This document shows, in pieces, positions 1 to 64,000 of a DNA stretch of 64,000 nucleotides. The position numbers and the translations under genes are program-made. Position 1 is the first letter of the stretch. Each line of letters opens with the position of its first letter. The stretch covers positions 1 to 64,000 of the forward strand of contig JAQGJU010000143.1 of NCBI GenBank assembly GCA_028290465.1, in the 5' to 3' direction. The notes beneath the pieces were generated by a model. The model saw only the letters and a program-made list of their open reading frames with translations, searched no databases and was not told the origin of the DNA. The stretch comes from Xanthobacteraceae bacterium. Lineage in GTDB: Bacteria; Pseudomonadota; Alphaproteobacteria; Rhizobiales; Xanthobacteraceae.

Positions 1-107
1 CAGCGCGACGGGAATACCGTCTCTTCGCCGGTCCACTCGCCCGCGAACACCGCGAGCCTGTGATGCTCCTCCAGCGGCTTCGGTGCGGCGAGACGGTCCT
101 CGGGCAT
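1..107 (-). CDS. DUF1579-like protein, N-terminal fragment
   Basis: Only the first 35 or so codons are in the window; the gene runs off the left edge. The ATG (complement of 105-107) lies 3 bases after the sucC stop, so the two are almost certainly co-transcribed. The visible protein contains the motif FAGEWTGEE, which resembles the start of DUF1579 proteins, small beta-barrel-like proteins of unknown function. The family call rests on this short motif and is tentative. It is notable that this frame, not sucD, follows sucC directly. Confidence 0.5.
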
Positions 108-110
108 TGG

Positions 111-1277
<1,167 letters not shown>

Positions 1278-1373
1278 GAAGGTCCCCGGACTGTGACGTC
1301 GTGCGGTCGTTTTGTAAGCGTGGGGCTCCGCGCGGCACGACACGTGTGCGGCAGTGCCCGATCCGTTAGTGGT

Positions 1374-1416
1374 CCCGGGTCGTGGCACGGCAGCATGTGC
1401 TGCGCCACGACCCGGG
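1374..1416 (-). promoter_or_regulatory. Long hairpin between mdh and sucC
   Basis: The arms 1374-1386 and 1404-1416 are perfectly complementary over 13 bases (CCCGGGTCGTGGC), and the loop holds a second nested pair (GCAGCA/TGCTGC). No T-run follows on the minus strand, so it is not a canonical intrinsic terminator. It could attenuate, process or stabilise the mdh-sucC transcript. The structure is seen; the role is inferred. Confidence 0.6.
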
Positions 1417-1423
1417 CAGAGAC

Positions 1424-2470
<1,047 letters not shown>

Positions 2471-2531
2471 TCACAGCCACGCAAAAACCTCGATCACAGG
2501 CGGCCTTTGCAATGCTTAGGTCGCGCTCAGT

Positions 2532-2548
2532 TGGTATACGTTATACCA
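2532..2548. promoter_or_regulatory. Palindrome in the mdh/zapE intergenic region
   Basis: The arms TGGTATA (2532-2538) and TATACCA (2542-2548) are perfect inverted repeats around CGT. The 305-base gap 2390-2694 otherwise shows no gene. The site is about 140 bases upstream of the mdh start, and its layout is that of a dimeric regulator operator, for example of the GntR class. The regulator is unknown and the role is inferred. Confidence 0.4.
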
Positions 2549-2694
2549 GCCGCATCATGGTGCCAACTGCCTTTTAAAACCCAGCGTTGTGCGGCGCACT
2601 TATCGCGTATCCGCCTGCAGCATCGACATAAAACGCGCGCGCGAACGGACATTCTCATGCGCTGCGGTATGTTCGTTGTTGAGCCGCAGGCTGC

Positions 2695-3873
2695 TCAAGT
2701 CTCGACAATGCCTTCGCTCGACGCGCTGGTATCGGCCGCGCCACGGCCGTGCGGCTTGGCGAGATACTCTTCCGAGCGCATCTCGATCAGCCGCGACACG
2801 GTCCGCTTGAATTCAAACGCCTCGAAGCCGTCATCGGCCTTGTACAAGTCAGGCGGCTCAGCAGCCGCGGACGCGATCAGCTTCACGTTATTGTCGTACA
2901 GCGTATCGACCAGAATGATGAAGCGCTTGGCGGCATTGCGGGTATCGTAATTCATCGCCGGAATGCGATCGATCAACAGGGTATGGAATTCCTGGCCGAT
3001 GCGCAGATAGTCGTTGGCGCCGAGCGGCTGTTCGCATAACTGATGAAACGTGAAACGTGCCACGCCCATCGCGGCTTCCGGCACCCGCACCGTGCGGCCG
3101 TTGACGACGATGTCCTGCGGCGCGCCGCTGAATACGCCGGTCAGCTTCTGCCACGCATTGTCGAGCGCCACTTCGGCATCCTCGTCCGCCGGCGCGTACC
3201 ACACCGGCAGGCCGGCGAGCTTTTCCATGCGATAGTCGGTGCGGGCGTCGAGCCGCTCCAGTTCGACGTTCTGCTCCAGCAGCGCGATGAACGGCAGGAA
3301 CAGCGCGCGGTTGAGGCCGTCCTTGTAAAGATCCTGCGGCGCCACATTGGATGTCGCGACCAGCACGACGCCCAACTCAAACAGCCGCGTGAACAGCCGG
3401 CCGAGAATCATCGCGTCCGCAATGTCGGTGACGTGGAATTCATCGAAGCACAGCAGCCAGGTTTCGTCGGCGATCTCTTGGGCGGTCAGCCGGATCGGAT
3501 CCTCGCCGCTGATGTCTCCCATCTTCAGTTTGTGGCGAAACACCCGGACGCGCTCATGCACGTCCGCCATGAAGGCGTGGAAGTGCGCGCGCCGCTTGCG
3601 GCTGACCGTACTGGACGCAAAGAACAGGTCCATCAGCATGGTCTTGCCGCGGCCGACATCCCCGTAAATGTAGAGACCCTTGATCGGCGCCTTGCGCTGC
3701 TCGCGCGCGCCGAACATCCAGCCGAGCGACGAGGACTTGCGCGCCAGCCGGTGCTCGCCGAGCCGCTGTTCGAGATCGGCCAGCCGGTCGACGGCCATGG
3801 CCTGGGCGGGGTCGCGCGTGATCTCGCCGGCTTCGACGAGGGAATCGTACCGCGCTCGCAGGGGTCGCGACAT
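2695..3873 (-). CDS. zapE: Cell division protein ZapE (AFG1-like ATPase)
   Basis: A P-loop ATPase of the AFG1/ZapE family, which in E. coli associates with the division ring and in mitochondria helps degrade respiratory-chain subunits. The 392-residue protein has a Walker A motif GDVGRGKT about 75 residues in, a Walker B-like LLCFDEFHVTD, and a sensor segment VLVATSNVAP. Length and motif order match the family. The ATG at 3873 gives the usual N-terminus (MSRPLRARYDSLV). It is transcribed towards mdh, and such genes lie next to mdh in related genomes; this suggests conserved neighbourhood but not a shared operon, given the 305-base gap. Confidence 0.93.
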   Translation of the reverse strand: MSRPLRARYDSLVEAGEITRDPAQAMAVDRLADLEQRLGEHRLARKSSSLGWMFGAREQRKAPIKGLYIYGDVGRGKTMLMDLFFASSTVSRKRRAHFHAFMADVHERVRVFRHKLKMGDISGEDPIRLTAQEIADETWLLCFDEFHVTDIADAMILGRLFTRLFELGVVLVATSNVAPQDLYKDGLNRALFLPFIALLEQNVELERLDARTDYRMEKLAGLPVWYAPADEDAEVALDNAWQKLTGVFSGAPQDIVVNGRTVRVPEAAMGVARFTFHQLCEQPLGANDYLRIGQEFHTLLIDRIPAMNYDTRNAAKRFIILVDTLYDNNVKLIASAAAEPPDLYKADDGFEAFEFKRTVSRLIEMRSEEYLAKPHGRGAADTSASSEGIVET

Positions 3874-4555
3874 GAGCTAAGACTTGACCTTCAAGACCGG
3901 CCGTCACGGCGCGGACCGATCGAGGCAACGGCGCCTGCGACCCAAGACCAGCTATGGCAGATGGCGCCCGTCTGTAAAATCCGTCGGCCGCCGGAAAGTA
4001 CCTTCGATGTTTTGCGGCGCACAAAAATGATACCAAATGACAGGTTTTGGCGCCACGAAAGGCGTCTGAACCCAGGCCGTTTACCAAGTATATTTCTGAT
4101 CTGTGTGTTCGCCACGCCAGCATTCGGCAGTATCGTTTCTCGCTGGATAATATTATCGACCAAATATTGCACGGCCAAATTGTATTGCTGATGTTGATCA
4201 TGGCCGATCGACCACTTGATATTGACACCGCTTTGCGGCTTTAACACCCGATTTTCGCCCGAGCCGGCGCCGCACCCTGACCAATCCCGCCGTTAATGGC
4301 CGATTTAACGATTGCCCGGCCCGCCCCCTGTTCGCCTCGCTCTATCCTTTCGCGGGTTTAGCCGGAATCTGTACTCAGCCATGCGCGTTTAGACTGCGGC
4401 ATGTTCGCAAACGCGGAGCAATTGGGCTCGGATTTCATGTTTTTGCCGCACCGCAACATATATTGCTGGGAGCACAGAATTCGCGCCGGCGGACGAACCG
4501 TTGAGGGGAACGGCTGAAACGCCGCGGCACGGAAAAGGAAAGACGGGAAGATAGA
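3874..4555. other. 682-base intergenic region, no gene seen
   Basis: This gap between the divergent zapE and the acetyltransferase is partly AT-rich (about 4010-4245), unlike its surroundings. Short open frames on both strands lack a ribosome binding site or recognisable sequence. It presumably holds promoters for both flanking genes. Nothing else could be supported. Confidence 0.5.
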
Positions 4556-5131
4556 ATGCGTGAGCCCCTGCCCGACGGCGGCCTGGTCCGCAAATTGTGG
4601 ATCGGCGAAGCCGAACTCTACCGCGAGCATCTGCTGCGGCTCGATACCGACAGCCGCCGCAGCCGTTTTGGCGGCGCCGTGTCGGAAGATTTCATCCGGA
4701 ACTATGTCGATCTATCTGTCGGGCTGGATGCCGTGGTGCACGGCTTCTTCGTCGAGGGCCTGATGCGCGGCGCCGCCGAACTGCGGCCGCTCGGCACCGA
4801 CCACAGCGGCGAAGCCGAACTCGCCTTCAGCATCGAGAAGCCGTGGCAGAGTCATGGCGTCGGCTCGCTGCTGCTGGAGCGCACGCTGCTGGCCGCGCGC
4901 AATCGCGGCATCAAATCGTTGCACATGGCGTGTCTCGCCGACAATCGCCGCATGCAACAACTCGCGCGCAAGTTCGACGCTGAGCTGAGTTTCGATTTCG
5001 GCAGCGTGGTCGGCGCTGTCGAATCGCCGCGTCCGACACCGCTCTCGGTGATGCGCGAAATCGTCGCCGACAGTCACGGTTTTGCGACCGCGATGCTCGA
5101 CGTGCAACAGCGCATGTTCAAGACGACCTGA
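4556..5131 (+). CDS. GNAT-family N-acetyltransferase
   Basis: A 191-residue acetyltransferase of the GNAT fold, which transfers acetyl from acetyl-CoA to an amine; the substrate cannot be predicted. Evidence is the acetyl-CoA binding region around residues 95-125 (GEAELAFSIE then WQSHGVGSLLLERTL), which matches the beta4 strand and Q/RxxGxG/A loop, here QSHGVG. The ATG at 4556 is preceded by a GGGAAG-type ribosome binding site. It is monocistronic: 682 bases upstream are empty and an inverted repeat follows the stop. Confidence 0.85.
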   Translation: MREPLPDGGLVRKLWIGEAELYREHLLRLDTDSRRSRFGGAVSEDFIRNYVDLSVGLDAVVHGFFVEGLMRGAAELRPLGTDHSGEAELAFSIEKPWQSHGVGSLLLERTLLAARNRGIKSLHMACLADNRRMQQLARKFDAELSFDFGSVVGAVESPRPTPLSVMREIVADSHGFATAMLDVQQRMFKTT

Positions 5132-5434
5132 CGCGGTCGTCGAACTCTCTCAACTTCTCGCAATAATTTAACCACGACTGCGCGCTTCGCTTTCACGCGG
5201 AGCCTGCAGTCGTGCGCTTGCGCGCATCTATGAATCTCACGCGTTAACGAATCTCACGGCCCGTTCACGCGCACGGCACATCTGATCAAGCGCTCGTGAC
5301 CGCTCTGGCGAAACCCATGGTGCAGCGCCACGTAGCTTCTCCCATCGATCGAGCAGGTCTGCCGATCGAGATCAAAACCCTCGCGCGACATCGGTCTGAT
5401 GGACGGTGTGCGGCGAACTATTGGAGACTGCGTC
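5132..5434. other. 303-base intergenic region with an inverted repeat
   Basis: The arms CACGACTGC (5173-5181) and GCAGTCGTG (5206-5214) form a 9-base stem shortly after the acetyltransferase stop, possibly a weak terminator, though no T-run follows. The rest presumably carries the promoter of the small secreted protein at 5435. Minus-strand open frames here are not convincing. Confidence 0.4.
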
Positions 5435-5692
5435 ATGAACACCACGTCGAAGATCACCCTCGTCGCCGCCGTGCTGACCTCGCTCGCCGCGCCGGCTTTC
5501 GCCGCCGCCGTTGTGCCGGAATTCCCGGGCGAACTGGCGCAGCCGACCGCGCAGACCCAGTCCTATGACAGCAATGCGAGCCAGTCCTATGCAAGCTCGC
5601 GCGCGCAGTGGACTCCGGCCCGCAACGCGGCCCCGACCCGCTCGTGGAGCGAGCAACGCTCGTTCGATCGCGGCAGCGCCGTGATCAACTAA
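5435..5692 (+). CDS. Small secreted protein of unknown function
   Basis: An 85-residue protein with a clear Sec signal peptide: a short positive start, a hydrophobic core (TLVAAVLTSLAAP) and a likely AFA-A cleavage site near residue 22. The mature part is rich in Ser, Gln, Ala and Tyr and contains no recognised domain. The ATG at 5435 is supported by GGAG 8 bases upstream; a further upstream ATG at 5399 would bury the signal peptide. A strong terminator follows. Similar short Ser/Gln-rich exported proteins are common in Bradyrhizobium relatives, but no function is known. Confidence 0.75.
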   Translation: MNTTSKITLVAAVLTSLAAPAFAAAVVPEFPGELAQPTAQTQSYDSNASQSYASSRAQWTPARNAAPTRSWSEQRSFDRGSAVIN

Positions 5693-5748
5693 ACGTTCGA
5701 ACCTAAATTGGGATCGGCTGGCGCGGTCGCAAGACCGACGCCGACCGG

Positions 5749-5795
5749 ACGCGGCCGGCTAAAGTCCCCCTGAGGCCGGCCGCGTTCTTTCTTTC
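5749..5795 (+). terminator. Intrinsic terminator after the small secreted gene
   Basis: The 11-base perfect stem ACGCGGCCGGC (5749-5759) / GCCGGCCGCGT (5775-5785) is followed by TCTTTCTTTCC on the plus strand. It lies 57 bases after the stop at 5692 and just before the convergent end of thpR. Confidence 0.8.
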
Positions 5796-5799
5796 CTGA

Positions 5800-6348
5800 T
5801 TATTCCGCGTCGGTGCGCGCATCCAGCGGATAGACCGCCTCCTCGACATACGGCCCACCGCCAACCGAATCGCGCGACGAGAACAAGACGAATTGCGTCA
5901 CGGGAAACGGTCCGGCGCGAAAATCGGCGCGCGGCGCCAGATAGTCGGCGACGTCCCGGCTGGTCGATTGCCGCAGCCGCGCCAGCGTCACATGCGGCGT
6001 GAATTTGCGCTCCGCTTCCTGGCCGAGCCGCTGATACAGACGCTCATGCTCGGCCTGCAGTTCAAGCAGCGCCGGGATCGGCTTGACGCCTGCATACACC
6101 GCGCGCGGCTTGCGCCCGCCAAATGAATCGAGCCCGTCGAGCGTCAGTTCAAATGGCGCACGCCGCACTTGTGCCAGCAACACCGTGATGTCTCGTGCAA
6201 AAACGCCATCGACATCCCCGATGAAGCGCAACGTCAGATGATAGCTTTCCGGCTCGATCCAACGCGCGCCCGGCAACCCGCCGCGCAGCATGGCGAGCGA
6301 CTGGCCGATGTCGGCGGGAATTTCGATGGCGGTGAACAGACGGGGCAT
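5800..6348 (-). CDS. thpR: RNA 2',3'-cyclic phosphodiesterase
   Basis: A 182-residue 2H phosphoesterase that opens 2',3'-cyclic phosphates on RNA (formerly called 2'-5' RNA ligase). Both HxTx catalytic motifs are visible: HLTL near residue 41 and HVTL near residue 123, flanked by the typical FIGDVD and LARLRQ segments. The N-terminus PRLFTAIEIP is characteristic. It lies 21 bases from the SGNH esterase stop in the same direction, so co-transcription is likely, although a functional link is not known. Confidence 0.92.
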   Translation of the reverse strand: MPRLFTAIEIPADIGQSLAMLRGGLPGARWIEPESYHLTLRFIGDVDGVFARDITVLLAQVRRAPFELTLDGLDSFGGRKPRAVYAGVKPIPALLELQAEHERLYQRLGQEAERKFTPHVTLARLRQSTSRDVADYLAPRADFRAGPFPVTQFVLFSSRDSVGGGPYVEEAVYPLDARTDAE

Positions 6349-6369
6349 CTTGATCTGATGGCGTAAGTG

Positions 6370-7068
6370 TTAGCCGCCTTGGCGCTTGCGCACCTCGGCG
6401 ATCAGTTCTTCGACCTTGGGCAGAATGCGGCCGACGATGACATCGACACCGGCAGCGGTAGGATGAATGCCATCGGCCTGATTGAGCTTGGCGTCGGTCA
6501 CCACGCCATCGAGGAAGAACGGATAGAATATCGCGCCATACTGTTCGGCAAGCTCCGGATAGATCGCATCGAATTCGCGCGCATAGTCCGGCCCCATGTT
6601 GCGCGGCGCCCGCATCCCGGCCAGCAGCACCGGAATATTGCGCGTCTTAAATTTTTTCAGGATCGAATCCAGCGCCGCTCGCGTCACCTTCGGGTCGATG
6701 CCGCGTAGCGCATCGTTGGCGCCCAATTCCAGAATAACCGCATCGGCATCCTCAGCCACCGACCAGTCAACCCGTGCCAAGCCGCCGGACGCCGTATCGC
6801 CGGAGACGCCCGCATTGACGATCTCGACATTCTGACCCTTGGCCTTAAGCGCCGCCGCCAGCTTTACCGGAAATGCCGCCTGAGCCGGCAAACCGAAGCC
6901 GGCGGTCAGCGAATCCCCGAACGCGACGATTTTCACTGGTTTTGGCTCCGCCGCGTTCGCACGACCCGGCATGGCTGCCCAAAGAGTAACCAAGCCGACC
7001 GCCACAACCAAAATGCCGCGCAGCGCGGTCTGGACCCGGCCGCGCCGCGTCCCATATGAGCTAGGCAC
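6370..7068 (-). CDS. SGNH/GDSL esterase (TesA-like arylesterase)
   Basis: A periplasmic esterase/lysophospholipase of the TesA type. The SGNH blocks are all present: AFGDSLTAGFGL with the nucleophile serine, the glycine in block II, GANDALRG with block-III Asn, and DGIHPTAAG with the catalytic Asp and His. The start was set at a GTG at 7068, which has GAGGG 8 bases upstream and yields a 39-residue signal peptide (hydrophobic core GILVVAVGLVTLWAA, cleavage after ANA). An ATG at 7116 in the same frame would overlap the divergent ATPase start codon and lacks a ribosome site. It is divergent from the YbbA/YbbP pair, as tesA is in E. coli. Confidence 0.9.
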   Translation of the reverse strand: MPSSYGTRRGRVQTALRGILVVAVGLVTLWAAMPGRANAAEPKPVKIVAFGDSLTAGFGLPAQAAFPVKLAAALKAKGQNVEIVNAGVSGDTASGGLARVDWSVAEDADAVILELGANDALRGIDPKVTRAALDSILKKFKTRNIPVLLAGMRAPRNMGPDYAREFDAIYPELAEQYGAIFYPFFLDGVVTDAKLNQADGIHPTAAGVDVIVGRILPKVEELIAEVRKRQGG

Positions 7069-7114
7069 GGAACCAGCCCTCAAAAAAGCCGCAGGATACG
7101 TCCGGAATGACTGC

Positions 7115-7840
7115 ATGAACGATACCTCACGAACGGACGTAAAACCGGGCCCGGCGATTTCGCTGGCCGGCGTCAATCTCTCGCTCGGCCGCGGCGCGGC
7201 CCGCGTCCACATCCTCAAAGACATCAACCTGCATATTGGCGCCGGTGAGGCAATCGGCCTAGTCGGCCCATCGGGCTCGGGCAAATCGACGCTGCTGATG
7301 GTGATGGCCGGATTGGAACGGCCGGACACCGGCGCGGTCTCGGTGGCCGGCGCCGACCTCGGCAAGCTCAACGAGGACGGGCTGGCGCGGTTTCGCGGCC
7401 GGCATGTCGGCATCGTGTTCCAGTCGTTTCACCTGATCCCGACCATGACGGCCCTGGAGAATGTCGCGGTGCCGCTCGAACTCGCCGGCGTCGCCGATGC
7501 CCATGAGCGCGCCGCGCACGAACTCGCGGCCGTCGGCCTTGGCGACCGCTTCAATCACTACCCGGCGCAATTGTCCGGTGGCGAGCAGCAGCGCGTCGCG
7601 CTGGCACGAGCATTGGCGCCCGATCCGGCGATTCTGGTCGCGGACGAGCCGACCGGCAATCTCGACGAGACCACCGGCAAGCAGATCATCGAACTGCTGT
7701 TCGCCGGCCACGAGAAGCGCGGCACCACCCTGGTGCTGGTGACGCACGACAATGCGCTGGCGAAAAGATGCGACCGCACCGTGCGGCTGCGCTCGGGCCG
7801 GATCGAGACCGGCGTCCTGCGCGAGGTCGCGACCGCATGA
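7115..7840 (+). CDS. ABC transporter ATP-binding protein, YbbA type
   Basis: The 241-residue ATPase of a MacB/LolD-like ABC system. Walker A is GPSGSGKST, the signature is LSGGEQQR, Walker B is ILVADEPTGNLDE, and the H-loop is LVTHD. The EPTGNLD form is typical of the MacB/LolD/YbbA group, which powers mechanotransmission or lipoprotein handling rather than ordinary import. Its stop overlaps the start of the permease gene by ATGA, so the two are translationally coupled. Its start codon overlaps the longest possible reading frame of the divergent esterase. Confidence 0.93.
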   Translation: MNDTSRTDVKPGPAISLAGVNLSLGRGAARVHILKDINLHIGAGEAIGLVGPSGSGKSTLLMVMAGLERPDTGAVSVAGADLGKLNEDGLARFRGRHVGIVFQSFHLIPTMTALENVAVPLELAGVADAHERAAHELAAVGLGDRFNHYPAQLSGGEQQRVALARALAPDPAILVADEPTGNLDETTGKQIIELLFAGHEKRGTTLVLVTHDNALAKRCDRTVRLRSGRIETGVLREVATA

Positions 7841-10413
7841 CGGCGATCCCTTTGACGGCGCCGGCCCGACCGGCCGGCTTGATGCTGGCCATACGCTTTG
7901 GCATGCGCGAGTTGCGCGGCGGCCTGCGCGGCTTCGCGGTGTTCATCGCCTGCATCGCGCTCGGCGTGATGTCGATCGCGGGTGTCGGCTCGTTCGCCGA
8001 AAGCCTCGGCAATGGCTTGGCGCGTGAGGGACGGGTGATCCTCGGTGGCGACGCCGACTTTACCTTGATCCAGCGCGAGGCGACCACCGCCGAGCAAGCC
8101 TTCGTGGCGGCCCGCGGCACCATGTCGGTCGCCGCCACATTGCGCGCGATGGCCCGCAAGGCCGATGGTCAGTTGGCGCTGGTCGAGATCAAGGCGGTCG
8201 ATGCCGCCTATCCGCTGTACGGCACCGTGAAGACCGAGCCGCAGATGGCGGTCTCGGATCTGTTCGCCGAGCGCGACGGCGCGTTCGGCATCGCGGCCGA
8301 TCCGAACTTGCTGGCGCGACTCGATCTCGCGCCGGGCGGCCGGATCACCATCGGCAGCGCGACGCTTGAAATCCGCGCTGCACTCACCGGCGAGCCGGAC
8401 AAGCTGGCTGGCGGCATCGGCTTCGGACCGCGCGTGCTGATGAGCGAAGCCGCGCTGCGGGCGACCGGCCTGATCCAGCCTGGCAGTCTGGTGCGCTGGC
8501 ATTACCGTCTCAAATTGCCGGCCGCCGACGCCAGCGACGCGACCGTCAAGGCGCTGGCCGGTCAGGCGCGGGCCGCATTGCCGGATTCCGGCTGGGACGT
8601 GCGCACCCGCGCCAACGCTTCGCCGCAGCTCGAACGCAATGTCGAACGCTTCACGCAATTTCTCACCCTGGTCGGCCTGACCGCGCTGCTAGTCGGCGGC
8701 GTCGGGGTCGCCAACGCGGTATCGAGCCATCTCGACCGCAAGCGCGACGTCATCGCCACGCTGAAGGCGCTCGGTGCCACCGGCGGCAGCGTGTTCGCGA
8801 TGTATCTGTCGCAGGTGCTGCTGCTCGCTTTGGCTGGCTCCGCGATCGGCGCGGTGCTGGGCGCCGCCCTGCCGTTCCTGATCAGTTGGAGCTTCGGCGC
8901 GGTGATTCCGCTGCCGATCGCGCCGTCGCTGCATGCCGGACAATTGGCGCTGGCGCTGCTCTATGGCGTGATGACTGCTTTGGCCTTCGCACTGTGGCCG
9001 CTCGGCCGCGCCCATGACATTCCGGTCGCGGCGCTGTTTCGCGATGCCGTCGATGCCGGACGGCAATGGCCGCGGCGGCATTATATCATCGCGACCGCCG
9101 TGGTCGTGGCGGCGCTGGCCGCGCTGGCCATCGGACTGGCCTTCGACCGACGCATCGCGGCGATCTTCGTCGCCTCGGCGGCAGCCGTGTTCGTCGCGCT
9201 GCGGCTGGTCGCCGGGCTGCTGATGCGGCTCGCCGCGGCGGCGCCGCGCGCGCGCTCGACCTCATTACGGCTTGCCATCGCCAATATCCACCGGCCCGGC
9301 GCGCTGACACCGAGCGTGGTGCTGTCGCTCGGCCTTGGACTCGCGTTGCTGGTGACCGTGGTTCAGGTCGACGGCAATCTGCGCCGGCAGTTCATGGCGG
9401 CGCTGCCCGACAAGGCGCCGTCGTTCTTCTTCATCGATATTCCGGCCGACGATGCGTCGCGCTTCGACACCTTCCTGAATACGCAGGCACCCGGCGCCGC
9501 CATCGAAGACGTGCCGATGCTGCGCGGCCGCATCGTCGATGCGCGCGGCGTCAAGGCAGAAGATCTCAAGCCCGCCGCCAATGCGGCCTGGGTGCTGCAA
9601 AGCGACCGCGGCATCACCTATGGGCCCGACATTCCGAAGGGCTCTCGCGTGGTCGAAGGCGAATGGTGGAAGCCCGATTATGCCGGGCCGCCCCTGGTAT
9701 CCTTCGAGAAGAAGCTGGCCGATGGCCTAGGTCTCAAGATCGGCGACAAGATCACCGTCAACGTGCTCGGCCGCAATATCAACGCCACCATATCCAATCT
9801 GCGCACCGTCGACTGGCAGAACCTCGGCATCAATTTCGTGCTGGTGTTTTCGCCGAACGCATTCCGGGGCGCGCCAAACACCCATATCGCGACGCTGACC
9901 TATCCGGGCGGCGGCGATGTCGCGCGCGAGACCGCGCTGCTCAAGACCGTGACCGCGCAATTCCCGACCGTGACGGCGGTGCGCGTCAAGGAAGCGCTCG
10001 ATGCGGTCGGTGGCGTGGTGCTCAATCTGGTGATGGGCATCCGGGCCGCCAGCCTGATCACGTTGATCTCCGCCATTCTGGTGCTGGGCGGCGCACTCGC
10101 GGCCGGCCATCGTCATCGCGTGTACGACGCGGTTATTCTTAAAACGCTCGGTGCGACACGCGCGCGCCTGCTCGGCGCCTATGCGCTGGAGTATCTGCTG
10201 CTCGGCGCCGCCACCGCCGTATTCGGCGTCGCCGCCGGTACGTCGGCTGCCGCGCTGGTGGTCACGCAGGTGATGGATCTGACCTTCGTCTGGCTGCCCG
10301 GACCGGCTGCCGCTGCCGCGCTCGGCGCGCTGGCTTTGACCGTCATTCTCGGGCTTGTGGGCACCTTCAGCGCGCTCGGCCAGAAGCCGGCGCCGGTGCT
10401 GCGGAATTTGTAA
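7837..10413 (+). CDS. FtsX-like ABC permease, YbbP type
   Basis: An 858-residue inner-membrane protein, partner of the preceding ATPase. It has the double FtsX architecture of the YbbP family: an N-terminal membrane helix (about 30-50), a large periplasmic part, a first group of membrane helices (about 280-420), a middle pair (about 425-480), a second periplasmic part, and a final helix group at the C-terminus. The start ATG at 7837 overlaps the ATPase stop (ATGA). The true substrate of YbbAP systems is unsettled; the conserved neighbourhood with a TesA-type esterase suggests a hydrophobic or esterified compound. A REP-like palindrome follows the stop. Confidence 0.92.
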   Translation: MTAIPLTAPARPAGLMLAIRFGMRELRGGLRGFAVFIACIALGVMSIAGVGSFAESLGNGLAREGRVILGGDADFTLIQREATTAEQAFVAARGTMSVAATLRAMARKADGQLALVEIKAVDAAYPLYGTVKTEPQMAVSDLFAERDGAFGIAADPNLLARLDLAPGGRITIGSATLEIRAALTGEPDKLAGGIGFGPRVLMSEAALRATGLIQPGSLVRWHYRLKLPAADASDATVKALAGQARAALPDSGWDVRTRANASPQLERNVERFTQFLTLVGLTALLVGGVGVANAVSSHLDRKRDVIATLKALGATGGSVFAMYLSQVLLLALAGSAIGAVLGAALPFLISWSFGAVIPLPIAPSLHAGQLALALLYGVMTALAFALWPLGRAHDIPVAALFRDAVDAGRQWPRRHYIIATAVVVAALAALAIGLAFDRRIAAIFVASAAAVFVALRLVAGLLMRLAAAAPRARSTSLRLAIANIHRPGALTPSVVLSLGLGLALLVTVVQVDGNLRRQFMAALPDKAPSFFFIDIPADDASRFDTFLNTQAPGAAIEDVPMLRGRIVDARGVKAEDLKPAANAAWVLQSDRGITYGPDIPKGSRVVEGEWWKPDYAGPPLVSFEKKLADGLGLKIGDKITVNVLGRNINATISNLRTVDWQNLGINFVLVFSPNAFRGAPNTHIATLTYPGGGDVARETALLKTVTAQFPTVTAVRVKEALDAVGGVVLNLVMGIRAASLITLISAILVLGGALAAGHRHRVYDAVILKTLGATRARLLGAYALEYLLLGAATAVFGVAAGTSAAALVVTQVMDLTFVWLPGPAAAAALGALALTVILGLVGTFSALGQKPAPVLRNL

Positions 10414-10440
10414 GACAGTCCGCCTGAACAACTCAGGCGT

Positions 10441-10478
10441 CATTCCGGGGCGCAAGCGAAGCTTGCGAGCCCGGAATG
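10441..10478. repeat. REP-like palindrome (CATTCCGGG type)
   Basis: The outer arms CATTCCGGG (10441-10449) and CCCGGAATG (10470-10478) enclose inner arms CGCAAGC/GCTTGCG around GAA. It lies between two convergent genes and could act as a bidirectional terminator. The same sequence type is abundant in Bradyrhizobium-related genomes. Confidence 0.75.
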
Positions 10479-10498
10479 GCACCCTCATTGAACGTCTA

Positions 10499-11476
10499 TT
10501 ACAGTCCGGACATCGCCTTCTTGTAATAAGACATGTCGATATATTTCTCCGGCGACGCCGGCGGGCCGCCCTGGAAATCGGCGCGCAGCTTCAACACCGT
10601 TTCAAAGCCTTTCATATCGATCGCCGCATCCTTGGCGAATCCCTCCGTCGGGTCCGCGTACAGCGCGAAGGATTTTTCGGCGACTTCCGGGGTCAGTTTT
10701 TGTTTTTCGGCCAGCAGCTTGATGGCGGCGGCCTTGTTGGCCGGGTCCATCACCCAGCGCAGTCCCTGAAGATAGGCCTTCAGGTAATTGACCAGGACTT
10801 CCTCATTCTGTTTGCCCCAATCGCGCATCACCCAGCCGGCGCTGGCCTGATACGGGCCGATCGCCTTCACGGCGCTGCCGAGATCGCGCAGCCCGGCGAG
10901 TTCGCCCTGCACCGAGAACGGCGGATTCAGTATCGTGGCGGCGTTCGTCTTGTCCTTCTGCATCGCCTGCGCGCGAACGAAGGTGGCACCGATCGCCTTG
11001 ATCTCGTAGTCGCCCTTCTTCAGGCCGTTCAGTTCCAGCATCTTGTAGAGCTGCAACGCGTAGGACGTGTTCGGCGCGTCGACGATTACGGTCTTGCCGC
11101 GCAAATCGGCGTAGGACTTGATCTCCGGCTGCACGTAGAGATGATTGATCGCGCTGTCGCCGCCGATCACCACGGCAACGTCCTTCTTGGCGACCTCGGC
11201 CATCGCGATGGCGTTGTCGACACCGCCATGCACGATCTGGTAGCGGCCCTCGCCCAATCCGTTGCGCAATTCGTCCGAGTTCGGCGCGATCTTGACCTCG
11301 ACGGCGAGACCCTGCTTGGCCCACAGGCCCTGCTCTTCGGCCGCATACAACGGCAGATTCTGCACGCCCTGAAACACCATGATGGTGAGCTTGGTCTGCG
11401 CGTTCGCGCCGATTGGCAGAGCTAACAGTGTTCCGGCCGCCACAGCGGCGAGACCGGCATTGCGCCAGACAGACAT
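10499..11476 (-). CDS. ABC transporter substrate-binding protein (SsuA/THI5-like)
   Basis: A 325-residue periplasmic binding protein. The signal peptide (core AGLAAVAAGTLLALP) ends at an ANA-Q site near residue 27. The mature part shows the NMT1/SsuA pattern: LYAAEEQGLWAKQGL, then ELRNGLGEGRYQIVHGG and DLRGKTVIVDAPNTS. No ATPase or permease lies nearby, so it must share a membrane complex elsewhere or be an orphan. The ATG at 11476 has an excellent GGGAGG site. It follows the SAF-domain dehydrogenase by 79 bases and is probably co-transcribed with it, which suggests that it imports the substrate of that enzyme. Confidence 0.88.
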   Translation of the reverse strand: MSVWRNAGLAAVAAGTLLALPIGANAQTKLTIMVFQGVQNLPLYAAEEQGLWAKQGLAVEVKIAPNSDELRNGLGEGRYQIVHGGVDNAIAMAEVAKKDVAVVIGGDSAINHLYVQPEIKSYADLRGKTVIVDAPNTSYALQLYKMLELNGLKKGDYEIKAIGATFVRAQAMQKDKTNAATILNPPFSVQGELAGLRDLGSAVKAIGPYQASAGWVMRDWGKQNEEVLVNYLKAYLQGLRWVMDPANKAAAIKLLAEKQKLTPEVAEKSFALYADPTEGFAKDAAIDMKGFETVLKLRADFQGGPPASPEKYIDMSYYKKAMSGL

Positions 11477-11555
11477 GCGATCCTCCCTTAATTTCATTTT
11501 GTTATGATGAAAGAACAGCGACGTGGCGGCGTTATTCCGTCACACAACTATTCCG

Positions 11556-12923
11556 TCACGCCGCGCTCTCTCCGACGATGTTCGGTCTGCCGAACGCCGC
11601 CTCCATCTCGCGCCGCACTTTCACGGCGGAGTCGTTCGGGTCATAGGCCACGTCGGTCCATTTCAGGCAAGTGCCCTCGGCAATGTCGCTCGTGAGCTTG
11701 ATACCGTGGGCGAGACCGAGCGGCAGCAGCCCGTCGTCCAGCGAGCGCGCCGCCGGCACCTGTTTGCCCCACACGCAGAAGCCGCCCTCGCCGTCCAGCA
11801 TCTCGCCCTTCTTCAGCGCGCGTTTCGCAGTCGCCGCGACATCGGAGCGGAAGCCGGTCGGCGCGCCTGTGGCTTCATGACGCAGCGCCGCGCTCGCCAC
11901 CGAAATGCCGAGTTCCAGCCCGATCATGTGGATTGGCCGGTACAGCGCCGCGAACCGCCCGCTCCGGTCGGGCAGCATCGCGTATTCCCTGAAACAGCGC
12001 CGCGCGTAGTCGCTCTCGCCTTCCAGCACCACGAAGGTGCCGAGCGCCAGATGGTGCGGCACGTCGCGGCCGTCGCGGTACACCGACGACACCACTTCGG
12101 TGACGCCTTCGGTCTCCAGCGCACCGCCGAGCGCTTTCGGCTTGCACACGTCGGCGAGTTCGAAACGCGTGGCCGGCGGAAACGACAGGCCTTCGCTTTG
12201 CGGCAACAGGCCGGTGGCGTTGCACACCGCCGTCATCTCGATGCCGGACTTGGTGCCGTCAACGAACGAGTTGAACATCTTCGGATTGATCGAGGCGCGG
12301 TCGTCGATCTTGAGATACTTGTCGAGGATTTCCCACACCGTGTCTGGATTCGACCGATGATAGTGCGGTTCGTAGCGCGTGCCCTTGCCGGCCGAGATCA
12401 CCTTGAAGCCGCAGGCCCGCGCCCAATCGACATGCTCGCAGATCAGTGCCGGTTGGTCGCCCCAGGCGAGTGAATAAATAACACCGGCCGCCTTGGCCTT
12501 GCGGGCCAGCAGAGGTCCGGCGACCGCATCGGCTTCGACATTGACCATTACGATGTGTTTGCCGTGCGCGATCGATGCGAGGCAATGCGCGATGCCGGCC
12601 GGCGGCACGCCGGTGGCCTCGATGATGACTTCGATGCCGGGATCGGCAATCAGCGCCATCGCGTCGTCGGTGACGTGGGTGCTGCCAGTCCGGAAGGCGT
12701 CGCCGAGCGAAGCCGCCGCATAAGCAGCCTCGTCCCAGCCGGCCGACTTCAACTGCGCGCGGGCGCGGGTCACATCGAGGTCGGCAATGCCGATCAAGTG
12801 CATGCCGATGGTGCGGCGCACTTGCGTGAGGAACATGGTGCCGAATTTGCCGGCACCGATCAGCCCGACCGTCACCGGTTTGCCGGCAGCGGCGCGTTCC
12901 AAAAGTTTCGCGTGCAGATTCAC
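11556..12923 (-). CDS. NAD(P)-dependent oxidoreductase with SAF domain (homoserine-dehydrogenase-like)
   Basis: A 455-residue two-domain protein. The N-terminal Rossmann domain carries GLIGAGKFGTMF (residues 19-30), and the C-terminal part (from about 360) is a SAF domain of the type found in sialic-acid synthase and altronate dehydratase. This combination corresponds to the group annotated as predicted homoserine dehydrogenase with SAF domain (COG4091). Its true substrate is probably a carbon-source intermediate, not homoserine. Context points to catabolism: a binding protein follows it, and extradiol-dioxygenase-like genes are divergently transcribed 111 bases away. Confidence 0.85.
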   Translation of the reverse strand: MNLHAKLLERAAAGKPVTVGLIGAGKFGTMFLTQVRRTIGMHLIGIADLDVTRARAQLKSAGWDEAAYAAASLGDAFRTGSTHVTDDAMALIADPGIEVIIEATGVPPAGIAHCLASIAHGKHIVMVNVEADAVAGPLLARKAKAAGVIYSLAWGDQPALICEHVDWARACGFKVISAGKGTRYEPHYHRSNPDTVWEILDKYLKIDDRASINPKMFNSFVDGTKSGIEMTAVCNATGLLPQSEGLSFPPATRFELADVCKPKALGGALETEGVTEVVSSVYRDGRDVPHHLALGTFVVLEGESDYARRCFREYAMLPDRSGRFAALYRPIHMIGLELGISVASAALRHEATGAPTGFRSDVAATAKRALKKGEMLDGEGGFCVWGKQVPAARSLDDGLLPLGLAHGIKLTSDIAEGTCLKWTDVAYDPNDSAVKVRREMEAAFGRPNIVGESAA

Positions 12924-13034
12924 GGGTCCGGTTCTCCGTTAGCGCGCAGAACAGGACCATGGGGTGGCGCGGGAGACAAGTGGCGTTCCGACATGCCATT
13001 GGTTACATTCAGGATCTTAGTGCCGGAGTTTCTT

Positions 13035-13898
13035 ATGATCCAAATCGAACAGTTGCGCTATGTCCGTCTCGGCACCCGGGATCTGCCGGCCGCGATCGAT
13101 TTCGCGCGGCGCATTCTGGGTCTGGAACTGGTCGAGAAGGCCGACACGCAGGCCGCGTTCCGCTCGGACTTTCGCGACCATACGCTGGTCTATGCGGTCG
13201 GCGAGCCGGGCCTGCAGGCGGTCGCATTCGAAGTACGGAACACCGAGATGCTCGACACCGCGCAGCAGCTTTTGGAGCAGCACGGCTACAAGGTGACCCG
13301 CGGCGACGCGGCCGGCGCGCAGCAGCGCAAGGTCAAGGCGTATGCTTCGTTCCAGGACCGCGGCGGCAATCCGATTGAACTCGTCGTGCGGCCGCTGCAA
13401 TCCGGCTGGCGCTATTTTCCGTCCCGCGATGCCGGCATTGTCGGATTGGAATCGATCGCGCTGCGCTCGACCGCGAATGGCGCCGACGAAGACCTCTGGA
13501 CCAAGCTATTCAACGGCCGGGTCAGCGACTGGATCGGCGACGCGGCCTATATCCGGTTCGACGACGCGCATCACCGTCTGGCGCTGCATCCTGCGAAGAC
13601 GGCCGGCGTCCTGGCGATCGAATACGCGGTCGAGAGCGTCGATCAACTGATGCAGAACAGCTATTTCCTGCAATCGGCGCAAGTCAGGACCGTGCACGGT
13701 CCGGGCCGGCGGCCGACCTCGAACCAGATGTTCCTGACTTTCGTCGGTCCCGATGGCGTGCTGTTCAGCTATGTGGCCGAAGGCACAAAGATCGACGAGG
13801 CAACTCACCGGCCGCGCCAATTCGCCCGCGCGGCGAAATCGTTCTGCGCCTGGGGCAGCCACAGCGACGTCCCCGAATTCGCCATGGTCAAGAAGTAG
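13035..13898 (+). CDS. VOC-family protein, extradiol-dioxygenase-like with metal ligands lost
   Basis: A 287-residue protein made of two VOC modules, homologous to BphC-type extradiol dioxygenases. It aligns without gaps to the next gene product over the first 250 residues. At the positions of the Fe-binding H-H-E triad of that neighbour (140, 194, 245) it has Ser, Ala and Ser. It is therefore unlikely to be an iron-dependent dioxygenase and may be a structural partner, binding protein or an enzyme with another chemistry. The start ATG at 13035 has GGAG 7 bases upstream; the longer open frame upstream is not coding. The neighbour lies 43 bases downstream, so the two form an operon. Confidence 0.85.
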   Translation: MIQIEQLRYVRLGTRDLPAAIDFARRILGLELVEKADTQAAFRSDFRDHTLVYAVGEPGLQAVAFEVRNTEMLDTAQQLLEQHGYKVTRGDAAGAQQRKVKAYASFQDRGGNPIELVVRPLQSGWRYFPSRDAGIVGLESIALRSTANGADEDLWTKLFNGRVSDWIGDAAYIRFDDAHHRLALHPAKTAGVLAIEYAVESVDQLMQNSYFLQSAQVRTVHGPGRRPTSNQMFLTFVGPDGVLFSYVAEGTKIDEATHRPRQFARAAKSFCAWGSHSDVPEFAMVKK

Positions 13899-13941
13899 AT
13901 AAACTTGCGAAGACAAATAAAATGACGATGCGAGGAAGCGC

Positions 13942-14799
13942 ATGATCAAACTACAGGACGTGTCCTATGTGCGGCTCGGCACGCAGGATCTCGAAGGCGC
14001 GACGCATTTCGCCACCGATTATCTCGGGCTCGAAGTCAGCGAACGCGGCAAGGACACGGTCTATTTCAAGTCGGACGCGCGCGAACACACGCTGTGCTAT
14101 TTTGAAGGCGATCCGGCGGACCACACCGCCGCGGTCGAGATCGGCTCGCGCGATGATCTGTCGTCAGCCGCGGCCCAACTCGAAAAGCTCGGCCATGCGG
14201 TCGAGATCGGCACTGCCGAACAGGCCGAGGCCCGCAAGGTGCGCGAGTTCATCGCGTTCAAGGATCCGAGCGGCAACCGCATCGAACTGGTGTGGCGCCC
14301 GGCCCATGGCGGGCAGCGCTATCACGGCGTGCGCGACGCCGGCATCACCGGGTTCAGCCACATTGGTCTGTGCACCACCGACGCGCCGCGCGACGAGGCA
14401 TTCTGGACCCAGGTGTGCAACGCGCGGGTCAGCGACCGGATCGGCGACGCACCGCTGTTGCGGATCGACGAGGTGCACCACACCATCGCACTGTTTCCGT
14501 CGAGCAAGCCCGGCATCCAGCACATCAATCACCAAGTGGAAAGCGGCGACGACGTGATGCGCTCGTTCAATTTCCTCAACGACCGCCAGGTCCGCATGGT
14601 GTTCGGGCCGGGCCGGCATCCGACGTCGTCGGCCAAATTCCTGTATTTCGAAGGCCCGGACGGCATGGTGTTCGAATATTCGTCGGGCGTGCGCTCGATC
14701 GCCGACGAATTGCTGTACCGCGAGCGGCAATTCCCGTTCGAGCCGAAGGGCTTTTGTCAGTGGGGCGCCAAGCCCGACGTGCCGGAATTCCGCAAGTAG
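13942..14799 (+). CDS. Extradiol dioxygenase (BphC-like VOC protein)
   Basis: A 285-residue type I extradiol dioxygenase, expected to cleave a catechol-type ring next to the hydroxyl pair using Fe(II). The full triad is present: His140 (GFSHIGL), His194 (GIQHINH) and Glu245 (VFEYSS), with the terminal signature region FEGPDGMVFEY. The size and two-module layout match 2,3-dihydroxybiphenyl dioxygenases, but the ring substrate is not predictable. The ATG has GAGGA upstream. It is paired with the triad-less paralogue just upstream and is divergent from the SAF dehydrogenase and binding-protein genes. Confidence 0.9.
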   Translation: MIKLQDVSYVRLGTQDLEGATHFATDYLGLEVSERGKDTVYFKSDAREHTLCYFEGDPADHTAAVEIGSRDDLSSAAAQLEKLGHAVEIGTAEQAEARKVREFIAFKDPSGNRIELVWRPAHGGQRYHGVRDAGITGFSHIGLCTTDAPRDEAFWTQVCNARVSDRIGDAPLLRIDEVHHTIALFPSSKPGIQHINHQVESGDDVMRSFNFLNDRQVRMVFGPGRHPTSSAKFLYFEGPDGMVFEYSSGVRSIADELLYRERQFPFEPKGFCQWGAKPDVPEFRK

Positions 14800-14820
14800 C
14801 GATTTACTGGCGTGCCAGTT

Positions 14821-15456
14821 TTACTGGCAGACCGCGCGGATGACATGGGTCTCGGCCGTGCATTCGCCTTCCTTCGGCGACCGGCCGGAAATCCAGACCC
14901 TGGCCGAGCATTTCTGCGCGGTCTGGGTATCGACGCTCTTACCGTCGCCATAGCCTTTGGACTTGCAGATCAGGCTCGCGGCCGCGTAGCAGTCCGGGCT
15001 GCCATTGGGTGCGACGGCGCATTTTTCGCGGCCGTCGACCATGCGGCCCACCGGCAACTTGGCGATCGCGCCGGCCGCATCCTTGGCGGCACCGGCCGCC
15101 GTACCGGCGGCGCCTTTCGCCACATCGCCCGCCTTGTCGATCGTGCCGCGCGCGCCGCTGATGCCGGCATTCAGGTCAGAAATCGAATTATCGATCCAAC
15201 GGCCGAACGCATCCAGAAAGCCGGGCCGGAAGGCGCCGGGCGACGCCGGTTCGGCGGGCTGGGCAGGAGACGGCAGAGGCGGCGGATCGTCGGTCTGCTG
15301 AAGCTGGCCGGGCGGGGCCGCTTCGGTCTGGGATGATGCCGGCTGCGCCCCGACTTCGCCGGCGAAACCGGCCCCCAGCATCAACATGCCGAAGGCGGTC
15401 GCGGCGCCAAAGGCGCGCGGGCGGCAGCGCTGTATATGGCCGGCCTCGGTGCTCAT
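14821..15456 (-). CDS. Secreted protein with six-cysteine C-terminal domain
   Basis: No known family recognised. From the ATG at 15456 the protein has 211 residues: a signal peptide (core AFGMLMLGAGFAGEVGAQ), a Gln/Pro-rich stretch, an Ala/Gly/Lys-rich amphipathic segment (KGAAGTAAGAAKDAAG) that is probably helical, and a C-terminal part of about 75 residues with six cysteines, enough for three disulfides in the periplasm. The ribosome site is weak; a start 30 codons further upstream (15546) is possible but places the hydrophobic core too far in. It converges with the dioxygenase gene, 21 bases away. Confidence 0.65.
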   Translation of the reverse strand: MSTEAGHIQRCRPRAFGAATAFGMLMLGAGFAGEVGAQPASSQTEAAPPGQLQQTDDPPPLPSPAQPAEPASPGAFRPGFLDAFGRWIDNSISDLNAGISGARGTIDKAGDVAKGAAGTAAGAAKDAAGAIAKLPVGRMVDGREKCAVAPNGSPDCYAAASLICKSKGYGDGKSVDTQTAQKCSARVWISGRSPKEGECTAETHVIRAVCQ

Positions 15457-15556
15457 ATCGGCTCGATTCGCGGTCAAAACGCGTCGCAATTCCGACGTCC
15501 GGCGCATTTTGCCGCTCGAGGTGGCGAAATTGAGGACAGTCCTCAACCGCCCATCG

Positions 15557-16138
15557 TCAGAACAGGTATATCGCGCCCGCGATACCGGCGACCAGGACGA
15601 CCGCGCTGACCGTCACCACCATGCCGAGCCGCTCTTCGATGAAGGCGCGAGCCTGGACGCCATAGCGGTTAAGCAGGAACGCGATCAGGAAGAACCGCAT
15701 GCCGCGGGCGATCACCGAAAACAGGATAAACAAAGCAAGGTTGTAGCCGGCGAAGCCGGACGTGATGGTGACGAGCTTGTAAGGGATCGGCGTCAGGCCC
15801 TTGAGCAGGATAATCAGGCTGCCCCACTTGGCATAAGCCTCGCGGAACGCCTCGACCTTGTCGCCGTAGCCGTAAAGCTGGATCAGCCAGTGCCCGACCG
15901 AGTCATACAGGACCGAGCCAATCAAATAGCCCAATATGCCGCCCGCCACCGAGGTCAGCGTACACAGGGTTGCGTAATGCCAAGCCTTATCGGGTCGCGC
16001 GAGCGACATCGGCACCAGCATCACGTCCGGTGGAATCGGGAAAAATGAGCTTTCCGCGAATGAGATAGCCCCCATCAGCCAAGAGGCGTGGGGCTTTCCA
16101 GCGGCGCCAATGCACCAATCGTAAAGTTTTCTGAGCAT
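15557..16138 (-). CDS. YqaA/DedA-family membrane protein
   Basis: A membrane protein of 193 residues in the SNARE-associated (DedA/VTT) family, thought to move or scramble lipids and to support membrane homeostasis. Typical features are visible: FAESSFFPIPPDVMLVP near the N-terminus, the re-entrant-loop motif KGLTPIPYKLVTITSGFA, and about four to five hydrophobic segments including a C-terminal one (VSAVVLVAGIAGAIYLF). The start at 16138 (MLRKLYDW) matches the usual family N-terminus; an ATG nine codons upstream is also possible. Confidence 0.88.
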   Translation of the reverse strand: MLRKLYDWCIGAAGKPHASWLMGAISFAESSFFPIPPDVMLVPMSLARPDKAWHYATLCTLTSVAGGILGYLIGSVLYDSVGHWLIQLYGYGDKVEAFREAYAKWGSLIILLKGLTPIPYKLVTITSGFAGYNLALFILFSVIARGMRFFLIAFLLNRYGVQARAFIEERLGMVVTVSAVVLVAGIAGAIYLF

Positions 16139-16225
16139 GGCGGGCTGCTTATCGGGGCCAGCCACGCTTGTCTACGCGGCGAACGGGACAGTACTCACAT
16201 GAAATGATCGGAGGCCGGCGTCGGG

Positions 16226-16621
16226 TCAGCGCCGCTTGGGTGCGCGGCTCGTGAGCGCGATCACTTTGCGACGCGGCGCCGTCTCGGGCTCGCCGTCGTT
16301 GTCGGGCAAATTCTTTGGCAGCTTTTCGGCAATGCCCAACATCCGCTCGCGGCGTTTCATCTCGGCCCAGACCTCCGACGGGTCAACGCCGGTCGACACC
16401 CATAGCACCACCAGATTATACAGCAGGTCGGCGCTCTCCCGCACCACGGCGGGGTTATCGTTCTGCATGGCGTCGATCACCACCTCGACAGCCTCTTCGG
16501 CTAGCTTCTTGGCGATCTTGCTGCGCCCCGAACCCAGCAACCGCGCGGTGCGCGATGTCGCCGGATCGGCGGTCCGCGCGGCGAGCACCGCCGCGTGCAG
16601 GCGTTCTATCGAATCATTCAT
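16226..16621 (-). CDS. hisE: Phosphoribosyl-ATP pyrophosphatase
   Basis: The second enzyme of histidine biosynthesis, hydrolysing phosphoribosyl-ATP to phosphoribosyl-AMP and pyrophosphate. The MazG-like metal site is clear: EEAVEVVIDAM followed by RESADLLYNLVVLW. From the ATG at 16621 the protein has 131 residues, slightly longer than usual because of a basic tail of about 30 residues. It is not beside hisF or hisA, where hisE is usually found in this group, so it may be a dispersed or second copy. The first 25 codons of the open frame upstream are not HisE-like. Confidence 0.88.
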   Translation of the reverse strand: MNDSIERLHAAVLAARTADPATSRTARLLGSGRSKIAKKLAEEAVEVVIDAMQNDNPAVVRESADLLYNLVVLWVSTGVDPSEVWAEMKRRERMLGIAEKLPKNLPDNDGEPETAPRRKVIALTSRAPKRR

Positions 16622-16702
16622 GTTCGCAGCATAGCGCCATGTGCGGCGAGAAAAAGTTAATGTTTTGGCCGCCGGATAAGGGAAATCCCTGCCCATGGAC
16701 CG

Positions 16703-16739
16703 AGAAATAGAAGGGCGGCGCCGGTAAAGCGCCGCCCCT
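16703..16739 (-). terminator. Intrinsic terminator after the Tyr-rich gene
   Basis: The arms GGGCGGCGC (16713-16721) and GCGCCGCCC (16729-16737) form a 9-base stem. On the minus strand it is followed by TTCTATTTCT. It lies 30 bases past the stop of the gene at 16769. Confidence 0.75.
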
Positions 16740-16768
16740 TTCAGATTTCCGTCGAACCCAACGAGCTA

Positions 16769-17188
16769 TCAGTTCGGGAAGTATTCGTTGCGCGGCCCAT
16801 AGCCACCGTAGGGCGCATAGTAAGGCGCCGGTTGATAGGCATAGGGCTCGGCATAGCCGTAGGCCGGCTCCTGATAGCCGTAATCGTAATAGCCGTTACG
16901 GTAATAGTTGCGCCGGGCGCTATCCGCCAATGCGAGGCCAGCTACGGCGCCGACCGCGCCGATGATGGCTCCGGCCGCCACCCGGTTGCCCCCACGATAG
17001 CCGCCGTTCCGATAATGGCGGCGCTGCGAGCTGAATTCGGTCGCATCGGACGCCTGGATGGCTTTCGTCGCTTCTGCCTTCTGAGGGGCCACCGACGCCG
17101 CGGCGACGGGCCGCATGTCCACGGCCGTGATGGCAAGGGCGGCAGTCAGCGTGGCCACGATCGCGCGGCTCTGGGTTTTGATGTTCAT
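16769..17188 (-). CDS. Tyr/Gly-rich secreted protein with glycine-zipper segment
   Basis: A 139-residue exported protein of unknown function. It has a signal peptide (TLTAALAITAV, cleavage near VAAAS), a Gly/Arg/Tyr linker, one hydrophobic glycine-zipper-like stretch (GAIIGAVGAVAGLALA, about residues 73-88), and a C-terminal third packed with Tyr, Pro and Gly repeats (such as YGYQEPAYGYAEPYAY). The layout suggests a cell-envelope or outer-membrane-associated protein. A GAAGGA ribosome site lies 9 bases before the ATG. It is probably monocistronic, with its own terminator. Confidence 0.7.
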   Translation of the reverse strand: MNIKTQSRAIVATLTAALAITAVDMRPVAAASVAPQKAEATKAIQASDATEFSSQRRHYRNGGYRGGNRVAAGAIIGAVGAVAGLALADSARRNYYRNGYYDYGYQEPAYGYAEPYAYQPAPYYAPYGGYGPRNEYFPN

Positions 17189-17312
17189 GGGCTCAATCCT
17201 TCGTTCGAGGCAGATCTCCCATCGATAACGAGATACCTAAGCGTCGGGTTCCACCCAGACATCGGTCAAAACATGATGTTTTTGTAATCTCTGCGCGCTG
17301 GCCGCCCACCGA

Positions 17313-20300
17313 CTACCCGTCCTCGGCCAGCAAGGTCGCGTTGCCGCCGGCCGCCGCGATGTTGACGGTCAGGACCTGTTCGGTGCTGAAACGCCGCAGA
17401 TAGTTCGGACCGCCGGCTTTCGGGCCCGTGCCCGACAGGCCCGAGCCGCCGAACGGCTGGGTGCCGACGACGGCCCCGATCATGTTGCGGTTGACGTAGA
17501 CATTGCCGTGCGGAAGCCGCGTGGCGATACGTTCGATATTGGCATCGATGCGCGAATGAATGCCGAGCGTCAGGCCGTAGCCATTATGCGCGATGTCGTC
17601 GAGCAGCACGTCGAGTTCGCCGGCGCGCCAGCGCACCACATGCAGGACCGGGCCGAACACTTCTTCCTTCAAGTCGCGCGCACGGTCGAGCGCGACGAGG
17701 CTCGGCGCCACATAGGTACCGTCCGACGGCAATGGCACGTCACGGTCGGCGCGAAACAGCACCGCGCCATGTCCCTCCATCGTGCCGACCCAGCGGTCCA
17801 ACCGGTCCTTGGCCTCAAAGTCGATCACCGGCCCAACATGCGTCGACGGCAGGCGCGGATCGCCGATCTTCAATTCGCGCGCCGCGCCGGCAATCATCTC
17901 AATCATGCGGTCGGCGACATCGTCCTGCACGCATAGAAGACGCAACGCCGAGCAGCGCTGGCCGGCGGAGCGAAATGCCGACATCACCACATCGTCGGTG
18001 ACCTGTTCGGGCAATGCCGTCGCATCGACGATCATCGCATTGATACCGCCGGTTTCGGCGATCAGCGGCACGATCGGCGCGTGTTTGGCAGCAAGTGCCC
18101 GGTTAATGGCCCGCGCGACATCCGTCGACCCCGTGAAGGCGACGCCCGCCACCCGGCGGTCGCCGACCAGCGCCGCGCCGATCGCACCATCGCCCGGCAT
18201 CAGGTGCAGCGCCTGCGGCGGCACGCCGGCCTGGTGAAGCAGACGCACGGCCTCATGGGCGATCAGCGGCGTCTGCTCGGCGGGCTTTGCGACCACCGTA
18301 TTGCCGGCGGCGAGCGCCGCCGCGACTTGGCCGAGAAAAATCGCCAGCGGAAAATTCCACGGGCTGATGCAGACGAACACGCCGCGCCCGCGATAGCGCA
18401 ACTCGTTGCTTTCGCCGGTCGGACCGGGCATCCGCTGCGGAGCCAGCCCGTGTCGCGCCTCGGCCGCGTAGTAGCGGCAGAAGTCGACAGCCTCGCGCAG
18501 TTCAGCGACCGCGTCGTCCAACGTCTTGCCGCCTTCGGTCTGCAGCAGCGCGATCAGCCGGCCGCGATTTTGTTCGAGAACGTCAGAGGCGCGCACCAGG
18601 ATATCGGCCCGCACCGCGACCGGCGTTGCCGACCATTCCGGAAATCCGGCCTCGGCGGCCGCCATCGCGGCCAGCGCCATCGCGTCGTCGCCTTCATTGA
18701 CGGCGCCGATGGGCGCGCCATCGATCGGCGAGACCAGATCGCGCCGCACGCCCGGCACCGCGATGCCGTCGATCATTGGCGAGGCTTCGAGATTCCGCAG
18801 ATCGGCCGCGCGGATATCGGTAAGCAGCGCATCCAACGCGGCCTGGTCGCCGAATTCGACGCCGGCCGAATTGCGCCGCGACGGCGCATAGAGATCGCGC
18901 GGCAATGGAATACGCGGATGGCGCGCTTCGCTGCCGTCGCCGATCCAGGCCTGCGGTCGCTTCAGGATCTCGACGACCGGTACGTTCGTATCGGCTGCGA
19001 CCGAGACGAACGACGAGTTCGCACCGTTCTCCAACAGGCGGCGCACCAGATAGGCCAACAGATCGCGATGGCCGCCGACCGGCGCATAGATGCGGCAGGC
19101 GGCCGCCGGAAACTCCTTCAGCAGCGCGTCATACAGCACCTCGCCCATGCCGTGCAGGCGCTGGAATTCGTAGCCGTCAAACCCGCCGGCGTCTTCGATC
19201 ACGCTCGCGACGGTCAACGCATTATGGGTGGCGAATTGCGGAAACAGAAGCGACCGCGCCGCCAGCAGCTTGCGCGCGCACACCCTGTAGCTGAGATCCG
19301 TCATCGCCTTGCGGGTGAACACCGGATAGTCGGCAAGGCCGCGCTCCTGCGCGCGCTTCACCTCGGTGTCCCAATAGGCGCCCTTGACCAGCCGCACCGT
19401 CAGGCGCCGGTCGAGCGCCTGCGCGACCTCAGTCAGCCAGTCGATCACCTGCGGCGCACGCTTCTGATAGGCCTGCACGGCGAGGCCGAAGCCGTCCCAG
19501 CCTTTGAGCGAAGTATCGGCCAGCACCGCCGCCAGCACATCGAGCGACAATTCGAGCCGGTCGGCCTCTTCGGCGTCGATGGTGAAGTTGAGATTATAGC
19601 CCTTGGCCTGACGCGCCAGATACAGCACGCGTGGCACCAGTTCTTTCATCACGCGCTCGGCTGACACCGCCTCATAGCGCGGATGCAGGGCCGAGAGCTT
19701 CACCGAGATGCCGGGCCGGGCCGGCAGCGCCGCATCGCCGGCACTTGCGCCGATCGCATCGATCGCGCCGACGTAAGCCGCGAAATAGCGGGTCGCGTCG
19801 CCTTCGGTGCGCGCGCCCTCGCCCAGCATGTCGAACGAGTACCGGGCGTCAATGTGCGAGCCGGCACGGTCCAGCGCTTCCTCGATGGTCTGGCCGAGAA
19901 CAAAATGCGAGCCGAGCAGCCGCATCGCTTGCCTGGTCGCGGTCCGGACCGCCGGCACGCCGAGCCGTTTCACCAGACCGCCGACGATGCTCTCCGGCGT
20001 CTCATGGGGGTGAATGATCCGCGCCGTCATGCCGAGCGTCCAGGCCGAGGCCGACACCAGAAAGCCGCGCGCGCGCAGATCGTGATGCGACCAGTCGCCG
20101 GCCGAAAGCTTGTCCTCGATCAGTTGGTCCGCCGTGGCGGCGTCCGGCACCCGGAGCAGCGCCTCGGCCAGCACCATCAGGGCGAGGCCCTCTTTGGTCG
20201 AGATCGAATAGGCGTGCAGAAAATCCTCGATGCCGCCGAAGCCGCTGCCGCGCGCGCGAATGGCCGCCACCAGTGCGCTGGCGCGGGCGTCGATGCGCTG

Positions 20301-20405
20301 GTCGGCGTCCGGCGCGCTGGCGGCCTCCGTCAGAAACCGCACGGCCAAAGGTTCATCGGCCGGGCAGAACGGTGCTCGGAACTGGGGAGGAAATGGTAGG
20401 TCCAT
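17313..20405 (-). CDS. putA: Bifunctional proline dehydrogenase / P5C dehydrogenase
   Basis: Oxidises proline to glutamate in two steps. The 1030-residue protein has the FAD-binding proline dehydrogenase barrel in the first half (motif RLVKGAYWDTE) and a P5C dehydrogenase of the ALDH fold in the second: NTVVAKPAEQTPL, FTGSTDVA, ETGGINAM and the catalytic cysteine in GQRCSAL near residue 817. It begins MDLPFPPQ and has no ribbon-helix-helix domain, so it is the short type that does not repress its own gene. Regulation would need a separate factor; a broken Lrp-type gene lies 35 bases upstream on the other strand. Confidence 0.96.
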   Translation of the reverse strand: MDLPFPPQFRAPFCPADEPLAVRFLTEAASAPDADQRIDARASALVAAIRARGSGFGGIEDFLHAYSISTKEGLALMVLAEALLRVPDAATADQLIEDKLSAGDWSHHDLRARGFLVSASAWTLGMTARIIHPHETPESIVGGLVKRLGVPAVRTATRQAMRLLGSHFVLGQTIEEALDRAGSHIDARYSFDMLGEGARTEGDATRYFAAYVGAIDAIGASAGDAALPARPGISVKLSALHPRYEAVSAERVMKELVPRVLYLARQAKGYNLNFTIDAEEADRLELSLDVLAAVLADTSLKGWDGFGLAVQAYQKRAPQVIDWLTEVAQALDRRLTVRLVKGAYWDTEVKRAQERGLADYPVFTRKAMTDLSYRVCARKLLAARSLLFPQFATHNALTVASVIEDAGGFDGYEFQRLHGMGEVLYDALLKEFPAAACRIYAPVGGHRDLLAYLVRRLLENGANSSFVSVAADTNVPVVEILKRPQAWIGDGSEARHPRIPLPRDLYAPSRRNSAGVEFGDQAALDALLTDIRAADLRNLEASPMIDGIAVPGVRRDLVSPIDGAPIGAVNEGDDAMALAAMAAAEAGFPEWSATPVAVRADILVRASDVLEQNRGRLIALLQTEGGKTLDDAVAELREAVDFCRYYAAEARHGLAPQRMPGPTGESNELRYRGRGVFVCISPWNFPLAIFLGQVAAALAAGNTVVAKPAEQTPLIAHEAVRLLHQAGVPPQALHLMPGDGAIGAALVGDRRVAGVAFTGSTDVARAINRALAAKHAPIVPLIAETGGINAMIVDATALPEQVTDDVVMSAFRSAGQRCSALRLLCVQDDVADRMIEMIAGAARELKIGDPRLPSTHVGPVIDFEAKDRLDRWVGTMEGHGAVLFRADRDVPLPSDGTYVAPSLVALDRARDLKEEVFGPVLHVVRWRAGELDVLLDDIAHNGYGLTLGIHSRIDANIERIATRLPHGNVYVNRNMIGAVVGTQPFGGSGLSGTGPKAGGPNYLRRFSTEQVLTVNIAAAGGNATLLAEDG

Positions 20406-20440
20406 GGCGTTTCCCGGCTAAGTTGGAAACACTACCATAG

Positions 20441-20611
20441 TGTCACATGGTGGCCGGCGGCTTCGACTATCTGGTGAAAACCCGCATCGCCGACATGGCG
20501 GCGTATCGGAGCTTTCTCGGCGAGGTGCTGCTCTCATTAACCGGCATGCGCGAGACCCACACATCCGCCGTGATGGAAGAAGTGAAAAGCACGACGGCGC
20601 TGCCTTTGTGA
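20441..20611 (+). pseudogene. Truncated Lrp/AsnC-type regulator (putR remnant)
   Basis: These 56 codons encode the C-terminal half of an Lrp/AsnC ligand-binding domain: CHMVAGGFDYLVKTRIADM followed by a segment ending EEVKSTTALPL, the classic Lrp-family tail. An in-frame stop (20438-20440) precedes it, and the putA start is only 35 bases away, so the N-terminal helix-turn-helix and half of the sensor domain are missing. A divergent Lrp-type putR beside putA is a known arrangement in alphaproteobacteria. The fragment is seen directly; that it was once putR is inferred. Confidence 0.75.
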
Positions 20612-20835
20612 TGGCACGGACCGCCGAACAGGCGAATTGCCCGCCAGAACAGCACTCTGCCTGCTCCCTATGCGAAAGCGGTGCAGTTCGTGCCCCTGCG
20701 CTTGCTCTTTAATGCGGCATGCTCTTTGCTAGTGCAGTCCCAAGGATGCATCGTTTGTGCAGTGTTTTTGTGCGCGTTCCTGAACCGGTTCGCGACGCGT
20801 CAAGCCGGACCGCCGGCGGAAAGAAAGGTCGTGAA

Positions 20836-21867
20836 ATGGGTATCATCGACATCATGCGGCGGAGCCGGACCGTCCTTGCGATCGGCGCGGTGGCCACCGT
20901 GCTCGGCAGCGCCACCGCGGGCGCGCAGACGCCCGTGAAGTTCGCCCTCGACTGGAAGTTCGAGGGTCCGGCGGCGCCCTTCGTGGTCGCCATCGACAAG
21001 GGCATCTACAAGTCCGAAGGCCTCGACGTGACCGTCGATTCCGGTGGCGGCTCGCTCGAGCCGATCACCCGCGTCGCGACCGGCACCTATGACATGGGCT
21101 TTGCCGACATCAATTCGCTGATCAAGTTCCGCGACGCCAATCCGGGAACGCCGATCAAGGCGATCTACATGGTCTATAACAAGCCGGCCTTCGCGATCGT
21201 CGGCCGCACGAGCCGCGGCGTCACCAAGCCGAAGGATCTGGAAGGCAAGAAGCTCGGCGCCCCGGCGCCGGACGGCGCTTACGCGCAGTGGAAGATCTTC
21301 GTGCAGGCCAACGACATCGATGCGTCCAAGGTGACGATCGAGAATGTCGGATTCCCGGTCCGCGAGCCGATGCTGGCCGCCGGACAGGTCGATGCCATCA
21401 CGGGCTTTTCGTTCTCGTCCTTCATCAACCTGAAGGACCGCGGCGTGCCGGTCGACGACATCTCGGTGATGCTGATGGCCGACTACGGCGTCAATCTGTA
21501 CGGCAATGCCATCATCGTGAATCCGAAATTCGCCGCCGAGAAGCCGGAAGCCGTCAAGGCGTATCTGCGCGCCTTCATCAAGAGCATGAAGGAAACCGTC
21601 AAGGATCCGGGCAGCGCGGTCGACTCGGTGATCAGCCGCAACGATGTCGCCAAGAAGCCGGCCGAACTTGAGCGCCTGCAGATGGCGCTCCGGGACAACA
21701 TGGTCACCGACGAGGTCAAGGCCAACGGTTATGGCGCAGTCGACATGGCCCGCCTCGAGAAGTCGATGGACCAGATCGCGCTGACCTACACCTACAAGGC
21801 GCGGCCGAAGGCGGCCGACATCTTCGACGCCTCGTTCCTGCCGCCGGCCGCGGAGCGCATGCCCTAA
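20836..21867 (+). CDS. NitT/TauT-type ABC transporter substrate-binding protein
   Basis: A 343-residue periplasmic binding protein of the SsuA/THI5 group. The signal peptide (TVLAIGAVATVLGSATAGAQ) is followed by the typical start PVKFALDWKFEGPAAPFVV and the segment GTYDMGFADINSLIKF. The aromatic DWKF motif resembles binding proteins for pyrimidine- or riboflavin-like precursors, but the ligand is not certain. The start at 20836 has AAAGG upstream; an ATG six codons later is an alternative. ATPase and permease genes follow, but a 151-base repeat element separates this gene from them. Confidence 0.9.
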   Translation: MGIIDIMRRSRTVLAIGAVATVLGSATAGAQTPVKFALDWKFEGPAAPFVVAIDKGIYKSEGLDVTVDSGGGSLEPITRVATGTYDMGFADINSLIKFRDANPGTPIKAIYMVYNKPAFAIVGRTSRGVTKPKDLEGKKLGAPAPDGAYAQWKIFVQANDIDASKVTIENVGFPVREPMLAAGQVDAITGFSFSSFINLKDRGVPVDDISVMLMADYGVNLYGNAIIVNPKFAAEKPEAVKAYLRAFIKSMKETVKDPGSAVDSVISRNDVAKKPAELERLQMALRDNMVTDEVKANGYGAVDMARLEKSMDQIALTYTYKARPKAADIFDASFLPPAAERMP

Positions 21868-21873
21868 GGCCGC

Positions 21874-22024
21874 ACGCGTTTTTAAGTGAAGTGGAATCCA
21901 CTTCACGTGAAGAAAACGCGTCCATCTGCAACATTTAGAGCGCGTACGCAGATAAGTTTACGCAATCTGCGCAAGCTTGATTGCCAGCGCAAAACCGGTG
22001 TCCACTTTTGCTGGACGCGCTCTA
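21874..22024. repeat. Composite intergenic repeat, family A copy 1
   Basis: A two-part element. The first part has arms AAGTGAAGTGG/CCACTTCAC followed by AAGAAAACGCGT. The second, ending CCACTTTTGCTGGACGCGCTCTA, pairs with GAGCGCG at its start. Related copies are at 24721-24837 and 28172-28268. This copy carries an extra 30-40 bases in the second part. It lies inside an ABC transporter operon, between the binding protein and the ATPase. Confidence 0.8.
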
Positions 22025-22043
22025 AGGCATCGGAGCCACGCCC

Positions 22044-22826
22044 GTGTCGGCTTTTGTAACGCTTGACGGCGTCAGCCATACCTATGGCGGCAGCGACGGC
22101 ATGTTGGCCGTCGAAGGCCTTGATATCGCGGTCGCGAAGGGCGAGTTCGCGGCCGTGGTCGGCCCGTCTGGCTGCGGCAAATCGACCCTGATGAAGCTGG
22201 CGACCGGACTGCAATTCCCATTCAAGGGAACCGTCACCGTCGCCGGCCAGCAGGTGACGCAGCCGGTCAAGATCGCCGGCATGGCGTTCCAGGCCCCGAC
22301 CCTGCTGCCCTGGCGCACCACCGTCGAGAATCTGCTGCTGCCGCTGGAAATCGTTCCGCCGCACCGGCAACGGATCCGACGCAACAAAGCCGAGTACGTC
22401 GCCCGCGCCGAGAAACTGCTCGCCTCGGTCGGACTCGGCGGCTTTGGCGGCAAATTCCCGTGGGAGCTGTCCGGCGGCATGCAGCAGCGCACGTCACTGT
22501 GCCGGGCGCTGATTCATGAGCCGCAACTGCTGATGCTGGACGAGCCGTTCGGCGCGCTGGATGCCTTCACCCGCGAAGAACTGTGGTGCGTGATCCGGGA
22601 TCTGCATGCGGCGACCGGCATCACCGTGATCCTGGTCACGCATGATCTGCGCGAAGCCGTGTTCCTGGCCGACCGGGTATTCGTGATGTCGTCGCGCCCG
22701 GGTCGCATCGTGGTCGAGCGCCGCATCGAATTGCCGCGGCCGCGCGATCTCGACGTCACCTACACGACCGGCTTCCAGGACATCGTGCACGAATTGCGCG
22801 GCCACATCGTCAAGGCCCGGCAATGA
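22044..22826 (+). CDS. NitT/TauT-type ABC transporter ATPase
   Basis: A 260-residue ATPase driving import. Walker A GPSGCGKST, Q-loop AFQAPTLLPW, signature LSGGMQQR, Walker B LLMLDEPFGALD and H-loop LVTHDLREA all match the SsuB/TauB group. The start codon is GTG at 22044, with GGAG 8 bases upstream. The stop overlaps the permease start (ATGA). The gene begins 19 bases after the end of a repeat element, so the ribosome site lies just outside the repeat. Confidence 0.95.
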   Translation: MSAFVTLDGVSHTYGGSDGMLAVEGLDIAVAKGEFAAVVGPSGCGKSTLMKLATGLQFPFKGTVTVAGQQVTQPVKIAGMAFQAPTLLPWRTTVENLLLPLEIVPPHRQRIRRNKAEYVARAEKLLASVGLGGFGGKFPWELSGGMQQRTSLCRALIHEPQLLMLDEPFGALDAFTREELWCVIRDLHAATGITVILVTHDLREAVFLADRVFVMSSRPGRIVVERRIELPRPRDLDVTYTTGFQDIVHELRGHIVKARQ

Positions 22827-23596
22827 ACCGCCGCGCCCTGATCATCCGACTGTCGCCATGGCTGTTCACCATCGGCCTCGTGGTGATCTGGGAAGCAGCG
22901 TGCTGGCTGTTCGAGATCCCGGTGTTCTTCCTGCCGCCGCCGACCGCCATCGCGCAAGCATTCGTCGAATTCTGGCGGCCGATCTGGCGCAATTCGCTGT
23001 TCACATTGACCACCACGATGATCGGCTTCGGACTCGCGGTCGGCTTCGGCCTGCTGCTCGGCCTGGTAATCGGCTGGTCGCGCACCATCTATTCCGGCAT
23101 CTACCCGCTGATGATCGGCTTCAATGCGATCCCCAAGGTCGCCGTGGTGCCGATCCTGGTGCTGTGGTTCGGCATCGGCTTCGTTCCGGCGGTGCTGACC
23201 GCGTTCCTGATCTCGTTCTTTCCGATCGTGGTCAATGTGGCGACCGGTTTGGCGACCATCGAGCCGGAACTGGAAGACGTGCTCAAGGCGCTCGGCGCCT
23301 CCAAACTCGACATCATGCGCAAGGTCGGCATCCCGCGCACGCTGCCGTATTTCTTCGGCTCGCTGAAGATCTCGATCACGCTCGCCTTCGTCGGCTCGGT
23401 GATCTCGGAAAGCATCGCGTCCAATTACGGCATCGGCAATCTGATGCTGCAGGCGCAGGCCCAGTTCCAGGTGCCGCTGATTTTCGCCGGATTGGTCGCG
23501 CTCGCGGTCGAAGGCATCGTGATGTATTGGGCGATGGCCGTGCTGGAGGCCCGCATGACCAGATGGGCGCAACGATCGGGCTTTGCGCAGAACTGA
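22823..23596 (+). CDS. NitT/TauT-type ABC transporter permease
   Basis: A 257-residue inner-membrane permease of the binding-protein-dependent type (SsuC/TauC group), with about six membrane helices. The ATPase-contact (EAA) loop is visible as ELEDVLKALGASKLDIMRKVGIP around residues 150-175. The start overlaps the ATPase stop, so the products are made together. A repeat of the CTGAGGTGC family follows the stop and separates it from the convergent LysR gene. Confidence 0.94.
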   Translation: MNRRALIIRLSPWLFTIGLVVIWEAACWLFEIPVFFLPPPTAIAQAFVEFWRPIWRNSLFTLTTTMIGFGLAVGFGLLLGLVIGWSRTIYSGIYPLMIGFNAIPKVAVVPILVLWFGIGFVPAVLTAFLISFFPIVVNVATGLATIEPELEDVLKALGASKLDIMRKVGIPRTLPYFFGSLKISITLAFVGSVISESIASNYGIGNLMLQAQAQFQVPLIFAGLVALAVEGIVMYWAMAVLEARMTRWAQRSGFAQN

Positions 23597-23645
23597 TGCG
23601 GACGGCGAGTACTTAGACAAGAGCCTCGCGAGTCGCTCGCTCTAA

Positions 23646-23760
23646 CCGTCATTCTGAGGTGCCCGGCGTAGCCGGGCCTCGAAGGACGACGGCCGAGGGG
23701 GTGCAACATCGTGGCCGTCCATCCTTCGAGGCTCGCTTCGCTCGCACCTCAGGATGACGG
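23646..23760. repeat. Long inverted repeat, family B copy 1
   Basis: The arms CCGTCATTCTGAGGTGC (23646-23662) and GCACCTCAGGATGACGG (23744-23760) match at 16 of 17 positions; inner arms CTCGAAGGA/TCCTTCGAG and GGCC pairs continue the fold. It lies between convergent genes and may end both transcripts. Related elements occur at 45141-45307 and 54355-54475. Confidence 0.8.
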
Positions 23761-23806
23761 ATCAACGTTTCAATTCGACGTGAATCTCGACGTGAAGCGA
23801 TTGATG

Positions 23807-24688
23807 CTAAGCGTTCACCACGCGGTCGGTGCGCATCGCCGGCCGCAGCGCCGCAACCATGGTCTCGGCGACCCGTTCCAGCGTCGCGCGATCGCGACCT
23901 TCGCGCAGATAGATGCCGCGATGGACGTCCGGCAGGTTCGGCAGCGGCGGATTTTCCCAGGCATAGATGTCGGGCGCCGGACGATTGCGCGCCGACACCA
24001 TGAGGCCGATGCCGGCCGTCACGGCCGTCACCAGTCCGGCCGAATAGGATGACGTAAAGACGAGTTCAGCGCCGCGCCCGGCGCGATTTAGCGTCTCGAC
24101 GGCGATACGGTAGCTGACGCTGTCCTCGTCGCAGGCGACCAGCGGCACCGGCGCGTTCGGCTCGAGCCGGGTCGCATCGGACCTGATCCAGGCCAGCGGC
24201 TCCGGCCAGGATTCGAACGCCAGAGGTCCCGGATCCTCGGCCGACAGCGCTACCATGATGTCGAGATCGCCCTTGGCCAGATCCTGCATCAGCGTGTCGT
24301 TGGTAGCGCTGCGCAAATCGAACCGAATATCCGGCCAATGCTTCAGCAGCCGCGCCAGCGCGTCCGACAGGCTGGGCAGGATGCAATCCGGCGGCACGCC
24401 GATCCGCAACGTCTGCGCGTTGGGCCTCGGTCCGGCCAGATTGAGAATCTGATCGTTGATGGAAAGCAGCCGGCGCGCGTAGTTCACCACCAGTTCGCCG
24501 GTCGGCGTCAGCGCGACGCCGGGCGCGCTTTTATCCAACAGATCGCTGCCCAACAGCGACTGCAGGCGCTTGATCTGCGCACTGACCGCCGGCTGGGTGA
24601 CGCCCATCGCATGCGCGGCCTTGGTAAAGCTGCGCAAATCGACCACGGAAATCAGGGTCCGCAATAAGTCGGTGGGAATATTCGTCAT
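23807..24688 (-). CDS. LysR-family transcriptional regulator
   Basis: A 293-residue LysR-type regulator. The N-terminal winged helix-turn-helix is typical: LLRTLISVVDLRSFTKAAHAMGVTQPAVSAQ (helix pair within residues 8-40) followed by LTPTGELVVNYARRLL. The remainder is the effector-binding domain. The preferred start is the ATG at 24688, directly behind a GTG. It converges with the ABC transporter operon and faces away from the NdvA-like exporter, with 440 bases between; the target could be either. Confidence 0.92.
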   Translation of the reverse strand: MTNIPTDLLRTLISVVDLRSFTKAAHAMGVTQPAVSAQIKRLQSLLGSDLLDKSAPGVALTPTGELVVNYARRLLSINDQILNLAGPRPNAQTLRIGVPPDCILPSLSDALARLLKHWPDIRFDLRSATNDTLMQDLAKGDLDIMVALSAEDPGPLAFESWPEPLAWIRSDATRLEPNAPVPLVACDEDSVSYRIAVETLNRAGRGAELVFTSSYSAGLVTAVTAGIGLMVSARNRPAPDIYAWENPPLPNLPDVHRGIYLREGRDRATLERVAETMVAALRPAMRTDRVVNA

Positions 24689-24720
24689 CACGGCTGGCTA
24701 CGGCTCCTCTTTGCAAACGG

Positions 24721-24837
24721 CTAGAGCGTTTTCAAGTGAAGTGGAATCCACTTCACGTGAAGAAAACGCGTCTATCTAAACACTTAGAGCGCGTCCGGAC
24801 GCAAAACCGGTGTCCACTTTTGCTGGACGCGCTCTAG
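24721..24837. repeat. Composite intergenic repeat, family A copy 2
   Basis: The two modules are intact here. The first is a palindrome around GTGGAATCCAC with flanking AAGTGAA/TTCAC. The second starts TTAGAGCGCGTCC and ends GGACGCGCTCTAG, enclosing CGCAAAACCGGTGTCCACTT. This copy is the cleanest of the three and defines the element. Confidence 0.82.
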
Positions 24838-25132
24838 CGAGAAGACTCCACATTAGTACTCATAATCAAACGGATCCCGCAATGGTTGCGATATCATTTC
24901 GTAATCAACAATAAGTAGGGGCACTACCCACACGAATGTGCGGCCATTGGGGAATCACTTTTCAGTTATTAATGCGGGGATTTGCGAATGGTTGCGAATA
25001 GCAATCGTGTTCATTGAATATAAAATTACATAATTCTGGCGGGAATTGCCGCTTTCACGGGTAAGGTCCGTTGCGGGCTCAATTTATTTAGTTACGGTGC
25101 CGCCTCCTTTCTCGTCATTACCGAACTGATTC
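24838..25132. other. AT-rich intergenic region before the NdvA-like gene
   Basis: This stretch is strongly AT-rich compared with the window. It contains a direct repeat AATGGTTGCGA (starting at 24881 with one final mismatch-free ten-mer, and at 24987) and short TTATT/AATAA tracts. No gene is visible. It probably contains the promoter of the exporter gene and possibly a LysR binding site. Confidence 0.45.
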
Positions 25133-26917
25133 ATGAACATGTTCCGTCTTTATATGCGCGTGCTTCGGCTGCTCGGGCCGGATCGCCGGCTTGGCTGGTT
25201 TTTGGCCGGCGGCAATCTTGCGCTGGCGGCCGCCCAGTTCGCCGAGCCTGTGCTGTTCGGCCGCATCGTCGATGCGCTGTCTTCAGCGCCGGCCGGCGGC
25301 ACGCCGGCCTCCTGGGCCGCCGTGGTGCCGCTGATTTCGACCTGGGTCGGCTTCGGGCTGTTCATCATCGTATGCGGCGTGCTGGTCGCGCTGTACGCCG
25401 ACCGGCTGTCGCATCGCCGCCGCCAGATCGTGCTCACCGACTATTTCGAGCACGTCATCCAACTCCCGCTGACCTTTCACGGCGCCACCCATTCGGGCCG
25501 GCTGATGAAGGTGATGCTGGCCGGCACCGATACGCTATGGGCGCTGTGGCTGGCTTTTTTCCGCGAACACATGGCGGCGTTCGTGTCGTTGATCATCCTG
25601 CTGCCGGTCACGCTGCTGATCAATTGGCGGCTGGCGACGATCGTCATCATTTTGACCGTGGTATTCGGCGTCGTCACGGCGATCGTGATGCACAAAACCG
25701 AAGCCAAACAGCGCTCGGTCGAAGAGCATTATTCCGATCTCGCGGAGCGAGCCTCCGACACGCTCGGCAATGTCGCGCTGGTGCAGAGCTTCGCCCGCAT
25801 CGAGAGCGAAGTCAGCGGATTGAAGAACGTCGTCTCCCGCCTGCTCGGCGCCCAGATGCCGGTGCTGTCGTGGTGGGCGGTCGCTACCGTCCTGACCCGT
25901 ACCGCGACCACGATCGCGATGCTGGCGATTCTGGTGGTCGGCTCGTGGCTGTACTTTCAGGGCCTGAGTACGGTCGGCGAAATCGTCAGCTTCATGAGCA
26001 TCGCCACGCTGGTGATCGGGCGGCTTGAGCAGGCCATCGGCTTTGCTAATCGAATTTTTATGGATGCTCCGCGGTTGCGCGAATTCTTCGGCGTGCTGGA
26101 TACCGAGCCGGCGGTACGCGACCGGCCGGACGGCGTCGATCCCGGACGGGTGCGCGGGCTGGTCGAATTCCAGGACGTGTCGTTTTCCTATGACGGCAAG
26201 CGTCCGGCCATCGCCGACGTCACGGTCACGGTGCTGCCGGGCGAGACGATTGCACTGGTCGGCGCCACCGGGGCGGGCAAGTCGACCGCGCTCGCGCTGC
26301 TGCATCGGGTGTTCGATCCGCAGTCCGGCATCGTGAAGATCGACGGCATGGACATTCGCAGCCTGACGCTGACGGCGCTGCGCCGGAATATCGGCGTGGT
26401 GTTTCAGGAGGCGCTGCTGTTCAACCGCTCGATCGCGGACAATCTGCGGGTCGGCAAGCCGGACGCCACCGACGAAGAGCTGCGTGATGCCGCCGCGCGG
26501 GCGCAAGCGCTCGACTTCATCGACCGCACGCCGGATGGGTTTGAGGCGCGGGTCGGCGAGCGCGGACGTCTATTGTCCGGCGGCGAGCGCCAGCGGCTGG
26601 CGATTGCGCGCGCGCTGCTGAAGGACCCGCCGATTCTGATTCTCGATGAGGCGACCAGCGCGCTCGACACCGTGACCGAAGCCAAGGTGCAAGCCGCGCT
26701 CGATGCCGTGATGAACGGACGCACCACCTTCGTGATCGCGCACCGGCTGTCGACCGTGCGCAACGCCAACCGCATCCTGGTGTTCGAAGGCGGCCGGGTG
26801 GTCGAGTCCGGCACGTTCGACGAGTTGGTGCGGATCGGCGGCTATTTCGCCGAAATGGCCCGGACGCAGTTCACCGTGCCGGACGTCACGGCAGCGAAGC
26901 CGGTTGTTGAGACGTAA
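25133..26917 (+). CDS. ABC exporter similar to the beta-1,2-glucan exporter NdvA/ChvA
   Basis: A 594-residue half-transporter: six membrane helices in residues 1-310, then an ATPase domain with Walker [10 protein letters not shown], signature LSGGERQR, Walker [13 protein letters not shown] and H-loop IAHRLSTV. The membrane part ([14 protein letters not shown] near residue 38, [18 protein letters not shown]) resembles NdvA/ChvA, exporters of cyclic beta-1,2-glucan. No NdvB-type glucan synthase is in the window, so the exported compound is an inference. It acts as a homodimer in the inner membrane. Confidence 0.85.
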
Positions 26918-26922
26918 ATCCT

Positions 26923-28089
26923 CTACTTAATCCGCTCCAGAATACTGACGTAATTGGCCACGGCAGCCCCGCCCATGTTGAAGATGCCGCCCAGCGTGGC
27001 ATTGCCGACCTGAATGCCGCCGGCCGTATCGGTGAGCTGCATCGCGGCCAGCACATGCATCGACACGCCGGTGGCGCCGATCGGATGGCCCTTGGCCTTC
27101 AGGCCGCCGGACGGATTGACCGGCAGCTTGCCGTCCTTCTGTGTCCAGCCCTCGGCCAAGGCGCGCGCGCCCTGGCCTTCGGGCGTCAGGCCCATCGCCT
27201 CGTATTCGATCAGTTCGGCGATGGTGAAGCAGTCATGGGTTTCGACAAACGACAGATCGTCGAGCGCCAGGCCAGCGCTCGCCAGTGCCTTTTTCCAGGC
27301 CAGCGCGCAGCCTTCGAATTTGAGAATGTCGCGCTTCGACATCGGCAGGAAATCCTGCACGTGTTCGACCGCCCGGAACACGACGGCTTTGCGCAAACGT
27401 AACGCGGTCTCAACGTCGGCCAGCACCAGCGCGGCGGCGCCGTCCGATACCAGCGAGCAGTCGGTGCGCTTCAAAGGGCCGGCCACGAACGGGTTCTTCT
27501 CGCTCTGCGTGCGGCAGAAGTCGTAGCCGAGATCCTTGCGCATCTGGGCGTACGGATTATCGACGCCATTCTTGTGGTTCTTGGCCGCGATGGCGGCCAG
27601 CGCATCGGACTGGTCGCCGTATTTCTGAAAATATTTTCCGGCAATCTGGCCGAAGATGCCGGCAAAACCGCCGTCGATCTCGGCTTCCTCGCGCACATAG
27701 GACGCCTTGAGCAGGTTCCGGCCGATTTCGGCCGGCGGCGTCGTGGTCATCTGCTCGGCGCCGACCACCAGCACGATGCGGGCGCGCTTGGCCTCGATGG
27801 CATTGATGCCCTGATGCACCGCCGCCGAGCCGGTCGCGCAGGCGTTTTCGACCCGGGTCGCCCGACGGAAGCGCAGTTCCGGCGCGGCCTGCAACACCAG
27901 GGAGGCGGTAAAATCCTGCGGCGAGAACCCGGCATTGAAATGCCCAAGCACGATCTCGTCGACATCGCCGGGCGCGATGCCGGCATCGGCCAGCGCCCCA
28001 TTGGCAGCCCGCACAATCAGGCTTTCCACGGTTTCGGTATCGAGCCGGCCGAATGGCGTATGGGCCCAGCCGACGATGCAAGCGGTCAT
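26923..28089 (-). CDS. Thiolase-family protein (SCP2-type acetyl-CoA acetyltransferase)
   Basis: A 388-residue thiolase of the SCP2/lipid-transfer-protein type. The nucleophilic cysteine is in ENACATGSAAV (Cys84), the HDCF motif (near residue 285) gives the second cysteine, and the histidine is in KGHPIGATG. The HDCF form distinguishes this group from biosynthetic thiolases and suggests a role in breaking down branched or ring-derived acyl-CoAs. It ends 5 bases from the convergent exporter gene. No OB-fold partner protein is adjacent. Confidence 0.9.
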   Translation of the reverse strand: MTACIVGWAHTPFGRLDTETVESLIVRAANGALADAGIAPGDVDEIVLGHFNAGFSPQDFTASLVLQAAPELRFRRATRVENACATGSAAVHQGINAIEAKRARIVLVVGAEQMTTTPPAEIGRNLLKASYVREEAEIDGGFAGIFGQIAGKYFQKYGDQSDALAAIAAKNHKNGVDNPYAQMRKDLGYDFCRTQSEKNPFVAGPLKRTDCSLVSDGAAALVLADVETALRLRKAVVFRAVEHVQDFLPMSKRDILKFEGCALAWKKALASAGLALDDLSFVETHDCFTIAELIEYEAMGLTPEGQGARALAEGWTQKDGKLPVNPSGGLKAKGHPIGATGVSMHVLAAMQLTDTAGGIQVGNATLGGIFNMGGAAVANYVSILERIK

Positions 28090-28171
28090 GGCGCGCTCCT
28101 CTGCCGAACTTTGGACGTTTTCATGGCGAATAGCAGGGTCGGGTTGGGCTGAACAGAGTGTGCACAGCTAC

Positions 28172-28268
28172 AGCGTTTTCAAGCGAAGTGAAGAAAACGC
28201 GTCTTTCTATAGTGTTAGAGCGCGTCCGGACGCAAAACCGGTATCCACTTTTGCTGGACGCGCTCTAG
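28172..28268. repeat. Composite intergenic repeat, family A copy 3
   Basis: It matches copy 2 except that the first module is shortened (AAGCGAAGTGAAGAAAACGCGT), having lost one arm of the palindrome. The second module is nearly identical, with GTATCC in place of GTGTCC. It lies between divergent genes. Confidence 0.8.
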
Positions 28269-28364
28269 TCTTTGCGTTTTGGCGTCCATTTTGGTTAAAT
28301 GGCATGCCGCTTTGCCTGTGGAACCCGCTCGCTTCCGAGGCCCGAACCGAACGGACCCAAGCCT

Positions 28365-29651
28365 GTGCAATATCCAGCTGCGCCAAATCTCGCTTTGCCT
28401 TATTTTTTCCCGACCGCGCGCCGCGCTCTCGCCCTGGGATTCACCGCCCTTGCGCTTTCAGCTTTAAGCACGGTTCCGGCCTCCAGCGAGGCGATGCTGC
28501 TGATTGAGGCGCGCTCCGGCAAAGTGCTGCACGCCGAGAACGCGACGATGCCGTGGTATCCGGCCTCGCTCAGCAAACTGATGACCGCCTATGTGACGCT
28601 GCACGCGATGCGCCAGCGCCGCGTCGCCCCCGACACACTGCTGACGGTTTCCGACCAAGCGGTCGCGCAGCAGCCGTCCAAGATGGGGTTCGCGGCCGGC
28701 ACGCAGGTCACGGTCGACAACGCGCTCAAGATGCTGATGGTCAAATCGGCCAACGATATGGCCGTGGTGCTGGCCGAAGGCGTGTCCGGGTCGATCGACA
28801 AATTCGCCGAAGAGATGACCGCCAGCGCGCAGCGCCTCGGCATGACGCAAAGCCATTACGTCAATCCGAACGGCCTGCCGGACGAACGGCAAGTGACCTC
28901 GGCGCGCGATCAGGCGATTCTGGCGCGCGCGCTGATTGTTGAATTTCCCGAACATGACGACCTGTGGAGCATCCCGGCGATCAAGTTCGGCAAGCGGGTG
29001 ATGCGCAACCACAACCCGCTGATCGGCCGCTATCCGGGCGCGGACGGCATGAAGACCGGCTTCATCTGCGCCTCGGGCTTCAACGTGGTGACGTCGGCGA
29101 CCCGCGATGGCAAACGCCTGATCGCCGTGGTGCTCGGTTCGCCGTCGACCAGCGTGCGTTCGTACAAGACCGCGCAACTATTGGAGAAGGGCTTCTCGGG
29201 CACGTTGACCTCCTGGTTGACGCCGTCGCTCGGCTCGGTCGAAGGACTGACGCCGATCAACGCGACGCCGCCGAACCTGACCGACGAGACCTGCGGCCGA
29301 AACCGCAAACGGCCGGCCGCGGAAGACGAGGGCGAAGAGGTAGCCAATGGCGCCGACTCCGGCTCGCCCTACGCCATCATGCTGACCCATCTGCGCGCGC
29401 CGACCACCACGAATATCGCGGCGATGCTGGCCGCCGCGCCGGCGCCGTCGGTGCCGGTCATGGTCGGCATCGGCGCGAAGAAGCCCGCTCCGGCCACGAT
29501 GCTGGCTTCGGTCGGCGGCACGGTGCCGGCCGCAACCCCGGCCGCGGCGGCCGCCCTGGTCAGCGCCGCGCGCGCCAACACGACGGTTGTCGGCATACCG
29601 CTACCCCGGCCAAGGCCGAAAATGGCGACGCGAGCCGCAGCCGAGCCATGA
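28365..29651 (+). CDS. D-alanyl-D-alanine carboxypeptidase (S11 family)
   Basis: A periplasmic penicillin-binding protein that trims the terminal D-Ala of peptidoglycan stems. All three active-site motifs are present: SLSK (Ser68, Lys71), SAN in KSANDMAV, and KTG in GMKTGFI. The signal peptide is near residues 18-43. The chosen GTG at 28365 gives a plausible N-terminus; an ATG 22 codons upstream (28299) has no ribosome site. After the catalytic domain there is a long Ala/Pro/Thr-rich tail of about 150 residues instead of the usual amphipathic anchor. The CobW-type gene starts 10 bases after the stop. Confidence 0.9.
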   Translation: MQYPAAPNLALPYFFPTARRALALGFTALALSALSTVPASSEAMLLIEARSGKVLHAENATMPWYPASLSKLMTAYVTLHAMRQRRVAPDTLLTVSDQAVAQQPSKMGFAAGTQVTVDNALKMLMVKSANDMAVVLAEGVSGSIDKFAEEMTASAQRLGMTQSHYVNPNGLPDERQVTSARDQAILARALIVEFPEHDDLWSIPAIKFGKRVMRNHNPLIGRYPGADGMKTGFICASGFNVVTSATRDGKRLIAVVLGSPSTSVRSYKTAQLLEKGFSGTLTSWLTPSLGSVEGLTPINATPPNLTDETCGRNRKRPAAEDEGEEVANGADSGSPYAIMLTHLRAPTTTNIAAMLAAAPAPSVPVMVGIGAKKPAPATMLASVGGTVPAATPAAAAALVSAARANTTVVGIPLPRPRPKMATRAAAEP

Positions 29652-29661
29652 CGCAAGTCCA

Positions 29662-30822
29662 ATGACGGAAGCCGGCGGGATGGACGCCGCGCGAACGCGC
29701 CCACGCGGTCCGCAGCCGCCGATTCCGTTGACGCTGCTCACCGGGTTTCTCGGCGCCGGCAAGACCTCCCTGCTCAATCGCCTGCTGCAAGACCCGGCGC
29801 TCAACGAGACCGCCGTCATCATCAACGAATTCGGCGAGATCGGTCTCGACCATCTGCTGGTCGAGCGGATCGACGACAATGTCGTGCTGCTGCAAAGCGG
29901 CTGCATCTGTTGCACGCTGCGCGGCGATCTGGTCGACGCGCTGGAAAAGCTGACCCGCGATCTCGACAACCACCGCGCGGTGTTCCGCCGGGTGATCCTG
30001 GAAACCACCGGGCTCGCCGATCCGGCACCGCTGCTGCAGACCGCGATGGCGCATCCTTATCTCGTCATGCGCTACCGGCTCGACGGCGTCATCACCGTGG
30101 TCGATGCCGTGAACGGCCTCGCGACCTTGGACGCCCATCCGGAAGCCATCAAGCAGGCGGCCGTTGCCGATCGCATCGTGCTGACCAAAACCGACCTTAT
30201 CGACACGCCGGAACGCCGCGCCGATTACGACAAGCTTGTCGCGCGACTGAAAGCTTTGAATCCGGCGGCGACGATGCTCGATGCGGCGCAAGGCGCCGCG
30301 AGCGCGGCCGCGCTGGTCGATTGCGGCCTGTACGATCCGTCCGGCAAGATTCCCGATGTCAGCCGTTGGCTGCGCGACGAAGCCTATGCGGCGGCCCATG
30401 ATCACCACCATCATCACGGCCACCACCACGACGTGAACCGGCATGACGACCGCATTCGCGCGTTCACGCTGGCGACCGATCAGCCGATTCCGATCGCGAC
30501 CTTCGACATGTTCGTCGAACTGCTGCGCTCGGTGCATGGCCCGAACCTGCTGCGGGTCAAGGGCGTGGTGAAGCTCGCCGAGACGCCGGACACGCCGCTC
30601 GTGATCCACGGCGTGCAGCACGTGTTCCATCCGCCGGCCCGGCTGCCGCGCTGGCCCGATGCCGACCGGCGCACCCGCCTGGTATTTGTCACCCGGGACT
30701 TAAGCCCGGCCAAGATCCAGGAACTGTTCGACGCTTTCCTGGGCGTTCCGGCCTCCGACCGGCCGGACCGGGCGGCGTTGACCGACAATCCGCTGGTCGC
30801 CTTTGGCGGTTTAGACCGCTAG
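29662..30822 (+). CDS. CobW/COG0523-family metal-handling GTPase
   Basis: A 386-residue G3E GTPase. It has a Walker A GFLGAGKTS, the metal-binding motif GCICC (residues about 85-95), a Walker B-like ETTGLADP, the specificity motif TKTD, and the CobW C-terminal domain. A histidine-rich stretch (HDHHHHHGHHH) in the middle should bind Zn, Co or Ni. Members insert or distribute metals; its placement 10 bases after a D,D-carboxypeptidase is reminiscent of zinc-dependent cell-wall functions but is not proof. The stop codon TAG is shared with a repeat element. Confidence 0.92.
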   Translation: MTEAGGMDAARTRPRGPQPPIPLTLLTGFLGAGKTSLLNRLLQDPALNETAVIINEFGEIGLDHLLVERIDDNVVLLQSGCICCTLRGDLVDALEKLTRDLDNHRAVFRRVILETTGLADPAPLLQTAMAHPYLVMRYRLDGVITVVDAVNGLATLDAHPEAIKQAAVADRIVLTKTDLIDTPERRADYDKLVARLKALNPAATMLDAAQGAASAAALVDCGLYDPSGKIPDVSRWLRDEAYAAAHDHHHHHGHHHDVNRHDDRIRAFTLATDQPIPIATFDMFVELLRSVHGPNLLRVKGVVKLAETPDTPLVIHGVQHVFHPPARLPRWPDADRRTRLVFVTRDLSPAKIQELFDAFLGVPASDRPDRAALTDNPLVAFGGLDR

Positions 30823-30866
30823 AGCGCGATCAGGAAAGTGGGGACCGGTTTTCCGTCCGATCGCGC
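30820..30866. repeat. Intergenic repeat related to family A (GCGCGATC type)
   Basis: The arms GCGCGATC (30824-30831) and GATCGCGC (30859-30866) flank AGGAAAGTGGGGACCGGTTTTCCGTCC. The first bases TAG form the stop codon of the CobW-type gene. It sits between convergent genes. Confidence 0.7.
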
Positions 30867-30878
30867 GTCATCACGCGA

Positions 30879-32114
30879 TCAGGCCGTCCGCGCCCGCGCG
30901 GCCGATGGCTGCGACACGGCCGGAAGCAGGAACGTCACCAGCCAGCAGATCGCCAGCATCACGGCTGAACCGAGCAGGCAGGCCGTCATGCCGCCGGTCT
31001 GGTAGAGCAGCCCGGACAGCACGATCCCCATCAGGCGGCCGGTCGCATTGGCCGCGTAATAGAAGCCGACATCCTCAGCGGCTTTCTCCGATCCCGCATA
31101 AGCGAGGATCAGATACGAATGCAGCGAGGAATTGACGGCGAACGGCAGTCCGAACAGCGCCAGGCCGGTGACCAGGATGATATCGGGGCGCCACAGCCCC
31201 GGCGTCTGCATGACGACAACCAGCACCACCGGCACGGCAACCAGAAGACCTGCCCAGAGCCGGGCCGCCGGTACTTCGCGGCTCAGGCCGTCGTCGCTGC
31301 GCGTCACCAGCGACGGCGCGATCGCCTGGATGGCGCCATAGGCAATGGTCCATGCGGCCAGGAAGCCGCCAACTTCCAGAAAACGCCAGCCACTGGCGTA
31401 GAGAAACACCGGCAGACCGACGACGAACCAGACATCGCGCGCGCCGAACATGAAGATGCGGGCGGCGGCCAGAAGATTGACGCCGCGCGACTTGCCGAAC
31501 AGCTCTTTGACGCTCTTCGATGACTTCGCCTTGCCCAACTCGCGCGGCAGCAACACGAGGCCCGCGACCAGAATGAGCGCCAGCAACCCGGCCATCGGCC
31601 AGAGCGCGGACCGGAAGCCGACCACATCGAGCAGCAACCCGCCGACAAAGAAGCCGATGCCCTTCATGGCGTTCTTCGAGCCGGTGAACCACGCCACCCA
31701 TCGGAACAACTGTCCGCTGCCTTCGCCGGAGATCGCCTTGATGGCCGATTTGGAGGCCGTCTTGGTGATATCCTTGGCGACGCCCGCGATGCCTTGCGCG
31801 ATCACCACGAAGGCGACCGACACGGCGGCGCTCCAGCCCGGATCGAGCAGCGACAGCATAATCAGGCTGACGACTTGCAGCGTCTGCCCGACCGCCAGCA
31901 TGCGCGGAATGCCAAAGCGCGCGGCGAGCCAGCCGCCGCCGAGATTGGCGCCGATCCCGGCCGCCTCATACAGCAGGAACAGGAACGCGAGCGTGAACGG
32001 CGTGTAGCCGAGCCGGAAGAAGTGCAGCAGCACCAGCATCCGCAGCGCGCCGTCGACCAGGGTGAAGCCCCAATAGGACGCCGTGACGATGATGTAGTTG
32101 CGCAGTGTCGCCAT
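30879..32114 (-). CDS. arsJ: Organoarsenical efflux transporter ArsJ (MFS)
   Basis: A 411-residue major-facilitator protein with about 12 helices, matching the ArsJ N-terminus (LRNYIIVTASYWGFTLVDGALRM). ArsJ exports 1-arseno-3-phosphoglycerate, the unstable product made by its partner GAPDH, so that arsenate is expelled without reduction. The start ATG overlaps the GAPDH stop by one base (TGATG), so they are translationally coupled. The strict pairing of these two genes is what makes the identification firm. Confidence 0.93.
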   Translation of the reverse strand: MATLRNYIIVTASYWGFTLVDGALRMLVLLHFFRLGYTPFTLAFLFLLYEAAGIGANLGGGWLAARFGIPRMLAVGQTLQVVSLIMLSLLDPGWSAAVSVAFVVIAQGIAGVAKDITKTASKSAIKAISGEGSGQLFRWVAWFTGSKNAMKGIGFFVGGLLLDVVGFRSALWPMAGLLALILVAGLVLLPRELGKAKSSKSVKELFGKSRGVNLLAAARIFMFGARDVWFVVGLPVFLYASGWRFLEVGGFLAAWTIAYGAIQAIAPSLVTRSDDGLSREVPAARLWAGLLVAVPVVLVVVMQTPGLWRPDIILVTGLALFGLPFAVNSSLHSYLILAYAGSEKAAEDVGFYYAANATGRLMGIVLSGLLYQTGGMTACLLGSAVMLAICWLVTFLLPAVSQPSAARARTA

Positions 32115-33160
32115 CACGCACCTGCCCGCAGCACGATGTTGGCCAAATCCACCATGCGGCACGCATAGCCGACCTCGTTGTCGTACCAGGCATAGACCTT
32201 GAGCAGCGTTTCATCTGTCACCATCGTGCTCAGTCCATCGACAATTGAACTGCGGGTGTCGTTGTTGTAATCGGCCGAGACTAAGGGTCGCGGCTCAAAG
32301 CCGAGAATGCCGGCCAGCGATCCCGCCGCCGCCGTGGCAAACAGTTCGTTGACCTCCGTCACGGTCGTTGGCCGCTTCAACTCGAACACGCAATCGGTCA
32401 GGCTGGCATTCAGCACCGGCACGCGAACCGCGTGACCGTTGAGCTTGCCTTTGAGTTCGGGATAGATCAGCGCGATCGCGGTGGCGCTGCCGGTCGAGGT
32501 CGGCTGCATCGACAGCATGGCCGAGCGCGCGCGGCGCAAATCCTTGTGCGGCGCGTCGACCACCACATTGGTGTTGGTCGGATTGTGGATGGTGGTGATC
32601 TGGCCATGGCGGATGCCGATGGCCTCATGCACCACCTTGACGACCGGCGCGAGGCAATTTGTGGTGCAGGACGCGGCGGTGAGCAGGCGGTGGCGCGCCG
32701 GATCGTAGAGATGATCGTTGACGCCGACGACGATGTTCAGCGCTTCTTCGTACTTGACCGGCGCCGCCACGATGACGCGTTTCACGCCGCGATCGAAATA
32801 GGCCTGAAGCTGCTCGGGCTTGAGAAACTTGCCGGTGCATTCCAGCACGATATCGCAGCCGAGATCGCCCCACGGCACATCGGCGGGCGCAGCAGCCGCG
32901 CTAAAGCCGATGCGGCGGCCATCGACCGTGATCGCCGCCTCGTCCTCGACGCCGAACATGCCATGCCAGCGCCCGTGGATGCTGTCGAATTCCAGCAAGT
33001 GCGCGGTCGCGGCAGCGCCGCCCTTGAGTTCATTGACATGAACGATGTCGAGCCGGTTATCGGCGCGCGGGTCGCCGGCGGCGCGATGCGATCCGCCTAA
33101 TGCCGCCCGTAGCGCAAGCCGCCCGATGCGGCCCATGCCGTTGATGCCGATAGCCATCAT
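32114..33160 (-). CDS. ArsJ-associated glyceraldehyde-3-phosphate dehydrogenase
   Basis: A 348-residue GAPDH of the type linked to arsJ. It uses arsenate instead of phosphate to form 1-arseno-3-phosphoglycerate, which ArsJ then exports. The N-terminal [10 protein letters not shown] binds NAD; the catalytic cysteine is in [18 protein letters not shown] is the C-terminal signature. It lies between the ArsR-ArsC gene and arsJ. The 142-base gap upstream holds a large inverted repeat that could reduce read-through from the fusion gene. Confidence 0.94.
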
Positions 33161-33184
33161 GAATTCCTTCAGGACAAAGCGCGC

Positions 33185-33260
33185 CTAGTGTGGTGGATTT
33201 GAAGTTCCTCCTATATTGCGGCAACCTCGCAGAGGAACTTCAAATCCAAAACCACACTAG
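33185..33260. repeat. Long inverted repeat, family C copy 1
   Basis: The arms 33185-33210 and 33232-33260 pair along nearly their whole length (GATTTGAAGTTCCTC/GAGGAACTTCAAATC), with a 3-base bulge. The ends are CTAGTGT and ACACTAG. It lies 25 bases upstream of the GAPDH start. Confidence 0.85.
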
Positions 33261-33273
33261 AAATATTAGCTTG

Positions 33274-33349
33274 CTAGTGTCCCTTCGATTCCGAAGTTCG
33301 CCTCAGAGAACGCCGCGCTGTATGGCGAACTTCGGAATCGGGACACTAG
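33274..33349. repeat. Long inverted repeat, family C copy 2, overlapping a gene end
   Basis: The arms 33274-33302 and 33324-33349 pair (CGATTCCGAAGTTCGCC / GGCGAACTTCGGAATCG) with a 3-base bulge. It has the same CTAGTGT/ACACTAG ends as copy 1, but a different body. Its right arm and loop encode the last residues and stop codon of the ArsR-ArsC fusion gene. Confidence 0.85.
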
Positions 33350-34199
33350 AATCACCAATTTCGTCGAGCCGTGCCTTGACGGCCATCTTGTCGAGCGATG
33401 CGAATGGCAGGCTGGTGAAAATTTCCAGGCGGCGGCGGATCATCGCGTAAAGTTCATTCAGCAGCGTCGTACGCTCGGTCGGCGATCCTGTGAATTTGGT
33501 GGGGTCGGGCAGCGGCCACGCGGCGGTGATGATTTTCTCGCCGAGATCCGGGCACACTTGCCCGTCCAGCGTGTCGCAAAGCGCGATGACGAAATCCATC
33601 CGCGGTGCATTGGGGCCCGTGAACTCGGCCCATGACTTGGAGCGCAGCTTGGTCACGTCGTGGCCGAGCGCCTGCAGGCGTTCGATCACTTCGGGTATCG
33701 GTTCGGCGGCTGGATCGGACCCGGCCGAATAACTATTGAACCGGCCTTTGCCAATCTTTTGCAGCAAGGCCTCCGCCATGATCGAGCGGGCCGAATTGTG
33801 CGTGCAGAGAAACAGGATGTTGAACGAAGGCGTCATGACGCGCTCCTCGACATCCTCGATCTCGTCCGGCAACAGACCCGCGAGGTCGCCGCACAGTTCC
33901 GGGCGGCCATTGCAGCAGTCGCGCGCCAGGAAGTTGAGCAATCCCCGAAATCCGTTCAGGTCGGCCCGGTAATGCATCTCCCGGCCTTGCCGCTCGACTG
34001 CAATTAAGTCCGCGCGGTTCAGAATGCTGAGATGCGTCGACATGGTGTTGTGCGGCACCTCGCAGCGCCGCGCTATTTCCCCGGCCGGCAGGCTATCCGG
34101 GTGGGCGCTCAACAAGTGGCGAAAGACCGAAAGGCGCGTCGCCTGCGCGAGTGCCACGAGGCGGTCGATAGCATCGTTGTCGTCGATGGTTCGGGACAT
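33303..34199 (-). CDS. ArsR-ArsC fusion: arsenic-responsive repressor plus arsenate reductase
   Basis: A 298-residue natural fusion. Residues 1-115 are an ArsR winged-helix repressor with cysteines 95, 96 and 103 (RDCCNGRPELC), a likely arsenite site. Residues about 125-285 are a thioredoxin-linked arsenate reductase of the low-molecular-weight phosphatase fold: P-loop CTHNSARS (Cys132), the redox pair Cys208/Cys216 in ALCDTLDGQVC, and the Asp in WPLPDPTK. The same protein can thus sense arsenite and make it. The last roughly 15 residues come from a repeat element. A palindromic operator candidate lies 45 bases upstream. Confidence 0.93.
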   Translation of the reverse strand: MSRTIDDNDAIDRLVALAQATRLSVFRHLLSAHPDSLPAGEIARRCEVPHNTMSTHLSILNRADLIAVERQGREMHYRADLNGFRGLLNFLARDCCNGRPELCGDLAGLLPDEIEDVEERVMTPSFNILFLCTHNSARSIMAEALLQKIGKGRFNSYSAGSDPAAEPIPEVIERLQALGHDVTKLRSKSWAEFTGPNAPRMDFVIALCDTLDGQVCPDLGEKIITAAWPLPDPTKFTGSPTERTTLLNELYAMIRRRLEIFTSLPFASLDKMAVKARLDEIGDSSVPIPKFAIQRGVL

Positions 34200-34243
34200 G
34201 AGCGCACCCGGAATCGATGTGGCAGAGGCAGGAGTATAATATG

Positions 34244-34273
34244 TCTATATGTCGACGCAAATGGACATATAGA
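34244..34273. promoter_or_regulatory. Probable ArsR operator
   Basis: The perfect arms TCTATATGTC (34244-34253) and GACATATAGA (34264-34273) are separated by 10 bases. It is 45 bases upstream of the fusion gene and overlaps a TATACT-like -10 element on the minus strand (around 34232-34240). Position and symmetry suit an ArsR-type dimer; binding is inferred. Confidence 0.65.
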
Positions 34274-34307
34274 GATAGGGCATGACATTTGGATGACGGA
34301 CCAGAGT

Positions 34308-35504
34308 TTAGGCCGCGTTCCGGGAGGGGCTCAGGCGCCAGAGCACCGCGACCAGCCCCACATTGATCAGCGCCAGGGCCGCCAGCAGGGCGAAGGTCCA
34401 ATCGGCCCCGCCTAGGCGAAACGCCGTGGCTCCGACAAAGGGCGATGCCGCCATCGCGATCATGATCGGACGACCCAGCCGCCCGGCGAGCGCCGGATAG
34501 CGGGCCGCGCCAAACAGTGCGAGCGGGACGGTACCCCGCGCGATCGACCCGATGCCGCTGCCGCCCGCGTACAGCACGATGGCCAGCGCGACCACCGGAA
34601 ACCCAAACAGCAATAACAGCGTACCGGCCGCGACCAGCACGGCGGAGGCGATCAGCGTCCAGATCGGATGATACTGGTGGCCCGCGAACATTTCGACGAC
34701 GCGAGCGCCGACGGCGGCCGGGCCGATCAGCATGCCGAGCGCCACGGCCGCCGCCAATTCCATGCCGCGCGCCTGGAGCAGTTGCAGGATGAGAGTCCCC
34801 ACCATGGACAGAATCGCCGCCCCGATGGTCACGACGGCGGCCAACAGTGCGAACACCAGGATCTCGTGGGGCTCCAGCGCAACAGGGCCGGACGCTTTCA
34901 TGCTTCCCGGGGGCACGATGAACGAGCGGCCCGGCAATGCCAGCAGGAAAACCGGCAGCGCCACCAAGGCGTGGACGGCCGCATAGGTAAAGCACGCGCC
35001 CCGCCATCCCAAATGTTCGACAAGATACGCGCTGACGGGCCAGCACACCGTGCTGGCAAAGCCGCCGAACAGCGTGACGGCCGCGATGGCGCTGCGGGAT
35101 TGTTGTCCGTAGATGCTGCCGAGCGTCGCGAACGCGGCGTCATAGAGGCCGGCGCCCATGCCGCCGCCGATGAAGATCCACGCCATGAGATACCAGGCGA
35201 AGTTCTGCGTGGTGGCCAGCAGGACCATTCCAATGGCGATCAGCCCGGCGCCGAGTGCGAGAACGCTCCTGCCGCCCCGCTCGCCGATGACCCGGCCGAT
35301 GCGCGGCGACACCAGGCCGGCGACCAGCATGCCGACCGAGACGCCGGCAATCACGCCGTCCAGGGACCAACCGGTCTCGCTGACGATGGCCGGCGCCAGC
35401 ACGGCCAGCAGATAGAAGGTCGAGCCCCAGGCCAGAATCTGCGTGACGCCAAGCGCGCTCACGACGACGCCCCGGCTGGGCAGTTTCTCGGTGACGGCGT
35501 GCAT
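34308..35504 (-). CDS. MFS transporter, probable arsenical efflux (ArsK-like)
   Basis: A 398-residue major-facilitator protein with 12 predicted helices, starting near SALGVTQILAWGSTFYLLAVL. Its position directly after an ArsR repressor gene (34 bases) and before the arsenate genes points to export of arsenite, antimonite or a methylated/aromatic arsenical. The overall look is like ArsK-type MFS exporters, but I cannot confirm that by comparison; no Acr3 or ArsB permease is in the block, so this protein is the only arsenite-exit candidate here. The ribosome site is weak; the start could be one codon earlier. Confidence 0.75.
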   Translation of the reverse strand: MHAVTEKLPSRGVVVSALGVTQILAWGSTFYLLAVLAPAIVSETGWSLDGVIAGVSVGMLVAGLVSPRIGRVIGERGGRSVLALGAGLIAIGMVLLATTQNFAWYLMAWIFIGGGMGAGLYDAAFATLGSIYGQQSRSAIAAVTLFGGFASTVCWPVSAYLVEHLGWRGACFTYAAVHALVALPVFLLALPGRSFIVPPGSMKASGPVALEPHEILVFALLAAVVTIGAAILSMVGTLILQLLQARGMELAAAVALGMLIGPAAVGARVVEMFAGHQYHPIWTLIASAVLVAAGTLLLLFGFPVVALAIVLYAGGSGIGSIARGTVPLALFGAARYPALAGRLGRPIMIAMAASPFVGATAFRLGGADWTFALLAALALINVGLVAVLWRLSPSRNAA

Positions 35505-35538
35505 CATCGACAGCCGTGACCGCGCGGCTGCGCCGCGG

Positions 35539-35889
35539 TCATGCCCGCTCCTTCACGCTCTTGCGGACAGCTTTCGGCGCGCAACTCGCGGCGCCTTCGG
35601 CCGGCACGCCCCGGCAACAATTCTCGGTGAGAAAGCCGACCAGTGCGTTCATCGTGTCGTACTGCGCGGCGTAGATCATCGAACGGCCCTCGCGCCGCAC
35701 GGTGACCAGCCCGGCATTGCGCAACCGGTCGAAATGAAAGGACAGCGTGTTCGGCGGAATGCCAAGCGCCGTTGCCACTTGTCCAGCAGGTACTCCCGAA
35801 GGACCGGCCTGCACCAGGAGGCGGAATACGTCGAGACGATTGTCTTGAGCGAGAGCCGCGAGTGCGGCCACCACGGATAGTTTTTCCAT
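35539..35889 (-). CDS. arsR: ArsR-family transcriptional repressor
   Basis: A 116-residue winged-helix repressor: LAALAQDNRLDVFRLLVQAG, recognition region GIPPNTLSFHFDRLRNAGLV, and wing VRREGRSMIYAA. C-terminal cysteines (NCC and a third 12 residues on) form a likely As(III) site, similar to that of the fused ArsR domain. The ATG at 35889 is used because the fold begins there; a 70-codon upstream extension is low quality. It heads the arsenic block and would control the adjacent MFS gene. Confidence 0.9.
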   Translation of the reverse strand: MEKLSVVAALAALAQDNRLDVFRLLVQAGPSGVPAGQVATALGIPPNTLSFHFDRLRNAGLVTVRREGRSMIYAAQYDTMNALVGFLTENCCRGVPAEGAASCAPKAVRKSVKERA

Positions 35890-36088
35890 AATTCCACGAT
35901 TATCGAAATGTATTATGGGCGTCAAGGGTTGTTCAACATTCGTCGAAATGCTCTGCCGCGCGCATCTGTCGGGATGCCTTGTGTCGTGTGACATTGCGGA
36001 ACTTGCCTCCGCCCAGCGAAACGCCGATGCTGGATCAAAGCAATACGGCCGTGTGTCGGGATCGCCGCCGCGGCGGAGGGGAAACGCC

Positions 36089-37786
36089 ATGGAACGCATC
36101 TGGCTCGCACACTACCCGCCGGGCGTCGCCGCCGAGATCGACCCGTCGCGCTACACCTCGTTGGTCGCGATGCTGGACGAGAGCTTCGCCACCTATCGTG
36201 ACGACCAGGCCTTTGTCTGCATGGACAAGGCGATCACCTTTGGCGACCTCGAAGCAAAATCGCGCGCGCTCGCCGCCTATTTGCAGAGCAAGGGCCTGAA
36301 GCGCGGCGCCCGCGTCGCCATCATGATGCCGAACGTGCTGCAATATCCGGTGGCGATCGCCGCTATTCTGCGCGCCGGCCTGACGGTGGTGAACGTCAAT
36401 CCGCTCTACACGCCGCGCGAGTTGGAATTCCAGCTCAAGGATTCCGGCGCCGAAGCGATCATCGTGTTGGAGAACTTCGCCCATACGCTGCAGCAGGCGA
36501 TCGGCCAGACCGCCGTCAGACACGTCATCGTGGCCAGCATGGGCGATATGCTTGGCACGCTGAAGGGCGCGCTGGTCAATCTGGTGGTGCGCCGGGTCAA
36601 GAAGATGGTGCCGGCGTTTTCGCTGCCGGGCTCCGTCGCGTTCAATGACGCGCTGGCCGCCGGCCAAGGGCTCAAGCTGACCACGCCGGCGCTCGGCCCC
36701 GACGATATCGCGTTCCTGCAATATACCGGCGGCACCACCGGCGTCGCCAAGGGCGCCGTGCTGACGCACCGCAATCTGATCGCCAATTGCCTGCAGGTCG
36801 AAGCCTGGATGCCGCCGTCGGTCGAGCCGAAGCCGGAGGGTGAGCGCACCACGATCATCACCGCGCTGCCGCTGTATCATATCTTCGCGCTGACGGCCTG
36901 CTTCCTGATCGGCGTGCGGATCGGCGCCCTGTGTGTGCTGATCCCCAATCCGCGCGACCTGCCCAATCTGATCAAGGACATGGTCACGCACCGGCCGACC
37001 ATCTTCCCGGCCGTGAACACGCTGTTCAACGGGCTGCTCAACCATCCGGATTTCGGCAAGGTCGACTGGAGCCGGCTATCCTGCGCGATTGGCGGCGGCA
37101 TGGCGGTGCAGAAGGCGGTCGCCGAGAAATGGTTCAAGGCCACCGGAACGCCGGTCGTCGAAGGCTATGGATTGTCGGAGACCTCGCCGTTGCTGACCTG
37201 CAACCGCGCCGACATCACCGAATGGTCCGGCACCATCGGACTGCCGGTGCCGTCGACCGACATCTCGATCCGCGATGCGGACGACCACGAAGTGCCGCTC
37301 GGCCAGCCGGGCGAAATCTGCGCGCGCGGCCCGCAGGTGATGGCCGGCTATTGGGGCCGTCCGGACGAGACCGCGAAGGCGATGTCGCCGGATGGCTTCT
37401 TCCGTACCGGCGATATCGGCATCATGGACCCGACCGGACGCATCAAGATCGTCGACCGAAAGAAGGACATGATCCTGGTCTCGGGCTTCAACGTCTATCC
37501 GAACGAGGTCGAGGACGTGGTCGCCAGCCATCCCGGCGTGCTGGAATGCGCGGCGATCGGCGTGCGCGACGCGCGCTCCGGCGAGTGCGTGAAGCTGTTC
37601 GTGGTCAAGAAGGATCCTGCCCTGACCGAGGCGGATCTGCTGGCCTATTGCGCGACGCAGTTGGCGCATTACAAGATCCCGCGCCACGTTGAATTCCGTA
37701 CCGAACTGCCGAAAAGCAACGTTGGCAAGATTCTGCGCCGCGCGTTGCGCGACGAGACGGAAAGCGCGTCGTCCGCCGCGGCGTAA
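36089..37786 (+). CDS. fadD: Long-chain fatty acid-CoA ligase (FadD-like)
   Basis: A 565-residue adenylate-forming enzyme that activates fatty acids to acyl-CoA. The AMP-binding P-loop YTGGTTGVAKGAVLTH, the GYGLSETSP motif, RTGDIG and the C-terminal catalytic lysine in NVGKILRR are all present, and the length is that of FadD. The ATG at 36089 has GGAGGGG 6-7 bases upstream; the open frame continues upstream for 58 codons without support. The following DUF924 gene is 27 bases away. Confidence 0.92.
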   Translation: MERIWLAHYPPGVAAEIDPSRYTSLVAMLDESFATYRDDQAFVCMDKAITFGDLEAKSRALAAYLQSKGLKRGARVAIMMPNVLQYPVAIAAILRAGLTVVNVNPLYTPRELEFQLKDSGAEAIIVLENFAHTLQQAIGQTAVRHVIVASMGDMLGTLKGALVNLVVRRVKKMVPAFSLPGSVAFNDALAAGQGLKLTTPALGPDDIAFLQYTGGTTGVAKGAVLTHRNLIANCLQVEAWMPPSVEPKPEGERTTIITALPLYHIFALTACFLIGVRIGALCVLIPNPRDLPNLIKDMVTHRPTIFPAVNTLFNGLLNHPDFGKVDWSRLSCAIGGGMAVQKAVAEKWFKATGTPVVEGYGLSETSPLLTCNRADITEWSGTIGLPVPSTDISIRDADDHEVPLGQPGEICARGPQVMAGYWGRPDETAKAMSPDGFFRTGDIGIMDPTGRIKIVDRKKDMILVSGFNVYPNEVEDVVASHPGVLECAAIGVRDARSGECVKLFVVKKDPALTEADLLAYCATQLAHYKIPRHVEFRTELPKSNVGKILRRALRDETESASSAAA

Positions 37787-37813
37787 CATCCTCCGCAAAA
37801 CAAATGAGAGCTG

Positions 37814-38380
37814 ATGACGCATACCGATGCCGCCGACGATATCGCGCTTCCCGAGGATGTCGTGGCGTTCTGGCTCGATGCCGGCCCGGACAAGTGGTTC
37901 AGCAAAGACCCGGCACTCGATGCGGAAATCCGCGCGCGCTTTCTTAAGACCTACGAAGCGGCGACGGCCGGCCGTCTGGAGACCTGGGAGAGTTCGCCCG
38001 ACGGCGCGCTGGCGCTGCTCATCGTGCTCGACCAATTCCCGCGCAACATGTTCCGCGGCGATGCCCGGACCTTCGCGGCAGATCCGCAGGCGCGGCAGAT
38101 CGCGGGCCGCGCCCTCGAGCACGGCTTCGATCAGGTCGTCGATCCGCGCGGCCGACAGTTCTTCTATCTGCCGTTCATGCATTCCGAAACGCTGGACGAT
38201 CTCGAACGCTGCGTCGCGCTGTATCGCGCGGCCGGCGACGACTACGGGTTGAAGTTCGCGCAGGAGCATGCCGACATCGTGCGGCGGTTCGGCCGCTTTC
38301 CGCATCGCAACGCCGTGCTTAGACGTCCGACCACCGCCGAGGAGCAGGCCTTTCTCAATGGCGGCGGCTTCAAGGGGTGA
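37814..38380 (+). CDS. DUF924-family protein
   Basis: A 188-residue protein of the conserved DUF924 family (TPR-like helical fold, function unknown). Typical features are VVAFWLDAGPDKWF at the start, LALLIVLDQFPRNMFRG in the middle, the FFYLPFMHSE segment, and RFGRFPHRNAVLRR near the end. It probably forms an operon with fadD (27 bases). A repeat element follows and abuts the convergent monooxygenase gene. Confidence 0.9.
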   Translation: MTHTDAADDIALPEDVVAFWLDAGPDKWFSKDPALDAEIRARFLKTYEAATAGRLETWESSPDGALALLIVLDQFPRNMFRGDARTFAADPQARQIAGRALEHGFDQVVDPRGRQFFYLPFMHSETLDDLERCVALYRAAGDDYGLKFAQEHADIVRRFGRFPHRNAVLRRPTTAEEQAFLNGGGFKG

Positions 38381-38406
38381 GCGGGGCCGACGCAGGCACT
38401 TCTTCA

Positions 38407-38456
38407 CCTCTCCCTAACAGGGAGAGGGAGCGCGCAGCATTCGTGGCGCCTTCAGA
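38407..38456. repeat. Gene-end repeat, family D copy 1
   Basis: The hairpin CCTCTCCCTAACAGGGAGAGG is followed by GCGCGCAGCATTCGTGG and CCTTCAGA. The second copy is at 63146-63202. The tail overlaps the TGA stop codon of the convergent monooxygenase gene on the minus strand. Confidence 0.8.
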
Positions 38457-40125
38457 GATCACCGACCGCGCGCGCCAGCAACCGATCGACGTCATCGGGC
38501 ACCGTATCGCCGCGCCACGCGATGTGTTGATCGGGCCGCACCAGCACCAGATCGCGGCCATACAGCGCGCGCAATTCGGCATCATTGACCTCGCACACGT
38601 CCAGCGGAATGCCGCGATGCCGCGCGGCACTTACCATCGCGTCGACATTCGAGGCATTCGGTCCAATGCGCAGCAGCGTGAAACCGACGCCAAGCCGGTC
38701 GAACAATGAATCGCCGTGGCCACGGCCATCACCGAGCCAGACATGCGGCACGCGGCCGCCAGGCACGCCGGACGGCACATAGGCCGCGTAGTCGTCGGGC
38801 GGCGGCGCACCATCGGGCCACACGATCGGCGAGCCGTCATAGCGCGCGCCGAGTTGCACGCCGATCGAGGCGAACTCCTCGCCAAATGTCTCGAGAAAAC
38901 GACCGACCTCGCGCCGCGCCGCCGCGCCGGCCGGCGAATCCTCTTCGAGTTCGGCCGGCACCGTCACGTCGCCGATATGGCTGGCGAGCGCGCGCGACGC
39001 GCCGGTGTTGCGCCGCGCAATCGGTTTGCGTTCGCGCTCATAGGATTCCAGCAGGTGCGGCCCGCCCCAGCCCTGCACCATCGCGGCGAGCTTCCACGCC
39101 AGATTAGCCGCGTCATCGACGCCGGTGTTCATGCCGAAGCCGCCGGTCGGCGTGAACAGGTGCACCGCATCGCCGGCCAGCAGCACGCGGTCGGCGGCGA
39201 AGCGTTCCGCCACCAGCGCGACGCCGGCGGCCCATGGCCGGTGCGCGATGATCTCCAGCGGAATATCGGTGCCGGTGCAGATCCGCATCACCTGCGCGAT
39301 ATCGTCGTCGCTCGGCGTGTGGTCGGGACTTTTAGCCTTGGTCCACAGGATGAATTCGTCGCTGCCGTTGAGCGCGACGATGGCGGTGCGCAGTTGCGGA
39401 TTGATCACCCAGCATTGGAACGCGCGGCGCGCGCCAAGATGATCGCGATACAGCGTCGGCGCCCGCAGATAGGTCGAAAACATACGTCCGCCGAAGAACG
39501 CCTGTTCGAGCTGGGCATAGCCTTCGTACTGGATGCCAAGCGAGCGGCGCACGAAACTGCGTCCGCCATCGCAGCCGGCGAGATAAAGCGCACGCCACGT
39601 TTCCGTCTCGCCGGACAGGTTCTGCGCTTCCAGCGTGACGCCGGAAGTGTCCTGGCGAAACGACGTGACTTCGCTGCCGAAGCGCAATGTGACGTTCGGC
39701 CGGCTACGCGCATGATCGAGCAGGAACGCTTCGACATACATCTGGTTGGCGCGCAGGATCGGCTCCGGCACCTGATCGGTGCGCCCTGACGCGGCGACCG
39801 CCCGCATCTTGTCCCCCTCGGACGGCATCGGCAGCCGCGCCAGCTCATCGGCATTGAAGCGGGTGAAATAGGCGACGTCGGTCGGGTGGTCGGCCGGCAG
39901 GCCGAAACTGCGGATCTGGGACGAAATACCCAGCCGGCGGTAATGCTCCATGGTGCGGGCGTTCTGGGTGCTGCCCTTCGGGTGCTGCCGGACCTGTTCT
40001 TCCAGGTTGAACACCACCGACCGCACACCATGGCGATCCAGGAACAGCGCCAGCATCAGCCCGACCGGGCCACCGCCGACAATGGCTATGGGGATACTGT
40101 GGGAACTCTCAGACGGCACCGGCAT
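38452..40125 (-). CDS. FAD-dependent aromatic monooxygenase (PheA/TfdB/MhpA type)
   Basis: A 557-residue flavoprotein hydroxylase. The N-terminal GGGPVGLMLAL binds FAD, the DG motif is GCDGGRSFVRR, and the GD motif is VLLAGDAVHLFTPTGGFGMNTGVDDAANLAWKLA, in which the Gly/Asp pair binds flavin ribose. The C-terminal thioredoxin-like domain of the phenol-hydroxylase group appears from about residue 430. It likely uses NAD(P)H and O2 to hydroxylate an aromatic acid or phenol. The extradiol dioxygenase at 13.9 kb is a possible later step but is not linked to it. Confidence 0.9.
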   Translation of the reverse strand: MPVPSESSHSIPIAIVGGGPVGLMLALFLDRHGVRSVVFNLEEQVRQHPKGSTQNARTMEHYRRLGISSQIRSFGLPADHPTDVAYFTRFNADELARLPMPSEGDKMRAVAASGRTDQVPEPILRANQMYVEAFLLDHARSRPNVTLRFGSEVTSFRQDTSGVTLEAQNLSGETETWRALYLAGCDGGRSFVRRSLGIQYEGYAQLEQAFFGGRMFSTYLRAPTLYRDHLGARRAFQCWVINPQLRTAIVALNGSDEFILWTKAKSPDHTPSDDDIAQVMRICTGTDIPLEIIAHRPWAAGVALVAERFAADRVLLAGDAVHLFTPTGGFGMNTGVDDAANLAWKLAAMVQGWGGPHLLESYERERKPIARRNTGASRALASHIGDVTVPAELEEDSPAGAAARREVGRFLETFGEEFASIGVQLGARYDGSPIVWPDGAPPPDDYAAYVPSGVPGGRVPHVWLGDGRGHGDSLFDRLGVGFTLLRIGPNASNVDAMVSAARHRGIPLDVCEVNDAELRALYGRDLVLVRPDQHIAWRGDTVPDDVDRLLARAVGDL

Positions 40126-40418
40126 AGCCCGAATACCGGGATTTTTGGGGCGCCTGTCAAGAATCGAGCCCTAAATCGCGCCAATTCAGGCGCCCGCGAC
40201 GGCCGACCGCGATTTGGGGGCCGCCGCCATCTTTCGCTCGTAATTCGCCCAATCGACCCCATATATCTCAGTCATTCGCCCGGAAATGTACTACTACTGA
40301 TAGCGGGCATAGGCCCCTTACCAAAGTTCCATTCCCGAGCCTGGGCGCGGCTGGTGTCTCCACTGGCTCGCCGCCCGATTTTGATGCCAAGACCCACGCG
40401 TTGCGAAAGGACTTCTCC

Positions 40419-40640
40419 ATGACTCACAAGTTCTCGGTCGGCCAAACCGTCGATCTGATGCCGCGCGTCCTGCGGGCCGCCGCCGCCGGGAAATACGAGG
40501 TCGTCCGCCTGATGCCGATCCTCGATAACGATCCGGACAATCCGCGCTACCGGATCAAGAGCCTGTCCGAAAAGCACGAGCGCGTGGCCTCCGAAAGCGA
40601 ACTGACGCTGTCGGAGGAAAACGCGGCCGCGGTCTCATAA
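40419..40640 (+). CDS. Small conserved protein, function unknown
   Basis: A 73-residue soluble protein (KFSVGQTVDLMPRVLRAAAAGKYEV at its start), without a signal peptide or cysteines. The ATG at 40419 has a good GAAAGGA site 7 bases upstream. Its well-formed ribosome site, monocistronic setting and downstream 32-base palindrome support a real gene. Proteins of this look are known in Bradyrhizobium relatives, where they are hypothetical; no function is suggested. Confidence 0.75.
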   Translation: MTHKFSVGQTVDLMPRVLRAAAAGKYEVVRLMPILDNDPDNPRYRIKSLSEKHERVASESELTLSEENAAAVS

Positions 40641-40679
40641 CCACCGGCGCATGAATCCTTGCTAATCCGGCACGCAAGA

Positions 40680-40803
40680 CCGTGATCTCATTCGATCGAA
40701 TGAGATCACGGTCGAGCTTTTTCTTGAGCATGAACTTTTTTCCGAAAAACCGTTTCACCCCCCGATCAAGACCCGGGGGCAAGCTTTTCGGGATCACGCT
40801 CTA
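40680..40803. repeat. Perfect 32-base palindrome followed by a repeat
   Basis: Positions 40680-40711 form a perfect palindrome (CCGTGATCTCATTCGA and its complement). A second element (GAGCATGA ... GATCACGCTCTA, 40725-40803) with T-rich and CCCCCC tracts follows. The pair ends 87 bases before the first TctC gene. The first part may terminate the small gene upstream. Confidence 0.75.
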
Positions 40804-40889
40804 GCCGGGCCAGCTTTCCATGGGCTAAGCTTCGCGGTCATCCGTCACGGAGACGCGTTGTGACCCGACTTGGGCTGCCCGGAGGCTTC

Positions 40890-41885
40890 ATGACTACGCT
40901 GCGATCAGCCGCTCGGCATTCTGTTACGCGTCGTTTCAGCCTCGCGGCGTTCGCCGGGCTGGCGATGGCCGTGTCGGCGCCGGCCCAAGCTCAAGCTCCG
41001 ATGGAATTGAAGATCATGGCGCCGGCCGCGCCGGGCGGCGGTTGGGACCAGACCGCGCGCTCGATGCAGCAGGCGCTGGTCGCGGCCGGTCTGGCCAAGA
41101 GCGTCCAGGTGGTCAATGTGCCGGGGGCCGGCGGCTCGGTCGGCATCGCGCAGTTCGTGACCGGCGCCAAGGGCGACGGCAAACAATTGATGGTCAACGG
41201 CTTCGTGATGGTCGGCGCGCTGCTGGCCAACAGGTCGCCGGTCACGCTCGATCACGTCACGCCAATCGCGCGGTTGACTGAAGAAACCCAAGTCATCGTC
41301 GTGCCGGCGAATTCGCCGATCAAGGACGCCAAGGATCTGGCCGCCGCCGTGAAGGCAGACGTCGCCAAGGTGACATTTGCCGGCGGTTCGGCCGGCGGCA
41401 CCGATCACATTGTGGCGGCGCTGTTTGTGGGCCAGGCCGGCGTTGAGGCCGCCAAGGTGAACTACATTCCGTTCTCGGGCGGCGGCGAGTCAATTGCCGC
41501 GATCCTGGGCGGCAAGGTGACGGCCGGCATCTCGGGCTACGGCGAATACGAAAGCCAGATCACGGCCGGCAAACTACGCGCGATCGGCGTGACCGCGCCC
41601 AGGCGCGTGCCCGGGCTCAACATCCCGACCTTGAAGGAACAGGGCTTCGAAGTCGTGCTCACCAACTGGCGCTCGGTGATGGCACCGCCCGGCATCACGC
41701 CGGAGCAGCGCGCGGTTTTGGAAGATCTCGTCGGCAAGATGGTGAAGTCGCCGGCCTGGCAAGACATCCTCAAGCAGAAGGGCTGGGATGACGCCTATCT
41801 GTCCGGCGACAAGTTCAAGGAATTCCTGACCTTCGAGGGGTATCGGGTTCGCGGCGTGCTCGTCGCCATCGGGCTGGTCAGGTAA
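40890..41885 (+). CDS. TTT transporter substrate-binding protein TctC, copy 1
   Basis: A 331-residue periplasmic binding protein of the Bug/TctC family, which captures carboxylates for the TctAB channel. It has a signal peptide ([16 protein letters not shown]), then [26 protein letters not shown] with the family GGxxD/T motif and GAGGSVG. The chosen ATG at 40890 has GGAGG 4-5 bases before it; a GTG ten codons earlier was rejected. It is roughly 85% identical by eye to the next gene. The last 25 residues differ most between the copies. Confidence 0.93.
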
Positions 41886-42123
41886 CGCCTGAGCCAAACG
41901 TTGTAGCGACACGCAGAGCGAACCGGATCGGAGCCTGTCGGAAGAAACCGCGGCCCCGCTTTCCTAAGAGTCTGACTCGATGCTTTCCGGCCAGGCTGTA
42001 ACGGCCGCCTCATGAATCCCCAAGCCCGCCTCTAGCCGTCCCCACTTCCCATGGGCTAAGCTCCGCGGCAATCCGTCGCGCTGACGGCGCTGTGACCCAA
42101 CAAAGGGTCGCCCGGGAGGATTC

Positions 42124-43125
42124 ATGACAACGCTACGATCCGCCACTCGGCATTCTGTCACCCGTCGCTTCAGCCTCGCGGCGTCAGCCGCATTGCTGGC
42201 GATGGCCGTGTCGATGCCGGCCCAAGCTCAAGCCCCGATGGAATTGAAGATCATCGCGCCGGCCGCGCCCGGCGGCGGTTGGGACCAGACCGCGCGCGCC
42301 ATGCAGCAGGCCCTGGTCGCGGCCGGTCTCGCCAAGAGCGTCCAGGTCGTCAACGTTCCAGGGGCCGGCGGCTCGGTCGGCATCGCGCAGTTCGCGACCG
42401 GCGCCAAGGGCGATGGCAAACAGCTCATGGTCAACGGCTTCGTGATGGTCGGCGCGCTGCTGACCAACAAGTCCCCGGTGACGCTCGATCAGGTGACCCC
42501 GATCGCGCGGCTGACCGAGGAAACCCAGGTCATCGTCGTGCCGGCGAATTCGCCGATCAAGAACGCCAAGGATCTGGCCGCCGCCGTCAAGACCGACGTC
42601 GCCAAGGTGACATGGGCCGGCGGTTCGGCCGGCGGCACCGATCACATCACGGCCGCGCTGTTCGCCAAGGCGGCCGGCGCCGACGCCACGAAAGTGAACT
42701 ACATTCCGTTCTCGGGCGGCGGCGAGTCGCTCGCGGCGGTTCTCGGCGGCAAGGTCACGGCCGGGATCTCGGGCTATGGCGAATACGAAGGCCAGATCAA
42801 AGCCGGCAAGCTGCGCGCCATCGGATTGACGGCGCCGGAGCGTATTCCCGGCCTCGACGTGCCGACCTTCAAGGAACAAGGCTTTGACGTCGTGATCACC
42901 AATTGGCGTTCGGTGATGGCGCCCCCCGGCATCACGCCGGAGCAGCGCGCCGCGCTGGTCGATCTCGTCGGCAAGATGGTGAAGTCGCCCGCCTGGACCG
43001 AAATCCTGAAGCAAAAGGGCTGGGACGACGCGTACCTGCCGGGCGACGGCTTCGCGGCGTTCCTGAAGACGGAGCAGACGAGGGTGCGTGACATTCTCAC
43101 CACCATCGGACTGGTGAAGTCGTAA
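42124..43125 (+). CDS. TTT transporter substrate-binding protein TctC, copy 2
   Basis: A 333-residue TctC/Bug protein and close paralogue of copy 1, with the same signal peptide type, GGGWDQTAR and GAGGSVG motifs. It has a strong GGGAGG ribosome site. The similarity extends about 85 bases upstream of both starts (shared CATGGGCTAAGC and GCGCTGTGACCC-like segments), which means the duplication unit included the leader. TctB follows after 31 bases. This copy is the one joined to tctBA and is probably the main binding protein. Confidence 0.94.
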
Positions 43126-43156
43126 GACCGTCGGCAGTTGTAGTAGGGGGGCGATC

Positions 43157-43627
43157 ATGGACACGCGGGCGCGACGCGCCGATCCGGCCGGCATTGTCAT
43201 TGCCGGCCTGCTGCTTGTCGTTGCCGGCGTGATCTGGTGGGACGCGAATTCCCTGCAACTCACCTCGACCTACGGCGTCGGCCCGAAGATGATGCCGATC
43301 GTGATCGGCATCGGCATCGCCATCCTGGCGGTCGCCAATCTGGTCCTCGCCTTGCGCGGCGACCTACCTAAACGCGACAGTACCGCGCTCGGGCCCATCG
43401 TGCTGATCCTGGGCGGCTTCGCGATATTGATCGCGTTGATCGCGTTCGGCGGCGGCTTCATTCCGGCGACCGCGATTCTGTTCGCCGCGACCGCGACAGC
43501 CTTCGGCCGCCGTGCGATTTTTACCGATCTGGCGATCGGCTTCGCCATCGGCCTCGTCACCTTCCTCCTGTTCGACAAATTGCTGTCGCTGAGCCTGCCG
43601 GCCGGCCCACTCGAACGCCTGCTGTAG
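43157..43627 (+). CDS. tctB: TTT transporter small membrane subunit TctB
   Basis: A 156-residue membrane protein with four predicted helices (IVIAGLLLVVAGVIWW; PIVIGIGIAILAVANLVLAL; VLILGGFAILIALIAFGGGF; and one at 130-150), the pattern of TctB. It forms the small subunit of the Na+/H+-driven carboxylate importer together with TctA. A GGGGGG/GGGG-type site precedes the ATG. TctA starts 9 bases after its stop. Confidence 0.9.
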   Translation: MDTRARRADPAGIVIAGLLLVVAGVIWWDANSLQLTSTYGVGPKMMPIVIGIGIAILAVANLVLALRGDLPKRDSTALGPIVLILGGFAILIALIAFGGGFIPATAILFAATATAFGRRAIFTDLAIGFAIGLVTFLLFDKLLSLSLPAGPLERLL

Positions 43628-43636
43628 GGACATCAC

Positions 43637-45136
43637 ATGGACACCTTCGCCCTGCTCGCGCACGGCCTCGCGGTCGCCGTGCAGCCGATGAACCTGCTGT
43701 TCGCGCTGGTCGGCGTGCTGCTCGGCACCGCCGTCGGTGTGCTGCCGGGCATCGGACCGGCGCTTACCGTCGCGCTGCTGCTGCCGATCACCTACAAGCT
43801 CGATCCCGGCGGCTCGCTGATCATGTTCGCCGGCATCTATTACGGCGGCATGTATGGCGGATCGACCACCGCGATCCTGATCAATACGCCGGGCGAAAGC
43901 GCCTCGATGGCGACGGCGCTCGAAGGCAACAAGATGGCCAAGGCCGGACGCGGCGGGCCGGCGCTGGCGACCGCCGCCATCGGTTCGTTCGTGGCCGGCA
44001 CCATCGCGACGCTCGGTCTCACTTTCCTGGCGCCATGGCTGGTCGATGTCGCGGTGAAGTTCGGCCCGGAGGATTATTTCGCGCTGATGTGCGTCGCCTT
44101 CATCACGGTGTCGGCGACCTTCGGCGATTCGCCGGTGCGCGGCCTGACCAGCCTGTTTATCGGCCTCGCGCTCGGCCTGGTCGGCATCGACAGGCTGACC
44201 GGACAGGCGCGGCTTGCGTTCGGCGTCCCCGAACTCCTCGATGGCGTCGAAGTCACTACCTTGGCGGTCGGCCTGTTCGCGGTCGGCGAGGCGCTCTACG
44301 TCGCCTCGCGTCTGCATCACACCACCGAGACGTTAGAGGCGGTGCGCGGCTCGCTATGGATGACCAAGGAAGACTGGAAGCGCTCGTGGAAGCCGTGGCT
44401 GCGCGGCACGGCGTTCGGCTTCCCGATCGGCGCGCTGCCGGCCGGCGGTGCCGAGATTCCGACCTTCCTGTCCTATTCGACCGAGCGACGCCTGGCCAAG
44501 CATCCCGAAGAATTCGGCCACGGCGCGATCGAGGGCGTCGCCGGACCGGAAGCCGCCAACAATGCCTCGGCGGCCGGCACGCTGGTGCCGCTGTTGACGC
44601 TCGGCCTGCCGACCTCGGCCACCGCCGCCATGATGCTGGCCGGCTTCCAGCAATACGGCCTCAACCCCGGCCCGTTGCTGTTCGCCGAAAAGCCGGATCT
44701 GGTGTGGGGCCTGATCGCCAGCCTGTTCATCGCCAACACGATGCTGCTGGTGCTCAACCTGCCCCTCGTGGGCCTGTGGGTGCGGCTGCTGCGGATTCCG
44801 CAGCCCTGGCTCTATGCCGGCATTCTGGTGTTCGCCACCATGGGCACCATCGCGGCGAAGCCTTCGGTCGTCGAACTCTCGATGCTGGTCGGCTTCGGCG
44901 TGCTCGGCTTCCTGATGCGCCGCTTTGACTTCCCGATCGCGCCGGTGATCGTCGGCCTGATCCTCGGCCCGATCGCCGAAAGCCAGTTGCGCCGCGCGCT
45001 GTCGATCAGCCTCGGAGATCCGATGGTGCTGCTGCAAAGCCCGATCTCGGCGACGCTGCTGGCGATTGCATTGCTGGCGCTCATCCTGCCGTTCGCGATG
45101 CAGGGCCTCGCTCGCTTCAAGGCGGATGCGGATTAG
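43637..45136 (+). CDS. tctA: TTT transporter large membrane subunit TctA
   Basis: A 499-residue inner-membrane protein with about 11-12 helices, the translocation subunit of the tripartite tricarboxylate transporter. The family signature [24 protein letters not shown] sits at residues 30-55, and [16 protein letters not shown] follows. A second copy of the motif pattern ([50 protein letters not shown]) lies in the middle. It is co-transcribed with two tctC genes and tctB. Confidence 0.95.
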
Positions 45137-45140
45137 CTTT

Positions 45141-45307
45141 CTGCCTCATCCTGAGGAGCGTCGCGAAGCGACGCGTCTCGAAGGATGGAGCCAGCCCCTG
45201 ATCTCGGGCCTGCCCGAGATCAGAATCGTTCAATGCTCAAGTCGGCTATAGCCGACTTGAGATGGTTCGAGACGCGTTCCTTTGGAACGCTCCTCACCAT
45301 GAGGCAG
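45141..45307. repeat. Long inverted repeat, family B copy 2
   Basis: The outer arms CTGCCTCATCCTGAGGAGCG and CGCTCCTCACCATGAGGCAG pair, and inner hairpins include CTGATCTCGGGC/CCCGAGATCAG and the palindrome AAGTCGGCTATAGCCGACTT (45239-45258). It lies between tctA and the lyase gene. Confidence 0.82.
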
Positions 45308-45328
45308 AGAGACGCCGAGAAAAATCAA

Positions 45329-46207
45329 ATGACCGATTTCCACGGCGTCTTTCCGTATCTGGTTTCCCCGGTCGACAGCAACGGCCGCATCAAGACCGAA
45401 GTCCTTGGCCGCCTGGCGTCTGACTTGATCGATGCCGGCGTGCACGGCCTGACGCCGCTCGGCTCGACCGGCGAATTCGCCTATCTCGATCGCGCGCAAC
45501 GCCTCGATGTCGTGCGCGCCACCATCGAAGCGGCCGCCGGACGGGTGTCGGTCGTGGCCGGCGTGGCATCGACCTCGACCGCCGACGCGGTCGCGCAGGC
45601 GCGCGATTATCAACGGCTCGGCGCCAACGGCATCCTGGCGATCCTCGAAGCCTACTTTCCGCTCAAGGACGCGCAAATCGAGGCCTACTTCCGGGCTATC
45701 GCCGATGCGGTCGAGATTCCGGTGGTGCTGTACACCAACCCGCAATTCCAGCGCAGCGACCTGTCGCTTGATGTGATCGAGCGCCTCGCTACGCATCCGC
45801 GCATTCGTTACATCAAGGACGCCTCGACCAATACCGGGCGGCTGCTGTCGATCCTGAACCGCTGCGGCGATGCGTTGTCGGTGTTTTCCGCCAGCGCCCA
45901 CATCCCGGCCGCCGTGATGATGATCGGCGGCGTCGGATGGATGGCCGGCCCGGCCTGCCTGATCCCGCGCCAAAGCGTGCGACTCTATGAGCTGTGCCGG
46001 ACCGGGCAATGGACCGACGCGATGGCGCTGCAACGCCGGCTGTGGACCATCAACGAGGCCTTCGCCCGCTTTAATCTGGCGGCCTGCATCAAGGCCGGCC
46101 TGCAATCGCAAGGCTACGACGTCGGCGACCCAATACCGCCGCAGGCGGCGTTAACCATGGACGAGCGCAAAGCCGTCACGGCAGCGCTCGAAATGCTCAC
46201 GATTTAA
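45329..46207 (+). CDS. Dihydrodipicolinate-synthase-family lyase
   Basis: A 292-residue class-I aldolase-type protein. The Schiff-base lysine is in RYIKDAST (Lys near residue 165), the tyrosine is in VVLYTNPQF, and the substrate loop is [10 protein letters not shown]. Many such proteins are not DapA but cleave or dehydrate 2-keto acids, and their placement after carboxylate transporters suggests that role. The ATG at 45329 is chosen because the upstream 48 codons of open frame lie in a repeat. The ribosome site is modest. Confidence 0.88.
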
Positions 46208-46359
46208 CTGCGCGGTGGGCTTCACACGAAATCGCGAAACTTATCGCCAAATGCAAATTCGTTAACTTTCGCGACCCGCCCAACAGATTCTTAACGGTCC
46301 CTTGCTATTTCTATCGCGTGTGACGCACGGCCAGCGTGGCCGGAGGCGTGGAGGCGCGT

Positions 46360-47745
46360 GTGGCGTTGTTGGGTTCCGAAGAGTTGGCCGGATCGCGCCT
46401 GTCGCCGGCCGCGTTGATCGGCAAGGTGAAGGCGCTGCTGACGGACGGCAGCGACCGCTCCATCGCGCAGCGTCTCGCGGGCGCGGCCTTCATGGTCCGG
46501 GTCGCCAGCGCCGCGCTGGCGTTTATCTCGCAAGTTCTGCTGGCCCGCTGGATGGGTGGCTTCGAATTCGGCATCTACGTCTATGCCTGGACCTGGGTGC
46601 TGCTGATCGGCGGCATGTGCGATTTCGGCCTCGCCACGTCGGCGCAGCGCTTCATTCCGGAATATGCCGAAAGCAAAAATCTGCCGCTGCTGCGCGGCTT
46701 CATCCGCGGCAGCCAGCACCTCGTGGTCGCGCTGGGACTTCTGGCCGCCGTGGTCGGCGCGTTGATCGTGCTGCTGGCGACACCGTGGATCGACCACTAC
46801 ACGGTTGTGCCGCTCTATCTCGCCTGCGCGATGCTGCCGATCTTCGGCCTCGGCCTGATGCAGTCCGGCATCGCCCGCACCTATAACTGGGTGAACCTCG
46901 CTTTGATGCCGGCCTTCGTAATCCGGCAGATCCTGATCATCGGCCTGATGGCGGGCGCGCTCTTCCTCGCACTGCCGACCGATGCCGTCACCGCGATGTG
47001 GGTGACGCTGGCGACCGCCGTCATCGCGACCGCCGGCCAGGCCTTCGTGCTCAACCGCCGGCTTCGCCGCACCGTCCCGCCCGGACCGAAGACGCTCGCC
47101 AACATGACCTGGCTGGCGACCTCGTTGCCGATCCTGATGGTCGAGGGCTTCTATCTGATGCTGACCTATTGCGACATTCTGATCCTGCAGCAGTATCGCT
47201 CGCCGGAAGAAGTCGCCGGCTACTACGCGGCCGCCAAGACGCTGGCGCCGGTCGCCTTCGTGTACTTCGCGGTCGCCCAGACCACCGCGCACAAGTTCAC
47301 CGAATATCACGTCTCCGGCGACCGCAACCGGCTCGCGGCCTTCTTGCAAAGCGCGATCAAGATGACGTTCTGGCCGTCGCTGGTGGTGGCCTGCGTATTG
47401 CTGGCGCTCGGCAAACCGCTCCTCAGCCTGTTCGGCCCCGGCTTCTCGGACGGCTATTACCTGATGTTCATCCTGGCGCTCGGCCTGCTGGCGCGCGCCG
47501 CCGTCGGACCGGTCGAACGCCTGCTCAACATGCTGAACGAGCAGCGCCTGTGCGCCATCGTCTATGCGGGCGCCTTCTCGCTCAATATAGGGCTCTGCGT
47601 GGTGCTGATCCCGCGCTTCGGCGTCATCGGCGCCGCGATCGCGACGGCGAGCGCGCTGATCGCGGAATCGATTGCGCTGTTCGTCGTCACCAAGAAGCGG
47701 CTTGGGCTGCACGGACTGATCTTCGGCGGCGCTTCGAAGCCCTGA
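46360..47745 (+). CDS. Polysaccharide flippase (Wzx-like)
   Basis: A membrane protein of 461 residues with about 12-14 helices, of the oligosaccharide flippase (MOP) superfamily, which moves lipid-linked sugar units across the inner membrane. It starts in the family manner (AQRLAGAAFMVRVASAALAFISQVLLARWMGG near residue 45) and has FGLATSAQRFIPEYAE. The start is a GTG, probably 46360, with GGAGG 5 bases before it; the frame opens at a GTG at 46336. It precedes a GNAT gene of the CelD type, so it likely belongs to a surface-sugar locus. Confidence 0.87.
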   Translation: MALLGSEELAGSRLSPAALIGKVKALLTDGSDRSIAQRLAGAAFMVRVASAALAFISQVLLARWMGGFEFGIYVYAWTWVLLIGGMCDFGLATSAQRFIPEYAESKNLPLLRGFIRGSQHLVVALGLLAAVVGALIVLLATPWIDHYTVVPLYLACAMLPIFGLGLMQSGIARTYNWVNLALMPAFVIRQILIIGLMAGALFLALPTDAVTAMWVTLATAVIATAGQAFVLNRRLRRTVPPGPKTLANMTWLATSLPILMVEGFYLMLTYCDILILQQYRSPEEVAGYYAAAKTLAPVAFVYFAVAQTTAHKFTEYHVSGDRNRLAAFLQSAIKMTFWPSLVVACVLLALGKPLLSLFGPGFSDGYYLMFILALGLLARAAVGPVERLLNMLNEQRLCAIVYAGAFSLNIGLCVVLIPRFGVIGAAIATASALIAESIALFVVTKKRLGLHGLIFGGASKP

Positions 47746-47762
47746 GACAGATGTCTTATTTG

Positions 47763-47811
47763 GTCGCATTTCCTGCGGCGAACCGGTTCCCACTTCGCCG
47801 GGAAATGCTCC
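47763..47811. repeat. Intergenic repeat, family E copy 1
   Basis: The motif GTCGCATTTCCTGCGGCGAACCGG followed by TTCCCACTTCGCCGGGAAATGCTC has self-complementary ends (GCATTTCC/GGAAATGC). The second copy is at 55037-55085. It lies between the flippase stop and the start of the next gene. Confidence 0.75.
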
Positions 47812-47828
47812 TGGAGCAGACCACGACG

Positions 47829-49073
47829 ATGTCCGCGAAAGCCAACCCGACCGACCGCTCGTCGATGGTGATCGCGCTGGACAGCGCGGCCTCCGTCATC
47901 GCGGGCGTGCGGCGCGTGGCCGAAGCGGAGCGGGCCGCCGATGCCGAACTGACGGCCGAATGGCAGCCGCTGAGCGGCCTTGCGTCTGTCGCCGATGATT
48001 GGCGAATGTTGGCCGCGCATGCGCTGGAGCCGAACGTATTCTACGATCCGGCCTTCGCGCTGCATGCGCTGCCGGTGTTCGGCCACGATGCCGGCGCCGT
48101 GCTGGTGTGGTCGCAGACCACGCCGCGCCGGCTGCTCGGCCTGTTCCCGGCCCGCATCGAGCGGCGACGCTACGGCGTGCCGATGTCCGTGCTGGCCGGC
48201 TGGACGCACCCCTATGCGCCGCTCGGCACGCCGCTGGTCGAGCCCCATATGGCGGAGCCGGTCATCGGTGCGTGGCTCAGCTATCTGGCGCAAGATCCCA
48301 GGATGCCGCATTTGCTGCTGCTGCCGTATTGCCCGGCACAGGGAGGCTTTGCGACGGCACTCGACAATGTGTTGGGCCGCGCCGCGCTGCCGTCAGTGGG
48401 CTTCGATACGCGCGAGCGCGCGGTGCTGATGCGCGACGACAGCGACGACGATTATCTCGACCGCGCGCTCGGCAAAAAGAAAATCCGCGATCTGGCGCGG
48501 CAACGCCGCCGACTCGCCGAATACGGACCGGTCGCGTTCTCAGTCGCCACCGGCCACGACAATATCGGCGCGGCGGTCAATGAATTTCTCGCGCTGGAGG
48601 CCGCCGGATGGAAGGGCCGCTCCGGCTCCGCCGTGGTGCAGCAGGCCGACATCCGCGCCTTCCTGCATGGCGCGGTCGGCACGCTCGCCGTCAACGGCAA
48701 CGCGCTCGTGGTGCGCCTTACGGTCGGCGAGAAGCTGGTCGCGGGCGGCATCCTGCTGGTGAATGGCGATACCGCATGGTTCTGGAAGATCGCTTACGAC
48801 GAAGCTTTCGCACCGTGCTCGCCGGGCATTCTGCTCGCCGCCGCCGTCACCGAAAGCCTGCTGGCCGATCACAGCATCGCCCGCACCGATTCCTGCGCCA
48901 GCGCCGACCATTCGATGATGGACAAGCTCTGGCGCGACCGTCTGCCGCTGACCGACCGGCTGATCGGCCTGCGCCCCGACGCGCCGTTTGCCATGGCGGC
49001 CCGCCTCGAAAAGCTGCGCCGCAGCGCCATCGCGGCCGCCAAGAGCACGCGCGATTTGTTGCGAAGACGCTAA
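47829..49073 (+). CDS. GNAT-type acyltransferase (CelD/BioF2-like), first of two
   Basis: A 414-residue protein with a GNAT domain of the CelD/BioF2-like type found in polysaccharide and cellulose loci, where it is thought to acylate sugars or peptides. The middle part (KKKIRDLARQRRRLAEYGPV) and the C-terminal half (FLALEAAGWKGRSGSA, then LVAGGILLVNGDTAWFWKIAYDE and FAPCSPGILL) show the typical order. The start at 47829 was chosen because the preceding 60 bases are repeat sequence; starts at 47751 or 47805 are possible. It probably belongs with the flippase. Confidence 0.78.
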   Translation: MSAKANPTDRSSMVIALDSAASVIAGVRRVAEAERAADAELTAEWQPLSGLASVADDWRMLAAHALEPNVFYDPAFALHALPVFGHDAGAVLVWSQTTPRRLLGLFPARIERRRYGVPMSVLAGWTHPYAPLGTPLVEPHMAEPVIGAWLSYLAQDPRMPHLLLLPYCPAQGGFATALDNVLGRAALPSVGFDTRERAVLMRDDSDDDYLDRALGKKKIRDLARQRRRLAEYGPVAFSVATGHDNIGAAVNEFLALEAAGWKGRSGSAVVQQADIRAFLHGAVGTLAVNGNALVVRLTVGEKLVAGGILLVNGDTAWFWKIAYDEAFAPCSPGILLAAAVTESLLADHSIARTDSCASADHSMMDKLWRDRLPLTDRLIGLRPDAPFAMAARLEKLRRSAIAAAKSTRDLLRRR

Positions 49074-49099
49074 AGATCTCCGCGTTTGCGGGAGAACTC

Positions 49100-49201
49100 G
49101 TAGGGTGGGCGAAGCGAAGCGCGCCCACCATTGCTGCGCACAATCTAACGCGAACGAAGAAGACGCGTGGGCGCGGCGCTTCGCGCCTTCGCCCACCCTA
49201 C
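49100..49201. repeat. Inverted repeat GTAGGGTGGGCGAAG
   Basis: The perfect 15-base arms GTAGGGTGGGCGAAG (49100-49114) and CTTCGCCCACCCTAC (49187-49201) enclose about 70 bases that contain further GCGCCC/GGGCGC matches. It lies between convergent genes. This sequence type is common in Bradyrhizobium relatives. Confidence 0.82.
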
Positions 49202-49235
49202 GCGCCGCTATTGGCGATGCACAGCACGCACACGC

Positions 49236-50867
49236 TCAAGCCTTATCCCGCAGCAGCCGGCGGATCACCTTGCCGGTGGTGGTCATCGGCATCTCGTCGA
49301 TGAACGTCACCTCGCGCGGATATTCGTGCGCCGACAGCCGCGTACGCACATAGCCTTGGATTTCCGTCGCCAGCGCTTCGCTCGGCGCAACGCCGGGCTT
49401 GAGCACAATGAAGGCCTTGACGATCTCGGTGCGCAACTCGTCCGGCTTGCCTACGGCGGCGGCCAGCAGCACCGCCGGGTGGCCGATCAGGCAATCCTCG
49501 ATCTCGCTGGGGCCGATCCGATAACCGGCCGACGTGATCACGTCGTCGTCGCGGCCGACGAAGCCGACATAACCCTCTTCATCGACCACGCCCTGGTCGC
49601 CGGTCGTCATCCAGTCGCCGATGAACTTGGCATCGGTCGCCGCCTGGTTTTCCCAGTATTGCAGGAACATCACCGGGTTCGGTCGCCGCACCGCGATCTG
49701 TCCGACCTCACCGGGTGCGCACACGCTGCCATCCTGTCGGATTACCGCAACTTTATGCCCGGGCACTGGCTTGCCGACCGCGCCCGGCTTCGACACGCCG
49801 AGCATTGCGCACGACGCCAGGACCAGATTGCATTCGGTCTGGCCATAGAATTCGTTGATGGTCAGGCCGAACGCCGCCTTGCCCCATTCGAACGTCTCGG
49901 CGCCAAGCGCCTCGCCGCCGGAGCCTATGCTGCGCAGGCGTATGTCGTGACGCCCGCGCGGCGGCGGCGCGGCGCGCAGCATGCGCAGCGCGGTCGGCGG
50001 AATGAAGGCGTTGCGCACGCCGTGCGTCGCCATCAGATCGAACGCGCGCTCGGGATCGAACTTGTCGAACCGATACGACACCACCGGCACGCCGCAGCGC
50101 AGGCTCGGCAGCAGGCAGTCGAGCAGTCCGCCGGCCCAGGCCCAGTCGGCCGGGGTCCAGAACCGGTCGCCGGGCTGCGGGAAAAAATCGTGCGGCAGTT
50201 CGATGCCCGGCATGTGGCCGATCAGCACCCGGTGCGCATGCAACGCACCCTTCGGCGGCCCGGTGGTGCCGGACGTGTAGATCATCATGGCCGGATCGTC
50301 GGCCGATGTATCGACCGGCCTGAACTGCGACGAGGCGCGTGACAGCGCGTCGGCATAGCCCAGCGCGCCCTCGCCCGGTCCGTCGACGCAGAGCACAAAT
50401 GACAGCTCCGGCAGGTCGGCGCGGATCTCGCGGATTTTCGCCACGCCCTGCGCATTGGTGATCAGCGCCTTGGCGCCGGCATTGCCCAGCCGATACTTCA
50501 GCGCATCGACACCGAACAGCAAGGCGAGCGGCAGCGCCACCGCGCCGGCCTTGTAGGTGGCGACATGCGCGGCCACGACCTCGGGCATCTGCGGCAGCAG
50601 GATCGCGACGCGGTCGCCGCGCCCGATGCCATGTGCCGTCAGCACATTGGCCAGCCGGTTCGAGACCTCGGACAGCGCGCCATAGCTGATCTCGTCGACG
50701 CCGCCACCCGGTCGGACATGCAGGATGGCCAGCCGGCCGGGCTCGCGCGCCGCCCAGCGTTCACAGACGTCGATGCCGATATTGTACCGATCGGGCACGG
50801 CCCAGCGGAAATCGCGGACCAGCGCGTCGTAGTCGCGGGCGTCGGGCAGGGTTCGGATCACCGGCAT
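49236..50867 (-). CDS. Acyl-CoA synthetase (acetyl/medium-chain type)
   Basis: A 543-residue adenylate-forming ligase of the ACS/MACS type. The P-loop YTSGTTGPPKGALHAH, the YGQTECN motif, TTGDQG and the C-terminal catalytic lysine in TTTGKVIRRLL are present. Its W-rich segment (WTPADWAWAGGLLD) is characteristic of the medium-chain/acetoacetyl group. Substrate length cannot be told from the sequence. It is on the minus strand, convergent with the GNAT gene and divergent from the JmjC-like gene, and so is inserted into the polysaccharide-like block. Confidence 0.9.
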   Translation of the reverse strand: MPVIRTLPDARDYDALVRDFRWAVPDRYNIGIDVCERWAAREPGRLAILHVRPGGGVDEISYGALSEVSNRLANVLTAHGIGRGDRVAILLPQMPEVVAAHVATYKAGAVALPLALLFGVDALKYRLGNAGAKALITNAQGVAKIREIRADLPELSFVLCVDGPGEGALGYADALSRASSQFRPVDTSADDPAMMIYTSGTTGPPKGALHAHRVLIGHMPGIELPHDFFPQPGDRFWTPADWAWAGGLLDCLLPSLRCGVPVVSYRFDKFDPERAFDLMATHGVRNAFIPPTALRMLRAAPPPRGRHDIRLRSIGSGGEALGAETFEWGKAAFGLTINEFYGQTECNLVLASCAMLGVSKPGAVGKPVPGHKVAVIRQDGSVCAPGEVGQIAVRRPNPVMFLQYWENQAATDAKFIGDWMTTGDQGVVDEEGYVGFVGRDDDVITSAGYRIGPSEIEDCLIGHPAVLLAAAVGKPDELRTEIVKAFIVLKPGVAPSEALATEIQGYVRTRLSAHEYPREVTFIDEMPMTTTGKVIRRLLRDKA

Positions 50868-51135
50868 CGGCCGGCACGCTAGCCTTTAGCCGCCAGGATG
50901 TGAACCGGGACGGCTCAAAAACACGATCAGAATCAACAATCTGGGCCGAACACCCGCGGCGCCGGACACTGACCCGCATGGCGGGCACCAAATGCCCTTC
51001 GGGTATGCGTTCGCCATGATGAATTTTTAACGGTAACGCCAGCAAACCCCATGTCTCACGGACATTTTCACTCCGTGGTGGCGTTTCATACGTAGATATC
51101 GGGGCACATTACGATCCCCAAATCCGGAGACTCCC

Positions 51136-52083
51136 ATGCGTCACGACGGCGTCCTGACCGATTTCGAGCCCCGGCATGCCGACCTGTTCGGCCGCCATAC
51201 CGTCAATCTCGGCCACCGCATGCATGAATCGCCGCTGTTCACCGACGCGGCGCTGGCGCGGCTGATCGAGAAGGCGCCCAAGGGCAGCTACCACGTCAAC
51301 ACCATGGACCCGACCACACACGATCCGCGCACAAGACGCGAAGGCGAGATCGTCGGGCTGTCGGGCATGGAAGCGCTGGACGCGGTGCGCCGCGGCCGTA
51401 TCTGGATCCTGATGCAGAATCCGGGCGACATCGATCCGGCCTATGCCGACATGCTCAACGACATCTATGCCGAGTTCGAAGACCGCGTGCCGAGCCTCGA
51501 GACCTTCAAGCACAAGATGAGCATCCTGATCTCGTCGCCGAAGGTGCAGGTCTATTATCACGCCGATACGCCCGGCCAGACGTTGTGGCAGGTGCGCGGC
51601 GTCAAGAAGGTCTATCTCTATCCCAACACAGCACCGTTCCTACCGCAGGACCGGATGGAGAAGATCGTGCTCGGCGAAGCGCACGAGATCAGCCTGGACT
51701 ATCAGCCGTGGTTCGACGAATACGCCGAGGTGATCGACCTGGAGCCCGGCCGCATGCTGCATTGGCCGCTCAACGGTCCGCATCGCGTCGTCAATCACGA
51801 CTGCCTTAATGTCTCGTTCACGACCGAGCATTGGACCACCGAACTGCGCAACCAGTATCTGGTGAACTACGCCAACGGCATCGTCCGCCGCTACGCGCCA
51901 AACGCGCGGCTGTCGCCATCGATCGAAGGACCGGCGGCCTGGGCCAAGTTCGGCTTCGCGGCTGCCGTGAAGCTGACCGGCCTGCAGAAGGCGCGCCGCA
52001 AGAGCTTCGACATCGACTTCCGGGTCGATCCGATGGCGCCGTTCAGCGTACGCAACATCGACGCCTACGCGAAAGTGAGATGA
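51136..52083 (+). CDS. JmjC/cupin-like putative Fe(II)/2-oxoglutarate oxygenase
   Basis: A 315-residue protein of the cupin/JmjC fold. The metal triad is visible: His142-x-Asp144 in YYHADTPGQ and His216 in LEPGRMLHWPLNGPHRVVNHD, whose surroundings match the JmjC beta-strand before the distal histidine. Such bacterial proteins are often labelled regulators, but the motif set predicts a hydroxylase of a protein or metabolite. GGAGA precedes the ATG. Its stop is 1 base before the next GNAT start, so the two form an operon. Confidence 0.8.
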   Translation: MRHDGVLTDFEPRHADLFGRHTVNLGHRMHESPLFTDAALARLIEKAPKGSYHVNTMDPTTHDPRTRREGEIVGLSGMEALDAVRRGRIWILMQNPGDIDPAYADMLNDIYAEFEDRVPSLETFKHKMSILISSPKVQVYYHADTPGQTLWQVRGVKKVYLYPNTAPFLPQDRMEKIVLGEAHEISLDYQPWFDEYAEVIDLEPGRMLHWPLNGPHRVVNHDCLNVSFTTEHWTTELRNQYLVNYANGIVRRYAPNARLSPSIEGPAAWAKFGFAAAVKLTGLQKARRKSFDIDFRVDPMAPFSVRNIDAYAKVR

Positions 52084-52084
52084 T

Positions 52085-53317
52085 GTGACCGCCGCGCTGT
52101 CCGTCGATCGATCGTTCTCGTTTGCGGGCGCCGCTGCGCGCCCGCACGCGGACGATTATCGGGTGGCGCGGCTCACCACACTCGAAGCGCTCGAAGCGCT
52201 CGCCATTGAGTGGACCGCGCTCGAAGCCAAGACCAGGCGGGCGGCGTTCTTTCAGTCGGCCGCGTGGTCGCTCGCGACCTGCCGTCCGCTGACCGGGCAG
52301 ACCGAAACCACGGACGTTCTGGTGTTCGCGGTGTATCGCGGGCTCGACCTGGTCGCGGTCGCGCCGTTCAAGATCATCTCTCGCGGACCGGTGCGGCTCG
52401 CGGTCGACCTGACCGACCCGTTCGGACAATACGGCGACGTGCTGATCGCGGACGATGCCGATGCATCGACCATCATGACGCAGGTGCTCGTCGCGCTGCG
52501 CGACACGCCGGATCTCGACGGGTTGCTGATGCGCCGGGTGCGGATCGATTCGCCGGCGCGGCATATGCTCGACCTCGGTGGCTTCAAGGCCAGCGCGGCC
52601 GATGGCGCGCCTTATGTCGACCTGCGCCCCTATGCGTCGTTCGATGACTATCACGCCAGCGTCAACGTCAAGACCCGCAAGAATCTGCGCAATCTGCGTA
52701 ACCGCATGGCGCGCGGCGCGCCCGTCACCCATCGGGTGATGGACAATGACGACATCTCTAAAGTGATCGCGGAAAGTTTCGAGGGCCGGCTGCGCTGGCT
52801 CGAACAGCAGGGCCTGCCGTCCACCGCGTTCGACGATCCGGTATTCCGGGCCTTCGTCGAGCGGATCGGCGAACTGGGACGGCGCGGCGAGCTCGCGCTG
52901 CTGGCCATGGGCCTGTATTGCGGCGACGTGCCGGTGTCGCTGCAATGGGGCTTCGTGCATCGCGGCCGGTACTACGCCTATATCGCCGCACGTAATCCGG
53001 ACTACGACGCGTACAGTCCGGGCCGCATCCATCTGGAAGAGGTGATCCGCACCTGCCACGCCCGTGGCATCGAGGTCTGCGATTTCCTCGCGCCCGGCGC
53101 GCGTTACAAGTTTACCTGGACCGACGACGCGACGGAAGTGCTCGACATCGCGGTGCCGTTCTCGTTCAAGGGCCGGCTGCTGCTCGACCTGTGGAATCGG
53201 CGGCTGCGGGTCGCCGCCAAGGCGATCTATGCGCAACTGCCGCCGTCGCTGCGCCAGACCGTGCTGCGCCTGCTCCGCCGCGCGCCACATACGGCCGCGC
53301 CGCAGGAAGCCGCGTAG
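52085..53317 (+). CDS. GNAT-type acyltransferase (CelD/BioF2-like), second of two
   Basis: A 410-residue GNAT protein with the same order of parts as the one at 47829. Visible are FFQSAAWSLATCRPLT near residue 60, KTRKNLRNLRNRM in the middle (compare KKKIRDLARQRRR in the first), and the C-terminal acceptor half (VPVSLQWGFVHRGRYYAYIAARNPDYDAYSPGRIHLEEVIR). The start is GTG, one base after the JmjC-like stop. It likely modifies a surface sugar or linked peptide. Confidence 0.82.
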   Translation: MTAALSVDRSFSFAGAAARPHADDYRVARLTTLEALEALAIEWTALEAKTRRAAFFQSAAWSLATCRPLTGQTETTDVLVFAVYRGLDLVAVAPFKIISRGPVRLAVDLTDPFGQYGDVLIADDADASTIMTQVLVALRDTPDLDGLLMRRVRIDSPARHMLDLGGFKASAADGAPYVDLRPYASFDDYHASVNVKTRKNLRNLRNRMARGAPVTHRVMDNDDISKVIAESFEGRLRWLEQQGLPSTAFDDPVFRAFVERIGELGRRGELALLAMGLYCGDVPVSLQWGFVHRGRYYAYIAARNPDYDAYSPGRIHLEEVIRTCHARGIEVCDFLAPGARYKFTWTDDATEVLDIAVPFSFKGRLLLDLWNRRLRVAAKAIYAQLPPSLRQTVLRLLRRAPHTAAPQEAA

Positions 53318-53400
53318 GCGCGCTCCAAACTTCCTCTTGCTCCGCCGTGAATTCTGCTATCCCGTTCGCGCGCGTAACATCGCCGAGCAAGGACTTTCGC

Positions 53401-54324
53401 ATGACGAAACCGATTCAAATCCGCATGGGCGGCTATGGCCCTTCGACCACCTGTTTCAGCCAATCGCTCAAGCGCATCGGCGACCGCCTGGAAGCGCAGT
53501 TCGGTAACCGGATCGACGTCAAGTACGTCTGGAACATCATGGATATCGGCTATCGGGCCGACGATATCCTCTGGCTGGTCGAAGAGGGCCTGCTGACGCT
53601 CGGCTATCAGTCGTCGAGCTATTTGAGCGACCGGGTGCCGGAGCTCGGCTTCGTCGATCTGCCGTTCCTGTTTCACACCAACGACGAAGCGCGCGGCGCG
53701 GTCGACGGCGCGCTCGGCCAGCACCTGTCGCGAAAGATCGAAGAGAAGACCAACTACCGCATTCTCGGCTATTTCGAGAACGGCTTCCGTCAGGTCTCGA
53801 ACAAAGTGCGGCCGATCCAACAGCCGTCCGACATGAACGGCATGAGCATCCGCGTACTGCCGAGCGACGTGCAGAAGCGCACCTTCGAATTGCTCGGCGC
53901 CGACCCAAGGCGGCTGGACCTGACCGAAGCGATCGCCATGATCACAGCCGGCACCATCGACGCGCAGGAAAACCCGCTGGCAAACACCGTAACCTATGGC
54001 GTGCACACGCTGCACCGCTATCACACCATCACCAATCACTTCTATGTCTCGCGGCCGATCTTCCTGCACCGCACCGCGTTTGATTCCTGGCCGGCCGATC
54101 TACAAGCCGCGATGCGCGAGGCCGTACAGGAAGCCGTGCTGTGGCAGCGCGATCAGGCCGTGGTCGAGGACAAGGACGCCCGCCGCGCCATCGAACAGCA
54201 GGGCTGCGAGATCGTCGAACTGTCGGCCGACCAACATGCGGCGTTTGCCAAGGCCGTGCAGCCGCTGCTCGACGAGTCGCGGGGCGTGTATGGGCCTGAG
54301 ATGTTCAAGATGATTGGGAAGTGA
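53401..54324 (+). CDS. TRAP-type C4-dicarboxylate binding protein (DctP) without signal peptide
   Basis: A 307-residue DctP-family solute-binding protein. Visible features are DILWLVEEGLLTLGYQSSSYL, VPELGFVDLPFLF, the substrate-contact arginine region DMNGMSIRVLPS, and the GTIDAQENPLANT motif. It begins TKPIQIRMGGYGP, so it has no signal peptide, and the strong AAGGA site fixes the start. No dctQ or dctM is present. A cytoplasmic binding function, or loss of the export signal, must be considered. Confidence 0.88.
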   Translation: MTKPIQIRMGGYGPSTTCFSQSLKRIGDRLEAQFGNRIDVKYVWNIMDIGYRADDILWLVEEGLLTLGYQSSSYLSDRVPELGFVDLPFLFHTNDEARGAVDGALGQHLSRKIEEKTNYRILGYFENGFRQVSNKVRPIQQPSDMNGMSIRVLPSDVQKRTFELLGADPRRLDLTEAIAMITAGTIDAQENPLANTVTYGVHTLHRYHTITNHFYVSRPIFLHRTAFDSWPADLQAAMREAVQEAVLWQRDQAVVEDKDARRAIEQQGCEIVELSADQHAAFAKAVQPLLDESRGVYGPEMFKMIGK

Positions 54325-54354
54325 CGGCGAAGTCCAAGCCACCTGCACCACTCC

Positions 54355-54475
54355 GCCCTCATCCTGAGGAGCCCGTCGAAACGAAGTGAGACGGGCGTCT
54401 CGAAGGATGGGGCGGCCACATGGTTCGAGACGCGCTCCAAGAGGAGCGCTCTTCACCATGAGGCCGATCAAGTCA
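54355..54475. repeat. Long inverted repeat, family B copy 3
   Basis: The left part GCCCTCATCCTGAGGAGC and right part GCGCTCTTCACCATGAGGCC pair, with an inner CGTCTCGAAGGATGGGGC segment shared with copy 2. It lies between the convergent dctP and CAP-domain genes and may terminate both. Confidence 0.78.
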
Positions 54476-54483
54476 GCATTAGA

Positions 54484-55005
54484 TCACCGCGGCTTGTCGT
54501 CCGGCGCGGCCAGGATCAGCGTCCAGAACACTTTGTACTTGGAGTTGGGCGCATAGACCGCCGCGATGCCAAGGCGGGTGACGCCCTTGTGCAGCATGTT
54601 GGCGCGGTGCGGCGCGGATTCGCGCCAGCCCGAGAACGCTTCCGCCAGCGTGTGATAGCCGGCCGAGATGTTCTCGACCGCCGCCGTGGCGTCGTAGCCG
54701 GATTCCTTGATCCGCTGTGGGAAGGGCTTGCCGAGATTGTGGTCGAGCTTGTCGCGCGCCACCATGGTCCTCGTGTGGGCCATCGCCAGCCGGGTCAGTT
54801 CGGGATCCGCCGTCACCGCGCCCAGCCCGTTGTTCTGCCGATACCCCGAAATCATCGAAGCCGCCGACGCGACATCGACCTCGACATTGGCCTTGGCCAT
54901 GCTGTCGTAAAAGGTCGGCTGCCCGGGCGGCGGGTCGCGGTCGGCGGCGCAGGCGCCGAGCCCGAGGCCAACGAGGGCCAAGGCAAAAAGACGGAACAGC
55001 GGCAT
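54484..55005 (-). CDS. CAP-domain lipoprotein
   Basis: A 173-residue secreted protein. The signal peptide ends in a lipobox LGAC (residues about 15-18), so it is probably lipid-anchored. The rest is a CAP/SCP domain (PR-1 fold): ELTRLAMAHTRTMVARDKLDHN, ENISAGYHTLAEAFSGWRES and PHRANMLHKGVTRLGIAAV. GGAG lies 6 bases upstream of the ATG at 55005; an upstream start 25 codons earlier was rejected because it falls in a repeat. Bacterial CAP proteins have unclear roles, often in envelope stability. Confidence 0.9.
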   Translation of the reverse strand: MPLFRLFALALVGLGLGACAADRDPPPGQPTFYDSMAKANVEVDVASAASMISGYRQNNGLGAVTADPELTRLAMAHTRTMVARDKLDHNLGKPFPQRIKESGYDATAAVENISAGYHTLAEAFSGWRESAPHRANMLHKGVTRLGIAAVYAPNSKYKVFWTLILAAPDDKPR

Positions 55006-55036
55006 GGAATCTCCGATTCGGGGCAATCTTTGAGCG

Positions 55037-55085
55037 GTCGCATTGTCGGACGGCGAACCGGCGCCCACTTCGCCTGACAATGCTC
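55037..55085. repeat. Intergenic repeat, family E copy 2
   Basis: GTCGCATTGTCGGACGGCGAACCGG followed by CGCCCACTTCGCCTGACAATGCTC has complementary ends (GCATTGTC/GACAATGC). It is the second copy of the element at 47763-47811 and lies between two minus-strand genes. Confidence 0.75.
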
Positions 55086-55120
55086 TATCTCGGAGCTAAT
55101 TGTGAATTGGTGAAGGCCGA

Positions 55121-57568
55121 TCAGGTCACGGCGGCCGATGGTTCCGGCGGCTGGCCATCCCGCCAGCGCAATTCGCGCTGCGCGAACGGGATCTCGATAC
55201 CGGCCTCCCGAAACCGGCGCAGCACGACAAAATGCAGGTCGCTGCGGACCGTCAGGGCAAAACTGATATTGGCCAGATAGCAGCGCAGCTCGAAATCCAG
55301 CGTCGATTCGCCGAAGTTCAGGAACAGCGCCTGCGGCGGCGGGGTTTGCAGCACCTGCGGGTGCTCGCGGGCACAGGCCAGCAGTACCTCGCGCACCTTC
55401 TCGGGATCGGAGTCATAGGCCACTCCGACCTTTACGGTCACGCGCCCGGTGGTATTGGCATGCGTCCAGTTCTTGACCACGCCGGTGATGAATTCCGAAT
55501 TCGGGATGATGACACTGGCGCGCTCGAAGGTCTCGATCTCGGTGGCCCGCACACTGATCTTGCGCACATAGCCTTCCTCGTTCTTCACCACGACCCAGTC
55601 GCCGACCCGAATCGGCCGCTCCGCCAGCAGGATCAGGCCGGACACGAAGTTCGAGACGATCGATTGCAGCCCGAAGCCGATGCCGACCGACAGCGCGCCG
55701 GCGATGAACGCGATTTTTTGCAAGTCGATGCCAAGCTCGGCCAACACGATCGCCACCACCGCGATGGCGCCCGCATAGCCGAACAGTGCCGACACCGAAT
55801 GCTGCAATCCGGGTTCCAGTCCGGCGCGCGGTAGCAGGCGCGTGCGCAGCCAATGCTGAATGCCGCGCACCACCAGGATGCCGACGAACAGCAGCGCGAC
55901 GGCGCCGAGAATCGTGGTGAGCGAAATCGTGATCTCGCCGACCCGGAAGCCGAACAGCGCCTGACGCATCGAGCCGAAGACGTCGGTCGCGACGATGCCC
56001 CACGGACCAAGCAGTGGGATCACAGCCAGCATCACCAGCAGAATGCGCAGCACCGCCGACAGCAGCGTGCCGATCAGTTCGACGCCGCGCGCCTTCAACC
56101 CGAACATCGCGGCCAGCGCCCGGCCGCCCGGCGCGTCGCCGGCCAATTGTTCGTCGAACAGCGCGTTGACAAAGACGAGGCCGATATACAGCAGCCCGCC
56201 GATCGCCAGTACGACCAGCAGGCGCCCGGCCAGGAACGCCGCGAAGCCGACATAGCCGGCGACCAACGCCGCAACAATTCCGACAACCAGTAACCAAGCA
56301 ACGGCGCGCAGCCATTGCAGCCGCGGATCGGCGTCGGGCCGCGACGGATCCGGCCGCAGCCGCAACAGCAGATGTGCCAGCAGCGCGGCGACCAGCACCG
56401 ACAGAAGAGCGCTGGTCGCGACGGTCAGGACCACCGGCGCGAACAGCGTCTGGTGCAGCACGTTGAGGAAGACCACGAGGCCTAGAATCCGGCCGCCCCA
56501 GACCAGATGGTCGCGCAGCAGCCGGGCCGCCCGGTCATCGAGCGCGATCAATCGGCGCTGCGGCATTTCGGGGGCGAACAGCGCCTCGCCGACACCGCGG
56601 CCGAAACTGGCGATGGCGAGGCCGCCGACCAAACCGAAGCCGATCGCCGAAAGCCGCGATGGCAGCAGGTTCAGGGCATCCAACGTCATCACGCCGGCCA
56701 GCACCAAGGCCGGCAGAGTCAGCACGATGCGGGCGAACATCAGCAGCGCGCTCAGCGCGCGGCCAAAGCGCGAAGCGCTGGCCTCACCGGCGCGTTCGCG
56801 TCGCGCCGACCAGCGCCGCAGCAGTGCCACGGCCGTGGTAGCGCCGATCAGCGTCACCAGCACCGCGAACAGGCTGACGAAGCCGCCATTGAGCCGCAGG
56901 AATGCCACCCAGGTCCGGCCCAATTCGGCGATGTCGCGACCATCCTCGACCGAAGCCCTGGCTGTCGCCGACCAGAAGGCCGGATCGAGCACGCTGGACT
57001 GCCGGGTGAGCAATTGCCGCGTGAAGTTGGCGCGGCGCCGTTCGACGATTCGCTCGCCGATCTCGTCGGCGCGGAGTGACAGCAGCCTGGCCTGCTTGAG
57101 GGTGGCGTCGAGTTCGCCGCGCAGTCTGTCCAGTCTGGCACGCTCCGCCGCGATGGCCGGAGCTTCGGGTGCCGCCCCGGCGGCCGGTGCCGCGCCGAGC
57201 TGCTTCAACTCCGTCTCGGCCTGAACGAGGCGCGGCTGCAGCGTTTCGATGCGCGAGCGCAGTTCGTCGCGCAGCTTGGCTATTTCTTCGCGCCATTCGT
57301 CGAGCTGACCATCGGACACCGATTCGGCACGCGTCGTGCCACCGATACGGTCCAGCGTCGCCACGATGGCATCCAAGCCGGACGAATTTTGTTCCGCCGA
57401 CGCGGCCGGTGACGGTCGCGTGGGGGCTGGCGTCCCGGATGACGGTGTCGAAGCCGGGGGCGTCTGCGCCGCAGCCGAACCGGCCCAGACCGCAAATACT
57501 GCGACGGCGACGACCGCGTGCGCGAATCCCCGCAACCGGCGCATGTATTGGATCGGCTGTCGCATCAT
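55121..57568 (-). CDS. Mechanosensitive channel (DUF3772 plus MscS)
   Basis: An 815-residue inner-membrane protein. A signal peptide (VVAVAVFAVWAGSAAAQ) is followed by a low-complexity Pro/Thr/Ala stretch, a coiled-coil-prone region (residues about 90-190), the DUF3772-type part, about ten membrane helices, and the MscS core near residues 600-720 (GFGLQSIVSNFVSGLILLAERPIRVGDWVVV). The cytosolic vestibule follows. It opens under membrane tension to release osmolytes. The start ATG has AGGAG 5 bases upstream; the extra codons beyond were excluded. Confidence 0.92.
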   Translation of the reverse strand: MMRQPIQYMRRLRGFAHAVVAVAVFAVWAGSAAAQTPPASTPSSGTPAPTRPSPAASAEQNSSGLDAIVATLDRIGGTTRAESVSDGQLDEWREEIAKLRDELRSRIETLQPRLVQAETELKQLGAAPAAGAAPEAPAIAAERARLDRLRGELDATLKQARLLSLRADEIGERIVERRRANFTRQLLTRQSSVLDPAFWSATARASVEDGRDIAELGRTWVAFLRLNGGFVSLFAVLVTLIGATTAVALLRRWSARRERAGEASASRFGRALSALLMFARIVLTLPALVLAGVMTLDALNLLPSRLSAIGFGLVGGLAIASFGRGVGEALFAPEMPQRRLIALDDRAARLLRDHLVWGGRILGLVVFLNVLHQTLFAPVVLTVATSALLSVLVAALLAHLLLRLRPDPSRPDADPRLQWLRAVAWLLVVGIVAALVAGYVGFAAFLAGRLLVVLAIGGLLYIGLVFVNALFDEQLAGDAPGGRALAAMFGLKARGVELIGTLLSAVLRILLVMLAVIPLLGPWGIVATDVFGSMRQALFGFRVGEITISLTTILGAVALLFVGILVVRGIQHWLRTRLLPRAGLEPGLQHSVSALFGYAGAIAVVAIVLAELGIDLQKIAFIAGALSVGIGFGLQSIVSNFVSGLILLAERPIRVGDWVVVKNEEGYVRKISVRATEIETFERASVIIPNSEFITGVVKNWTHANTTGRVTVKVGVAYDSDPEKVREVLLACAREHPQVLQTPPPQALFLNFGESTLDFELRCYLANISFALTVRSDLHFVVLRRFREAGIEIPFAQRELRWRDGQPPEPSAAVT

Positions 57569-57798
57569 GGCACTCCTGACGGTGCGCTCGTCCCGCACGC
57601 TACACACGGTGTCAAGCCACTCATCGTGGCTATCGTTCACGGCACTATCCCCACATCATGGCACATGGTGAAAGCGGAAAGCGCGGAACCGCCCAACATT
57701 GCCGCAGCGCGACCACCATCGGAAGGCTAGCGTGCGGCAGAATGGTCCTCTAGACTTTGCCCAACGACGATCAAAAACGAAAAATGGGAGGACACACG

Positions 57799-58248
57799 AT
57801 GTCCAGCGAAGCGACCGCCACCTCCTCGTCATCCGGCCATCCGAAATCCGCACATGCGGAAGCCGCCCGAACCCCGGGCGCTACGCGCGCGGGACCCGGC
57901 GAGTACCTGTTCGATCTCGGCACCGTCAATCACATCATGGGCGGCCCGGCCTATTCGACCGCCAACGGCTCCTGCATCGAAGGCGACCGCATGATGGTGG
58001 CGCTGATGCGCATGCCGGCCGGCACCGGCGCGGAACCCCACGCCCATCCGAACGAGCAGTGGATCTACATCATGGAAGGGACGTTCCGGGCCACGATCGG
58101 CGGCAAGCAGATCGACGCTAAAGCGGGCTCGGTGATCTACATCCCGTCCAACACGCTGCATTCCGGCAAGGCGACGCCGGACGGCGACGTGGTGTTCTTC
58201 ACCGTGAAGGATGCCTCCCACGGCCTGCACGGCATCAAGGCAGCGTAA
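57799..58248 (+). CDS. Cupin-domain protein
   Basis: A 149-residue small cupin. The metal-binding motif is visible as EPHAHPNEQWIYIMEG (His, His, Glu) and the second as PSNTLHSGKA (His), suggesting one divalent metal. The N-terminal 35 residues are Ser/Thr/Ala-rich and probably disordered. GGGAGG lies 6-7 bases before the ATG at 57799; a TTG 14 codons upstream was rejected. It is followed 81 bases later by tctC, so it may belong to that carboxylate locus. Confidence 0.87.
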   Translation: MSSEATATSSSSGHPKSAHAEAARTPGATRAGPGEYLFDLGTVNHIMGGPAYSTANGSCIEGDRMMVALMRMPAGTGAEPHAHPNEQWIYIMEGTFRATIGGKQIDAKAGSVIYIPSNTLHSGKATPDGDVVFFTVKDASHGLHGIKAA

Positions 58249-58329
58249 CCGCCCGACGATCTATTCCATGACTGAGCGCGGCACAGGTCCCGACAGAGGG
58301 CCGTCGCGGACCATAACCAGGAGGAAAAC

Positions 58330-59325
58330 ATGAAGCGATTGAGTGCCGTTGTATTGGCCGTCGTCGGTCTCGCATGCGGGACCGTGTCCGCGAACGCGCA
58401 GGACAAATATCCGTCCAAGCCCGTCAAGATTCTCGTGCCCTATGCGCCGGGCGGCGCCACCGACATCGTCGCACGCATCATCGGCGAGCAGATGCGCCAG
58501 AGCCTCGGCCAGAATTTCGTGGTCGAGAACAAGCCGGGCGCGTTCGGCATTATCGCGATCGAGGAAATGGCTCGCTCGAAGCCGGACGGCTACACGCTGA
58601 TGGTCGGCAACGTCTCGACCAATGCGATCACGCCGGTCATTTTCCCGACCAAGTTCAAGATCAACTACGAGAAGGACATTGTTCCGGTCGGCCGGCTGGT
58701 CGACATTCCGGAATTCCTGCTGGTCACCACAACCAACAATTTCCCGCCCAAGACCCACGCCGAACTGGTCGACTATGCCAAGCAGAACAAGGGCAAGGTG
58801 CGCTACGGCACTGTCGGCGTCGGCAGCTATCCGCATTACGACATGGCGTATTACGCCAAGAAGACCGGCGATCTCGACATGATCGCGATCCACAACAAGG
58901 CGGGCGCGTCCGGCGTGATTAAGGACATGATGGCCGGCGACGCCCAGGCCGCGTTCCTCAACGTCGCCTCGACGGCCGGCATGATCAAGTCCGGCAATCT
59001 GCGGCCGCTGGCGCTGGTCAACGAAACCCGCCTGCCGGAATATCCGGACGTGCCGACCATGAAGGAAATTGGCCTGCCGGACGTTGGCACGCTGGCCTGG
59101 CAGGCAATGTTCGCGCCCGCCGGCACTCCGAAGGAAGTGCTGGAGATCCTGCAGAAGGCTTCCACCGCCGCAATGCAGACCCCGGCCGCGCAGGATGCGT
59201 TCAAGAAGCAGAACTTCAACGTCGTGCCGCACAAAACGCTGGACGAGGCCAAGACCTGGCTCGCCGGCGAACTCGCGCAGTGGAAGAAGATCACCAACGA
59301 AGTGAAGATCGAGATCACGGACTAA
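58330..59325 (+). CDS. TTT transporter substrate-binding protein TctC, second locus
   Basis: A 331-residue TctC/Bug binding protein with a signal peptide (SAVVLAVVGLACGTVSANAQ) and the family motifs YPSKPVKILVPYAPGGATDIVARI and FVVENKPGAFG. It is clearly different from the two copies at 40.9-43.1 kb, so it probably binds another carboxylate. AGGAGG lies 7 bases upstream. A hairpin follows before the hydrolase gene. Confidence 0.94.
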   Translation: MKRLSAVVLAVVGLACGTVSANAQDKYPSKPVKILVPYAPGGATDIVARIIGEQMRQSLGQNFVVENKPGAFGIIAIEEMARSKPDGYTLMVGNVSTNAITPVIFPTKFKINYEKDIVPVGRLVDIPEFLLVTTTNNFPPKTHAELVDYAKQNKGKVRYGTVGVGSYPHYDMAYYAKKTGDLDMIAIHNKAGASGVIKDMMAGDAQAAFLNVASTAGMIKSGNLRPLALVNETRLPEYPDVPTMKEIGLPDVGTLAWQAMFAPAGTPKEVLEILQKASTAAMQTPAAQDAFKKQNFNVVPHKTLDEAKTWLAGELAQWKKITNEVKIEITD

Positions 59326-59350
59326 GCCGGTCTTTTACGTTGATCCATAG

Positions 59351-59375
59351 CGGGCGGGATGAGGAATCCCGCCCG
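59351..59375 (+). terminator. Hairpin after the second-locus tctC
   Basis: The 10-base arms CGGGCGGGAT (59351-59360) and ATCCCGCCCG (59366-59375) enclose a 5-base loop. Only TCTCC follows, so termination is probably partial; it may set a higher level of the binding protein than of downstream genes. Confidence 0.6.
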
Positions 59376-59399
59376 TCTCCGTAACTTCGGACGCACTAC

Positions 59400-61082
59400 A
59401 TGAAACATGATCCCCAGGCCTTCGCGACGCCGTCCGGCATCCTGATCGAGAAGGACGTCGACGTCCCGATGCGCGACGGCGCGCGGCTCAAGGCCGATGT
59501 ATTCCGGCCCAAGGGCACCGACAAGGTGCCGGCGATTCTCAATCTTGGGCCGTATCAGAAAGACAAACTATGGGTGCCGCCGCCGAATCTCGAGGAGGCG
59601 GCGAATCCATATATGAACTGGGAGACCGTGAACCCGGAATGGTGGGTGCCGAAAGGCTACGCGGCGGTGCGGGTCGATGGCCGCGGCAGCGGCCAGTCGC
59701 CCGGACAGTGCGAACCGTGGTCGCTCGCCGAATCGATCGATTTCTACGACGCTATCGAATGGGCCGCCGCGCAGCCGTGGTGCAACGGCAATGTCGGGCT
59801 GTCGGGGATTTCCTATTTCGCCATCAACCAATGGTTCGTCGCCAACCATTCGCCGCCGTCGCTCAAGGCGATCATTCCGTGGGAAGGCTTCGCTGATCTG
59901 TATCGCGACGCCGTGTTCCATGGCGGCATTCTCAGCCTGTTCATGCCGAACTGGTTTGTCGCGCATCTGATGCATCATCTGGTCGGCCGCGCCTCGCAGA
60001 TTCATCCGGACGCGTGGCAGAAGAACACGCTGCATTTCTGGCTGAGCAACAGCCTGGACAGCGGCGCGTTCAAGGGTTCGCAGGCGCAATGGGACAAGAT
60101 CACCGTGCCGTTCCTGTCGGTCGGCAACTGGTCCGGCATGGCGCTGCATCTGCGCGGCAATACCGAAGCCTTCATGCGCTCGCCGTCGAAGCACAAGAAG
60201 CTGCGCATGCAAGCCGGCACCCACGTGCATCCGTTCTACGCCGAGGAAGCTCGCGCCGATCAGATCCGGTTCTTCGATCATTGGCTGAAGGGCATCGACA
60301 ACGGCGTGATGGACGAGCCGCCGGTCAAGCTGGCGATCCGCAAGGGCCATGACGAAATCGAGTGGCGGCACGAAAGCGAATGGCCGATCGCCCGCACCCA
60401 ATGGACCAAATATCACTTCGACCTGTCTGACCCGCAGCCCGACGGCACGCCGCAGACAGGCGGCCTGGTGCTCGACAAACCCGCGGCTTCAACCGCGCGC
60501 AGCTATAAGGCGACCGGGCTAGGCTCGATGGGATCGACCTCGGCAGCTTCGTCGCAAGTGATGGGCGGCGGCATCAAGCCCGGTATGGGCGTCGCGCTGG
60601 AAACGCCGCCGCTCGCCGAAGATGTCGAAGTCACCGGACCGCTCGCCGCCGTTCTCTGGGTGTCGAGCTCGACCGAGGACATGGATCTGTTTCTTACGTT
60701 GCGCAATTTCGATGCCGACGGCAACGAAGTGCTGGAGACCGGCCAGCAGGGCGCGCCGGTGCCGGTCGCCAAGGGCTGGCTGCGGGCGTCGCACCGCGAA
60801 CTCGATCCTGAGCTGACGCTGCCGCATCGGCCGTATCACAAGCATCAGCGCCGGCTGTATCTGACGCCGGGCGAGATCGTGAAGGTCGAAGTCGAGATCT
60901 GGCCGACCTCGATGGTGTTCAAAAAGGGCCACCGCATCCGGCTCGACGTGCAGCCGCGCGACGGCGCCGGCAGCGCGTCCTACATGCATTACCACGCCGA
61001 CTACAACACCGGCACCAACACCATCCATTCCGGCGGCGAGCACGAATCCTATCTGCTGCTGCCGGTCATTCCGGCCAAATAG
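59400..61082 (+). CDS. CocE/NonD-family hydrolase (X-Pro dipeptidyl-peptidase S15-like)
   Basis: A 560-residue alpha/beta hydrolase of the cocaine-esterase/glutaryl-acylase type. The N-terminal GARLKADVFRP and VDGRGSGQSPGQ are followed by the nucleophile motif GLSGISYFA (Ser near residue 140), and the family C-terminal jelly-roll domain starts after about residue 320. It probably cleaves an ester, amide or acyl bond. Its position between tctC and tctB implies that it acts on the compound imported by this TTT system. Confidence 0.88.
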   Translation: MKHDPQAFATPSGILIEKDVDVPMRDGARLKADVFRPKGTDKVPAILNLGPYQKDKLWVPPPNLEEAANPYMNWETVNPEWWVPKGYAAVRVDGRGSGQSPGQCEPWSLAESIDFYDAIEWAAAQPWCNGNVGLSGISYFAINQWFVANHSPPSLKAIIPWEGFADLYRDAVFHGGILSLFMPNWFVAHLMHHLVGRASQIHPDAWQKNTLHFWLSNSLDSGAFKGSQAQWDKITVPFLSVGNWSGMALHLRGNTEAFMRSPSKHKKLRMQAGTHVHPFYAEEARADQIRFFDHWLKGIDNGVMDEPPVKLAIRKGHDEIEWRHESEWPIARTQWTKYHFDLSDPQPDGTPQTGGLVLDKPAASTARSYKATGLGSMGSTSAASSQVMGGGIKPGMGVALETPPLAEDVEVTGPLAAVLWVSSSTEDMDLFLTLRNFDADGNEVLETGQQGAPVPVAKGWLRASHRELDPELTLPHRPYHKHQRRLYLTPGEIVKVEVEIWPTSMVFKKGHRIRLDVQPRDGAGSASYMHYHADYNTGTNTIHSGGEHESYLLLPVIPAK

Positions 61083-61106
61083 ACACCGATACCAAAGGAC
61101 GGCCAG

Positions 61107-61610
61107 ATGAGCAGCCAAGACGGCAACGCCGCCACCGCATCGCCCCTGCTCGGTCTGTTGCGGCGCAAGAATGTGCTCGCCGGTCTGTTCTTCATCGGCG
61201 TCGCCGTGTTCGGCCTGTGGCTGTCGCGCAATTATTCGATCGGCACCGCAACCCGCATGGGCACTGGCTATGTGCCGCGGCTGCTGCTGTGGCTGCTGCT
61301 GGTGCTGGGCGGCGGCGTGCTGGTGCAGGGCCTGCGCGCCGCGCGAGAGGACATGTTCCCGCAGCCCGGCGGCATCTTGCGGTTCTGGCCGCTGGTCGCC
61401 GTGACGCTGGCCATGGTGGCGTTCGGCCTCGCGCTGGAGCGACTGGGTCTCGTCATCGCCGTCGCACTGCTGCTCGGCATCGGCAGTCTCGCCGAGCGCA
61501 ATCTGCGGCTCTGGGAAACCGTCGCCGCGACCGTGCTGCTGATCCTGCTGTCGTGGCTGATCTTCATCCTCGGCCTCGGGCTGGCGATCCCGCTCTGGCC
61601 GGTGTGGTAG
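61107..61610 (+). CDS. tctB: TTT transporter small membrane subunit TctB, second locus
   Basis: A 167-residue membrane protein with about four helices (VLAGLFFIGVAVFGLWLSRN; LLLWLLLVLGGGVLVQGL; LVAVTLAMVAFGLALERLGLVIAVALLLGIG; VLLILLSWLIFILGLGLAIPLW). The pattern and size are those of TctB. The gene starts 24 bases after the hydrolase and stops 4 bases before tctA. Confidence 0.88.
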   Translation: MSSQDGNAATASPLLGLLRRKNVLAGLFFIGVAVFGLWLSRNYSIGTATRMGTGYVPRLLLWLLLVLGGGVLVQGLRAAREDMFPQPGGILRFWPLVAVTLAMVAFGLALERLGLVIAVALLLGIGSLAERNLRLWETVAATVLLILLSWLIFILGLGLAIPLWPVW

Positions 61611-61614
61611 TCAC

Positions 61615-63120
61615 ATGGAACTGCTCGACAATCTGTACATCGGTCTCGGCGTCGCCCTGCAGCCGATGAATTTGCTGTTCGCCTTGATCGGCTGCCTGAT
61701 CGGCACACTGATCGGCGTGCTGCCCGGTATTGGACCGATCGCCACCATCGCGATGCTGCTGCCGCTGACGTTCCACGTCGAGCCGACCGCCGGCCTGATC
61801 ATGTTGGCTGGCATCTTCTACGGTGCGCAATATGGCGGCTCGACCACGGCGATCCTGGTCAACCTGCCGGGCGAGACTTCCTCGGTCGTCACCTGCATCG
61901 ACGGCCACCAGATGGCCCGGCAAGGCCGGGCGGGCGCCGCGCTGGCTATCGCCGCATTGGGCTCATTCTTCGCCGGCACCGTGGCCACCATGGTGATTGT
62001 GCTGTTCGCGCCGCCGCTCGCCAAGATCGGAGCTTCCTTTGGCGCGCCGGAATATTTCTCGTTGATGGTGCTCGGCCTGATCGCCGCCGTAGTGCTGGCG
62101 CATGGCTCGGTGCTCAAGGCCATCGCGATGATCGTGCTTGGCCTGCTGCTCGGGCTGGTCGGCACCGACGGCAATAGCGGCGGCACCCGATTTACGTTCG
62201 GCATCAACGAACTGACCGACGGTTTGGATTTTGCCGTGATGGCCATCGGTGTGTTCGGGCTGGGCGAGATCATCTCCAACCTGATGCAGCCGTCTGCCGA
62301 ACGCTCGGTGCTGACTCAGAAGATTACGTCACTCTGGCCGACGCGCGACGATTTCCGCCGCGCCTGGCCGGCGGTGCTGCGCGGCACTGCGCTGGGCTCG
62401 ATCCTGGGCATCCTGCCGGGCGGCGGCGCGGCGCTATCGTCGTTCGCGGCTTATGTGCTGGAGAAGAAAGTCTCGAAGACTCCGTCGCAATTTGGCAAGG
62501 GCGCGGTCGAGGGCGTCGCCGGCCCGGAATCGGCCAACAATGCCGGCGCGCAGACCTCGTTCATTCCGATGCTGACGCTCGGCCTGCCCGGCAATGCCGT
62601 GATGGCGTTGATGATCGGCGCGATGACGATCCACGGCATCCAGCCCGGCCCGCAGGTGATGACCGAACGGCCGGCGCTGTTCTGGGGCATGATCGCCTCG
62701 ATGTGGGTCGGCAATCTGATGCTGGTCATCATCAACCTGCCGCTGATCGGCGTGTGGGTGCAGCTTCTCAAACTGCCTTACCGGTTCCTGTATCTATGCA
62801 TCCTGCTGTTCTGCGCCATCGGCGTGTACACCATCAGCAACAGCGCCTCGGCCGTGATGATCGCCGCGTTCTTCGGCGTGTTCGGCTACATGTTCGCGCG
62901 GTTGGAATGCGAGCCGGCCCCGATGGTGCTCGGCTTCGTGCTCGGCCCGCTGATGGAAGAGAATTTGCGCAAGGCGATGACGGTGTCGAGCGGCGACCCG
63001 ATGATCTTCTTCCAGCGGCCGATCAGCTTGGTGCTGCTGATTCTGGCGACGGTCCTGCTGATCATCGTGGCGATGCCAAACATCCGCTCCAAGCGCGAAG
63101 AGGCGTTCCAGGAGGGGTGA
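61615..63120 (+). CDS. tctA: TTT transporter large membrane subunit TctA, second locus
   Basis: A 501-residue membrane protein with about 11-12 helices. The signature [24 protein letters not shown] lies at residues 28-55, followed by [16 protein letters not shown]; the second motif set (GILPGGGAALSSFAAYVLEKK; GPESANNAGAQTSFIPMLTLGLPGNAVMA) is also present. It forms the channel with TctB. A family D repeat follows the stop. Confidence 0.95.
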   Translation: MELLDNLYIGLGVALQPMNLLFALIGCLIGTLIGVLPGIGPIATIAMLLPLTFHVEPTAGLIMLAGIFYGAQYGGSTTAILVNLPGETSSVVTCIDGHQMARQGRAGAALAIAALGSFFAGTVATMVIVLFAPPLAKIGASFGAPEYFSLMVLGLIAAVVLAHGSVLKAIAMIVLGLLLGLVGTDGNSGGTRFTFGINELTDGLDFAVMAIGVFGLGEIISNLMQPSAERSVLTQKITSLWPTRDDFRRAWPAVLRGTALGSILGILPGGGAALSSFAAYVLEKKVSKTPSQFGKGAVEGVAGPESANNAGAQTSFIPMLTLGLPGNAVMALMIGAMTIHGIQPGPQVMTERPALFWGMIASMWVGNLMLVIINLPLIGVWVQLLKLPYRFLYLCILLFCAIGVYTISNSASAVMIAAFFGVFGYMFARLECEPAPMVLGFVLGPLMEENLRKAMTVSSGDPMIFFQRPISLVLLILATVLLIIVAMPNIRSKREEAFQEG

Positions 63121-63145
63121 GGCTCGTCAGAGCCCGCGGCTCTTT

Positions 63146-63202
63146 CCTTCTCCCCGTTCTTACGGGGAGAAGGTGCGCGCAGCATTCGCGGTACCTTCAG
63201 AA
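63146..63202. repeat. Gene-end repeat, family D copy 2
   Basis: The hairpin CCTTCTCCCCGTTCTTACGGGGAGAAGG is followed by GCGCGCAGCATTCGCGG and ACCTTCAGAA. It ends directly before the stop of the convergent gene at 63203, as in copy 1 (38407-38456). Confidence 0.78.
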
Positions 63203-64000
63203 TCAGTTCGACTTCACGTGCAACGCCCGCCAAATCCGCTCCGCCGTCGCCGGCATTTCCAGCGTCGCGGCGGCTGCCTTGGGTAACGCATCCGCGATGG
63301 CGTTCATGATCGCGCACGGCGCCGCCGTGGTGCCGGCCTCGCCGGTGCCTTTGACGCCGAGCGGATTGGTGGTGCACGGCACCACCACCTGCGCGGTCTG
63401 GATCATCGGCATCACGTCGGCACGCGGCATCGCGTAATCCATGAACGAACCGGACAGCAATTGTCCGCTCTGCGGATCGTACACCACGGCTTCGGTCAGT
63501 GCCTGTCCAAGGCCTTGCGCGATGCCGCCATGGACCTGAGCTTCCAGGATGGTCTCGTCCAACACATTGCCGGCATCGCCGACCGCCACATAGGACACGA
63601 TCTCCAGTGTGCCGGTGTCGGGATCGATCTCGACTTCGGCGATGTGGCAGCCGTTCGGGAAGGTCGACGGCACCTTGGCGGCGCCGCGTGTGTTCATGCC
63701 CTCGCTGATCACCCCGGAGCGCACCAGTTCGCCGGCCCGCTCAGCCACTTCGAAGATCGAAATCTCGCGACCGGTATCGCCGACCTTGAACTGCCCGGCC
63801 GCATAGACGATGTCGGCCTCGTTGGCCTGCAGCAGCAGCGCGGCGACATGGCGGCCCTTCTCGATGGTGGCCTCGACCGTACGCACGATGGCGCTGCCGA
63901 CCATGAAGGCGGAGCGCGACGCGACCGCGCCGAAGCCCGGCACGTCGCGGATCGAATCGCCATGGGTGATTTCAATATCGGTCTCGGCAATGCCCAGGAG
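63203..64000 (-). CDS. Molybdenum hydroxylase large subunit (CoxL/xanthine-dehydrogenase family), C-terminal part
   Basis: The window shows only the last 265 residues; the gene runs off the right edge. Visible are the ligand region ITHGDSIRDVPGFGAVASRS, NTRGAAKVPSTFPNGCHIAEVEIDPDTG, the dimer-like segment DETILEAQVHGGIAQGLGQALTE, and the active-site glutamate in GVKGTGEAGTTAAP. These are hallmarks of aerobic CO dehydrogenase/aldehyde-type molybdopterin hydroxylases. The substrate cannot be assigned from this fragment. It is convergent with the second tctA. Confidence 0.88.
   Translation of the reverse strand, partial: LLGIAETDIEITHGDSIRDVPGFGAVASRSAFMVGSAIVRTVEATIEKGRHVAALLLQANEADIVYAAGQFKVGDTGREISIFEVAERAGELVRSGVISEGMNTRGAAKVPSTFPNGCHIAEVEIDPDTGTLEIVSYVAVGDAGNVLDETILEAQVHGGIAQGLGQALTEAVVYDPQSGQLLSGSFMDYAMPRADVMPMIQTAQVVVPCTTNPLGVKGTGEAGTTAAPCAIMNAIADALPKAAAATLEMPATAERIWRALHVKSN

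Follow-up and report, generated by a model that had tools for sequence, protein, structure and literature searches.

Two tandem genes in a 64,000-nucleotide stretch of contig JAQGJU010000143.1 from a Xanthobacteraceae bacterium (hereafter the window) encode paralogous proteins with the fold of type I extradiol dioxygenases, of which the second has an intact metal triad and the first has lost all three ligands, raising the question why a full-length copy with no canonical metal site is kept beside one that retains it. A first, sequence-only reading had suggested that the product of the first gene might be part of a heteromer, serve in binding or regulation, or catalyse another reaction. Our comparative analysis supports this range of roles and, given the co-occurrence of A with the predicted active copy, the frequent 4-nt overlaps, the purifying selection and the matching A and B trees, favours the heteromeric partner: with a probability of roughly 70%, gene A encodes a catalytically silent, metal-free subunit of a hetero-oligomeric type I (VOC) extradiol dioxygenase together with gene B, for which we infer the physical complex, the lack of metal in A, the activity of B and its substrate.

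13035..13898, + strand: gene A, 287 aa, triad-less VOC (type I extradiol dioxygenase fold) paralogue, proposed non-catalytic subunit
13942..14799, + strand: gene B, 285 aa, type I extradiol dioxygenase with an intact His-His-Glu triad

Both reading frames are intact and are separated by 43 nt, and the two proteins share 46% identity over 283 residues with the register held through about residue 250, confirming the earlier description of tandem extradiol paralogues that align without gaps over some 250 residues. Purine-rich, Shine-Dalgarno-like sites precede both genes (GGAG before A, GAGGAAG before B), in agreement with the earlier remark that A is intact and has a good ribosome site; an in-frame ATG 42 nt upstream of the A start offers a longer ORF, and homologues start at the methionine at 13035. 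The Pfam model Glyoxalase (PF00903) matches A and B in two stretches each, and extradiol dioxygenase models also match both, with those for BphC, HpaD and catechol 2,3-dioxygenase spanning B in full and A mainly in its N-terminal half. Comparison with PDB sequences likewise placed both among VOC dioxygenases (3b59, BphC), B over its full length. Neither protein comes near the curated NCBIfam cut-offs for BphC, homoprotocatechuate 2,3-dioxygenase and catechol 2,3-dioxygenase, and the named NCBIfam families considered for A were rejected, as they gave weak matches only, far below their cut-offs. No protein of the window's own genome is closely related to A or B apart from the other member of the pair; the five remaining matches are ordinary extradiol enzymes with 22-26% identity. 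A promoter scan returned one promoter-like site between the two genes (13896-13923, 9/12 matches; shuffled sequences give 0.5 sites) and a terminator scan returned terminator-like sites no more often than chance; neither result was used.

The state of the metal site was followed position by position in 31 relatives of each protein:

13452..13454, + strand: A codon 140 (Ser), first metal His position; Ser, Ala, Gly or Asp in 30/31 A relatives, His in one
13614..13616, + strand: A codon 194 (Ala), second metal His position; Ala, Tyr, Gly, Glu, Asn or Ser in 31/31 A relatives
13767..13769, + strand: A codon 245 (Ser), metal Glu position; Ser, Thr, Gly, Val or Ala in 31/31 A relatives
13569..13574, + strand: A codons 179-180 (His-His), equivalent to BphC His194-His195; invariant in 31/31 A and 31/31 B
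14359..14361, + strand: B codon 140 (His), metal ligand; invariant in 31 B
14521..14523, + strand: B codon 194 (His), metal ligand; invariant in 31 B
14674..14676, + strand: B codon 245 (Glu), metal ligand; invariant in 31 B

The alignment bears out the earlier claim that B keeps His140, His194 and Glu245 where A has Ser140, Ala194 and Ser245. The second-shell residues His180, His226 and Tyr235 are also present in B, and all six positions are invariant in the 31 B relatives. Compared with BphC, homoprotocatechuate 2,3-dioxygenase and catechol 2,3-dioxygenase, with which A has the two-module VOC fold in common and B the triad and the second shell as well, A has neither the triad nor two of the second-shell residues, carrying Arg226 and Thr235 at the equivalents of BphC His241 and Tyr250 (BphC numbering counted from the alignment of B with the PDB sequence). 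Of the 31 A relatives, 30 are without the whole triad and the last without two of its three ligands, and the recurrence of the pair in other genomes indicates that this loss is not due to chance. In one genome (G1176; L106/L127) the A-type copy shows partial ligand loss, with His140 kept alongside Glu194 and Thr245. Among the A proteins the ligand positions drift, while His179-His180, the linker between the two modules and the fold residues are fixed and the C-terminal segment is kept. The motif His179-His180-Arg181 is nearly invariant in A, with Arg181 being A-specific (Thr or Ser in B), Asp165 and Asp176 are almost invariant, and few conserved positions are peculiar to A (Arg43, Arg181 and Tyr210). 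A would, on this residue pattern, be a metal-free protein.

Searches with a profile of A proteins covered the window's family, order, class and phylum, plus one scan each of GTDB contigs and plasmids. The genome search recovered a triad-less A in 29 genomes, the window's included, and four further records hold one (Bradyrhizobium jicamae, an Acetobacteraceae MAG, a Tistrella mobilis plasmid and Pseudosulfitobacter plasmids), so that the pair, which the sequence-only reading had proposed to look for elsewhere, is indeed found in other genomes. Every triad-less A in these 33 genomes or plasmid records from several families is accompanied by a nearby B with the full triad (HHE), and none of them is decayed or frameshifted. 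Within the window's own family both genes occur in 16/16 genomes with a match, and no A without B was seen among the searched family, order, class and phylum genomes, GTDB contigs and plasmids. B without A was found in 11 genomes and in Burkholderiales plasmids (Paraburkholderia, Cupriavidus, Caballeronia), exclusively on other branches. A copy on its way to loss should, as had been pointed out, be met alone, decayed or absent in related genomes; A was never alone or decayed, and it was absent only where B lies on those other branches. The recurrence of the pair in more than 30 genomes and plasmids therefore marks A as a kept partner and not as a decaying gene. Three genomes of one other family (L045, L050 and L052; genomes G358, G268 and G435) carry a tandem pair in which both copies have the His-His-Glu triad, apparently a separate duplication without ligand loss.

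The arrangement of the two genes is as regular as their co-occurrence. A always lies upstream of B in the 32 same-strand pairs, 29 of which are within 49 nt (32 nt in L038), and 14 of the 32 overlap by exactly 4 nt (ATGA or GTGA), a count that is not one of independent events since four of the 14 are Tistrella-like relatives. Overlaps of this length are over-represented where genes encode the subunits of one heteromeric complex (PMC10666635). There are two exceptions to close linkage: in G1176 the genes are about 1.7 kb apart with a class II aldolase and a GntR/FCD-type regulator between them, and the Acetobacteraceae MAG has them on opposite strands with 4.1 kb in between.

Purifying selection acts on A, whose dN/dS between close relatives is 0.10-0.34 (0.03-0.18 for B), but A changes at roughly twice the rate of B (median distance ratio 2.2). 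The A and B distance matrices of 31 pairs correlate with r = 0.86 (0/5000 permutations), and 14/28 tree splits are common to both proteins, where shuffling gives a mean of 0.23 and a maximum of 4; this mirrored history is partly a matter of transfer as one unit. In a tree of 91 proteins all 32 A sequences group together (SH-aLRT 89), and those 31 B sequences that come with an A fall into a single clade (SH-aLRT 95), outside which the B proteins that have no A are placed. After removal of the eight catalytic columns, the free tree and a tree that keeps A in a single clade were tied (p 0.515), and a placement of A nested inside the partnered-B clade was neither supported nor rejected by the AU test (p 0.10). 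These trees are read most simply if A arose once and the pair has since been inherited and transferred jointly, which is likely although not proven.

Structure predictions, run as single chains for the window, L032 and L033 sequences, gave a two-module VOC fold for both A (AlphaFold pLDDT 80.5, pTM 0.83) and B (pLDDT 86.0, pTM 0.86). In the comparison with BphC structures that had been suggested for the pair, the A model aligns with solved catechol 2,3-dioxygenases, BphC and homoprotocatechuate dioxygenase at Z about 29-30 over roughly 250-265 residues. One further feature stands out in A:

13395..13436, + strand: linker between the two VOC modules, A residues 121-134 (R126, R131, D132, G134), candidate subunit contact

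The domains of A are looser than those of B by 0.7-0.8 bits (mean column entropy 1.87 vs 1.09 and 1.41 vs 0.68), whereas the linker is equally tight in both (1.04 in A vs 1.00 in B). The monomer model of A falls below pLDDT 50 at residues 123-127, which belong to the linker, and in the C-terminal segment 251-275, and these low-confidence stretches carry well-conserved motifs (R126, R131-D132 and G134 in the linker; R261, C271 and W273 in the C-terminal segment). Since both stretches are conserved yet undefined in the monomer, subunit contacts would be expected there, making the linker and the C-terminal segment of A candidate contact regions as judged from the models.

In relatives the pair sits within aromatic operons of two types, which are meta-cleavage operons for carboxylated catechols. 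In the first, a benzoate/anthranilate-like Rieske dioxygenase, ferredoxin, dehydrogenase and TetR regulator come directly before A and B; this type was found in Bradyrhizobium and others and in Pseudosulfitobacter, an amidohydrolase-type decarboxylase is often present, and the Pseudosulfitobacter operon adds a hydratase, an aldolase and a HOPDA-type hydrolase. The second type (Tistrella and others) contains a class II aldolase, a 2-hydroxymuconic semialdehyde (HMS) dehydrogenase, a hydratase and TRAP transporters. An HMS dehydrogenase beside the pair scores above the curated cut-off in four taxa (L037, L125, L118 and L033). In the meta pathway of 2,3-dihydroxybenzoate, the type I enzyme DhbA/OpaC acts before a decarboxylase, which is either a class II aldolase or an amidohydrolase, and before an HMS dehydrogenase (PMC6362003), and the p-cumate pathway is a related meta pathway (PMC5224996). 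Because the operon content of the relatives matches these two pathways, B is most likely, in relatives with such operons, a carboxy-catechol 3,4-dioxygenase, as predicted from gene company.

This prediction cannot simply be carried over to the window: at the thresholds used, the window's own genome (G000) yielded no class II aldolase decarboxylase and no 2-hydroxypentadienoate hydratase, although B and other extradiol-like proteins are present, and no close HMS dehydrogenase was found, the best HMS-dehydrogenase-like protein being 34% identical. Two neighbours of the pair in the window are:

11556..12923, - strand: DRL/SAF-domain NAD(P)-type oxidoreductase, divergent neighbour (Pfam DRL_cat 9e-54, SAF), putative context partner
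10499-11497, - strand: periplasmic NMT1/TAXI-like solute-binding protein, adjoining the DRL/SAF oxidoreductase

In G943 and G935 the A-B pair has the same surroundings, with the divergent DRL/SAF oxidoreductase on one side and the genes downstream on the other. A homologue of the solute-binding protein also occurs near the pair in G960, suggesting uptake of a substrate. In relatives of the window's clade, UbiD-type decarboxylases adjoin the pair in L120 (G960) and L129 (G839), and genes for a xanthine-dehydrogenase-type molybdenum hydroxylase adjoin it in L120 (G960) and L130 (G827), which together suggest that the substrates are aromatic or N-heteroaromatic.

In textbooks, type I extradiol dioxygenases are homo-oligomers, BphC, homoprotocatechuate 2,3-dioxygenase and catechol 2,3-dioxygenase among them. 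In the hetero-oligomer that we favour, B would bind Fe(II) (or Mn) via His140, His194 and Glu245 and would cleave a catechol next to a hydroxyl group, the substrate probably being a carboxylated catechol of the 2,3-dihydroxybenzoate or 2,3-dihydroxy-p-cumate type. A would have arisen by duplication followed by loss of the iron ligands, and may have been retained as a replacement for a B protomer in the oligomer, held by its conserved linker and C-terminal segment, where it could stabilise B or shape the B active site, its access or its regulation. Such a design resembles that of 2-aminophenol 1,6-dioxygenase AmnA/AmnB (also CnbCa/CnbCb; ARO dioxygenase), in which catalytic and ligand-less homologous subunits are encoded together, as are the ligand-less A and the predicted catalytic B, and the alpha subunit is without metal ligands. 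In this type II enzyme, alpha and beta form a heterodimer and fall in one tree, the iron is located in the beta active site, and each subunit is insoluble when expressed alone (PMC10470539). However, the AmnA/AmnB heteromer has been demonstrated whereas that of A/B is deduced from the genes, and AmnA/AmnB has the type II (LigB-like) fold whereas A and B have the VOC fold, so that a silent-subunit design in A/B would be an independent case. A search of the open-access literature found no description of a silent VOC-fold dioxygenase subunit.

A different picture comes from the type I enzymes to which B is likened by size and gene company, namely DhbA/OpaC (2,3-dihydroxybenzoate 3,4-dioxygenase) and PsbC2 of Rhodopseudomonas palustris. 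OpaC has 285 aa, the size of B (PMC6362003), and the pathway partners of DhbA/OpaC, i.e., a CHMS decarboxylase (class II aldolase or amidohydrolase), an HMS dehydrogenase and a TRAP transporter, are also found beside B in relatives. Unlike A/B, OpaC acts alone: expressed by itself in E. coli it gave the ring-cleavage product, and the paper reports no triad-less partner (PMC6362003). The numbering of PsbC2 suggests that R. palustris also has a PsbC1, and PsbC1/PsbC2 might be the same A/B pair, in which case work on p-cumate in that species may already describe it. That OpaC works alone calls for caution about the heteromer, as do the 1.7 kb between A and B in G1176 and their position on opposite strands in the Acetobacteraceae MAG, and a separate metal-free function of A would produce the same genomic pattern.

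It is this separate function that competes most directly with the heteromer, although we consider it unlikely. A would then work in the same pathway without ever touching B, binding the catechol or the ring-cleavage product or carrying out a follow-on step with His179/His180, and purifying selection on A, the aromatic operons, the near invariance of His179-His180-Arg181 despite the lost metal site, with its A-specific arginine, and the MAG in which the two genes are not adjacent would all fit. Against this, these operons already supply enzymes for the decarboxylase, dehydrogenase, hydratase and hydrolase steps, the three A-specific conserved positions are not much to make up a new active site, no A was found without B in the genomes, contigs and plasmids searched, and the 4-nt overlaps with B recur. 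The same conserved histidines could also be taken, together with a neighbouring acid such as the almost invariant Asp165 or Asp176, as an alternative set of metal-holding residues in an altered metalloenzyme. This is improbable, as the three canonical ligands, His226 and Tyr235 are all replaced in A, positions 140, 194 and 245 vary freely across its relatives, and B, in which these histidines are not ligands, conserves the pair just as strictly.

The faster evolution of A (ratio 2.2) and its lost catalytic residues are also what a degenerating duplicate heading for loss would show, and this view has to be set against an A that is intact in 33 genomes or plasmid records of several families, never solitary or frameshifted, with dN/dS of 0.10-0.34 and with mirrored trees that imply long retention; we therefore regard the degenerating copy as ruled out for practical purposes by recurrence, selection and trees.

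Returning to the silent subunit, a more specific version states that a metal-free paralogous subunit completes or gates its partner's active site in a hetero-oligomeric VOC-fold extradiol dioxygenase, that this is a second, independent invention of the silent subunit, and that the two genes travel as a transferable module across Alphaproteobacteria; we give this fuller statement about even odds. If the reading is true, a conserved, obligately paired and ligand-less paralogue would make type I extradiol dioxygenases a case of pseudoenzyme-assisted catalysis, and solo B proteins, tandem active pairs, A with partial ligand loss and A with full loss would form an evolutionary series. The reading accounts for many database entries annotated just as 'VOC family protein', and it implies that A-type genes should not be named dioxygenases and that B should not be assayed without its partner A.
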